Assembly (NCBI GenBank): GCA_944363915.1
Contig: CALVVR010000014.1
Location: 1-37,578 of the forward strand
Length of the DNA stretch: 37,578 bases
Direction: 5' to 3'
DNA from: an uncultured Bacilli bacterium
GTDB lineage: Bacteria > Bacillota_I > Bacilli_A > RF39 > UBA660
Part shown: piece by piece, positions 1 to 37,578 of the stretch
How the letters are laid out: the number at the start of each line of letters is the position of its first letter
Numbering within the stretch: position 1 is the stretch's first letter
Made by a program: the position numbers and the translations under genes
The notes under the pieces: generated by a model
What the model was told of the DNA's origin: nothing
Seen by the model: only the letters and a program-made list of their open reading frames with translations
The model's database searches: none

Positions 1-233
1 GTAGCAGCAACTCTTGCAGGAATTTTAACAGTTTCACCAGTTTTTGGATTTCTACCAGTTTTAGCAGGTTTTTGTTTTGCGGTAAATGTAGCAAAACCAG
101 TTAAAGTAACTTTACCTTCTTTTTTTAATCCTTCTGTAATTCCTTTCATCATTGCATCTAATGCACGAGTTGCATCAGCCTTGGTTAATCCTGTTTCTTC
201 TGCTATGTAATTAACTAAATCTTGTTTTGACAT
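1..233 (-). CDS. hup: DNA-binding protein HU (3' end cut by window edge)
   Basis: Nucleoid-associated HU/IHF-family protein that bends DNA non-specifically. The visible 77 residues start MSKQDLVNYIAEETGLTKAD and run through the conserved GFATF strand to GRNPKTGETVKIPA, the tip of the DNA-binding beta arm; the last ~13 residues lie outside the window. ATG at 233 follows AGGAGG. It lies downstream of spoIVA on the same strand, the same order as spoIVA-hbs in Bacillus subtilis. It has its own promoter and sits beyond the spoIVA terminator, so it is transcribed separately. Confidence 0.96.
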   Translation of the reverse strand, partial: MSKQDLVNYIAEETGLTKADATRALDAMMKGITEGLKKEGKVTLTGFATFTAKQKPAKTGRNPKTGETVKIPARVAA

Positions 234-281
234 TTGTATACCTCCTATTGTCTTATATAAGCTATTCTTGCTTACAATTAA

Positions 282-310
282 AGAATATCATGTTTTTAAA
301 TTAAATGCAA
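282..310 (-). promoter_or_regulatory. Probable sigma-A promoter of hup
   Basis: On the minus strand a -35 box TTGCAT (305-310) and a -10 box TATTCT (282-287) are separated by 17 nt, about 50 nt upstream of the hup start and just after the spoIVA terminator. Seen in sequence; activity is inferred. Confidence 0.6.
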
Positions 311-357
311 TATTTTTAATGTAATTTTCTTATTTTTTTATGATTTTATTAGTTTAA

Positions 358-387
358 TAGAAAAAATCATACTTGCACGTATGATTT
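358..387 (-). terminator. Intrinsic terminator of spoIVA
   Basis: A 9-bp stem, AAATCATAC (379-387) with GTATGATTT (364-372), is followed by a U-run on the minus strand. It overlaps the spoIVA stop codon at 386-388. Confidence 0.8.
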
Positions 388-1501
388 ATAAAACAATCGT
401 AAATAAATTACCTGAACCTTTATTAACTAATTTGGTTAATGTTTGTTGTAATTTATAACGAGCATTTTCAGGTGTTAAAGATAATTTAGCTTGTATTCCT
501 TCCTTAACAATGATATCTAAACTACGACCAAATATTTCACTTTTCCAAATGTTAGCTGGATTAATATCATAATCTTTCATTAAATAATTGATTAATTCTT
601 TACTTTGAATCTCACTACCAATAATTGGCTCGAATGTCGATTCAACGTCAACTCTAAACATATGAATTGAAGGAGCTACTGCTTTTAATTTTATTCCATA
701 ACGACTACCTTGTTTAATTATCTCAGGTGTTTCTAACTTCATATCATTTAAAGTAGGACTTGCCACACCATATCCTGTAGTTTTAACCATTTTTAAAGCT
801 GTTTTGATTTGATCATATTCTTGTTTTGCTTCATTATAGTCCTGAAATAACATTAATAAATCAGCTCTGTTAGTAACATCTATTCCAATAATATCTTTTA
901 AAACTTGATTATATAAAGTGTTAGGAGCTTGTAAAGTAACTGTAATTTCACCTGTTGAAGTGTCAACATTAGATAAATATGCTTTACTAATATATTCACA
1001 ATTACTAAAATGACTAGTTATATGTTCAATATCTCTTATTTTTTCTACTTCAATAACACTTTCTTTTATTTTATCAATATAAATTTGTTTTAACCAATGA
1101 TCATGATTTAAGCAAGCTATCCATTCTGGCATTTCAACTTTAACTTCTATTACTGGAAATTCATATAAAGCTTCTTTTAAGATATTATAGATATCTCTTT
1201 CCGTCATATTTTCAACACTAATTGGTAAAACAGGAACTCCGTAACTCTCTCTTAAATTATCGGCTAAATTTTCTGTTTCTGGTAACATCGGATGGACTGA
1301 GTTTAAAATAACAATAAAAGGTTTACCGATTTCTTTTAATTCACTAACTACCCTTTGTTCAGCTTCAACATAACTATTTCTGCTTATTTCCCCAATTGAA
1401 CCATCAGTAGTTACAACAATACCGATACTTGAATGATCTTTAATTACTTTTTCTGTTCCTATTTCCGCCGCTTCAATAAAAGGAATTTCTTCATCATACC
1501 A
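386..1501 (-). pseudogene. spoIVA: spoIVA, C-terminal part (interrupted by the ICE)
   Basis: Residues after the ICE insertion in stage IV sporulation protein A, the mother-cell ATPase that forms the basement layer of the spore coat. The frame is open from the Trp codon at 1499-1501 (PWYDEEIPFIEAAEIGT) to the stop at 386. It includes the conserved VTTDGSIGEISR and ILNSVHP segments, the middle domain and the C-terminal QAKLSLTPENARYKL region that anchors SpoIVA at the forespore membrane in B. subtilis. There is no start codon or RBS of its own. The first 121 codons lie at 33725-34087. Joined at the shared TGG codon, the two parts give 491 aa without loss or frameshift (B. subtilis SpoIVA: 492 aa). 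The gene is therefore interrupted, not decayed. Confidence 0.93.
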
Positions 1502-1525
1502 GGGAGAACCTTTAAAGTGATACCA
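1499..1525. other. Left ICE attachment junction
   Basis: Plus strand: host ...CATAC, then CCA (1499-1501), then the element arm GGGAGAACC-TTTAA-AGTGATACCA (1502-1525). This arm is the inverted counterpart of the arm at 33701-33725. The likely crossover dinucleotide is CA (1500-1501), inside the spoIVA Trp codon. Confidence 0.85.
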
Positions 1526-1526
1526 A

Positions 1527-1560
1527 AAAATTAAAAATATACGTTACTTTTTCAAGTAAC
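1527..1560 (-). terminator. Possible terminator after the recombinase gene
   Basis: A 7-bp stem GTTACTT (1554-1560) / AAGTAAC (1543-1549) with a GAAA loop overlaps the recombinase TGA stop. A U-rich tract follows on the minus strand. It would shield the spoIVA C-terminal part from recombinase transcription. Confidence 0.5.
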
Positions 1561-3135
1561 TAAAACTTCAACTTTTTTAATACGATAATGGATTTCCACA
1601 TCTTTATTTTTAGTAATATATATTCTTTCAATTATTTTATTTAACATTTCTTTTGTTGGATTATTAATGTTTAAGAAATTTTCCACAACATCTAAATATT
1701 CAATGTAAGATATTGAATCCTCTTTAACTTCTTCTAATTCCTTTTTATATTTTCCAAGTTTATTAGTGAGAGTACTTATTTCAGTATTAATGTTATTAAA
1801 AAGTCTTTGATATGTATCCACATCAATTACTCCATTAAACTTATCATCATAAATTGCATCCTGTTTTTTTCTTAAATTATTAATTTCAGTTTTACAACTA
1901 TCTATTTTTTTATTCAATTCTATTTTGGGATCAAGATAATTTTCATTGATAATTTTTTCAAATTCTTTTTTATCATTTAAGTAAAGAGATGACATCTCTC
2001 TTATTTTAGAATAAATCGTATTAGTCAATTTTTCATAATTTATAAAGTGTGAACAGCAAATTCCGTATTTGCTAAATTTTCGATAATTATTACAATTCAT
2101 AACAACTCTATCTCTTTTTCTATCATAACTGATAGTCATTTTAGCACCACAATCTTTACAATAAACTAAATTACTTAATACATATTCAACACATCTTTTA
2201 TCCTCTTTATATTTATTAGATTTGTCTCTTATACTTTGAGCTATCTCATAGGTTTTTAAATCTACTATTGGTTCATGAGTATTTTCAACTATACACCATT
2301 CAGATTTAGGAACTTTTTTTCTTTTTTTAGTCTTGTAATTAATATTTTGCGAAGTATGTTGTATTAAACATCCTGTATAAACTTTATTTTTCAAAATATT
2401 ATTGATAGATGAGCTTTTCCATATTTCAGGATGATTGCATTTATCAATTTTCTTCGCACTATTTTTTAAAGAAATTGGCGTTGGATATTCTTGGCGTGTT
2501 AGTATTTCAGCAATATCACTACTTCCATATCCTGATATATATAAATCAAATATTTTTTTGACAATTGGAGCAGTTTTAGGATCAGGAACTAAATGATGCT
2601 TATTATTAGGGTCTTTAATGTACCCATAAGCTGTTACGCTACCACAAAATTTTCCTTCTTTTTTCATAGCTAATAGATGACTTCTAACTTTTTTAGAAAT
2701 ATCTTTTGCATACATGTCATTCATGCCTAACCTAAAAGGCATCATATCACTACCACTAGTTTCATTAAAAGTATCAATATCATCGTTAACAGCAATATAT
2801 CTTATATTATGTTCAGGAAAATATCGCTCTACATAATTACCAGTATCAATGTAATCACGACCAAGTCTTGATAAATCTTTGGTTATAACACAATTTATTC
2901 TTTTACTTTCAATATCTCTTATTAACCGTTTGAAATCTGGTCGATTAAAATTTCCTCCTGAATACCCATCATCAACATACTCATCAACAAAAGATAAGTT
3001 ATTAGCTTTTAAAAATCCAATTAATAAGCTTCTTTGATTTCCAATACTCTCACTTTCTAAATCATCGCCATCTTCACGAGAAAGTCTTATATATAATCCA
3101 ATTTTATAAGTCATATTGTCAAATTTAATATTCAT
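1552..3135 (-). CDS. Large serine recombinase (ICE integrase/excisionase)
   Basis: TndX/TnpX-type site-specific recombinase, 527 aa, that integrates and excises the element through a Ser-DNA covalent intermediate. The N-terminal resolvase domain (about 10-155) has the catalytic Ser19 in YIRLSRED and the conserved LSRLGRDY. The Recombinase domain spans roughly 165-290. A zinc ribbon follows with Cys326, Cys329, Cys348 and Cys360/361, then a coiled coil (about 395-470). The ATG at 3135 has AAGGAGA six bases upstream and overlaps the end of the preceding 67-aa gene, which indicates translational coupling. Its position next to the left junction, with inverted attP arms, makes it the enzyme that chose spoIVA. 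Family clear; the target is inferred from the insertion. Confidence 0.96.
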   Translation of the reverse strand: MNIKFDNMTYKIGLYIRLSREDGDDLESESIGNQRSLLIGFLKANNLSFVDEYVDDGYSGGNFNRPDFKRLIRDIESKRINCVITKDLSRLGRDYIDTGNYVERYFPEHNIRYIAVNDDIDTFNETSGSDMMPFRLGMNDMYAKDISKKVRSHLLAMKKEGKFCGSVTAYGYIKDPNNKHHLVPDPKTAPIVKKIFDLYISGYGSSDIAEILTRQEYPTPISLKNSAKKIDKCNHPEIWKSSSINNILKNKVYTGCLIQHTSQNINYKTKKRKKVPKSEWCIVENTHEPIVDLKTYEIAQSIRDKSNKYKEDKRCVEYVLSNLVYCKDCGAKMTISYDRKRDRVVMNCNNYRKFSKYGICCSHFINYEKLTNTIYSKIREMSSLYLNDKKEFEKIINENYLDPKIELNKKIDSCKTEINNLRKKQDAIYDDKFNGVIDVDTYQRLFNNINTEISTLTNKLGKYKKELEEVKEDSISYIEYLDVVENFLNINNPTKEMLNKIIERIYITKNKDVEIHYRIKKVEVLVT

Positions 3136-3328
3136 TAACAGTCTCCTTTCTTTGCGACAATATTAACTCATTAGTCTGTTCCATTATACGATTAATTTCT
3201 TTATTTTTCAAGTCTTTTAAAGAATCTTTATCAACTTTATTTTTAATATAATAATTATATATACTACTTTTTAATACCTCTTTTAAATCAAATCCATCAT
3301 CCATAAAAAATTCAGTAGTATTATACAT
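3125..3328 (-). CDS. Small protein coupled to the recombinase
   Basis: 67 aa, charged, no recognised domain and no membrane segment. ATG follows GGAGGAAAATAA. The end overlaps the recombinase start by 11 nt and the start overlaps the previous small gene by 8 nt, so the three are translated as a unit. Small proteins co-encoded with large serine integrases are sometimes recombination directionality factors (RDF); that role is a guess from position only. Confidence 0.6.
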   Translation of the reverse strand: MYNTTEFFMDDGFDLKEVLKSSIYNYYIKNKVDKDSLKDLKNKEINRIMEQTNELILSQRKETVNEY

Positions 3329-3620
3329 TTATTTTCCTCCAATTCTTTTTAATTGTATGAACTTTAAAATTAAAAAGAACTTGTTTACATTTATTATACT
3401 TTTTTTCAATATTTATTTTGCTATTTAGCAACTTAAAAATAAAATTGTAATTTTTATCTTTAATTGAACTATTAATTTTTTCTAAAGTAAATTCTAAATC
3501 ACATTTAAATTTTCTTAATTTATTAAATATCTTTACTATTTGAAACTCACTGAAAATAATATTTAAATTACCCAATAAACCAACTATACTTTCAATATAT
3601 TCTTTTTTATTAATTACCAT
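3321..3620 (-). CDS. Hypothetical basic small protein
   Basis: 99 aa, Lys/Ile/Asn-rich, predicted mostly helical, no known motif. It overlaps the 67-aa gene downstream by 8 nt and the 52-aa gene upstream by 11 nt. The ATG at 3620 is only three bases after GGAG, unusually close, so the real start may be slightly downstream. An alternative candidate for an RDF or a DNA-binding accessory protein. No function assigned. Confidence 0.55.
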   Translation of the reverse strand: MVINKKEYIESIVGLLGNLNIIFSEFQIVKIFNKLRKFKCDLEFTLEKINSSIKDKNYNFIFKLLNSKINIEKKYNKCKQVLFNFKVHTIKKNWRKINV

Positions 3621-3768
3621 TATCTCCTTTCAAAAATTCATCCCACTTGTTAACATCAAAAATTCTTCGATGATATAATATAAACTCTTTTTTGTTATCA
3701 GTATCAACAAACTTAAACCATCTACCCCAAAATTTAATCCATTTCCACTTAAATTTCGTTATTCTCAT
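3610..3768 (-). CDS. 52-aa aromatic-rich small protein
   Basis: A short open frame beginning MRITKFKWKWIKFWGRWFKF and ending KWDEFLKGDNGN. The ATG at 3768 overlaps the stop of the ArdC-like gene as ATGA, and its end overlaps the next gene by 11 nt, so it is packed in a tightly coupled array. Six Trp in 52 residues and a basic N-terminus suggest membrane or nucleic-acid contact. No family recognised. Confidence 0.6.
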   Translation of the reverse strand: MRITKFKWKWIKFWGRWFKFVDTDNKKEFILYHRRIFDVNKWDEFLKGDNGN

Positions 3769-4805
3769 ATGGATATTGAACCCATTTCTTCACTATACAA
3801 ATCAAACTTACGATTATAAAATTTTTCAAAATTATTTATTATTCTCTTTGAATAATTAACTATTGTACTGAAAGATTCATCAATCTCTTTAAAGTCTTTG
3901 TCTTTGCTCCACGAATATAAATATGTTAAAGAATAATCATTTGAATTTAACCCTAAATATTTCGATACACAATAAGCAATTGATTCGGCTTCAGTTTCAT
4001 ACTGATTACGATATTCTCTATAATCACGATTATTATTTTCTAAATGCTTATGTGCAAGTGAATGAGCATATTCGTGAATTAATACTTTTAACTGCATCAA
4101 ACTACCGAGTCCTTTACGAACCACAATTTCTTTTTTTTCAAAATCACAATACCCTTTTGCAGTTGAACTAATTTCTTTATATTTAACTTTGAAACCATCA
4201 TTATAAATAGTTTTAATAAAGATATCCATTATTTCATCAGCTTTATTATCATTGAGAATTGGGTTCAATTCTTGATTAATTACATCCATTGGCATTCTAG
4301 TATCTTTTGCATCAAAAACATTACCCAAACTAAAACCTGATAATTTTTGTTTATAAAAAGATATAGATTCATCATTTTTATCTCTATATCTTTTTTTCTC
4401 ATCATCAGTCAACATATAATAAGGCTTTATTTCGAATTTTGAATCATCTACTTTTATTTTGACTAAATTATAAAAGTTAGGAATAAATATTTTAATTCCT
4501 TTAGTACCTTTATTAATTTTATATCCCATTTTAGAAAAAGTCTTAAAAGAGGATACATATTCAGCATTAGGATTTTGTAACCATATCAATATTTGATTAT
4601 TGAATGAATAGTTATTAAATTTTAAAATATTATCTAAAAACTTCTTTATATCACTTTCACTTTGAAATTTTTTAAATGCTTCCTCTTTAAGGTTTAATAA
4701 AATCTCTTTCAATTCACTTTCTATATTATCTTTTTCTTTTATATCTTTTGATTTTTTAAATTGAAAACCTAATTGATTTATTTGTTTTAGTTTTTCTTCT
4801 ATTAT
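3765..4805 (-). CDS. ArdC-like anti-restriction protein (ssDNA-binding domain + zinc metallopeptidase)
   Basis: The N-terminal half carries the ArdC/DUF1738-type ssDNA-binding pattern (NNQILIWLQNP, SFKTFSKMGYKINKGTKGIKI). The C-terminal half has an HExxH zinc-protease motif, HEYAH (about residues 244-248), followed by a downstream Glu-rich helix (YETEAESIAY). ArdC proteins protect incoming single-stranded conjugative DNA from restriction. The first conventional start is TTG at 4712, but the frame stays open upstream to an ATA at 4805 exactly 7 nt after GGAGG, adding 31 charged residues (EEKLKQINQLGFQFKKS...). I favour that start, giving 346 aa. TTG at 4712 has only a weak RBS. The stop overlaps the next ATG as ATGA. 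Confidence 0.82.
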   Translation of the reverse strand: MIEEKLKQINQLGFQFKKSKDIKEKDNIESELKEILLNLKEEAFKKFQSESDIKKFLDNILKFNNYSFNNQILIWLQNPNAEYVSSFKTFSKMGYKINKGTKGIKIFIPNFYNLVKIKVDDSKFEIKPYYMLTDDEKKRYRDKNDESISFYKQKLSGFSLGNVFDAKDTRMPMDVINQELNPILNDNKADEIMDIFIKTIYNDGFKVKYKEISSTAKGYCDFEKKEIVVRKGLGSLMQLKVLIHEYAHSLAHKHLENNNRDYREYRNQYETEAESIAYCVSKYLGLNSNDYSLTYLYSWSKDKDFKEIDESFSTIVNYSKRIINNFEKFYNRKFDLYSEEMGSISI

Positions 4806-4816
4806 AATTAGACCTC

Positions 4817-5530
4817 CTATATATCTATACCAACATCAATATTGTAATCTATTTCTTTTTCTATAAAGTCTTTCAATTTATTTTGCATACCTAACATTAA
4901 AGTTACACTACTAGTTAGGTCAGGTTCCCATTCTTCGAAATAAAGATTATCAAATTCTTCTTTATACTGGTCATCATATTTTGAATATCTTAAACCAATT
5001 TTTCCTTCAAGAATAATCAAATCACAAAAATATAGTTTATCAACATCTTCAAAAGTGGCTAGATCATAATAATCTTCATAATCAAGATCTTTAGCATCAG
5101 TTTGTATATGCTGTAAATCAGCAAGACATTTATGCATTTGAAATTTAGAATTATATACTTCTAAAAAATTCTTATAAAATTGTTTCTTAATTACGTTATA
5201 GGTGTAGTTAACTGCCTTATCATATTCACCACATTTAAAATATTTAGCTGATTTCCACGCAACATCATTAAACATGTCGTTTATATTAGAACATGATTTA
5301 TCTGCAATAATAACCATTATGTCATTACTATTCCGACATTCACAAGCCCATATTAATAATTCATTATCAGTAGTAGGTTCATAAATGGTAAGCATTAATC
5401 CTTGTTCTCTAAAATTATTAAATGTTTTATAATTTCCCTCTAGATTTTCCGACACATTTTTTAGCTTTTCTTCTAATTTATTAAAAAAAGTTTGACTAAC
5501 TTCCAAACTCCTATTTTTTGTAATATTTAT
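4817..5530 (-). CDS. ICE accessory protein, unknown function
   Basis: Acidic, soluble, about 237 aa, no transmembrane segment. Segments such as LLIWACECRNSNDIMVI and YYDLATFEDVDKLYFCDL resemble nothing I can name. TTG at 5506 lies one base after an AGGAG. The frame is open upstream to ATA at 5530, placed 7 nt after AGGAGGG, which overlaps the stop of the previous gene, so AUA is the better-placed start. It sits in a run of three similarly spaced accessory genes upstream of the ArdC-like gene. Confidence 0.7.
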   Translation of the reverse strand: MNITKNRSLEVSQTFFNKLEEKLKNVSENLEGNYKTFNNFREQGLMLTIYEPTTDNELLIWACECRNSNDIMVIIADKSCSNINDMFNDVAWKSAKYFKCGEYDKAVNYTYNVIKKQFYKNFLEVYNSKFQMHKCLADLQHIQTDAKDLDYEDYYDLATFEDVDKLYFCDLIILEGKIGLRYSKYDDQYKEEFDNLYFEEWEPDLTSSVTLMLGMQNKLKDFIEKEIDYNIDVGIDI

Positions 5531-5541
5531 ATTTATCCCTC

Positions 5542-6123
5542 CTAAATACTAATATCTTCATCAAATTCTTCTATTTCTTCAAATGTTCTTCCATTTTGAT
5601 CTACTGGTTCAATATATTCAAGCATTATAGAAAGTGCATCTTCATAACTATGAGAATTAGTTACTCTATTAGTCATCTCTTTAGCTTGATCATAATAACC
5701 TACTCGTTTTAAAGCTTGTGAACATATACCAATTAAATTAAATACATTTCCATCTGCTCCAACTATTGGAGCCTTTGGTTTTTTATTAACTTCTCTAACA
5801 TCTTTCAAATAATTATCAATATAGTCAGATAACCACATAGCCCCAAATTCATTTCTTATTTTTAATCTAAACATAGCTAGTTTACTTATATCAATACTTT
5901 TATTATTAAGAGCAAAGGCAATATTAGTTACTCCATCTTTTTCAAATAAATAAATTTCATCAAAAGAAAAAGAATCAGGTACGATTCCATTATCTTTTAA
6001 CGTATTGGTTATTCCATCAATCCATTCGTCATAGTCACCACCACAACCTTGTAGCACTAAATATTCACAATTAGTATTTCTTAATTTTTTGACTTCACTT
6101 TGATTAATTTTTTTTATTTTTAT
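5542..6123 (-). CDS. Conserved ICE accessory protein with LQGCGGD motif
   Basis: 193 aa from an ATA at 6123, 7 nt after GGAGG (the first conventional start is GTG at 6057). The extension reads KIKKINQSEVKKLRNTNCEY and runs straight into LVLQGCGGDYDEWIDGITNTL. From memory, related ICE proteins of Bacillota share this continuous N-terminal layout, which supports the upstream start. A Cys-Gly-Gly-Asp and acidic C-terminus are visible; function is unknown. In B. subtilis-type elements such genes lie among conjugation accessory genes, as here. Confidence 0.75.
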   Translation of the reverse strand: MKIKKINQSEVKKLRNTNCEYLVLQGCGGDYDEWIDGITNTLKDNGIVPDSFSFDEIYLFEKDGVTNIAFALNNKSIDISKLAMFRLKIRNEFGAMWLSDYIDNYLKDVREVNKKPKAPIVGADGNVFNLIGICSQALKRVGYYDQAKEMTNRVTNSHSYEDALSIMLEYIEPVDQNGRTFEEIEEFDEDISI

Positions 6124-6134
6124 ATATTTTCCTC

Positions 6135-6506
6135 CTAAATTTTTATATTTCTAATTAAATTTTCTATATGACAAGTAATATTTTCAAAGCAATCTTTTTC
6201 TAATGGATCAAATGTTGCAACATTATATCGTTCATCTTTGTATATATTAATCCATTTACTACAATCATGTTCAATAAAAATATTTTGTTCGCCATCTTTT
6301 AAAAGATACCATACAACAGGAAAATCTTCCTTATATCTTGATATATGATATTTATCTTTCATCTTCAAAATAATACCATCTCTAATTTTGTTTTCAAATT
6401 CAACATTTTTAATACAATCAGATATTTCTTTCTCATCAAAGCCAAATTGTTTTAAAAATTCGGGTGCTAATTTATTAACTTCTTTCATTGTTTTATTATA
6501 ATCTAT
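6135..6506 (-). CDS. Small ICE accessory protein, unknown
   Basis: 123 aa if it starts at ATA 6506, placed 7 nt after GAGGAGG; the ATG at 6488 lies 25 nt from that RBS and has none of its own. The N-terminus then reads DYNKTMKEVNKLAPEFLKQF. Charged, soluble, no recognised domain. First gene after the cargo-cassette terminator at 6555-6589. Confidence 0.65.
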   Translation of the reverse strand: MDYNKTMKEVNKLAPEFLKQFGFDEKEISDCIKNVEFENKIRDGIILKMKDKYHISRYKEDFPVVWYLLKDGEQNIFIEHDCSKWINIYKDERYNVATFDPLEKDCFENITCHIENLIRNIKI

Positions 6507-6554
6507 GATTATTCCTCCTCAATTTTTTTAAATTAATTTAAAATCTTAATTTAC

Positions 6555-6589
6555 TAAAAAAGATTATTAAACTCATCATTTAATAATCT
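6555..6589 (-). terminator. Terminator of the ABC/lipoprotein cargo cassette
   Basis: A perfect 11-bp stem AGATTATTAAA (minus strand, 6579-6589) / TTTAATAATCT (6561-6571) followed by U6. It separates the membrane cassette from the accessory genes. The remaining 6590-6720 stretch holds only a 24-codon frame without an RBS and nothing else I can support. Confidence 0.85.
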
Positions 6590-6720
6590 CTCTATCAAAA
6601 TTATATTCACTCTAGATATGTTTGTTATCTCCTTGCATATATACATATAAATAGCTTATAGCTTTTTTTAAATTTTTTTCATTCATATTTAATCTAAAAA
6701 CTATATAAATTTTTTAGTAT

Positions 6721-7377
6721 TTATTTGTAAAACAAACGTTTATCTTTACAATATGCAGTAAAGAAAATTTTAATAAAAGATAATATTAATATTTCATTAC
6801 CTAAAAGTATTGATAAAATAGAAATTATCAAACTATAATATAATCCACTTTCTCCATATTTTAATTCATCAATTAATTTATAACAAAAATAAACATTTAT
6901 ACAACATAAAATAGTTGAAATAATTGTACCAAAGTATGGTTGACTTTTTATAGCAAAATAAACTCCAAATATAGAAGTAAAAAGAATTATATAACCAAAA
7001 CTAAGATCATTTATAACAATCTTTTCTTTCTTATTATTTTTTACTAATAATAAATTTGCTAAAATCAATATTATAATAACTAGAATTAATCTAACAACCG
7101 TATAAGAATATGTAAATACTCCAAAATTATTAAAATTAATTGAACTATCAAATAAAGCTCTATTAATAACAAATAATAAATAAATATTTAATATAAACTC
7201 AAATATTTCATACATTATACTTGAATTAATATCTTTATTTAACAATAAACCTCTTATTTTAGGTAATAATAAAATAAAAATCACACAGAATATTCCCAAT
7301 AAATTACCTGTTATACCATCCAAAATAAATAATCCAATTATAATAATAATATTTAAAAACAAATTTAATTTAAACAT
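6721..7377 (-). CDS. Multi-pass membrane protein of the ABC cassette
   Basis: 218 aa with about six or seven hydrophobic helices (for example LFLNIIIIIGLFILDGITG at the N-terminus) and a short basic C-terminus. No catalytic motif. It overlaps the previous gene by 8 nt (ATG at 7377 preceded by GGGGATT). Last gene of a co-directional cassette of secreted protein, permeases and ATPase, and therefore a candidate immunity or transport partner. Family not recognised. Confidence 0.7.
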   Translation of the reverse strand: MFKLNLFLNIIIIIGLFILDGITGNLLGIFCVIFILLLPKIRGLLLNKDINSSIMYEIFEFILNIYLLFVINRALFDSSINFNNFGVFTYSYTVVRLILVIIILILANLLLVKNNKKEKIVINDLSFGYIILFTSIFGVYFAIKSQPYFGTIISTILCCINVYFCYKLIDELKYGESGLYYSLIISILSILLGNEILILSFIKIFFTAYCKDKRLFYK

Positions 7378-7855
7378 TATAATCCCCTACCAAATAGTCT
7401 ATCATTTCAATAAATTCATTTGTTGTATTTATTTCATTATTTAAAACTATTTTGAATAATTCATCAATAGTTTTATTATTATACAAATCTATGTAACTAT
7501 ATATGTCAGTTTCTTCTATATCATATGAATTTTTGATGTCATAATCTGTACCGAAACATATTGAACTAGATTTATTTTGAATGATATAGTAAATATCTCT
7601 TATATCAACAAATTGCTTATATAATATATCTTTATATAATATATTACATCTATTTATTGTACTCATCAATTTATTATCATTAAATTTATAATTTTCAATA
7701 ACATTTATATTGTTTTTTAATGTTTCTATTTCGTTAATATATTTATTTGTATCTATTTTGTAACTTATCTTTTTATAATTGTTATATTCTAAATATATTA
7801 GAAATAATAATATTGAAATTAAAATAACATAACATATTTTTCTCATTTTACTCAC
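7370..7855 (-). CDS. Single-pass membrane-anchored protein of the ABC cassette
   Basis: 161 aa: short cytoplasmic tail, one membrane helix (about residues 6-23), then an Asn/Lys/Ile-rich extracytoplasmic part. Starts GTG at 7855 or ATG at 7846; the RBS is weak. It overlaps the ATPase gene upstream by 8 nt and the membrane gene downstream by 8 nt, so it belongs to the same translationally coupled set. No family recognised. Confidence 0.65.
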   Translation of the reverse strand: MSKMRKICYVILISILLFLIYLEYNNYKKISYKIDTNKYINEIETLKNNINVIENYKFNDNKLMSTINRCNILYKDILYKQFVDIRDIYYIIQNKSSSICFGTDYDIKNSYDIEETDIYSYIDLYNNKTIDELFKIVLNNEINTTNEFIEMIDYLVGDYNV

Positions 7856-8483
7856 TTTTAATTATTTTACCACCATCTAAAACATATACATGATCACATA
7901 ATTTATCTATATCTTCTTTTATATGTGTAGCAATTAATATTAATTTCCCTTCTTTTTTCTTATTTAAAATAATTTTCCTTATTTTTTCAACACTTGATTC
8001 ATCTAGTCCATTAAATGGTTCATCAAATATCATTAAATCTGGATTTTCCATTAATACTTGTGCTATACCTAATTTTCTTTTCATACCTAAAGAATATTTT
8101 TTAAAAAGTTTATCTTTTTCCTCCAACAATCCAACTTCTTCTAATGTTTTAATTATATCTTCTTCAGTAATAATATTTTTAATAGACGCAAGTAATTTTA
8201 AGTTTTCATAACCACTCATATCACTTAAAAAATTAGGATTTTCAATTAACGCTGCTGTATTTTTAGGAAAAGTGTTATTATCATATATATTTTCTCCTTC
8301 AACTAAAACTTCTCCTTCATCTGGTATTAAAAAACCGCATATTGTTTTAAACAACATTGATTTACCACTACCATTTCTTCCAACAAAACCGATTATTTGT
8401 CCAGACTCTAAATTTAAATTAATATCATTTAAAACTATATTATTATCTAGCTTTTTTGTTAGATTTTTGATAACTACATCCAT
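7848..8483 (-). CDS. ABC transporter ATP-binding protein
   Basis: 211-aa nucleotide-binding subunit of an ABC-2 (antimicrobial peptide or bacitracin-type) exporter. Walker A GFVGRNGSGKS, signature SLGMKRKLGIAQ, Walker B LMIFDEPFNGLDE and H-loop IATHIKED are all present, in order. The start is ATG at 8483, five bases after GAGGAGG; an upstream ATG at 8501 lacks an RBS. It is flanked by three permease genes upstream and two membrane genes downstream, so it energises that system at the cytoplasmic membrane. Short length fits the exporter type with separate permeases, as in lantibiotic self-protection (EFG) transporters. Confidence 0.95.
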   Translation of the reverse strand: MDVVIKNLTKKLDNNIVLNDINLNLESGQIIGFVGRNGSGKSMLFKTICGFLIPDEGEVLVEGENIYDNNTFPKNTAALIENPNFLSDMSGYENLKLLASIKNIITEEDIIKTLEEVGLLEEKDKLFKKYSLGMKRKLGIAQVLMENPDLMIFDEPFNGLDESSVEKIRKIILNKKKEGKLILIATHIKEDIDKLCDHVYVLDGGKIIKSE

Positions 8484-8973
8484 TTTTACCTCCTCGTACA
8501 TAAAACAAAAATACTACTATAAAACTTATAATTACATTTTTTATAAATAAAATTAAAATCATATTAATAGATAAATTAAATACCATTTGATTTAAAATTA
8601 TAAATATCATTTCAACAACAATGATAGTTGTACAAATAAATATAACATTAAAAATTAATAATGAATATAATTTAGCTAAAAACCATGTTTTTAAATTTTT
8701 GATTCTTAAAAACACTTCTGTTTTTTTAAAATCATAGGCCAACAAATATACTGTAATATAAACAAACGACGCATTTATTATTAAAAACATTGAAATATCT
8801 AATATATTATTAATTGGTAAATAACTCCCAGTTATTTTTAAAAAAATATCGTTATTTATCATTTTATTAAAATTACAAATTACCAAAAACAATATCATTA
8901 AAATAATATCGAAAAAAATTAATTTTAAAATATCTTTAAATATAAATAAATTAAATTTCATAAGCTTTTTCAT
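8443..8973 (-). CDS. ABC-2 type permease subunit (small)
   Basis: 176 aa with about four membrane helices (DIILMILFLVI, FLIINASFVYITVYLLAY, FNVIFICTTIIVVEMIFIIL, FIKNVIISFIVVFLFYV). The C-terminal ~14 codons overlap the start of the ATPase gene by 41 nt and contain its RBS. Probably one of several unlike subunits of the exporter. Assigned by context and hydropathy. Confidence 0.72.
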   Translation of the reverse strand: MKKLMKFNLFIFKDILKLIFFDIILMILFLVICNFNKMINNDIFLKITGSYLPINNILDISMFLIINASFVYITVYLLAYDFKKTEVFLRIKNLKTWFLAKLYSLLIFNVIFICTTIIVVEMIFIILNQMVFNLSINMILILFIKNVIISFIVVFLFYVRGGKNGCSYQKSNKKAR

Positions 8974-8976
8974 ATA

Positions 8977-9720
8977 TTAAATTCCTATATCTTCTCTTTT
9001 TATTTTTTTTCTTAATAACAAAATTAGCAAACTATAAGTTATACTATAATATAGTATACCACTGATTACTAGTTCTAAAACACTATTGGTATATCCATGA
9101 CCAAGAAAATGAAAAGATGGATTAAAAGTATCAATTACTATATTACCTGTTATCAATCTTGAAAAAAAGAATAATGTTATGCACAACAGTAACATAAATA
9201 AAATTGATATACTTTTACTTTTAAAATGGTAATATAAGAAAATGCTCATTAACGAAAATAAAAATATTAATAAATAAAATTTAATTAATTCTATTATCAT
9301 TATTATTATATCACTGCAACCAAAGCCTAAAACATTTGTAAATTGAAAATCATGGTGTTGCGTAATATTACTAATTATTAAAGTAATGAGAAATGTTTCG
9401 AAAAAAAGAATTAAACTTAAAATCAAAATAGATATTATTGTATATTTTATTAAAGATATTCTATTATTTAACTTTAACAGTAAATTAGCGTTATGATTTA
9501 TATAATTTAAAGTCTTGTATGTTATAAAAATAAAACATGGCAGTAAAATTGCAACTATTAAAGTTTTATTTGTCAACGAACTAAAAACCATAAATGAATA
9601 TTCAGCATCAGCATATTGAACAATAGTAAATAGTAAACCTAATGTTATTATTAAAAGTGATATGCGATATTCTATGGAATTTAAAACATACAAAATTGTA
9701 GTTTTTGCAAAATTAATCAA
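8977..9720 (-). CDS. ABC-2 type permease subunit
   Basis: 247 aa with about six membrane helices and the arrangement of a lantibiotic-immunity type permease (EFG/bacitracin family). The TTG start at 9720 overlaps the stop of the previous permease gene by 8 nt. Its RBS (AAAGGTGG) is rather distant. No sequence motif beyond hydropathy; role taken from the cassette. Confidence 0.72.
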   Translation of the reverse strand: MINFAKTTILYVLNSIEYRISLLIITLGLLFTIVQYADAEYSFMVFSSLTNKTLIVAILLPCFIFITYKTLNYINHNANLLLKLNNRISLIKYTIISILILSLILFFETFLITLIISNITQHHDFQFTNVLGFGCSDIIIMIIELIKFYLLIFLFSLMSIFLYYHFKSKSISILFMLLLCITLFFFSRLITGNIVIDTFNPSFHFLGHGYTNSVLELVISGILYYSITYSLLILLLRKKIKREDIGI

Positions 9721-10528
9721 ATCTCATTACCACCTTTTCTTTGTTCCTATATAAAATCATCACAATAATCAATGAAATTATATATAAAATACCAATATCT
9801 ATAAATGCTTGTCCTATTGTTCCTTGTACCATATATCCTTCATAAACATTAACATCATAAGCATATTCAATAAACTTTTCATTGTTAACAATTTTAGCAA
9901 TAAATAAAATAACATTTCCAAGTATAAAATTTATTCCATTAAGTGTAATAAATGATGCAATTACAATTAAAATAAAATCTTTAATATAATACATAACTAT
10001 TAAACCTATATTAATAACGAACATACAAAAAAGTAGAATTAATATATGATATAAAAAAACATACAAAAATGGATTAGTCATTGCCTCATCTGGAAAATAT
10101 GTTAAATAGTCTCTATAAGTTAAAACAGATAAATCGCTAGGAAATAATATCAAACCAATTACAAAAATAATAATCGATATGACTATAAATAATATTGATC
10201 CTTTAAAATAGCATAAAATCAATTCTTTAAACATTTTGGGCTTATATTCAGTTCTCATTAATTCAAATTCAAGAAAACTTGTTGTTATTTTCTTGTATAT
10301 TTTGTTTATTCCTAAAATTAAAATAGCAATAGGAGAAAAAAACATAATTAATTCTCCCACACCATATACTCTCATATAATTCCAAAAGGAAAAACTTGTC
10401 ACATTTTCAATAGCTAGAATATTATATCTTTGGAAAAATGTATAAGCGTTATATAAACATAGAAGTAAAATAATTATAAATAAACAAAAAAATGACTTGT
10501 CTTTAAAATATTTAATTATTTTTTCCAT
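9713..10528 (-). CDS. ABC-2 type permease subunit (first of three)
   Basis: 271 aa with six predicted membrane helices and an extracytoplasmic loop containing FPSDLSVLTYRDYLTYFPDE. The ATG at 10528 follows GGAGGTAGT. First permease after the secreted-protein gene, with a short spacer of about 55 nt. Three non-identical permease genes with one ATPase gene is the pattern of self-protection or peptide-export systems. Confidence 0.75.
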   Translation of the reverse strand: MEKIIKYFKDKSFFCLFIIILLLCLYNAYTFFQRYNILAIENVTSFSFWNYMRVYGVGELIMFFSPIAILILGINKIYKKITTSFLEFELMRTEYKPKMFKELILCYFKGSILFIVISIIIFVIGLILFPSDLSVLTYRDYLTYFPDEAMTNPFLYVFLYHILILLFCMFVINIGLIVMYYIKDFILIVIASFITLNGINFILGNVILFIAKIVNNEKFIEYAYDVNVYEGYMVQGTIGQAFIDIGILYIISLIIVMILYRNKEKVVMRFD

Positions 10529-10583
10529 ACTACCTCCAGTAAACCTAAAAAAATTAAGAAAACTATACTTTTATTATATTATT

Positions 10584-11009
10584 TTAAACTTCTAAATACC
10601 ACAATATATAATTAATATCTGTGCTTGTAACATAATGGATTCTAGAATCAAACTGTAATACAAATTCCCCACCTTGCATAAAAAGATTTACTGGTGACAG
10701 AGAATTAGTTAAAGCAAGGCTTGTATCAGAATATATTGGATACCATTGAGTATCAGTATAATTGTCAAGTTCATAAGTATTATATTTACGAAGTCTTACA
10801 TCTAAACTTCTTTCTATATCAATATCTCTTATTTTGTGATGTTGTCCCATATAAACAGTGTCTATATATACATGTCCAGTATCTACTTTACCATTAAACC
10901 CAGGAACTACTACATTTCTAATTTCTTTTACATTATAAGCAAAAACATCTGCACAACTTGATAATGATGTGATAGCAAATAAAATTAATAATGTTCTTAT
11001 AGTTTTAAT
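10584..11009 (-). CDS. Secreted lipoprotein-like cargo protein (probable AUU start)
   Basis: 141 aa beginning KTIRTLLILFAITSLSSCAD: short basic start, hydrophobic core and a lipobox-like LSSC, so export with lipid attachment at Cys19 is likely; type I cleavage after VFA is the alternative. The mature part is Tyr/Asp-rich and beta-like (VDTGHVYIDTVYMG, RLRKYNTYEL, FVLQFDSRIHYV). No domain recognised. The frame extends upstream to ATG 11057, but that would put an AAAAAGGAG inside the gene and 16 polar residues before the signal peptide. ATT at 11009, 7 nt after that GGAG, is the better start. It heads the ABC cassette, so it may be the exported effector or a partner lipoprotein. Confidence 0.65.
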   Translation of the reverse strand: MKTIRTLLILFAITSLSSCADVFAYNVKEIRNVVVPGFNGKVDTGHVYIDTVYMGQHHKIRDIDIERSLDVRLRKYNTYELDNYTDTQWYPIYSDTSLALTNSLSPVNLFMQGGEFVLQFDSRIHYVTSTDINYILWYLEV

Positions 11010-11241
11010 ATTATCACTCCTTTTTAAAAGTATAGTTTTCTCATTAGAACATATCATAAAAAGTCACTAAAAAAAATTTTTTTGTCTAAAAATGTAGTTT
11101 ATATGTTTAAAAAAATAAAATAAGTGCTGAAAAGTAAGATTTTTTAATTAAAATACAATTAATTTCTAAAACTTTTAAAAGCAGAAACTAATAAATGATA
11201 TCAATTTTATTATTAATAATTGCAACATTTAACATTGTTAA

Positions 11242-11281
11242 TGAAAAAATAGATTAATGCCATTCATCATACAAATCTATT
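11242..11281 (-). terminator. Possible terminator in the cassette leader
   Basis: An 8-bp stem AATAGATT / AATCTATT (11248-11255 with 11274-11281) with an 18-nt loop is followed by U6 on the minus strand. It would end transcripts from the promoter at 11407-11435 after about 155 nt. Confidence 0.5.
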
Positions 11282-11406
11282 CTACTATCTAACTATAATC
11301 ACTTATTATAGTACTATTTAGAATTTGTAATGATAAATTGTCTAAAAATCATATAGTTATTATTAGAATATTATCTTTGATTTGTATATAATTTTACCTT
11401 AAACAA

Positions 11407-11435
11407 ATTATAACATATATAAAATGCCATGTAAA
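11407..11435 (-). promoter_or_regulatory. Strong sigma-A-like promoter for the cargo cassette or a small RNA
   Basis: Minus-strand -35 TTTACA (11430-11435), 17-nt spacer and perfect -10 TATAAT (11407-11412). It lies after the VirD4 region and about 390 nt before the first cassette gene. The 11010-11480 stretch has no supportable protein gene. It holds this promoter, a hairpin ACTATAAT/ATTATAGT at 11292-11312 and the terminator-like hairpin at 11242-11281. Confidence 0.65.
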
Positions 11436-11481
11436 TATTTTAAAAAGATAATTAATTTCTAATTCATTATTTTTAAAACAT

Positions 11482-11721
11482 CTAAATATTTATTTTATTG
11501 TTAATAATATTATCTTCTCTTGATAGCTTGTTCGAAGATTCATTTAAAATAAAATCATAATTATCTATATTATAAATTTTGTTAATAATTTTATTTTTAA
11601 TAATACTAATATCTAATTTACTGTTATTAGTGTATCTATTCTTAATTTCAACTACAATTATATCTGCTATATCTTTTATTGTTTTATCTCTAACTAATAT
11701 ATTAGTTTTTGTGTAAGCATT
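11482..11721 (-). pseudogene. 79-codon open frame without a usable start, probably frameshifted gene remnant
   Basis: The frame reads TKTNILVRDKTIKDIADIIV..., a protein-like composition, just downstream of the VirD4 gene. It has no ATG, GTG or TTG, and its AUA at 11700 has no RBS. An ATG at 11720 in the neighbouring frame reads MLTQK and then meets a stop. A one-base change in the A5 run near 11705 would fuse it to this frame. Either a decayed gene or a sequencing indel. Confidence 0.4.
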
Positions 11722-11731
11722 TTATAAATTT

Positions 11732-13513
11732 TCACTCTAAATCTATTTTATAATTGTCAATTATTTTTTGTTTTCTAAATTCATCCAAATTGAAACATTT
11801 AACTTTAAAATCTTTAATCTCATAAGGAATATTAGTTTTACCTATTTTTATTGGATAATCATAAATAGGAACAATATTTGATTTAATAGGATATTTACGT
11901 GTTTTCATAAATATTGCCTCACCAAAATTAAATCGCATTAATTCATCAGTCATAAGTAATTCTCTTCCCATCAAAGACTTATCATTTGATATATTATAAT
12001 CTAATTGCTCTAATCGACTAGAGGTTGATATTCGTTCTGAAGAAATTGTATATTTTCCCAAACGATTAGATATCTCACGAGCTGTTTCATTATCAGCAGT
12101 TAACAAATAAACCCAATTAGTACAATTTGACTTAATTGTCCCTACTGATTCTTTATAAGTTTCTTTTAATTGATCAAAATCTTGCAATACTAAATAAAAG
12201 CGAATATTACGAGAACGTGAAACAGTAATTTTGTTAGAAATAGATGTTATCGGTGGCATATTAGCAAATTCATCTAAAATAAAATTAACACGAATAGGCA
12301 TCATACCTTTTGAAAGATTTTGAGCAGTATTAACAAGAGCTTGATAGCATTGATCGATAAATAAAGATGCTAATTCATGTCTAGACTCTTTTTCATCAGG
12401 AATAATTAAAAATACTGCTGTTTTCTTTTTACCAATATCATCTAATTCAAAATCAGTTCTACTTGTTAGATTAGCAATCCCTGTATCACTAAACATCTTT
12501 ATTGTAGTGGTTAAAACGGAAAATAAAGTTGCTCTTGTTTCACCTTTAGCAAAACTGCCTGTAGCATAAGCCATTTTTGATAAACTACCCATTGGCTTTT
12601 GTTGAAAATATAAATCAAGAGAATTAAATCTATCTATTGTTTTAGAACCATGTTCGACAAGCAAATTATAAATAGAATATAAATTAACTTCTGACTCATC
12701 AGCACAATCTTCAATCAAACCATAACATAAAGCTGATAAAACTGCTGTTGCTGATTTTTCCCAATACATATCTTTAGAACTTAAATTCTTACAAAGAGAT
12801 TTAGAAAAATTTTCTATGATGTCTCCAGCAAGATCAATATTACCTTCATGGTAATATTTATAAGCTAAATGAAGTGGATTCCAACCATCACTTGCTAAAG
12901 CATTTCTTAAATTTATAACATGAATTTTATATCCTTGTTTTTTTAAAAAACTAGCTGTAGTATTATAAAGTTCCCCTTTAGTATCGTTTATTACCATCGA
13001 CTCATCAGCGTATCCTAAATTAAAAATAAGGGGCATTATCTCACAAATTGTTTTACCACTACCAGTAGAGCCAATAATTAATGTATGATCAAATGAATCA
13101 TCATAATAACATTTACCATCAAGAAAAGTTACAGGAATCCCCCCTGATTTTAGCTTTTCACCTACATTCCAAATTTTAAAATTCTTTTTTATTTCCTTTT
13201 TTGTCATCCATCTTGAACTGCCATATTCAAAACTTCCATCCTCTTTTGGAAGTTCTTTTTTTCTAATAAATTTAGTTTTAAAATCTCGATCATACTTTAT
13301 AATTACTAAAAATATTATGGTGGAAAGAAGAAATGTTCCAAATAATAATTTAAAATCTTTCAAACAAGTAAAAGAATTAATAAAGTTAAAATCCCAAGTG
13401 AGTTTAATATCGTTAGTAATAATCCAAGTTAAATTATAACAAATATTAGCCGATACTATAAAATCTAAAAATCCAATTAAAATATAATTCCAATATTTTT
13501 TTAACTTATTTAT
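11732..13513 (-). CDS. virD4: VirD4/TcpA-type coupling protein (T4CP)
   Basis: Hexameric membrane ATPase that links the relaxase-DNA complex to the conjugation channel. The first conventional start (TTG 13363) gives 543 aa with Walker A IIGSTGSGKT and Walker B VNFILDEFANM, but only one of the two N-terminal membrane helices normal for this family. Extending to an ATA at 13513 adds 50 residues beginning NKLKKYWNYILIGFLDFIV, supplying the first helix, for 593 aa. That ATA overlaps the previous gene's stop as ATAA, 9 nt after GGAGG. No ATG, GTG or TTG lies between, so an AUA start is needed for a complete protein. The gene follows the mobilisation genes, as expected. Confidence 0.93.
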   Translation of the reverse strand: MNKLKKYWNYILIGFLDFIVSANICYNLTWIITNDIKLTWDFNFINSFTCLKDFKLLFGTFLLSTIIFLVIIKYDRDFKTKFIRKKELPKEDGSFEYGSSRWMTKKEIKKNFKIWNVGEKLKSGGIPVTFLDGKCYYDDSFDHTLIIGSTGSGKTICEIMPLIFNLGYADESMVINDTKGELYNTTASFLKKQGYKIHVINLRNALASDGWNPLHLAYKYYHEGNIDLAGDIIENFSKSLCKNLSSKDMYWEKSATAVLSALCYGLIEDCADESEVNLYSIYNLLVEHGSKTIDRFNSLDLYFQQKPMGSLSKMAYATGSFAKGETRATLFSVLTTTIKMFSDTGIANLTSRTDFELDDIGKKKTAVFLIIPDEKESRHELASLFIDQCYQALVNTAQNLSKGMMPIRVNFILDEFANMPPITSISNKITVSRSRNIRFYLVLQDFDQLKETYKESVGTIKSNCTNWVYLLTADNETAREISNRLGKYTISSERISTSSRLEQLDYNISNDKSLMGRELLMTDELMRFNFGEAIFMKTRKYPIKSNIVPIYDYPIKIGKTNIPYEIKDFKVKCFNLDEFRKQKIIDNYKIDLE

Positions 13514-14097
13514 ATATTAATTCCTCCATATTTTTTTAATTCTTTTAAGGTGCAATTATTATCTAAAAGTTCTTGCAAAAACAAACCACCATTATATAAA
13601 GAAATTACCTCACTATAAATGCCAAATTTTAAATAGGTAGAAGATAATGAATTAACATTTGTATCATAATCTACTTTTAATCGGTCATACTCTAATATAT
13701 CATCTTGATATTTGTTTATAAGAGTTTCATTAATTAAATACTTTATATAAGTATTAAGATTATTAATATCTTCTTTTTTGAAAACATAAAGCAAAGGAAA
13801 ATCATTCTTATTATCCATGTATTTTAAAAATAAACAATGATTTTTATCTACAAATACTCCTTGTATTTTCAAATCGTTTTTAATGCTTATTTGATAGTTG
13901 TCTTTTAAAAATTTTTTGAGAGAAAACTTATTCATGTTTAAATTTCTATCAAGAATATCTTTATCTAAATAAATATTATGATTAGCAAAAACATAATCAA
14001 TAATATAGTTAATTGTTTTAATTTTAGCAAACATACTATCATTACCAACTAATATGTCATTTTCAAAATTATCTCTCGTAATATCTACAACATACAT
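13510..14097 (-). CDS. Hypothetical protein between relaxase and coupling protein
   Basis: 195 aa, Asp/Asn/Leu-rich, soluble; no recognised domain. ATG at 14097 overlaps the relaxase stop as TAATG. The codon before it is ATA (14100), exactly 7 nt from GGAGG, so initiation could be at either. Ends GGINI with its stop overlapping the VirD4 start. Its place suggests a transfer-accessory role such as relaxosome docking; unproven. Confidence 0.72.
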   Translation of the reverse strand: MYVVDITRDNFENDILVGNDSMFAKIKTINYIIDYVFANHNIYLDKDILDRNLNMNKFSLKKFLKDNYQISIKNDLKIQGVFVDKNHCLFLKYMDNKNDFPLLYVFKKEDINNLNTYIKYLINETLINKYQDDILEYDRLKVDYDTNVNSLSSTYLKFGIYSEVISLYNGGLFLQELLDNNCTLKELKKYGGINI

Positions 14098-15536
14098 TAT
14101 TTATTGACCTCCAATTCATATTCCATGTTTTCTAAAATTTCTTTTTCTTCTCGTTCTATCTCATAATAAAGATGATTGATAGCTTGATTAATAAACCTTT
14201 TGTAATTTAACTCTTTATAAAAATTTTTTTCTTTTAGTTTATTATATCGATGAGAATCATATCCCAATTTTTTTAAAGCCGTATATAGTTCTTGAATACT
14301 CATATCAGTATTATTAGTCCTAACTAATGGTATCAAAACGTCAGCATCATAATCATACTTGGAATTACTAATCCATCGTTTAAAAACCTTTTTGATTTGA
14401 TTATCGTTTAAATTAGCTAGTACACATATTTTATATAAATCTTTAGCAATACTTTTTTTAGTTTCTTCTTTTGCATAGTCATTACGACTTCTAAAATTAA
14501 ATTCATTAATATGTTTATTTAAAAATTTTTTCTCACGTTCTATAAAATCAATAGATTGATATCTTTTATAATTAGCGAGAATTTCATTACCAATTTTAGA
14601 ATAAAGCCTTTGTTTTTGATTTTCATAATATCTACTGAATTTATTATCGAAAGTCATACCGTATAAAGAATTAAGTTCTTTTTTGTGTTCATCAAGTAAT
14701 CTTAAATATTTAGCATAATCATATTTAACTGAGTCATGCAATAATATAAATTCTATTATATTATCTAAATCTTTACGATAAATATTCATAGATTTAGAAT
14801 TATATTGCAAACGTCCTTTAGTTGGTAATTTATCATAAAGTTCTAAAAGCATTTTATTTAATTGATTACGATATTTATCACTAAATAATCTTTGCTTTTT
14901 TATTTTATTTAGATCATTTAAATCAACATTACCTGTAATGTTAGAAAAAGTACGATCACGGAGTTCATAGAATTTTTTATAATCAACCAAATATTTACCA
15001 ACATTACTTCTAAAGTTTTTATAACAATATTTAGGAATATGTGGATTAGTTTTAGTTACTCTATTTTCAAAAAAACAAAAATGAATATGAGGATGATTAG
15101 TATCACGATGTAATGAACAATACCAACTAACATTGTTTAAATCAAGTCCCATATCTAATATTAATGAAGTAATAATATCGTTAGATAAACTATAATAATC
15201 TGACTTTGTGACTAATCCATGATTTATTGCAAAATCTGGTGGAAAAGAAAGAAAACCTCGCCAAAAAAAGCCACTTGAATTATCAATTAATTTTGCAATA
15301 GCATCTTTTTTTAATATATCACCATTATTTGTCCAAAGATAAGTTTCATAACTTTCATCAAGATATGTTTCTTTATCAGAAAACAAAGCATATTCTTTTA
15401 AAAGATTATATTCATCGATGCTAGAAGAATCGGCTTTTTGTTTTTTTGAAGCATAATCAAGCCATCCTTTAATACCTACTTTTTTGTTTTTACAAGTTTT
15501 GTAATTAATCTTAAAAACAATATTACTATTACTCAT
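14097..15536 (-). CDS. mobL: MOB-L family relaxase (MobL)
   Basis: 479-aa DNA relaxase that nicks oriT and pilots the strand into the recipient. The MobL histidine cluster HRDTNHPHIHF (His143, His148, His150, His152) lies in the N-terminal 200 residues together with SSGFFWRGFLSFP and an early Tyr-rich region that could hold the nucleophile. The C-terminal half is helical and charged. MOB-L relaxases such as that of Bacillus plasmid pLS20 have this pattern. ATG at 15536 overlaps the RHH gene stop by 8 nt. It is followed by a small gene and the coupling protein and preceded by two RHH proteins and the oriT-like hairpin, a complete mobilisation module. Confidence 0.93.
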   Translation of the reverse strand: MSNSNIVFKINYKTCKNKKVGIKGWLDYASKKQKADSSSIDEYNLLKEYALFSDKETYLDESYETYLWTNNGDILKKDAIAKLIDNSSGFFWRGFLSFPPDFAINHGLVTKSDYYSLSNDIITSLILDMGLDLNNVSWYCSLHRDTNHPHIHFCFFENRVTKTNPHIPKYCYKNFRSNVGKYLVDYKKFYELRDRTFSNITGNVDLNDLNKIKKQRLFSDKYRNQLNKMLLELYDKLPTKGRLQYNSKSMNIYRKDLDNIIEFILLHDSVKYDYAKYLRLLDEHKKELNSLYGMTFDNKFSRYYENQKQRLYSKIGNEILANYKRYQSIDFIEREKKFLNKHINEFNFRSRNDYAKEETKKSIAKDLYKICVLANLNDNQIKKVFKRWISNSKYDYDADVLIPLVRTNNTDMSIQELYTALKKLGYDSHRYNKLKEKNFYKELNYKRFINQAINHLYYEIEREEKEILENMEYELEVNK

Positions 15537-15957
15537 CTTCTAATTCCTGTTTTTTTTCTTTCATTTTCCTTATATCTTTAAGTACTAATTCTTTTGACTT
15601 TTCTGTAATAGCATGATCGATAACGGAAACATTTAATTCCTCGATATTATTGGGTACTTTTAAATGTTGCATAAAAATATCTTGTTGTTTTAAAAGCCAT
15701 CTAGTATTAAACTCAATCCTATTTAAAATTAAAATGAGTTGTTTAAAATAAGATTCATATGACTTTTTAAAAGCCATATCATAAAGATTAAAAAATTGCG
15801 ATTGACCGTCATTTATTTTATTAATATTCATCTTTTCCATTACTGCCATATATACAAATTCTGATGCGTTCATATCATTTTTTTTAGCATAGTTAATGAT
15901 ATCCTGTTTTTCTTTTATATCGATGCGAAAAGTTATTCTTTCTTCTTTATTATTTAT
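15529..15957 (-). CDS. Ribbon-helix-helix relaxosome accessory protein (MobC-like)
   Basis: The N-terminal RHH fold is visible only if the gene starts at ATA 15957: NNKEERITFRIDIKEKQD gives the DNA-contact strand, followed by INYAKKNDMNASEFVYMAVMEKM. The first ATG, at 15873, would delete the beta strand. The ATA is eight bases after AAGGG and overlaps the previous gene's stop. 142 aa; the C-terminus is coiled-coil-like. Such proteins bind oriT and stimulate relaxase nicking. Confidence 0.85.
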   Translation of the reverse strand: MNNKEERITFRIDIKEKQDIINYAKKNDMNASEFVYMAVMEKMNINKINDGQSQFFNLYDMAFKKSYESYFKQLILILNRIEFNTRWLLKQQDIFMQHLKVPNNIEELNVSVIDHAITEKSKELVLKDIRKMKEKKQELEDE

Positions 15958-16123
15958 CTTGTGTTCCCTTATTCATAACTAAATTTAAATTTTTTAAAAC
16001 AAATTCTTTAACTACTTGTTCTATAAAATCTTGTTGTGTCATATTCATATTTTTCAATATTTTTTTAAAAGCATTATCTAATGTTTCATCAATTTTTCCT
16101 TTTATAATAACATCATTATTCAA
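15950..16123 (-). CDS. Small RHH/MobC-like protein (57 aa)
   Basis: TTG start at 16123, eight bases after GGAGG. Reads NNDVIIKGKIDETLDNAFKK and then a helical stretch NMTQQDFIEQVVKEFVLKNL, the pattern of a short ribbon-helix-helix dimer. The stop overlaps the next gene's AUA start. First gene after the oriT-like region, so a relaxosome or autoregulatory DNA-binding role is likely. Confidence 0.75.
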   Translation of the reverse strand: MNNDVIIKGKIDETLDNAFKKILKNMNMTQQDFIEQVVKEFVLKNLNLVMNKGTQDK

Positions 16124-16164
16124 TAATTACACCTCCAACTAATATAATTTTAAGTACCTAAAAT

Positions 16165-16192
16165 AGTTTATTAATTTTAAACTTTTTTTCAA
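16165..16192 (-). promoter_or_regulatory. Possible promoter of the mob operon
   Basis: Minus-strand TTGAAA (16187-16192), 16-nt spacer, TAAACT (16165-16170), about 40 nt before the RBS of the 57-aa RHH gene. The -10 box is a weak match (4 of 6). Confidence 0.35.
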
Positions 16193-16235
16193 AAAAATAA
16201 CTATTATTATGTTATGTGTTAAAGCAGGATAAACA

Positions 16236-16400
16236 TGGCTGACAAAAACTACCCAGTGGGTAGTTTAGCCAACAATATAAAGGAATATTTAAAATTTAAT
16301 TGTCTGACAAATTATGATTTGTATGACATTTGTAACACGACCATTTAATAAAAACAATTAAATTCTTTAACATATATGACAAATGTTATAACAAAATACT
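16236..16400. other. oriT: Probable origin of transfer (oriT)
   Basis: A perfect 9-bp hairpin AAACTACCC-AGT-GGGTAGTTT (16246-16266) is extended by outer repeats TGGCT (16236-16240) and AGCCA (16267-16271). It is followed by repeated elements around GACAAAT / ACATTTGT between about 16300 and 16395. It lies in the only long gene-free gap (16124-16477) of the transfer region, immediately upstream of the RHH and relaxase genes, where oriT is expected. The nick site cannot be placed from the sequence alone. Confidence 0.7.
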
Positions 16401-16477
16401 ATAAATATTAATCATAAATAATACTATTTGTACATAAGAATTAAAACTTTTTCATAATTACAATATTATAAAATGTC

Positions 16478-16957
16478 CTAAATATTAATATTTTTTTCAT
16501 TATTATAACAAATCAATTTATTATCAATATCTTCTATTCTTTTTAATAGTTTTTCAATATTAGAATCATTATTTTCTAATTCTTTAGGATTAGAAAAAAG
16601 AATCTCTTTTTTATACTCTATACTATTATCTTCTAAATATTTTTCTAATTGCATTAATAAATCATATTTTTGAATTTTTAATTTAAAATCAGCATGGCTA
16701 AAAGGTAAACTATACATATCCACGCCATATTCATTCTCTAAAACACATTTTGCTAAATAAAAACTTATCACTTCTTCATCACCATAATTACAATAAGTGT
16801 TGCCAATAATATCAACATATTCATTATTGACTTTTTTTCTAACAAGATAATCATGTACATAAAAAGCAATTTTTTGCGAATCAATATAACGATTAAAATC
16901 CTCTTCAGTTAAAATTTTTTTATTCATATATAAATCATTAATTTTATTCTTTATTAT
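16478..16957 (-). CDS. Hypothetical ICE protein
   Basis: 149 aa from ATG 16927, or 159 aa from the ATA codons at 16957/16954, which sit 5 and 8 nt after GAAGGGAG. The ATG has no RBS. Soluble and charged, no family recognised; a segment SFYLAKCVLENEYGVDMYSLPFSHADF is the most distinctive part. It overlaps the end of the peptidase gene and precedes the gap with oriT, so it ends the VirB4-peptidase transcription unit. Confidence 0.68.
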   Translation of the reverse strand: MIKNKINDLYMNKKILTEEDFNRYIDSQKIAFYVHDYLVRKKVNNEYVDIIGNTYCNYGDEEVISFYLAKCVLENEYGVDMYSLPFSHADFKLKIQKYDLLMQLEKYLEDNSIEYKKEILFSNPKELENNDSNIEKLLKRIEDIDNKLICYNNEKNINI

Positions 16958-17516
16958 TTTTTCTCCCTTCTAAACCATAAATAACAAAGCTTGGATCAAT
17001 CAAGTGTTCTTTCTCAAAAGAAAGAATACCTTTTGTAATCATGAAATGCAAATGACATCCTGTACTCAATCCAGTATTACCAACATAGCCAATAATATCA
17101 CCTTTATTAATAACATCATCTTTGGCAACAATAATTTCACTTAAATGTCCATAAATTGTATACAATAAATTATCATGTTCTAAATAAATATAATTACCTA
17201 AACCACTATCATTAGTCCCTATCTCATAAACAATTCCATCACTACTAGCAATCACTGGCTCATTACATTTTGCACCTAAATCTATTCCATTATGAAAATT
17301 AATCTCATCATTATTAAATGGATCAAGACGATATCCAAAATCAGAAGTAATAGAAAATTTAGTTTCTTCTTTAAAAGGAACTATAAAATTATTCGCTACA
17401 TAAATTGATGATTCATCAACTGATGAGTTCATAATTAACAGCAAAAACAGCAACAATATTAATACAAATGAAATTATAGATATAATAAATATTTTAAATA
17501 CTTTTAAGTCACTTAT
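16944..17516 (-). CDS. Membrane-anchored M23 peptidoglycan endopeptidase of the transfer system
   Basis: LytM/M23 fold: zinc ligands in FHNGIDLG (H and D) and GCHLHF (HxH), with the conserved GLGNYIYLEH and YGHLSEI strands. It opens the cell wall for the conjugation channel. From the conventional TTG 17456 the protein would lack a proper anchor start. From ATA 17516 it gains SDLKVFKIFIISIISFVLIL, a full signal-anchor helix, for 190 aa. That ATA is six bases after AGGTGG and shares its A with the stop of the VirB4 gene (TAATA). It sits directly after VirB4, the usual position in Gram-positive ICEs. Confidence 0.93.
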   Translation of the reverse strand: MSDLKVFKIFIISIISFVLILLLFLLLIMNSSVDESSIYVANNFIVPFKEETKFSITSDFGYRLDPFNNDEINFHNGIDLGAKCNEPVIASSDGIVYEIGTNDSGLGNYIYLEHDNLLYTIYGHLSEIIVAKDDVINKGDIIGYVGNTGLSTGCHLHFMITKGILSFEKEHLIDPSFVIYGLEGRKNNKE

Positions 17517-19903
17517 TAGCGACCACCTGCATTACCAAATAAAATTTTTTCTTCTTCTCGTAAATGAACTTGAATTGGTATTCTCATATCCTGTCCGATA
17601 ACAAAAAGAGCTTGTCCTTTACCTGCAGTAGTTAAAAATTGCGTTTCTGACTCACTTAAATTCATCATTTTTTTTACTGACTCAATTTCTTTTTGTCCTT
17701 GTGCCATAACAATAAGATAAGTGCTATTATCAATAATAACCTGTCCATATCTTTCCAATCCATCAGCCGTATAATCAATAAAATTTTGACTAATTGTCCA
17801 TACAGCTGAATTGTATTTTCGACATCTTTTAGTACATTTTTTAAGAAAATCAGCACCATCAGGATTAGATGGATCAATAAGTAAATGTGACTCATCACAT
17901 ACAAGAATTACTTGTTCATCACGATTACGACTAATCTCATTCCAACACCAAGATAAAATATTAAAAAATTGCGTACGTAAAATTGTTGTATCACTATCAA
18001 CTAAACTGTGGATATCCAAAACAATAAAATCAGTATTTTTATCTACATTAATTGTTGAAACACCATTAAACAATTTAGCATCAGCTCCAAATGTAGCCCG
18101 TTTTAACATTGAACTTATTTTTTCTAACGATTCAATCACATTTTTAGCGTCATGTTCTTCTTTTGCCGTTTGCAATTTATCATAAATTTTTTTATAAAGA
18201 TCTTCCATGATAGGATAATCTTTACTTGCTAGTTTAGACAAATCTGCATCAAAATCAATGCCCTTATCTTTATACACTTCGATCAATACTTCTTCAATTT
18301 TTGTAAGTTCATAAGCTGATAAATCTTGTAAATAATATTTAATAAATGTTCTGAATGTTTGAAAATGTCGTGATAAATCATTAGTTTTATTTTCCGGTGT
18401 TTCTTCATCATATTCATCTGCTCCATGACGAACCTCTAAAGGATTAATAATTCCTGCAATACCAGTACCTGAATCTATCCAAGAACCTCCAACCGACTCG
18501 CATATATCACGATATTCACGTTCAGGATCGATTATAATAACTTTAGATCCTCGACTCCACGCACCACGAACTAGTTTTTTTATCAATGTAGATTTACCAC
18601 TACCACTCTTACCAACAATGACTGCATTAGAATTATTCCTTTTATTAGTTCTTTTCCACATATCAAAAAAAATTAAACTACCAAGTGCATCATTACCTAA
18701 TATAATTGCATCACCATCATCTTGTAAATTTTGAAAAATAAATGGAAAAGAAGATGCTACTGTCATCATAGGGACAGGTAAACCAAATTGTTTTTCAAGT
18801 TCATTATACATTGTAGGCAAACACATTTTAAATGCTCTTTCTTGTTCAAACATTAAGTCTGCTCCACCAAGTCCATATGCCGATAATGTAGACTTTAATT
18901 CTTTCTTTGTTTTTTCTAGCTGTTCCTTTGTATCAGCATAGCAAATAAAGTTAACAGTTAAAAGAGCAAATTTTTCATGTTCACGATCAATTCTATTAAC
19001 AAGTTCTACATAATCTTGCATTTGATTATTTAAAATTATTTGATCATTATAATCATTAATATTAATCATTTTTGATTTGACTTCTGAAATACTTTTTTTT
19101 AATGTTGTGGAAATCTCTTGCGTATTCATTGGACTAATACTAACGACCATTCTTGTATGATCAACATTTGCAACAGCTCCTAACCATCCAACCGAAACCA
19201 TAGATGGATAACTTCGAAGTGTAATAACACTTATATAAGCATCTCCAAATATTAGGTCTTTTTCACTAATTTTAAGCCCTGTAGGAGCAATTTTCTCTTT
19301 AAAAGACCTATTTATACCTGTAGCATCTTTTTTAAAAGAATCTAGCGAAGTTACAGGATTTAAGATTATATATAAAAGTTCTCGCCACTCCTCACTCAAT
19401 ACCAATTCAGCTGAAAGACCGATTGAAATAAACTCTTGAATTAAATCATTTATCTTTTGTTTTAACAATTTTTCATTATTAGAACTTTCTTCAACAATAA
19501 TATAAAACTCTCGATTAACAACCGATTTTTGATTATTTAAAAATCTAATATAATCGTAATCTTCTTCCAATAATTGTTGTTTAAATTTGTTTTTTTCTAC
19601 TTTTATTTTAGAACCTAGTATATTTAAATTATCATCTAAATTTATAGGTTTATCAATGCTAAAAATTTTAATCGGATAGTCAATGGAGTTCAAAATTTTT
19701 TTTAGTTGACTAACTTTTATTTTTTGCTCTTCATCAAATAATAAAGAAAGATTTATTGAACCTATTTTAATACCACCAACAATTCGATTATTATCTAGAA
19801 AAACACAATTATTCCACACCTCTTGAAACGGAATAAAATCTAATATTGTCTTAGGAACTTTTTTACGATTAATTTTTTGCTTTATATTTATTCTTTTAAC
19901 TAT
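17516..19903 (-). CDS. virB4: VirB4/ConE-type conjugation ATPase
   Basis: 795 aa (767 from the conventional GTG 19819). Walker A IVGKSGSGKST at about 431-439, Walker B VILVCDESHLL, and motifs WTISQNF and SESETQFL typical of VirB4. It powers substrate transfer and pilus/channel assembly at the inner face of the membrane. The GTG lies inside the conserved N-terminal pattern: the frame continues upstream through VPKTILDFIPFQEVW, the usual start region of this family. The only suitable start is ATA 19903, 5 nt after GGGAGG and overlapping the previous stop as ATAG. Followed at once by the M23 peptidase. Confidence 0.96.
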   Translation of the reverse strand: MVKRINIKQKINRKKVPKTILDFIPFQEVWNNCVFLDNNRIVGGIKIGSINLSLLFDEEQKIKVSQLKKILNSIDYPIKIFSIDKPINLDDNLNILGSKIKVEKNKFKQQLLEEDYDYIRFLNNQKSVVNREFYIIVEESSNNEKLLKQKINDLIQEFISIGLSAELVLSEEWRELLYIILNPVTSLDSFKKDATGINRSFKEKIAPTGLKISEKDLIFGDAYISVITLRSYPSMVSVGWLGAVANVDHTRMVVSISPMNTQEISTTLKKSISEVKSKMININDYNDQIILNNQMQDYVELVNRIDREHEKFALLTVNFICYADTKEQLEKTKKELKSTLSAYGLGGADLMFEQERAFKMCLPTMYNELEKQFGLPVPMMTVASSFPFIFQNLQDDGDAIILGNDALGSLIFFDMWKRTNKRNNSNAVIVGKSGSGKSTLIKKLVRGAWSRGSKVIIIDPEREYRDICESVGGSWIDSGTGIAGIINPLEVRHGADEYDEETPENKTNDLSRHFQTFRTFIKYYLQDLSAYELTKIEEVLIEVYKDKGIDFDADLSKLASKDYPIMEDLYKKIYDKLQTAKEEHDAKNVIESLEKISSMLKRATFGADAKLFNGVSTINVDKNTDFIVLDIHSLVDSDTTILRTQFFNILSWCWNEISRNRDEQVILVCDESHLLIDPSNPDGADFLKKCTKRCRKYNSAVWTISQNFIDYTADGLERYGQVIIDNSTYLIVMAQGQKEIESVKKMMNLSESETQFLTTAGKGQALFVIGQDMRIPIQVHLREEEKILFGNAGGR

Positions 19904-20133
19904 AAATACCTCCCAATATAAGTACTTGCTAAATCAACTTCATTGATTTCTTTATTTATTTTATCTAATTTAGAAGAAATAGAATTTAATCGATTATCTA
20001 ATAAGATAAGACTTCGAAGATAATCAGACATAGTAAGCTTTTTTCGATAAGCATTTCTTTTAAAAATTTGCTTTTCTTTTTTGCTCAAACGAATAGTAAT
20101 GTGTGTATCATATAATTTTAAATGACTACTCAT
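19900..20133 (-). CDS. Small RHH/MobC-like DNA-binding protein
   Basis: 77 aa. DTHITIRLSKKEKQIFKRNAY followed by KKLTMSDYLRSLIL is the MobC-type ribbon-helix-helix pattern; the C-terminal half is a short coiled coil (LDNRLNSISSKLDKINKEIN). ATG at 20133 after GAGGACTATT overlaps the end of the DUF4313-like gene. The stop overlaps the VirB4 AUA start. Likely a transfer-operon regulator or relaxosome protein. Confidence 0.8.
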   Translation of the reverse strand: MSSHLKLYDTHITIRLSKKEKQIFKRNAYRKKLTMSDYLRSLILLDNRLNSISSKLDKINKEINEVDLASTYIGRYL

Positions 20134-20491
20134 AATAGTCCTCTAAACCATTTATTCTTTGCAAATATTTATTCACACCATAATTATCAAATTTACGAAG
20201 AATTCCCATATTTAATACTGCAATAGGAATATCAATATAATTATAATTTATACTTCCACAAATATCTTTAATAATTCTTTTCTTCTTTAATTCTTTTAAT
20301 AAACCATTTTTCTTAACAATAGGATTTAAAAAAACACGACCATTATCTATATAAATATCTTCTAAATTAATAGTAAGTTCGTGTTTTTCTTCTTTATTAA
20401 TAAATTCTAAGCATATTCGATTATTTTTATATGTAGTAACATTTATATTATAATATTTGCCATTTAATTTTATTTTTCTCTTTTGATTTAT
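20126..20491 (-). CDS. DUF4313-like protein (copy 1)
   Basis: 121 aa from ATA 20491 (7 nt after GGAGG); the GTG at 20497 lies only one base after the RBS and is not usable by normal spacing. Beta-rich: NGKYYNINVTTYKNNRICLEF, then LTINLEDIYIDNGRVFLN and a C-terminal YNYIDIPIAVLNMGIL. The layout resembles its neighbour and DUF4313 proteins of ICEs (short strands, acidic patch, C-terminal Leu-rich tail). Function unknown; the family is common next to conjugation genes. Confidence 0.7.
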   Translation of the reverse strand: MNQKRKIKLNGKYYNINVTTYKNNRICLEFINKEEKHELTINLEDIYIDNGRVFLNPIVKKNGLLKELKKKRIIKDICGSINYNYIDIPIAVLNMGILRKFDNYGVNKYLQRINGLEDYYE

Positions 20492-20504
20492 AATCACTCC
20501 TCCT

Positions 20505-20906
20505 TCATATTTTTAAATCAAAATTTTCATTTCCTAGTAAAATACTTTTACTATTTTTATTTGCCATTTTTATATATTCTTCAACTCCTTTTTTATCATA
20601 TTCTTTAAGCTTATTTAAATCGAACTTTACATATTCATAAGTTCCATAGTTATATTGTATAAAGCCATATGATTCTTTTATAATTCCTAATTCTTTTAAA
20701 ATTGGAACTAAATTGCTACTTTCTATATCAGAATCAATAAATCCCTCATCTATATCACTAATTGGTATATCCAAATTTATAGTTATAAATCCATAAGGCT
20801 CATCATCTTCAATCAAATATGAAGAAAGAGCTATTCGTTTGTTATTCGAATAGCTCATCACCTCTAGTAGCAATTTACCATAACTAAAATTTATTATTTT
20901 ATTTAT
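20505..20906 (-). CDS. DUF4313-like protein (copy 2)
   Basis: 133 aa from ATA 20906, 7 nt after GAGG. The extension NKIINFSYGKLLLEVMSYSN restores the first strands of the fold; TTG 20873 would remove the first of them. The conserved part EPYGFITINLDIPI and a Tyr-rich tail parallel the 20126-20491 gene, so the pair probably arose by duplication. Function unknown. Confidence 0.72.
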   Translation of the reverse strand: MNKIINFSYGKLLLEVMSYSNNKRIALSSYLIEDDEPYGFITINLDIPISDIDEGFIDSDIESSNLVPILKELGIIKESYGFIQYNYGTYEYVKFDLNKLKEYDKKGVEEYIKMANKNSKSILLGNENFDLKI

Positions 20907-20940
20907 ATAATCACCTCTAAAATATATAATTTTCTTTATA

Positions 20941-20986
20941 ATAAAAACTGATGATTCTCGAACTAAACTTCAAAAATTATCAGTTT
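20941..20986 (-). terminator. Terminator of the HEPN cassette
   Basis: Stem AAACTGATAAT / ATCATCAGTTT (20976-20986 with 20945-20955, one mismatch) with a 20-nt loop, followed by UUUUUAUU on the minus strand, eight bases after the stop of the large HEPN gene. Confidence 0.65.
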
Positions 20987-20993
20987 AAAATAT

Positions 20994-22070
20994 TTACTTA
21001 TCATTACATTTACTTAAAATATTAGCTTTGACATCATCAGGTATTTTGACACCATTTTTTTCTATTAAATTAATTAAGTTTCTTTGTTGTTCCGAAAAGT
21101 TTTTTGAATTTAATGATACAACTACTGCCTTAATTTGAATGTCTACTTTATTACTATCTAAATATGCTAAAATTTGTCTAGATGTTTTTTGAGTTGCATT
21201 TATAATAACCCAATAAGTAATTATTACTTTTCGAACATATCGCCTTAATAATACTTCATCATTCATTGCTATACAATTTATATTTTTCCCATGAACATAT
21301 TTACATCTCTTATCATATAGTAGATTAATTTCTTCAGCTATTCTTTCATATTCTTCCGCATTATCTTCTGCTAATATTTTAGCAACATACCTTTTTAATT
21401 TTTTAGTTACATCTTCACTGTCTAAATTAAAAAGCGATTCCAAACTACTAAATAATAATATATAACGGATGGAAATTTTTTCACTTTCAAATGAATCCAT
21501 ATAAAATTCTAATGCTCTTTTAAAATTATTATTATTTATTTTTTTCATAGCATTATAGTCTAAATAAAACCGACTGTTATTATTTAATTCATCAACTTCA
21601 ATTTTATAATCTAATCTATTCCAAAAAGAAATAGTACCATATTTTTTTAGTGAAAATAAATATTCTTTATTCTCGTTAAAAACTTTAATAATTATAAATT
21701 GAAAAGATAACGGAATATTTAATATTAATCGTAATTTTTTTTCTAAATCCTCTATTTTATTAAATATATCATTATTAGCATTAAATAAATTATCAGCTTT
21801 ACCATTAAGCTTTCTTTTATTTGAAATTTCAAATTCTATAAATTCATCATTTTCAAAATAATTATAAGTCAATTTTTCAAAATCAATTATGCATGAATGT
21901 AAATAGTAATTCATATTTAATTTCAGTTCAGATTCAACGGTTGTATATTTGTTATTAAAATATTCTTCTTTTAAATGACCTTGTTTTAAAGTAAACTCAT
22001 CAATTTTATATTTATCAATTTGAGGTAATCCATTAACTAATACTTGATATTTAATATAAATTTTTTTCAT
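20994..22070 (-). CDS. ApeA-like HEPN-domain protein
   Basis: 358 aa from ATG 22070 (an upstream in-frame ATG at 22100 has no better RBS). The C-terminal half is an ApeA-type HEPN domain: YILLFSSLESLFNL, then KKLKRYVAKIL, then INLLYDKRCKYVHG, which contains the RNase motif R-x4-H (RCKYVH, about residues 255-260). The N-terminal half is beta-rich and unrecognised, the usual sensing part of Apea-type proteins. HEPN proteins of this kind act in anti-phage defence by cutting RNA. Encoded with a second HEPN protein and a membrane protein between a promoter and a terminator. Confidence 0.82.
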   Translation of the reverse strand: MKKIYIKYQVLVNGLPQIDKYKIDEFTLKQGHLKEEYFNNKYTTVESELKLNMNYYLHSCIIDFEKLTYNYFENDEFIEFEISNKRKLNGKADNLFNANNDIFNKIEDLEKKLRLILNIPLSFQFIIIKVFNENKEYLFSLKKYGTISFWNRLDYKIEVDELNNNSRFYLDYNAMKKINNNNFKRALEFYMDSFESEKISIRYILLFSSLESLFNLDSEDVTKKLKRYVAKILAEDNAEEYERIAEEINLLYDKRCKYVHGKNINCIAMNDEVLLRRYVRKVIITYWVIINATQKTSRQILAYLDSNKVDIQIKAVVVSLNSKNFSEQQRNLINLIEKNGVKIPDDVKANILSKCNDK

Positions 22071-22152
22071 AACATCGCCTACAATCTTATACATATACAA
22101 TAGTTTTTAATATTAAAAATAATACAATTTTTTAAATTGAACAATCAATCCT

Positions 22153-22686
22153 TTAATTTATCAATTCCAAATCTTTAGAATCAATTTTATCAAATTCTTT
22201 CTTTTCATAAAAATATTTTGCATGAGCAACGCACATTAAAATTATACTAAAATTATTTAAAAACGAAAACTGAATTTTACGATCTTCTAGTTTACACTCA
22301 TATATATATCTCCACTTTTCAAAACTATTAGATATTTCATCTAATAAATGATAAAATATCTGATTGCTATTTTCATACCCCATTTTTAGGATTATAAGTT
22401 GCTTCCATTTCTCATCTAATTTGTTAAATAAAGGTCTTAATTTATGTCCTTCTATTTTCGTACCTTTATTTAACATAGATTTCAATAATAATTCACAACA
22501 AAAAGCGAGATTAACTGTTGCTGTCACAACATTTTTGGGAAAGAGATATTTTTTCAATTCTTCAGTAGAAAGTTCTTTATCACCTACATACCAACCATTG
22601 TTATATTCAATACCTATACAATCTTTTGCTGTTTCATAAAATTTTTCTGCTTGTACTATTATATCTTTTGTATCAATCATCGACAT
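22153..22686 (-). CDS. HEPN-like protein
   Basis: 177 aa from ATG 22686, five bases after GGAGG (a further ATG at 22698 lies inside that RBS). All-helical: TATVNLAFCCELLLKSML, GHKLRPLFNKLDEKW, FEKWRYIYE. This pattern occurs in HEPN proteins that lack a clear R-x4-H motif, which I do not see here, so it may be a non-catalytic partner of the neighbouring ApeA-like protein. The start lies immediately after the membrane-protein stop. Confidence 0.7.
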   Translation of the reverse strand: MSMIDTKDIIVQAEKFYETAKDCIGIEYNNGWYVGDKELSTEELKKYLFPKNVVTATVNLAFCCELLLKSMLNKGTKIEGHKLRPLFNKLDEKWKQLIILKMGYENSNQIFYHLLDEISNSFEKWRYIYECKLEDRKIQFSFLNNFSIILMCVAHAKYFYEKKEFDKIDSKDLELIN

Positions 22687-22698
22687 CTCATCCTCCAT

Positions 22699-23109
22699 CT
22701 ATCTTTTTTCAGTAAAGCCGTTTTTATAAATATAGTTTGCTAAAGTATCTTCTTCAACTTTGTCTATATTAAAAGTGATATTATCTTCATCTTTGCAATA
22801 CATAGTATAACTTGTTCCATCAGGGAAAGTATGATAATATTCAATTCTATAAATTGAATCACAAAAGTTTTTATCATAGAATATATTTTCTTTTTCCTTT
22901 TCAAATAATTCAATAATTTTATTTTTGTTTTCGGATGTAACATCTAATATATAATAAGTTTTTTGAGAAAAACTATTAAATGCAGATTTTATACTAAATA
23001 TAAATACCAAAATAAAAATTATTATTATTACAATTATAGAAAATACTATTAATGAATAAATTTTCGCTTTTGACTTAATAGTTTCTTCTTCGATTTCTTT
23101 ATTATCCAC
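22699..23109 (-). CDS. Small single-pass membrane protein, first gene of the HEPN cassette
   Basis: 136 aa, GTG at 23109 after GGAG. An N-terminal acidic stretch, one strong membrane helix (about 19-42, SLIVFSIIVIIIIFILVFIF), and an extracytoplasmic ~90-residue part with a Cys and several Tyr. No family recognised. Transcribed with the two HEPN genes; it could be a membrane sensor or anchor for them. Inference from context only. Confidence 0.6.
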   Translation of the reverse strand: MDNKEIEEETIKSKAKIYSLIVFSIIVIIIIFILVFIFSIKSAFNSFSQKTYYILDVTSENKNKIIELFEKEKENIFYDKNFCDSIYRIEYYHTFPDGTSYTMYCKDEDNITFNIDKVEEDTLANYIYKNGFTEKR

Positions 23110-23140
23110 ATTTCACATCTCCTGCATTTTCATCACACTA

Positions 23141-23149
23141 ATTATACCA
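23141..23149 (-). promoter_or_regulatory. Extended -10 promoter for the HEPN cassette
   Basis: Minus strand TGGTATAAT (TG-n-TATAAT) lies 32 nt upstream of the GTG at 23109, with no good -35 box. It falls in the only gap between PrgI and the cassette. Confidence 0.5.
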
Positions 23150-23161
23150 CATAATTTATGT

Positions 23162-23431
23162 TTATAATTTATAATTCTTTTGTTTATTTTTATAAATTAT
23201 AAACTTTTTTAAAATAATTAATGATGTACTACCATTAGGTAGAGGAAGTAATAATAAAAAAGTTGTAATAGGGACAATAATAAAAAGCAATACTTTAATT
23301 TTATAGTTAGATATAAACGATTGTAATATAAATCCAATCCCAAAGGATACTGCTATAGCCATTATTTCTAATATGCCAAAACCTTTAAATATTTCTTTTT
23401 TTATTTTTATATTTTTAGGAATTAAATACAT
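23162..23431 (-). CDS. prgI: PrgI-family conjugation membrane protein
   Basis: 89 aa: MYLIPKNIKIKKEIFKGFGI, then two membrane helices (about 22-40 and 46-66) and the PLPNGSTSLI motif and basic tail of the PrgI family (VirB3-like channel component). ATG at 23431 sits right after the TrbL-like stop. PrgI, TrbL and VirB4 together form the conserved Gram-positive channel core. Confidence 0.88.
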   Translation of the reverse strand: MYLIPKNIKIKKEIFKGFGILEIMAIAVSFGIGFILQSFISNYKIKVLLFIIVPITTFLLLLPLPNGSTSLIILKKFIIYKNKQKNYKL

Positions 23432-23432
23432 G

Positions 23433-24764
23433 TTATAATTTTCCTTTATCTTTACTAATAAAATTATCCTTCATAGTATTATAGTGCATATTAGATAAAT
23501 GATTTAAATTATTAAATTGATTATTATTAAATGTTGGTGTCTTTTTATTTTCATTTAGAAATTCTTTTACTTGATTTTGAGCTTTATAAGAGTTATTACT
23601 TGAAATACTATCTTTAACAATGCTCATTTGTTCAGGATTTAATTTATTATTATTCATCATATTAGATATTCTCGAAATCCCCCCATTCACTAGTTTAGAA
23701 CTAGAATTAAATACTGTTGACCCAATCGATAAAGCACTAGATAAACCTGCACTCGCCAAGCCTATTCCCTGACCTGTTAAGTGACCAATCGCTATTATTG
23801 ATTGCAAATCACCGAAACCTGCCATCATTCCTGATTGCTGATTTAAAAGACTATTAATAAGAGTTGGTGTAGAAATAATAAATAAAAGTGCTCCTATCAC
23901 TAGAAAAATACCTGTTAATGTGCCTGTTTCTTGAAAGGCACTACCAAATAAAGTTAAAAGTAAACCAATCCCAATGAATTGAACAACTGTTACTAAAAAA
24001 GCTCCCATCGTAGATTTACACCAAAGTTCAAAAGTTTTGTTTTGACTAGTTAAAGAAGTAGCACAAAAAGGTCCGATAATTTTATATAAAGCAATTTCCA
24101 AAACTCGTTTAGCCATTTGAATAGCTACAAAAAATAACAAAAAAATCGTAATAATAGAAAGTACAATTAACATAAAAAAGTTTAATGAATATTTATAAAC
24201 ATCACCAAATCCTAAAATACCATCTTCAGTAGCATTTATATCAATTGTTTTCCAATTTCTAATCAATTCTGAGACGTGTTCACTTTTTGTCTCATTTTTA
24301 TATATCATTGATTCAACTAATGAATTTGAAATAGTACTTTCAACATTAGTACTTTCATCAATATTAGAAACTGCTAAAACGGAATTAGTAAGACCACTTG
24401 AAATTGCATGACCAAACTGAAAAAGATAAGGTATCAAAAACATCATTATTATTGCAAACAATATGCCACGATAAGCCGATAGTGGTGTGTCTCTTCCTTC
24501 ATTTTTTACAATGTAATTCATAACTAATTCAATGACAACTTTTAGAATTAGCCAAGTTGATGCAACTATAATCGCACCACTAAATATCTTATCAACATAT
24601 TCATTATTAAAAAAAGCATACTGCCATATCTTATTAATAACATTAAAAAAGCCATCAAGTAAATTTAGTATTCCTTTAGCTATTGACCAAAGAATACTTC
24701 TAAAAATATCAGAATACCAATGTTGTTCTACCTGACTTATATCTAAAACATTAATTCCTCCCAA
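23433..24764 (-). CDS. TrbL/VirB6-like channel membrane protein
   Basis: About 440 aa with eight or so membrane helices (for example ILLKVVIELVMNYIV region, FFMLIVLSIITIFLLFFVAI, IFLVIGALLFIISTPTLINSLL) and a Gly/Ser-rich, then Asn-rich, cytoplasmic tail. This is the Gram-positive T4SS inner-membrane channel subunit (CD1107/TrbL type). The start is uncertain. TTG 24764 has no RBS; a strong GGGAGG lies inside the gene, and the codon 7 nt after it in frame is GTT (24749). Confidence 0.88.
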   Translation of the reverse strand: MGGINVLDISQVEQHWYSDIFRSILWSIAKGILNLLDGFFNVINKIWQYAFFNNEYVDKIFSGAIIVASTWLILKVVIELVMNYIVKNEGRDTPLSAYRGILFAIIMMFLIPYLFQFGHAISSGLTNSVLAVSNIDESTNVESTISNSLVESMIYKNETKSEHVSELIRNWKTIDINATEDGILGFGDVYKYSLNFFMLIVLSIITIFLLFFVAIQMAKRVLEIALYKIIGPFCATSLTSQNKTFELWCKSTMGAFLVTVVQFIGIGLLLTLFGSAFQETGTLTGIFLVIGALLFIISTPTLINSLLNQQSGMMAGFGDLQSIIAIGHLTGQGIGLASAGLSSALSIGSTVFNSSSKLVNGGISRISNMMNNNKLNPEQMSIVKDSISSNNSYKAQNQVKEFLNENKKTPTFNNNQFNNLNHLSNMHYNTMKDNFISKDKGKL

Positions 24765-24776
24765 ACTTAATCAATA

Positions 24777-25391
24777 CTATTTTATATTATAAGAATTTAA
24801 AAGTTGTGAAATAATCACGATTTGTTTATCAGTAAAAGCCTTACAAGTTATCAATGTTAGAGTACTTTTATTAATATCTCTTTTTATGTTCACCTTACCT
24901 GTTTTTTTGGGCTCATATTTATCAACTATTTTATATACATATTTTTTATTTTTATAGTAAACATAAATTTCATCGCCAATATCTAACTTGTAAACATTTT
25001 TAAAAAAAGCTTGTTTGCTAGTTCCTGAATGTGAGGCTAAAATAAAATTACCTTTTTCTATATCTGGCATATCTGATTCTTTTAAAATAGTCACATTTTC
25101 GTTGACGTTATTATGTTCATTATCTTTCGGTAACAATCCTTTTTTTAAATTAATTTTAGGTATCTCTAAAACAGCGATATAATTGTTTTCTTGAACATTT
25201 GAATTGACAACCTCTATATTATCAATATTTATTTCATTTTCCGTAAATTCAAAGAATTCTTGAATTTTCTTTTGTTCTATTTTATCCTCTTTTGCAAAAC
25301 TATAGTATTTATTAAAAATTAAAAATGTACCAATAAATATAAGCAAAAAACTAATAATAAACCATAACTTTCTACTTTTTTCTACTCGCAT
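24777..25391 (-). CDS. Sortase (divergent, ICE-encoded)
   Basis: 204 aa from ATG 25391 with an N-terminal membrane anchor (about residues 8-28), then a sortase domain: catalytic His in ILASHSGTS, Cys in STLTLITC. The usual catalytic Arg a few residues after the Cys is not there: the strand reads DKQIVII where family members have an Arg. Sortases cleave a sorting signal and join the protein to the wall or to a pilus. It overlaps the adhesin gene end by 20 nt, so the two form a substrate-enzyme pair. Confidence 0.9.
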   Translation of the reverse strand: MRVEKSRKLWFIISFLLIFIGTFLIFNKYYSFAKEDKIEQKKIQEFFEFTENEINIDNIEVVNSNVQENNYIAVLEIPKINLKKGLLPKDNEHNNVNENVTILKESDMPDIEKGNFILASHSGTSKQAFFKNVYKLDIGDEIYVYYKNKKYVYKIVDKYEPKKTGKVNIKRDINKSTLTLITCKAFTDKQIVIISQLLNSYNIK

Positions 25392-27834
25392 AGATAATAT
25401 AACCAACTCCAATTATAATAAACGATACTGAAATTATCTCTAATATATTATTTGAATTTTTTAATGTATTAGGAACATCCACTTGCTCATTAAACATATT
25501 AGCTTTAACAATTTCGCCATCCTCTTTTATTTCAAACCATATTTTTTCATCATTTAAAATATATCCTTCTGGTGCTTCTGATTCTAAAATATAAAATTTA
25601 CCAATCGGCAAATTTTGAATTATAATCTTTCCATTTTCATTAGTATAACCCTCAAAAATCTTAACATTATTTTCAGTATAAATTTCAATTTTAGTATTAG
25701 GTAAAGCTTTATCATTTATAAAATCAGTCTTAGTGAATTCTAACTCACCTTTAGGTAATTCATTATTTAAATAAAAAGTTTCATAAATAACTTCGGTATA
25801 TTGATCTTTATAGCTTAATTCAAATTCATAAACAGTTGGATTAATAAGATTATTATGATTAGATTTAATTTCCCTTAATTGATATTTTCCTAAAGGAATT
25901 AGTGAATCTCTTAATGATGCATAACCATTTTCATCGGTAATTAAAGTTGCTACTAGCTCACCTTTAGAATAATATTTTTTGCCTCCAAAAATAATATCTT
26001 CATTAGCTATTAGTTCAAATACTACTCCATCTAAATTTATTTTTTCATAATAATAAGTTCCGTCTTCAAAAACAATTTTCTCACCAGTTTTATATATTTC
26101 AACATTACCTTTTACTGGTTGATTTTCAAACTGCATTTCAAAAATTATTCCATAAGTAGAATCAGTAATTAGTTCAGCATTTTCGCCAATAGTAAACTCT
26201 TTAGATTGACTATTCCATAAATATCCATCTATATCTTGATCTACCTCTTCAAGTCGATATGTGCTAGAATTTAAAGGCAATGGTGTGAGTAAAATTCCAT
26301 CTTCATTAGTCTCAAAAACACATTGAACTTTATTAGTCGTTTGACAAACATATTCATTATTATTCACATCAAAGATTTTAAATTTTATTCCACCTCGTGC
26401 AATAACATTACCAGTTTCTTTATCAACTTTTACTACTTTAAGCCTTGCTTTCATTTCAGCATTTGAAAGCAATTTATAAATTGAATTTTCAACATTTTCA
26501 TCAATAACAACTTCAAAATCTTTTACAAATTCATGATCCTGTGTCCCTGTTTTTTGCTTTATTACATATATGCCATATTGCAATTTGGTACTTGCAAAAC
26601 CTTGGTCATCAGTAGTAATGCTAGTAACTTTTTGTCCATTTGACTTTAAATAAATATCAAATGTTACATTAGGTTCTCCAATCAAAAATCCAGTTTGGTC
26701 ACTAGCAAACACTTTAAATATTTTTAGCTCTTTCTCAATAACTTTCTCTACCACTTCGATTTGAGGATATAAATCATCTTTAGTTATTTCAAAATAATAT
26801 TTGGTATTATCTAACTCATATCCAATTGAAGATTGTTCTTCCAATAAATAATAATCACCTATTTTTAACCAAACATCACTTACAACATATTCGTTCTCGA
26901 TAGTCTTTAATTCACCGACACGAGTCCCATCAATTTTATAAATTCCATAAATAGCACCACTTAATGAAGCATCACCTTGAGGAATACCAATTCCAGTATC
27001 TGCGTCTATTTTTTTTAATGATACTTTCCCTAATAGTGTATTTACTTTAAAACTAAAATACACAGGATCTAAAGCTCCTGATGTTAGTAGTTTTTGACTA
27101 TCGCCACTCGTGTATACTAGTGCTACTTCATCTAAATATTGTTTCTTTACAAAACGCAAATCTATTTCGCCTAGTTTTTCTACTTTGAATGATAATTTAT
27201 TACCACTAATTTTTACATTTGCAATATTATTACCATAGACTTCATAATTGGATAAAACATTATTTTCATCAGTCAAAGTTACTGTTTCACCAACAACTGC
27301 ATCAATAGTGATTCCATTAAATGATGGTTTTTTATCGTGGTTTTTTATTAAATTTTCTATTTCTTTAATCTCATCACTTAAGTCAATATAATCACCTTTG
27401 CCATTTAATTTGGTATGATATTCATACTTAAAATCACTTACTTCTTCCCAAATTAGGGTTTGTGTGGCAGCTCTATATTCCATAGTTCCATGGTTTGGAT
27501 ATTCATATCCATAATAAGCATATAAAAGTATTTTTCTTATTTCTTCATCAGATAAACCTGATGCCCCAATTAAATCATCACTACCAACGTATTCATATTC
27601 AGTTATATTAGTTACTGGTTCAATACAATATGCGACCTTACCACTTACATCAAATGTTGAATATTGATGAGAATGATAATAGTCCGTTTTTGTTCTTTCA
27701 TAGTACATATCATCAACATATTTTCTGGTCAAAATTCCGTTTTTTGACAAAGCATATATGCCTTTTATTCCAAAAATAGACATAAATAGAATTGCTATTC
27801 CAATTAATAGCAATTTGTAATTCTTTTTCTTCAA
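25372..27834 (-). CDS. Thioester-domain surface adhesin with SpaA/Cna-B repeats
   Basis: 820 aa with TTG start 7 nt after AAAGGAGG. Signal peptide about residues 1-29. A TQXA thioester domain follows: Cys70 (VAYCIEP) and Gln125 (ATQTLIWEE) are the pair that forms the internal thioester. Then about five SpaA/Cna-B-like domains (starting near 274, 367, 455, 560 and 660; typical starts KVSLKKIDADTG, LKVVKVDKETGN, GELEFTKTD), in which Lys-Asn isopeptides are expected. The C-terminus has a sorting-like VPNTLK instead of LPxTG, a membrane helix (SFIIIGVGYIIY) and RKK. In ICEs such proteins help the donor hold the recipient. A terminator lies just before its RBS. Confidence 0.9.
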   Translation of the reverse strand: MKKKNYKLLLIGIAILFMSIFGIKGIYALSKNGILTRKYVDDMYYERTKTDYYHSHQYSTFDVSGKVAYCIEPVTNITEYEYVGSDDLIGASGLSDEEIRKILLYAYYGYEYPNHGTMEYRAATQTLIWEEVSDFKYEYHTKLNGKGDYIDLSDEIKEIENLIKNHDKKPSFNGITIDAVVGETVTLTDENNVLSNYEVYGNNIANVKISGNKLSFKVEKLGEIDLRFVKKQYLDEVALVYTSGDSQKLLTSGALDPVYFSFKVNTLLGKVSLKKIDADTGIGIPQGDASLSGAIYGIYKIDGTRVGELKTIENEYVVSDVWLKIGDYYLLEEQSSIGYELDNTKYYFEITKDDLYPQIEVVEKVIEKELKIFKVFASDQTGFLIGEPNVTFDIYLKSNGQKVTSITTDDQGFASTKLQYGIYVIKQKTGTQDHEFVKDFEVVIDENVENSIYKLLSNAEMKARLKVVKVDKETGNVIARGGIKFKIFDVNNNEYVCQTTNKVQCVFETNEDGILLTPLPLNSSTYRLEEVDQDIDGYLWNSQSKEFTIGENAELITDSTYGIIFEMQFENQPVKGNVEIYKTGEKIVFEDGTYYYEKINLDGVVFELIANEDIIFGGKKYYSKGELVATLITDENGYASLRDSLIPLGKYQLREIKSNHNNLINPTVYEFELSYKDQYTEVIYETFYLNNELPKGELEFTKTDFINDKALPNTKIEIYTENNVKIFEGYTNENGKIIIQNLPIGKFYILESEAPEGYILNDEKIWFEIKEDGEIVKANMFNEQVDVPNTLKNSNNILEIISVSFIIIGVGYIIYASRKK

Positions 27835-27852
27835 TTAAATTCCTCCTTTAAC

Positions 27853-27881
27853 AAAAAAATGTTAAAATTAATTAACATTTT
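27853..27881 (-). terminator. Intercistronic terminator/attenuator before the adhesin
   Basis: Perfect 10-bp stem AAAATGTTAA / TTAACATTTT with a 6-nt loop, followed by a U-run that ends right at the AAAGGAGG of the adhesin. The stop codon of the 27868-28572 gene lies in the 5' arm. Confidence 0.8.
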
Positions 27882-28572
27882 CACTTTTATACCTTTCACA
27901 ATTTCCTGAATAGCAAACAATGTCTAAATAATATCCAAGCGTTTTATTTGTCGTAGATTTTACTTCTATACAATTAAAGTAACGAATATCAACAGTATCA
28001 ATAAAAGCTATTTCAGTTCCAATTGCTAAACACTGTTCTTTAGTATCACAATCAATTCTTCCTTGATGAATGGAATACATAAAATGATTAGTATCTATTA
28101 TATTCTCATCAATCGGTTTAGTTGATCCCTTTTCTTCCTCTTCATTAGTTTCAATGATTTCATTTACTTCTTTATCATCATTAGTATTTTTATTAACTTC
28201 TTCCTTTTCTTCTTCAAATTCCTTAATACTATTTTTATTATCATCATTTGAAACTTTTTCATCACTAGTAATTGATTCATTATTTTTAATTTCGTCTTCA
28301 ATTATTGGATTAGTATTTACATTTTGACTATCATCTGTTTCTTTGTTTTCATTGCTTGGACTTTTAGAATCTTCTAAAATATTTGTGTTCATATCATTAC
28401 CAAGATCATCATTAATTTCATTATTATCTAAATCAGATGAATCTAATTTATCATTTATGTTGTTATTAGAATTTTTAGTTCTTTTATTATTAGTATTTAA
28501 AGTAAAAAGGGCAATTGAAAAAACAAGTACAATGACTAACAATATAACAACTATTTTTTTCTTATTTTTCAT
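27868..28572 (-). CDS. Membrane-anchored protein with acidic low-complexity linker and C-terminal Cys domain
   Basis: 234 aa from ATG 28572 (ATAGGAGTGATACT before it). N-terminal membrane helix (about 5-25), then ~130 residues of Asn/Asp/Glu/Lys/Ser repeats without structure, then a ~65-residue domain with four Cys (RIDCDTKEQC..., FNCIEV, IVCYSGNC). The disordered spacer would push the Cys domain through the cell wall. Upstream of the adhesin and sortase, it is probably a surface component of the transfer machinery. Family not recognised. Confidence 0.75.
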   Translation of the reverse strand: MKNKKKIVVILLVIVLVFSIALFTLNTNNKRTKNSNNNINDKLDSSDLDNNEINDDLGNDMNTNILEDSKSPSNENKETDDSQNVNTNPIIEDEIKNNESITSDEKVSNDDNKNSIKEFEEEKEEVNKNTNDDKEVNEIIETNEEEEKGSTKPIDENIIDTNHFMYSIHQGRIDCDTKEQCLAIGTEIAFIDTVDIRYFNCIEVKSTTNKTLGYYLDIVCYSGNCERYKSENVN

Positions 28573-28622
28573 AGTATCACTCCTATTGCCATTGTACAAT
28601 ATATTTTAATTTTTTACAAATT

Positions 28623-28895
28623 TTATAATAGATATTGTTTTAAATAATTTAAATCATTAATTAAATCTAATAAATTACATTTTATTTCTACTTTATCTTT
28701 ATACTGCTTTAATTTTCTTTCAAAGTACTTAGCTAATGTTTCAACATATTCGATATCATCTAATTTTTTAACAAAAAATTTTTTTACAGTCTTTTCATTT
28801 TTTTCATCTTTTAACGTTCCAAAATAAAAAAGCATATCATATATGCGATTAACTAAATTATGACTTTTAATGAAATTTATATAATTATTTTGCAT
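28623..28895 (-). CDS. Hypothetical small protein
   Basis: 90 aa, Lys/Tyr/Asn-rich helical protein, no domain recognised. ATG at 28895 overlaps the stop of the 130-aa gene (ATGTAATG). RBS AAAGGA is somewhat far (12 nt). Part of the same operon as the channel genes. Confidence 0.6.
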   Translation of the reverse strand: MQNNYINFIKSHNLVNRIYDMLFYFGTLKDEKNEKTVKKFFVKKLDDIEYVETLAKYFERKLKQYKDKVEIKCNLLDLINDLNYLKQYLL

Positions 28896-29287
28896 TACAT
28901 TTTATATTCCTTTCCATGAAAAGTTTCTTCTAGTTCTTCTAAAATTTCTTTATCAGAATCATCATAAGATACACCACTATATAAATCAATATTCTTTAGA
29001 TTTTTAAAAAACTCAATGATTTCATTTTTAGTTTCTTTATGATGAATGGGAATCAGCCATTTATCTATTACATAATGTAACCGATAAAGAAAATCTTCAG
29101 TCTTCATTAACAAATCTTCTATCGAAAAATTTTCGTTAAAATATTTTGAAAAATTACTATAAAACATTTCAAATAATTCTTTATCGTTTAGCACATCTTT
29201 TAACAGATCAACTCTTGTTAATGGAATATTCTCAATTTGTTTTTCATCTAAAATATTTTGAATATTTGATATAAATTCTTGCTTCAT
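28895..29287 (-). CDS. Hypothetical ICE protein
   Basis: 130 aa, acidic, helical, soluble. ATG at 29287 immediately follows the Maff2-like stop, 10 nt after GGGGT (the codon before, ATA, is 7 nt away). No family recognised; conserved place between the small membrane protein and the wall-protein genes. Confidence 0.65.
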   Translation of the reverse strand: MKQEFISNIQNILDEKQIENIPLTRVDLLKDVLNDKELFEMFYSNFSKYFNENFSIEDLLMKTEDFLYRLHYVIDKWLIPIHHKETKNEIIEFFKNLKNIDLYSGVSYDDSDKEILEELEETFHGKEYKM

Positions 29288-29526
29288 TATTTAAAATACC
29301 CCAATATCCAATTAACAAATTCAGTTGTCACTAACGCCAAAACACCTGCAATAATAGTTGTTTTAATTTTTCGATCATATGATGCTTTTTGATTATCATC
29401 TGAACTAGCCATCTTTAAAGCATAATCTTTAGCCACAAAAAAAGCTGTTCCTCCTATGACAAACAGTCTTAAATATCCCATTGCATCATTAATTAGTTTT
29501 AAAACACTTTCTAAAATTATCTCAAT
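29287..29526 (-). CDS. Maff2/TrbC-like small membrane protein
   Basis: 79 aa if initiated at ATT 29526, eight bases after GAGGAGG; ATG 29553 (88 aa) overlaps the methyltransferase stop as ATGA but places this RBS inside the gene. Two membrane helices (MGYLRLFVIGGTAFFVAKDY and IIAGVLALVTTEFVNWIL) separated by a short polar loop with DDNQKASYDRK. This is the pilin-like Maff2/VirB2-type profile seen in Gram-positive ICEs. Confidence 0.7.
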   Translation of the reverse strand: MEIILESVLKLINDAMGYLRLFVIGGTAFFVAKDYALKMASSDDNQKASYDRKIKTTIIAGVLALVTTEFVNWILGYFK

Positions 29527-29549
29527 AAAACAATCCTCCTCTTTTTTTA

Positions 29550-30350
29550 TCATTCTTTTCTTTCAAAGTTTAATTTTAGTTGAATTCCATTTTTAATTCT
29601 TCTTTTAATTACTTGACAATACTTTTCATTAATCTCAATACCAACCCAATGTCGATTTAAAAGTTCACAACTTAATAATGTAGTACCACTACCTGATGTA
29701 AAGTCCAAAACAAATTCGCCATCTTTAGTATAAGTTAATATTAAATATTCCATTAAATTCATCGGTTTCTGAGTCGGATGAAATATAGTTGACTCTCTTT
29801 CAAACTGAATTACATTTCTAGGATAGTTAGAATATTCTTGAATTGCCTCAATTTTATTTATATTTTTTTGTTCCTTTAAATAATCAACTGATGAACGTTT
29901 TACAGCTAAATTTACTTTTATTAAATCCTGTGGATAATAACACATCTTGTTTTTGGCATTAGCTACTGCTCCAGCTTTTGAAAATACCATTATATCTTCA
30001 TAACAACGAAGTGGTTGGCATTTGGAATTTTGAAATCCTGTAACTTGTGTTTTTAACCATTTCCAATCATAGCGATAAAACTTTTCGTTACTTTTTCTTA
30101 AACTACTGGAAAATGGTTCATTGCCAAACAATACAATTGCTCCATCATCTTTAATAAGTTTTAATAGTCGTTTCCACATTTCATTAAAAGGTATAATCTG
30201 ATCCCAACTATAATTAGTTATAGCATAAGGTGGATCAGTAATTATGGCATCGAATTTTGCATTTTGTTCTATTAAATAATCCATGACTTCTAAACAATCA
30301 CCTTTATATAACTTACCCAAATCTGTCGAATAAAATGGACATAACTCTAT
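29550..30350 (-). CDS. Orphan DNA methyltransferase (N4/N6, beta class)
   Basis: 266 aa. Motif IV DPPY (IITDPPYAIT, about residues 39-42) comes first and FTSGSGTTLL with the AdoMet-binding site comes last, which is the beta-class order for adenine or N4-cytosine methylation. Start: ATG 30377 has no RBS, while ATA 30350 stands exactly 7 nt after AAAGGAGG, giving ELCPFYSTDLGKLYKGDCLEVM, a typical N-terminus. No restriction endonuclease is adjacent. It probably protects the ICE in new hosts, together with the ArdC-like protein. Confidence 0.9.
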   Translation of the reverse strand: MELCPFYSTDLGKLYKGDCLEVMDYLIEQNAKFDAIITDPPYAITNYSWDQIIPFNEMWKRLLKLIKDDGAIVLFGNEPFSSSLRKSNEKFYRYDWKWLKTQVTGFQNSKCQPLRCYEDIMVFSKAGAVANAKNKMCYYPQDLIKVNLAVKRSSVDYLKEQKNINKIEAIQEYSNYPRNVIQFERESTIFHPTQKPMNLMEYLILTYTKDGEFVLDFTSGSGTTLLSCELLNRHWVGIEINEKYCQVIKRRIKNGIQLKLNFERKE

Positions 30351-30369
30351 CTTATCACCTCCTTTCAAA

Positions 30370-30834
30370 TTATTCATCTATTATTGTTTCGGATTTAAGA
30401 ACATCCAAATTAAATGCTATAGCTATTTTTAAAGCACAACTATTTCTAATAATTTTTAATCCATTACGAGATCTACCAATTATATTACTAGCTACATATT
30501 CGGTTTTCATATCACGAAAAACAATGCTAAAATATGCTTTTTCTTCAGCCGTCATTTTCTTGTTTATAATTGATATTTTATAAGAAATTTCATTATATTC
30601 TTTTTCTGCATCTATTTTCTTATCAAGTTTAAAATATGTATCATTATTAAAACTACGATCAACAAAAATTTGAGAGAAATCTTTAGCCGTTAATAAACAG
30701 GTTTCGCTCGATGATTGAAATTCTAATTTTTTATATTCTTCCATAAATTTAATTAACCGACATATAGTTTTATCCATATCGTACTTATTAATAAACTTGG
30801 TTGATAATAAACTTACTTCGTATTCATCATTCAT
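30370..30834 (-). CDS. Sigma-like/ArpU-type transcription regulator
   Basis: 154 aa. The C-terminal half MTAEEKAYFSIVFRDMKTEYVASNIIGRSRNGLKIIRN resembles the helix-turn-helix of sigma region 4 as found in ArpU/RinA-like activators of phages and ICEs. ATG at 30834 after AAGGAGGATATATC. It lies immediately after the terminator at 30852-30898, at the head of the long transfer operon, so it probably controls that operon. Confidence 0.72.
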   Translation of the reverse strand: MNDEYEVSLLSTKFINKYDMDKTICRLIKFMEEYKKLEFQSSSETCLLTAKDFSQIFVDRSFNNDTYFKLDKKIDAEKEYNEISYKISIINKKMTAEEKAYFSIVFRDMKTEYVASNIIGRSRNGLKIIRNSCALKIAIAFNLDVLKSETIIDE

Positions 30835-30851
30835 GATATATCCTCCTTGTA

Positions 30852-30898
30852 CAAAAAAAAATCATTTTTAGGGGATAAAAAACCTATAAATGATTTTT
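30852..30898 (-). terminator. Leader terminator before the transfer operon
   Basis: 16-position stem (one mismatch): AAAAATCATTTATAGG pairs with CCTAAAAATGATTTTT, loop of about ten, then U8. The U-run is followed within ten bases by the RBS of the regulator at 30834. The stop codon of the 60-aa gene lies in its 5' arm. Confidence 0.82.
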
Positions 30899-31066
30899 AA
30901 TTTTTATATACTTTAAATAATTAACAATATAACCGTAATTCTTTCCTTTATACATAGCATCATCTCGTTTTAATAAATAATTGTTAACTATTTTACCAAA
31001 TTTTTCCTTAATGTCAATGCTTTTTTTAAAATTAATCGTTTGCAAAAAGAAAATGAGTAAACTCAT
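30884..31066 (-). CDS. 60-aa leader-region protein
   Basis: Begins MSLLIFFLQTINFKKSIDIK; hydrophobic N-terminus, then basic (LKYIKIKNHL). RBS AAAGAAG. It begins about 22 nt after the predicted transcription start, and its stop lies inside the terminator stem, so a ribosome reaching the stop would open that hairpin. Could be a real small protein or a regulatory leader peptide. No family. Confidence 0.55.
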   Translation of the reverse strand: MSLLIFFLQTINFKKSIDIKEKFGKIVNNYLLKRDDAMYKGKNYGYIVNYLKYIKIKNHL

Positions 31067-31094
31067 CTTCTTTAAATTGATTGCATTTTACCAT

Positions 31095-31122
31095 ATTATA
31101 TCACTTGATTTTTTCTAGTCAA
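31095..31122 (-). promoter_or_regulatory. Main promoter of the transfer operon
   Basis: Minus-strand TTGACT (31117-31122), 16-nt spacer, perfect TATAAT (31095-31100). Just upstream (31128-31168) are two GTACGAAAA-type boxes with a GAAC motif between them (GTACGAAAAAGAAC and GAACGCAAAAAGTACG), possible operators for the XRE regulators. Confidence 0.75.
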
Positions 31123-31145
31123 TTACATTTTCGTACTTTTTGCGT

Positions 31146-31466
31146 TCATTTTTGTTCTTTTTCGTACATCAAAATTTTAGAAAAATATTCTTCATTATTA
31201 TTTAAGTCATCAACAAGCTTTTCATATTCTTTCATTGCATGGCTATTGTCTGTTCCATCATAAATTACTTTTTTAAAATTTACGTTATTTCCAGCAATTA
31301 AAAGTTCAACTACATATTGTACTTTTTCATTTTCTAATGTTTCAGCATTTATTTGTTGATAATATGCTATTACAGTAAAATTAGTAAATTCTTTGAATTC
31401 TTTTTTAATGTTTGAATTAACATTTATATTTTCTAAAAACTCTGACAAATTGTTTGAATAGTTCAT
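31146..31466 (-). CDS. Hypothetical protein next to the operon promoter
   Basis: 106 aa from ATG 31466, 7 nt after GGAGG (an upstream ATG at 31511 lacks an RBS). Acidic, soluble, with VVELLIAGNNVNFKKVIYDG and a short helical tail. Its end contains the repeat region upstream of the transfer-operon promoter. No family recognised. Confidence 0.65.
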   Translation of the reverse strand: MNYSNNLSEFLENINVNSNIKKEFKEFTNFTVIAYYQQINAETLENEKVQYVVELLIAGNNVNFKKVIYDGTDNSHAMKEYEKLVDDLNNNEEYFSKILMYEKEQK

Positions 31467-31580
31467 ACTGCCACCTCCAAAAAAATTTATCAAGATATTT
31501 ATATTATACATAAATATTAAATTTATTTAAATATATTTTAATGAATTTACGCATTTTGTTTACACCTTATTTATTTTAAT

Positions 31581-31892
31581 TCATGAATTTATAAATAATT
31601 TTTCATTTTCTTCAATAACAAATAAAAGCTTTTCAACATTACCTTTTCCTATATTTACTTTTGTCTCAAAATAAGAATTATTATAGGGTTTTAGATGCCA
31701 ATACAAAATCTTATTTTCTTCTATAATTCCTAACGAATAATTTTCCTTTCTTGTCTTAATTATTAAGCAATCTTTACCAAAGCCTACGTAATATTCAAGT
31801 TTTTTATATTTATTTATAATATCTAAAAAATTATCTTTTTCCATAAAAGCAACGGTTTCTTTAATTAATGGTTTTACTAAAAAATCTTTCAT
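31581..31892 (-). CDS. Hypothetical small regulator-region protein
   Basis: 103 aa, start ATG 31892 after GGAAAGTGATAAA. Alternating strands (KLEYYVGFGKDCLIIKTRKE, YSLGIIEENKILYWHLK) suggest a small alpha-beta domain. Transcribed away from the XRE gene at 31983. Function unknown. Confidence 0.62.
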   Translation of the reverse strand: MKDFLVKPLIKETVAFMEKDNFLDIINKYKKLEYYVGFGKDCLIIKTRKENYSLGIIEENKILYWHLKPYNNSYFETKVNIGKGNVEKLLFVIEENEKLFINS

Positions 31893-31982
31893 TTTATCAC
31901 TTTCCTATTATATTATTTTTTGTGGACACTAGTTCGTGTTTATTTTTTAAAAAAAACGATAAACTAGAAGTGGTGATGTTAG
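31893..31982. promoter_or_regulatory. Divergent control region between 31581-31892 and the XRE gene
   Basis: Contains an imperfect palindrome ACACTAGTTCGTGT (about 31926-31939) and a second AAACTAG. Minus-strand TATAAT (about 31907-31912) serves the left gene. A likely operator for the adjacent XRE repressor; the plus-strand promoter boxes are unclear. Confidence 0.4.
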
Positions 31983-32240
31983 ATGAATAATATTAAAACT
32001 CGTAAATATTTAGGAGAAAATATCAAGTATTATCGTTATAAATTAAATTATTCGCAAGAACAATTATCAGAGAAATGTGGATTTAGCAATAGATATATTA
32101 GTGACCTTGAAACTTGTCGTGCTAACGTGAAATTGGATACATTAACTAAAATAGCTGAAGTTTTAAAAATCGAAACATATAAATTATTAATGCCTACTGA
32201 TAATCTTCCACCTTTACCTAAACGTGTAAATACAAAATAG
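31983..32240 (+). CDS. XRE-family transcriptional regulator 1
   Basis: 85 aa; helix-turn-helix over about 10-65 (LGENIKYYRYKLNYSQEQLSEK, SNRYISDLETCRANVKLDTL). ATG after GGTGATGTTAG. Pointing away from the transfer operon at the regulatory end of the ICE, it is a likely repressor of excision and transfer. A terminator follows. Confidence 0.92.
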   Translation: MNNIKTRKYLGENIKYYRYKLNYSQEQLSEKCGFSNRYISDLETCRANVKLDTLTKIAEVLKIETYKLLMPTDNLPPLPKRVNTK

Positions 32241-32241
32241 C

Positions 32242-32268
32242 ATAGATATGATTTAATATCTATTTTTA
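32242..32268 (+). terminator. Terminator of XRE regulator 1
   Basis: 8-bp stem ATAGATAT / ATATCTAT followed by TTTTTATT, two bases after the stop codon. Confidence 0.75.
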
Positions 32269-32370
32269 TTATAGCATATAAAAATAGTTTTGCAACATTT
32301 TTTAGGCACGAAAGGTTGCTTATTTATTCTCAAAAAAATCATATAATATTTTTAAAGAAGGTGCTATTAT

Positions 32371-32607
32371 ATGAATGAATATCCAAACTATAATGCTAAT
32401 ATAAAAGCAATTATTTGCAAAAATGTCAAAAAATATAGAAAAGAAAAAAATGTCAAATTAATGGATTTAGCCGAAAAGCTTGATGTATCAGTAAATCATT
32501 TAAAAAGAATTGAGTCGCCTAATGATAGAAATAATATATCTCTTATAACATTATATAAAATATCAATTATTCTTGATACTAGAATAGATAAATTTTTTGA
32601 AGAATAA
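32371..32607 (+). CDS. XRE-family transcriptional regulator 2
   Basis: 78 aa, HTH over about 15-70 (VKKYRKEKNVKLMDLAEKLDVSVNHLKRIES). ATG after AAGAAGGTGCTATTAT; TATAAT at about 32341-32346. A second, independently expressed regulator, not a duplicate of the first. Probably sets the quiescent state or counters the first. Confidence 0.9.
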   Translation: MNEYPNYNANIKAIICKNVKKYRKEKNVKLMDLAEKLDVSVNHLKRIESPNDRNNISLITLYKISIILDTRIDKFFEE

Positions 32608-32611
32608 AGTC

Positions 32612-32639
32612 AAATAAACCTCATTTTTGAGGTTTATTT
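32612..32639. terminator. Bidirectional terminator between convergent genes
   Basis: Perfect 12-bp stem AAATAAACCTCA / TGAGGTTTATTT with a TTTT loop, between XRE regulator 2 (+) and the iron-sulfur protein gene (-), whose stop lies in the stem. Confidence 0.8.
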
Positions 32640-33605
32640 GTTATAATTACATATACTTTTTAGTCTACATTTTTCACACTGTGGAAATTCACCACAAATA
32701 TTAGCAGATTTTGATAAACAAAATTGTTGTAAAATCAATTCTATCTCTATTTCGCTTATTTTATTGATTTTTGATAATTTCTTTATTATAGATAATATTT
32801 GTTCAAATGTAGCTATTTCATTAGATACAATAGCTAATCTATTTTTCCCAAATAATCGTCCGATTTGAATACTATATTTACAACAATCAATACCTACCAT
32901 TTTCAAATAATCAAAAGTAATAGCTTTACCAACTTGTTTCAACTTATATTTTCCTTCACTAAAACATATCGCAATATCATTGGGATCATTTTTTAATATA
33001 AATTCATCCAAGCTGTTATGTTCTTCTTCTATTTTTTCTAATATATTTATATTGTAAGAAAGAGCATAAAGTTGTTTCTTTATTGCTGGATTGCTACAGT
33101 GCAATTTTTTTAATTCATTTATTAATTCATTTGGGTCAACTAATTTTAAATAATTTTTGTCAAAGTCATGAAAGATAGAATAAATTTTACTTTTATTTTC
33201 TTTTATATTTGTATCTCCCCAACGATTATTATTAAGTAAAGTAAATATTAATGCACTTAAATGTTCAGAAAAACTAAATTTTTTCCCACATTTCCTTAAA
33301 TTGATTATATTTATAATTTCTTTTGATTTGTTAATATAGTCATAGTTAACTTCTTCCATATTTTGCTTTATTAAAGGAATTATTTTTTCAAAAACATCAT
33401 CCGTCATAATTTGTATATTATTTAATTTAAATAATTTTAAATCATATCTCTTTTTTTCTGATATACATATTTTTATACGCTTAATTAACTCTTCATTATT
33501 TATAGATTTGACTTTTCCAATAGGGAACAAATAACCAGTTATGTTGCGATATTTAATCAATAAATCAATTAGTTCATCATTTATAACATTGTTTAGTTCA
33601 TTCAT
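32634..33605 (-). CDS. Endonuclease III-like HhH-GPD iron-sulfur protein
   Basis: 323 aa from ATG 33605 (RBS AAAGTGAG). C-terminal Cys array C-x5-C-x2-C-x5-C (ICGEFPQCEKCRLKSIC) close to the Nth/MutY [4Fe-4S] loop (C-x6-C-x2-C-x5-C). Before it lies a helix-hairpin-helix-like FDYLKMVGIDCCKYSIQIG with the Gly-Ile-Asp pattern of HhH-GPD glycosylases. The N-terminal region SEHLSALIFTLLNNNRWGD corresponds to the first helices of that fold. The usual catalytic Lys is not obvious. Lying next to the right junction, it is probable cargo: a DNA glycosylase or a defence nuclease. Confidence 0.68.
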   Translation of the reverse strand: MNELNNVINDELIDLLIKYRNITGYLFPIGKVKSINNEELIKRIKICISEKKRYDLKLFKLNNIQIMTDDVFEKIIPLIKQNMEEVNYDYINKSKEIINIINLRKCGKKFSFSEHLSALIFTLLNNNRWGDTNIKENKSKIYSIFHDFDKNYLKLVDPNELINELKKLHCSNPAIKKQLYALSYNINILEKIEEEHNSLDEFILKNDPNDIAICFSEGKYKLKQVGKAITFDYLKMVGIDCCKYSIQIGRLFGKNRLAIVSNEIATFEQILSIIKKLSKINKISEIEIELILQQFCLSKSANICGEFPQCEKCRLKSICNYNK

Positions 33606-33700
33606 ATAAATCTCACTTTCTTTACAAAATTTTATAAAAATGACTAACAAGTTAATATTGCAATTCCTTATAAAATAAGGCTTTTACACACTTTTTATAG

Positions 33701-33730
33701 TGGTATCACTATTTGGGGTTCTTCCCAAGG
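33701..33730. other. Right ICE attachment junction
   Basis: Element arm TGGTATCACT-ATTTGG-GGTTCTTCC (33701-33725), then CA (33726-33727) and host AGGAGTTCTTAC. The arm is the inverted counterpart of 1502-1525. Crossover lies in the Trp codon (TGG at 33725-33727 on the minus strand). Confidence 0.85.
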
Positions 33731-34087
33731 AGTTCTTACTTTTCTTGGACCATTTTCATCTTCATACCCTTTAGCTTCAGGTATGACATAACCCACGCAG
33801 TCAATTAACTTCACACTAGCTGTAAAGTCTTCTATTTTTATTTTAGCAGCATTGCTTGGAACAAATTTAGGCTCAGTTGTCATAATAGTTTTACCTTGAG
33901 CCGATTGAGGAATTTCATCTAAACATCTTTTTCTTTCATACTCATCTTCAATATTAGGTACAACTAAATTTTCAATTACTTTTTTAATAAAAGTTGATTT
34001 ACCTGTTCTAACAGCTCCAACTACTCCTAAATAAATTTCTCCTCCTGTCCTACTAGTAATACTTTTTATAATATCTATTTTTTCCAT
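33725..34087 (-). pseudogene. spoIVA: spoIVA, N-terminal part (interrupted by the ICE)
   Basis: Codons 1-121 of SpoIVA, including the Walker A GVVGAVRTGKST, the DEIPQSAQGKTIMTTEPKF segment, LIDCVGY and the conserved KGYEDENGPRKVRTPW. ATG at 34087 follows AGGGA; an upstream ATG at 34105 has no RBS. After the Trp codon the frame runs into ICE sequence (EEPQIVIPL) and stops at 33695, so the integrated form would make a 131-aa truncated ATPase domain with no coat-anchoring part. The rest lies at 386-1501. Confidence 0.93.
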
Positions 34088-34116
34088 ATATTCCCTACTT
34101 TCCATATCGTTAGTAA

Positions 34117-34144
34117 AATATATGTGATTAATTTAACTTTATAC
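34117..34144 (-). promoter_or_regulatory. Possible sigma-E promoter of spoIVA
   Basis: Minus strand GTATAAA (34138-34144), 13-nt spacer, CATATATT (34117-34124), which resembles the mother-cell sigma-E -35 and CATAnnnT -10 boxes, about 30 nt before the ATG. spoIVA is sigma-E dependent in B. subtilis. Confidence 0.4.
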
Positions 34145-34153
34145 CATTATTAT

Positions 34154-34399
34154 TTAAAACATTTTATCGATATCTTTAGGAACATTATCATTTTTAACAG
34201 CATTAATTATTTTATTTTCTTTTTCTTTAGATATATCTTTGCCAGTCATTTTACTTAATTCTTGAATTACTTCTCTTAAAGTGTTTTCATCTTTTAAATT
34301 ACCCTCTTGAAGTTTCTTAGCTAAACCTAAAATGGTGTCTTTACCAACATTGGTTTTCTTTTCGATTTTTTTAAAAAAGTTATCTGAAAAATTAAACAT
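34154..34399 (-). CDS. spoVIF: Stage VI sporulation protein F (SpoVIF)
   Basis: 81 aa, near the family's usual size. KIEKKTNVGKDTILGLAKKL, then LKDENTLREVIQELSKMTGK and the C-terminal ISKEKENKIINAVKNDNVPKD with its closing DKMF are the SpoVIF pattern. In Bacillus the protein is made in the mother cell and is needed for coat assembly. ATG at 34399 after GAGGTTGATAAT. Adjacent to spoIVA and co-directional, so the two may be expressed in the same sporulation stage. Confidence 0.85.
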   Translation of the reverse strand: MFNFSDNFFKKIEKKTNVGKDTILGLAKKLQEGNLKDENTLREVIQELSKMTGKDISKEKENKIINAVKNDNVPKDIDKMF

Positions 34400-34492
34400 A
34401 TTATCAACCTCAAAATATTATATGAATATTAAAAAAAAAGGTTATTGTTTTAAGGAAATGTGTTGAAATGAAGAAAAGGAGACTTTATAAGC

Positions 34493-34795
34493 ATGATAAT
34501 ATCAATGGGAGTTTTACAAAAAGATATCGATATTTATAGAAAAATGCTTGTTAGTTCTAAGTATATTGAAGAATTAAAAGTAGTCGATGAAATAATAGGA
34601 TATTTAAAAATTGACACTATAGCTCTTTATTATCGTTATCAAATGGTTTTAAAGCAATTAGAAAACTTTAGTTATTATGAAGCAACTATTTTAAAACGAT
34701 TAGAAAATGAACGATATCATAATACAGTAAAAAGCTTAAGTGAAAAACATTCTTCTCGTCATAATGTCATAACATTTTCTAAAAAAAGATTATAG
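34493..34795 (+). CDS. Small conserved-looking chromosomal protein, unknown
   Basis: 100 aa, helical, charged (KEL..YRYQMVLKQLENFSYYEATILKRLENERYH). ATG at 34493 or 34505; RBS AAAAGGAGA. Divergent from spoVIF and convergent with hisS, sharing a terminator with it. No family recognised. Confidence 0.62.
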   Translation: MIISMGVLQKDIDIYRKMLVSSKYIEELKVVDEIIGYLKIDTIALYYRYQMVLKQLENFSYYEATILKRLENERYHNTVKSLSEKHSSRHNVITFSKKRL

Positions 34796-34820
34796 CAATT
34801 TATTTCACTATAATCTTTTT
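34781..34820. terminator. Bidirectional terminator between the + gene and hisS
   Basis: 11-bp stem AAAGATTATAG / CTATAATCTTT with T-runs on both sides; it covers both stop codons. Confidence 0.85.
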
Positions 34821-36098
34821 GATTTGTTCTAAATTATTAATATCTATTTTTTCTTGCTCACCAGTAATCATATTTTTTAAATTGAAATAATTATTATTGA
34901 CTTCATCTTCACCCAAAACAATAACATAAGGGATGTTTTCTCGATTAGCAAATTCAAAACTTTTCTTTAGTTTCCGATCATTCATTTCAATATCGACTTT
35001 ATAACCTAATTTTCTTAGGTTGTTAGCTAAAATTAAACTTTCTTTTTTAGTATTCATCGGTATAACATAAATATCAATTAAAGATTTATTTTTAAATTGT
35101 TCTCTTTTTCTTAATATTTCATAGATTGCGGACAATCCGAAACTGATTCCAACTGCTGGATACTCATTACCATCATTGATAAAGTCAGTAATCATATTGT
35201 CATAACGACCACCACCACCAATGCTACAAGTTAATTCTTTAGAATATGCTTCAAAAACATTACCAGTATAATATTCTTGACCGCGAGCTAAAGTAGCAAC
35301 AAATTTAGTTTTGTCTTGAATACCTAATTTAACAATATATGATTCTAATTCTTTAATTTCTTCTAAGCCTTTTTTTATTAATTCATTATTAGTATTTTCA
35401 TATAACTTATTTAATTCATTAATATTTAATTTAAATATATTTAATAAATTTAATGCTGTTTGTTGTAATACACCAATTTTATTGAACTCTTCAATTATTT
35501 CAGCTTCACTTATTTTTTCTAATTTATCGATAATTGTAATAACACTAGAAACTAATTCATCATTTATATTTTGTTCTTTGATAATTCCTGACATTAAATT
35601 ACGACTGTTATATTTAATTAAAACATCAATATCTAATTTGTCACATCCATCAAGAAATAATGAAATTATTTCAGCTTCAATCAATTGACCAGAAATACCG
35701 ACAACATCGACATCACATTGAATAAATTCACGATCTCTTCCTGTTTTTACTGGACCATCTCTAAAAACTCGACCGATTTCATATCGTTTGAATGGTAATC
35801 TTAAATCTTTAGTTATAGCGATACATTTAGCAAAAGGTACTGTTAAATCATATCTTAATCCTAAATTTCTATTTCCTTGATCAGTTAATTTGTATATTTC
35901 ATTTAATATATCATTATTTTCGTCGTATTTACCAGCTAATAAGTCGTAATAACATAAAATTGGGGTTTCTAAAGGTTGATAACCATATTTTTCAAAAACT
36001 TCTTTTAAAGTATCATTGATATAATTTCTAATTTTTTGTTGTTCTGGCAAATAATCATAAGTTCCTTTAACATTTTTTAATTCGATTTTTCTTTTCAT
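34800..36098 (-). CDS. hisS: Histidyl-tRNA synthetase
   Basis: 432-aa class II synthetase that charges tRNA-His. Motif 1 region GTYDYLPEQQ, motif 2 KRYEIGRVFRDGPVK with the downstream REFIQCDVD, histidine loop ARGQEYYTGNVFEAY and motif 3 GGGRYDNMI are present, followed by an anticodon-binding domain (IDIYVIPMNTKKES...). The start is ATG 36098 after AAGGAGG; an upstream in-frame start at 36167 would read through the terminator hairpin and has no RBS. Expression is controlled by the leader attenuator at 36110-36262. Confidence 0.97.
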   Translation of the reverse strand: MKRKIELKNVKGTYDYLPEQQKIRNYINDTLKEVFEKYGYQPLETPILCYYDLLAGKYDENNDILNEIYKLTDQGNRNLGLRYDLTVPFAKCIAITKDLRLPFKRYEIGRVFRDGPVKTGRDREFIQCDVDVVGISGQLIEAEIISLFLDGCDKLDIDVLIKYNSRNLMSGIIKEQNINDELVSSVITIIDKLEKISEAEIIEEFNKIGVLQQTALNLLNIFKLNINELNKLYENTNNELIKKGLEEIKELESYIVKLGIQDKTKFVATLARGQEYYTGNVFEAYSKELTCSIGGGGRYDNMITDFINDGNEYPAVGISFGLSAIYEILRKREQFKNKSLIDIYVIPMNTKKESLILANNLRKLGYKVDIEMNDRKLKKSFEFANRENIPYVIVLGEDEVNNNYFNLKNMITGEQEKIDINNLEQIKKIIVK

Positions 36099-36109
36099 AA
36101 ATTCCTCCT

Positions 36110-36138
36110 TAAAAAAACTATACAGTTGCCTGTATAGT
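36110..36138 (-). terminator. Attenuator terminator of hisS
   Basis: Perfect 9-bp stem ACTATACAG / CTGTATAGT with GCAA loop (36117-36138) and a U7 run (36111-36117), directly upstream of the hisS RBS. Confidence 0.9.
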
Positions 36139-36262
36139 CTTATATTTACAGGCAACAAGCAACACAAATAGCACTTGTGCCTACATAATTTTATGTATTA
36201 ACAAGTGCGACTATTATGATGATGTTGTCTATTTAATTTTTTCATAATAATCTCTCCTCAAT
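36117..36262 (-). promoter_or_regulatory. Histidine ribosome-mediated attenuator of hisS
   Basis: In the leader RNA (minus strand) four regions can pair in exclusive ways. Region 1 CACTTGT (36201-36207, last leader codons) pairs with region 2 ACAAGTG (36172-36178), supported by TACATAA/TTATGTA. Region 2 AGGCACAAG (36174-36182) can instead pair with region 3 CTTGTTGCCT (36150-36159, one bulge). Region 3 GTTGCCTGTA (36147-36156) can pair with TACAGGCAAC (36125-36134), which destroys the terminator. If ribosomes stall at the His codons, 1:2 forms, 3 pairs with 4, and hisS is read. If they reach the stop they mask region 1, 2:3 forms, and the terminator folds. No T-box consensus is present. Confidence 0.85.
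36198..36245 (-). CDS. hisS leader peptide (15 aa, His-His-His)
   Basis: Reads MKKLNRQHHHNSRTC, with CAT CAT CAT at 36216-36224. RBS GAGGAG eight bases before ATG 36245. Too short for ordinary gene finders. Its last codons form region 1 of the attenuator. Confidence 0.85.
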   Translation of the reverse strand: MKKLNRQHHHNSRTC

Positions 36263-36268
36263 GCCTTG

Positions 36269-36297
36269 ATTATATCATTAAAACTTAAGTGTGTCAA
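36269..36297 (-). promoter_or_regulatory. Consensus sigma-A promoter of hisS
   Basis: Perfect TTGACA (36292-36297), 17-nt spacer, perfect TATAAT (36269-36274). Transcription should start near 36262, about 17 nt before the leader-peptide ATG. Confidence 0.92.
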
Positions 36298-36300
36298 ATA

Positions 36301-37365
36301 CTATTTATATATTCTAGGTATTCTTTTACCAACATTACAAATAACTTCATATTCGATAGTATTTAAATGTTTAGCTATTTTTTTAATATGATTTATATCT
36401 TTAATTACTTCTACTTTATCGCCGATTTCAACATTATCATCAATTTTTACAAATAACATATCCATACAAATATTACCAATAATCTCATATTCTTTATTAT
36501 TAATATAGACCGTTCTTCCTTTATTTGCCCTTATAATTCCATCACCATAGCCAATTGGAACGATAGCTATCTTTTCTTTTACCTTAGCTTGATAAGTTCC
36601 ATCATACCCAACTGTATCTCCAGGTTTTAAATTTTTAATTAAAATAACTTCGCTAATTAATTTAAATGTTGACTTAAGTGGTAAAGACTTAGAAGTAAAA
36701 CCATACATAATAATACCTAAGCGACAACCATTAACAAAGGGTAACTTAGGATATAAAACAGTCGCTTCGCTAGCAGTAATATGAACAATAGGGATATTTT
36801 TTAAATCGATGTTTTCGGTTAAATATTTAAATTTTTCAAACTGCTTTTCAGTAGTTTTTTTATCATTAGCCTTATAAATATGGGTATATATTCCTTCGAG
36901 AAAAATATTTTTATTATTCTTTATTTTATTATATACTTCTTCTAAATCCTTTTCGTTATCGATTCCAAGTCTTTTCATTCCAGTATCAACTTTTAAATGA
37001 ACTTTTAAATTAGAAATATTATTTTTTTCTACTTCATTATAATAATCTAAACTAGGAATAGTTATTGCAATATTGTTTTTTACACAAATATCTAAATATT
37101 TAGGGGAAATTATTCCTAAACATAAGATAGGAATATTTTTAATACTTTTTCTTATTAATAAAGCTTCTTCTAAACTAGATACAGCTAAATAATTACAACC
37201 ACCTTCTATTATTGCTTTAACTACTTTATTACTGAAATGACCATAACAATCAGCTTTTACAACTCCAAAATAATATTTATATCCAGGGTAATTATTAATT
37301 ATTGTTGTTACATTTTCTTTGATATTTTTTAAATTAACTTCGACATATGTATTTCTATAAATCAT
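36301..37365 (-). CDS. alr: Alanine racemase
   Basis: 354 aa, PLP-dependent enzyme making D-alanine for peptidoglycan. PLP lysine in GVVKADCYGH (Lys37); catalytic Tyr region in GYDGTYQAK; conserved HLKVDTGMKRLGI, RLGIIMYG and GNICMDMLFV. The start is ATG 37365, six bases after AAAGGTG; a GTG at 37374 lies inside that RBS. It follows a terminator of the upstream tRNA genes, so it depends on readthrough or on a promoter that I cannot see. The stop is right before the hisS promoter. Confidence 0.96.
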   Translation of the reverse strand: MIYRNTYVEVNLKNIKENVTTIINNYPGYKYYFGVVKADCYGHFSNKVVKAIIEGGCNYLAVSSLEEALLIRKSIKNIPILCLGIISPKYLDICVKNNIAITIPSLDYYNEVEKNNISNLKVHLKVDTGMKRLGIDNEKDLEEVYNKIKNNKNIFLEGIYTHIYKANDKKTTEKQFEKFKYLTENIDLKNIPIVHITASEATVLYPKLPFVNGCRLGIIMYGFTSKSLPLKSTFKLISEVILIKNLKPGDTVGYDGTYQAKVKEKIAIVPIGYGDGIIRANKGRTVYINNKEYEIIGNICMDMLFVKIDDNVEIGDKVEVIKDINHIKKIAKHLNTIEYEVICNVGKRIPRIYK

Positions 37366-37380
37366 TTTAATCACCTTTTA

Positions 37381-37409
37381 TTAAAAAATAAAAACCCTAT
37401 TAAGGGTTT
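37381..37409 (-). terminator. Terminator after the tRNA genes
   Basis: 6-bp stem AAACCC / GGGTTT with a 6-nt loop, then TTATTTTTT on the minus strand, just before the alr RBS. Confidence 0.7.
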
Positions 37410-37419
37410 AAATTTTAAA

Positions 37420-37496
37420 TGGTCGGGAAAACAGGATTTGAACCTGCAACCCCCTGGTCCCAAACCAGGTGCTCTACCAAGTTGAGCCATTTCCCG
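37420..37496 (-). tRNA. trnP: tRNA-Pro (anticodon UGG)
   Basis: 77-nt cloverleaf including encoded CCA. Acceptor CGGGAAA / TTTCCCG, anticodon stem CCTGG / CCAGG with loop TTTGGGA, T-loop GGTTCAAATCC. Anticodon TGG reads Pro codons. Confidence 0.95.
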
Positions 37497-37502
37497 ATTA
37501 GA

Positions 37503-37578
37503 TGGTGCGCTCGAAGGGATTCGAACCCCTGACCTTTTGGTTCGTAGCCAAACACTCTATCCAACTGAGCTACGAGCG
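37503..37578 (-). tRNA. trnR: tRNA-Arg (anticodon ACG), first base cut by window edge
   Basis: Anticodon stem TTTGG / CCAAA with loop CTACGAA (anticodon ACG), T-loop GGTTCGAATCC and encoded CCA. The acceptor 3' strand CGAGCGC needs a 5' GCGCTCG, of which the first G lies just outside the window. Confidence 0.95.

Follow-up and report, generated by a model that had tools for sequence, protein, structure and literature searches.

The histidine-tRNA ligase gene (hisS) of an uncultured gut bacterium of the Bacilli is very probably controlled by a ribosome-mediated leader-peptide transcription attenuator that would sense charged tRNA-His, a reading based in silico on the parts of the element, their conservation, the covariation of its helices, and the geometry of the translating ribosome. 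Moreover, the element looks like one member of a homologous family of switches in the Bacillota, in which the sensing codons for His, Arg, Asn, or Pro (and, with weaker support, Asp or Cys) are exchanged according to the gene downstream. By “the window” we mean the whole stretch of 37,578 nucleotides that was analyzed.

The putative attenuator upstream of hisS

The regulatory region lies between alr and hisS (Table 1) on the minus strand, which the original prediction had left unspecified. Its parts were otherwise found as first described. The consensus promoter matches at 12 of 12 positions and is conserved in the relatives L001 and L003; the 15-codon leader peptide carries its three consecutive CAT codons; and the intrinsic terminator is present as a 4:5 hairpin followed by a T-run, and covaries. 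A short ATG open reading frame (ORF) encoding HHH arose in only 1 of 4,000 dinucleotide shuffles of the 202-nt intergenic region, and no further one occurs elsewhere in the window. The region has a minimum free energy of -49.1, compared with -30.6 +/- 3.5 in shuffles (z, -5.25). The downstream protein matches PF13393 (E 2.5e-43) and TIGR00442 (346 bits, above the cut-off), scores 500 bits against NF009085 (under the cut-off of 540), and is the single HisS in the 1.14-Mb genome of the window in a search at E<=0.001.

TABLE 1 Features of the hisS leader region and of the conjugative element in the window
Feature	Positions	Strand	Remarks
Regulatory region	36297-36099	-	Between alr (36301-37374) and hisS; promoter, leader ORF, competing helices
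Sigma-70 type promoter	36269-36297	-	TTGACA 36297-36292, 17-nt spacer, TATAAT 36274-36269
Leader Shine-Dalgarno	36254-36259	-	GAGGAG; from sequence
Leader ORF, 15 codons	36198-36245	-	MKKLNRQHHHNSRTC-stop; ATG at 36245, TAA ending at 36198; HHH kept in relatives
Sensing codons	36216-36224	-	CAT CAT CAT (His); from sequence and conservation
Segment 1	36201-36208	-	GCACUUGU; overlaps last leader-ORF codons; from 1:2 pairing and geometry
Segment 2	36171-36181	-	GGCACAAGUGC; partner of segment 1 or segment 3
Segment 3	36147-36161	-	UGCUUGUUGCCUGUA; partner of segment 2 (one bulged U) or segment 4
Segment 4	36125-36138	-	ACUAUACAGGCAAC; antiterminator 3' half and terminator 5' arm
Segment 5 and T-run	36111-36125	-	Intrinsic terminator 3' arm
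Intrinsic terminator	End at 36111	-	GACUAUACAG-GCAA-CUGUAUAGUU and T-run; between leader ORF and hisS
hisS Shine-Dalgarno	36104-36109	-	AGGAGG; from sequence
hisS	34800-36098	-	Histidine--tRNA ligase, 432 aa; ATG at 36098; nearest NCBIfam PRK12420 type
spoIVA, N-terminal part	33695-34105		Flank of conjugative element
spoIVA, middle and C-terminal parts	386-1288 and just upstream		Flank of conjugative element (386-1445)
Serine recombinase	1552-3135		Conjugative element
Coupling protein	11732-13363		Conjugative element
MobL relaxase	14097-15536		Conjugative element
TraG/VirB4-like protein	17516-19819		Conjugative element
SpaA/TED surface protein	25372-27834		Conjugative element
TrbL-like protein; DNA methylase			Conjugative element

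The pairings proposed initially are indeed mutually exclusive, but there are four competing helices rather than three: 1:2 (GCACUUGU with ACAAGUGC), 2:3 (AGGC.ACAAGUG with UGCUUGUuGCCU, including the single bulged U already pointed out), 3:4 (the antiterminator, GUUGCCUGUA with UACAGGCAAC), and 4:5 (the terminator). Helix 1:2 is compatible with 3:4, and 2:3 with 4:5. Segment 4 is common to 3:4 and 4:5, in agreement with the earlier remark that the terminator contains part of the antiterminator.

In the proposed mechanism, a shortage of His-tRNA would stall the ribosome at the three CAT codons and leave segment 1, located 7 nt beyond them, accessible for pairing with segment 2; this would make segment 3 available to segment 4, and hisS would be transcribed. 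With plentiful His-tRNA, the ribosome would reach the stop codon and mask segment 1, so that 2:3 and 4:5 could form and transcription would be terminated. The histidine response and the kinetic order of folding are parts of the model that we infer. The geometry agrees with this scheme in 41 of 41 leaders, irrespective of whether the leader ORF ends before, within, or after segment 1: a ribosome with its A site on the first His codon leaves segment 1 free, and one with its A site on the stop codon masks at least 4 nt of it. Given that segment 1 is free at the stall and covered at the stop, stalling would mean readthrough and completion would mean termination. The proposed switch corresponds to the his scheme of Escherichia coli minus its first segment, and for this reason an untranslated leader is predicted to read through, unlike in E. 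coli attenuators, a prediction that we count against the attenuator model.

Conservation, covariation, and loss among hisS loci

A HisS search yielded 80 loci, and 79 HisS proteins (78 loci plus the window) were placed on a tree. A leader-type HHH ORF precedes hisS in 46 of these 79 and is absent from 33, and the loci that have it cluster on the tree (13 changes versus 25.4 when shuffled). Some genomes scored as lacking a leader carry it at the head of an operon, with hisS 1.5 to 2.5 kb downstream. HHH ORFs before hisS were found in metagenome-assembled genomes (MAGs) of Bacilli and in Clostridia, Brevibacillus, Lutispora, and Natronincola, and the leaders fall into three sequence groups: gut Bacilli (HHHN[NS]..., alignment A1), Clostridia MAGs (HHHRRSL, alignment A2), and Clostridium/Brevibacillus/Lutispora/Natronincola (alignment A3). 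A further alignment, A7, has 19 members and includes leaders with Asn, Pro, and Arg codons. The Evansella locus L074, in which HHH is present and the core sequence absent, was excluded from the segment tests.

Covariation of the paired regions, which had been suggested as a check, was found for both states in A3 and A7 and for 1:2 with 4:5 in A1, but was not significant for 2:3 in A1 alone (136 of 500 shuffles). In A3, 96.1% of cells are paired for 1:2+3:4 (0 of 500 shuffles as high) and 93.5% for 2:3+4:5, where 10 pairs show changes in both partners (0/500 for both the percentage paired and the score). In A1, the figure for 1:2+4:5 is 98.1% (0/500), and that for helix 1:2 by itself 98.4%. In A7, covariation is seen at 14 pairs in the 2:3+4:5 state and at 8 in the 1:2+3:4 state (0/500 each). 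When segments were swapped between groups, the cognate partner beat those of other groups in 667/718 cases for 1:2, 539/718 for 2:3, 692/718 for 3:4, and 716/718 for 4:5; compensatory changes across groups occur in all four helices. The stall and completion logic put forward at the outset thus gains support from many related hisS loci, where the His codons, the pairings, and the ribosome geometry are conserved and the pairings covary.

Conservation among close relatives gave a divided picture. L001, L003, and L012 retain the promoter, Shine-Dalgarno sequence, ORF, HHH, and four helices, but the leader is lost in L004 to L011 and L013 and decayed in L002. At L014 (positions 1391-1515, on a contig with a low coverage of 4x), whose hisS is 70% identical to that of the window, the hairpins persist while HHH is gone and the peptide reads VSKIYQ-stop, a case of the sensor having been lost in nature. 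Between L010 and L012 the HisS proteins hardly differ, but a leader is present at L012 only. By these sequence comparisons, the leader has been lost repeatedly in the lineage of the window.

Folding adds to this picture. Before the 3' arm of the terminator is made, the mean probability of helix 3:4 in the three groups of the family is 0.81 to 0.95 in the stalled state, with 1:2 held, and 0.15 to 0.65 with the ribosome at the stop. For the window copy, equilibrium folding at the same point gives 0.91 with or without the stall, a consequence of the low stability of its bulged 2:3 helix (-14.2, weaker than 3:4 at -15.8), and in the full-length fold the terminator probability shifts merely from 0.76 to 1.00. 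When whole leaders are folded at equilibrium, the terminator prevails in most of them regardless of where the ribosome stands, and a kinetic view is therefore needed; such a view fits the family, but not clearly the window copy alone. The window copy is, as modeled by folding, a comparatively weak switch, and its range may be modest. Together with the decay and loss in close relatives, this suggests a lineage under relaxed or shifting control.

It is conceivable that the element was formerly functional and is decaying in this lineage, so that the window copy would have little or no regulatory range. The decayed, lost, and HHH-less sister loci and the weak 2:3 helix point in this direction; however, the window has kept its promoter, Shine-Dalgarno sequence, ORF, HHH, and four helices intact, as have L001, L003, and L012, and we regard such decay as rather unlikely. 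Much less probable still is that a translated small ORF and a terminator merely insulate hisS from alr, with HHH being incidental. While the weak folding of the window copy and the lack of a leader in several close relatives would be in line with mere insulation, it would explain neither the rarity of HHH ORFs in the shuffles, nor the fixed distance between HHH and segment 1 in 41 leaders, nor the compensatory changes in four helices across groups. Finally, a T-box riboswitch binding uncharged tRNA-His directly can be dismissed from the sequence: although T-boxes are frequent in the genome of the window (10 matches to RF00230), the model has no match at the hisS locus, which holds a conserved His-codon ORF instead. 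A leader-peptide attenuator remains the preferred reading.

Exchange of the sensing codons on a common scaffold

To describe the family we used three covariance models: R1, built from A1; R2, built from A3; and R3, made without the sensing codons. R1 matches leaders of Clostridium, Brevibacillus, and Lutispora (E 9e-6 to 7e-4), and R2 matches gut Bacilli members. Beyond hisS, matches to R1 or R2 lie before hisZ-hisG (the hisZ-hisG leaders of Clostridia match R2), hisG alone, hisD, and pairs of GNAT and M20 peptidase genes. R2 further matches leaders with other codons: an Asn leader (MLNFQFIKLNNGYNI-stop) upstream of aspS, a Pro leader (MTYTCTLKFNNCPSPS-stop) upstream of proS, and the Arg leader L141, one of four RRR leaders found upstream of M20 peptidases (L138, L141, L241, and L243). 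Per-genome E-values with these His-only models are ~6e-7 for the Asn leader, 7e-6 for the Pro leader, and ~5e-5 for the Arg leader, and all three kinds share the core CAAGUGCUAUUUGUGCUUGUACCU with the His leaders. The recovery of homologous switches by R1 and R2 before hisZ-hisG, hisG, aspS, proS, and M20 peptidases appears to be new.

Two additional leaders were matched by R3, an Asp leader (MNRYCYKRTDDDR-stop) upstream of an aspartate--tRNA(Asn) ligase gene and a Cys leader (MKKYIITNCCCCTY-stop) upstream of cysS, whose product matches TIGR00435 at 525 bits (the query having one surplus residue near its start). Their E-values (1.5e-4 and 6e-4) fall within the range of R3's false matches (1e-5 to 1e-3), and the case for them therefore rests on the matching codon run and the four pairings. 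Most helices of the codon-swapped leaders reach a shuffle p of <=0.05, with the exceptions of 1:2 in L192 and 3:4 in L141. The R3 matches L183, L185, L188, L190, L191, L193 to L199, L223, and L240 proved to be generic terminators or tRNA and were dropped.

Taken together, a single homologous scaffold probably extends across Bacilli, Clostridia, and small-genome gut bacteria, keeping its five segments while His, Arg, Asn, Asp, Cys, or Pro codons are exchanged, with synthetases, his genes, and peptidases for amino acid scavenging under its control. That one scaffold serves other genes and amino acids goes beyond what the original prediction had in view. Alternatively, the codon-swapped leaders could be convergent attenuators that have only the general plan in common. 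The HHHRRSL group follows this plan, and R1 found no match in G648, the only genome of this kind that was searched; for this group we claim a common plan and not homology to the scaffold. The false matches of R3 likewise leave room for convergence. Yet convergence would not readily account for the His-only models finding the Asn, Pro, and Arg leaders, or for the core common to them, and we consider it fairly improbable as an explanation of the family.

The scaffold is unevenly distributed. R1 matches 19 of 193 genomes in the family of the window, R3 matches 22 of 39 genomes in the order of Brevibacillus (nearly all very strongly), and R2 matches 15 of 291 genomes of a Clostridia sample (E <= 0.001); phylum- and class-wide searches around the genome of the window recovered few members outside its family.

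Several downstream genes deserve mention in their own right. At L124, L126, L129, and L140, a protein of 466 to 492 aa directly follows the His leader and can head the hisS operon; it has no Pfam match, and its motif SICSGSVMS suggests a serine-peptidase-like fold. In gut Bacilli, the Arg leaders precede M20 (ArgE/DapE-like) peptidases, in some cases with other genes close behind, which suggests that these peptidases serve arginine supply. One scaffold member (L189; MNYINNFNLKIQIFFNNHFR-stop), with Phe, Asn, and His codons, lies before a sodium-dependent transporter gene, and two others with Trp and His codons (leaders NTWRHIG and NAWHHMG, at L237 and L239) lie before M20 peptidases.

Relation to known systems and other features of the window

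T-boxes are considered the usual control of synthetase genes in the Bacillota and leader-peptide attenuation an exception, and the original prediction accordingly called the arrangement unusual. Other synthetases of this genome do use T-boxes (those characterized among the 10 matches lie before gatA, aspS, argS, pheS, valS, ileS, and tyrS), which makes a leader peptide on hisS a real departure there; both kinds of control appear from the sequence to coexist in the genome. Both systems serve synthetase genes of the Bacillota, and each adapts one scaffold to many amino acids, but a T-box reads the uncharged tRNA directly, whereas the switch described here would read a stalled ribosome. If confirmed, the family would thus constitute a second general amino-acid-sensing RNA system in the Bacillota, a ribosome-read counterpart of the T-box working beside it in the same genome. 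A codon-swappable scaffold predicts that exchanging the sensing codons alone would re-aim the switch. Its covariance model also offers an annotation tool for regulons not yet in Rfam, and could help to assign functions to peptidases and transporters.

The suggestion that such an attenuator might be undescribed was only partly right, since His leader peptides had been predicted in bacilli on hisS*, a hisS paralogue, and on hisZ (Naville and Gautheret 2010, PMC2965389); the window element adds one more case to this predicted kind, and what appears to go beyond earlier work is the wider codon-swapped scaffold. The leaders of that study resemble ours in that a HisS paralogue of the Bacillota is preceded by a His-codon ORF and a terminator, but they concern bacilli only, and the available text of that paper presents no structure model; the leaders reported here also occur in Clostridia, Brevibacillus, and others, covary, and extend to other amino acids. 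Leaders of hisZ in Clostridium difficile and the Bacillus cereus group are cited in the available text of Korolev et al. (PMC4833913). Attenuators of his operons with three to five consecutive His codons and alternative attenuator, terminator, and antiterminator structures were described in Firmicutes, namely in the B. cereus group, Peptostreptococcaceae/Lutispora, and Erysipelotrichales (Ashniev 2022, PMC9413887); they concern his biosynthesis operons only, and hisS does not figure in the main text as available. Also similar in plan are Cys codons in an upstream ORF (uORF) before cysS, followed by a terminator, in the uORFC-8-2 motif of Rhodobacterales, which belong to the Alphaproteobacteria; the same source lists an aroF uORF in Acholeplasma (PMC8632094). 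No published description of a single Bacillota scaffold with exchanged codons was found in the literature covered, which was incomplete.

The enterobacterial his attenuator (RF00514) likewise selects the antiterminator by stalling at His codons. In contrast, the window element lacks segment A, so that its RNA should read through when untranslated; it also serves a synthetase gene and is without an Rfam match: RF00514 gave none at its gathering threshold, and none on the leader even with E-values up to 5 admitted. A hit of SpF39_sRNA (RF02434) at the locus (29.6 bits against a gathering threshold of 60; E 0.034) was taken as chance, and Rfam 15 has no matching family for any leader examined.

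Elsewhere in the window, a conjugative element of ~32 kb (positions 1300-33700) splits spoIVA. Skin-type elements are excised from sporulation genes, a parallel that the split spoIVA brings to mind. The genomes G112, G010, G131, G160, and G168 have two HisS types, one near that of the window and one ~30% identical, which suggests replacement or coexistence of synthetases.
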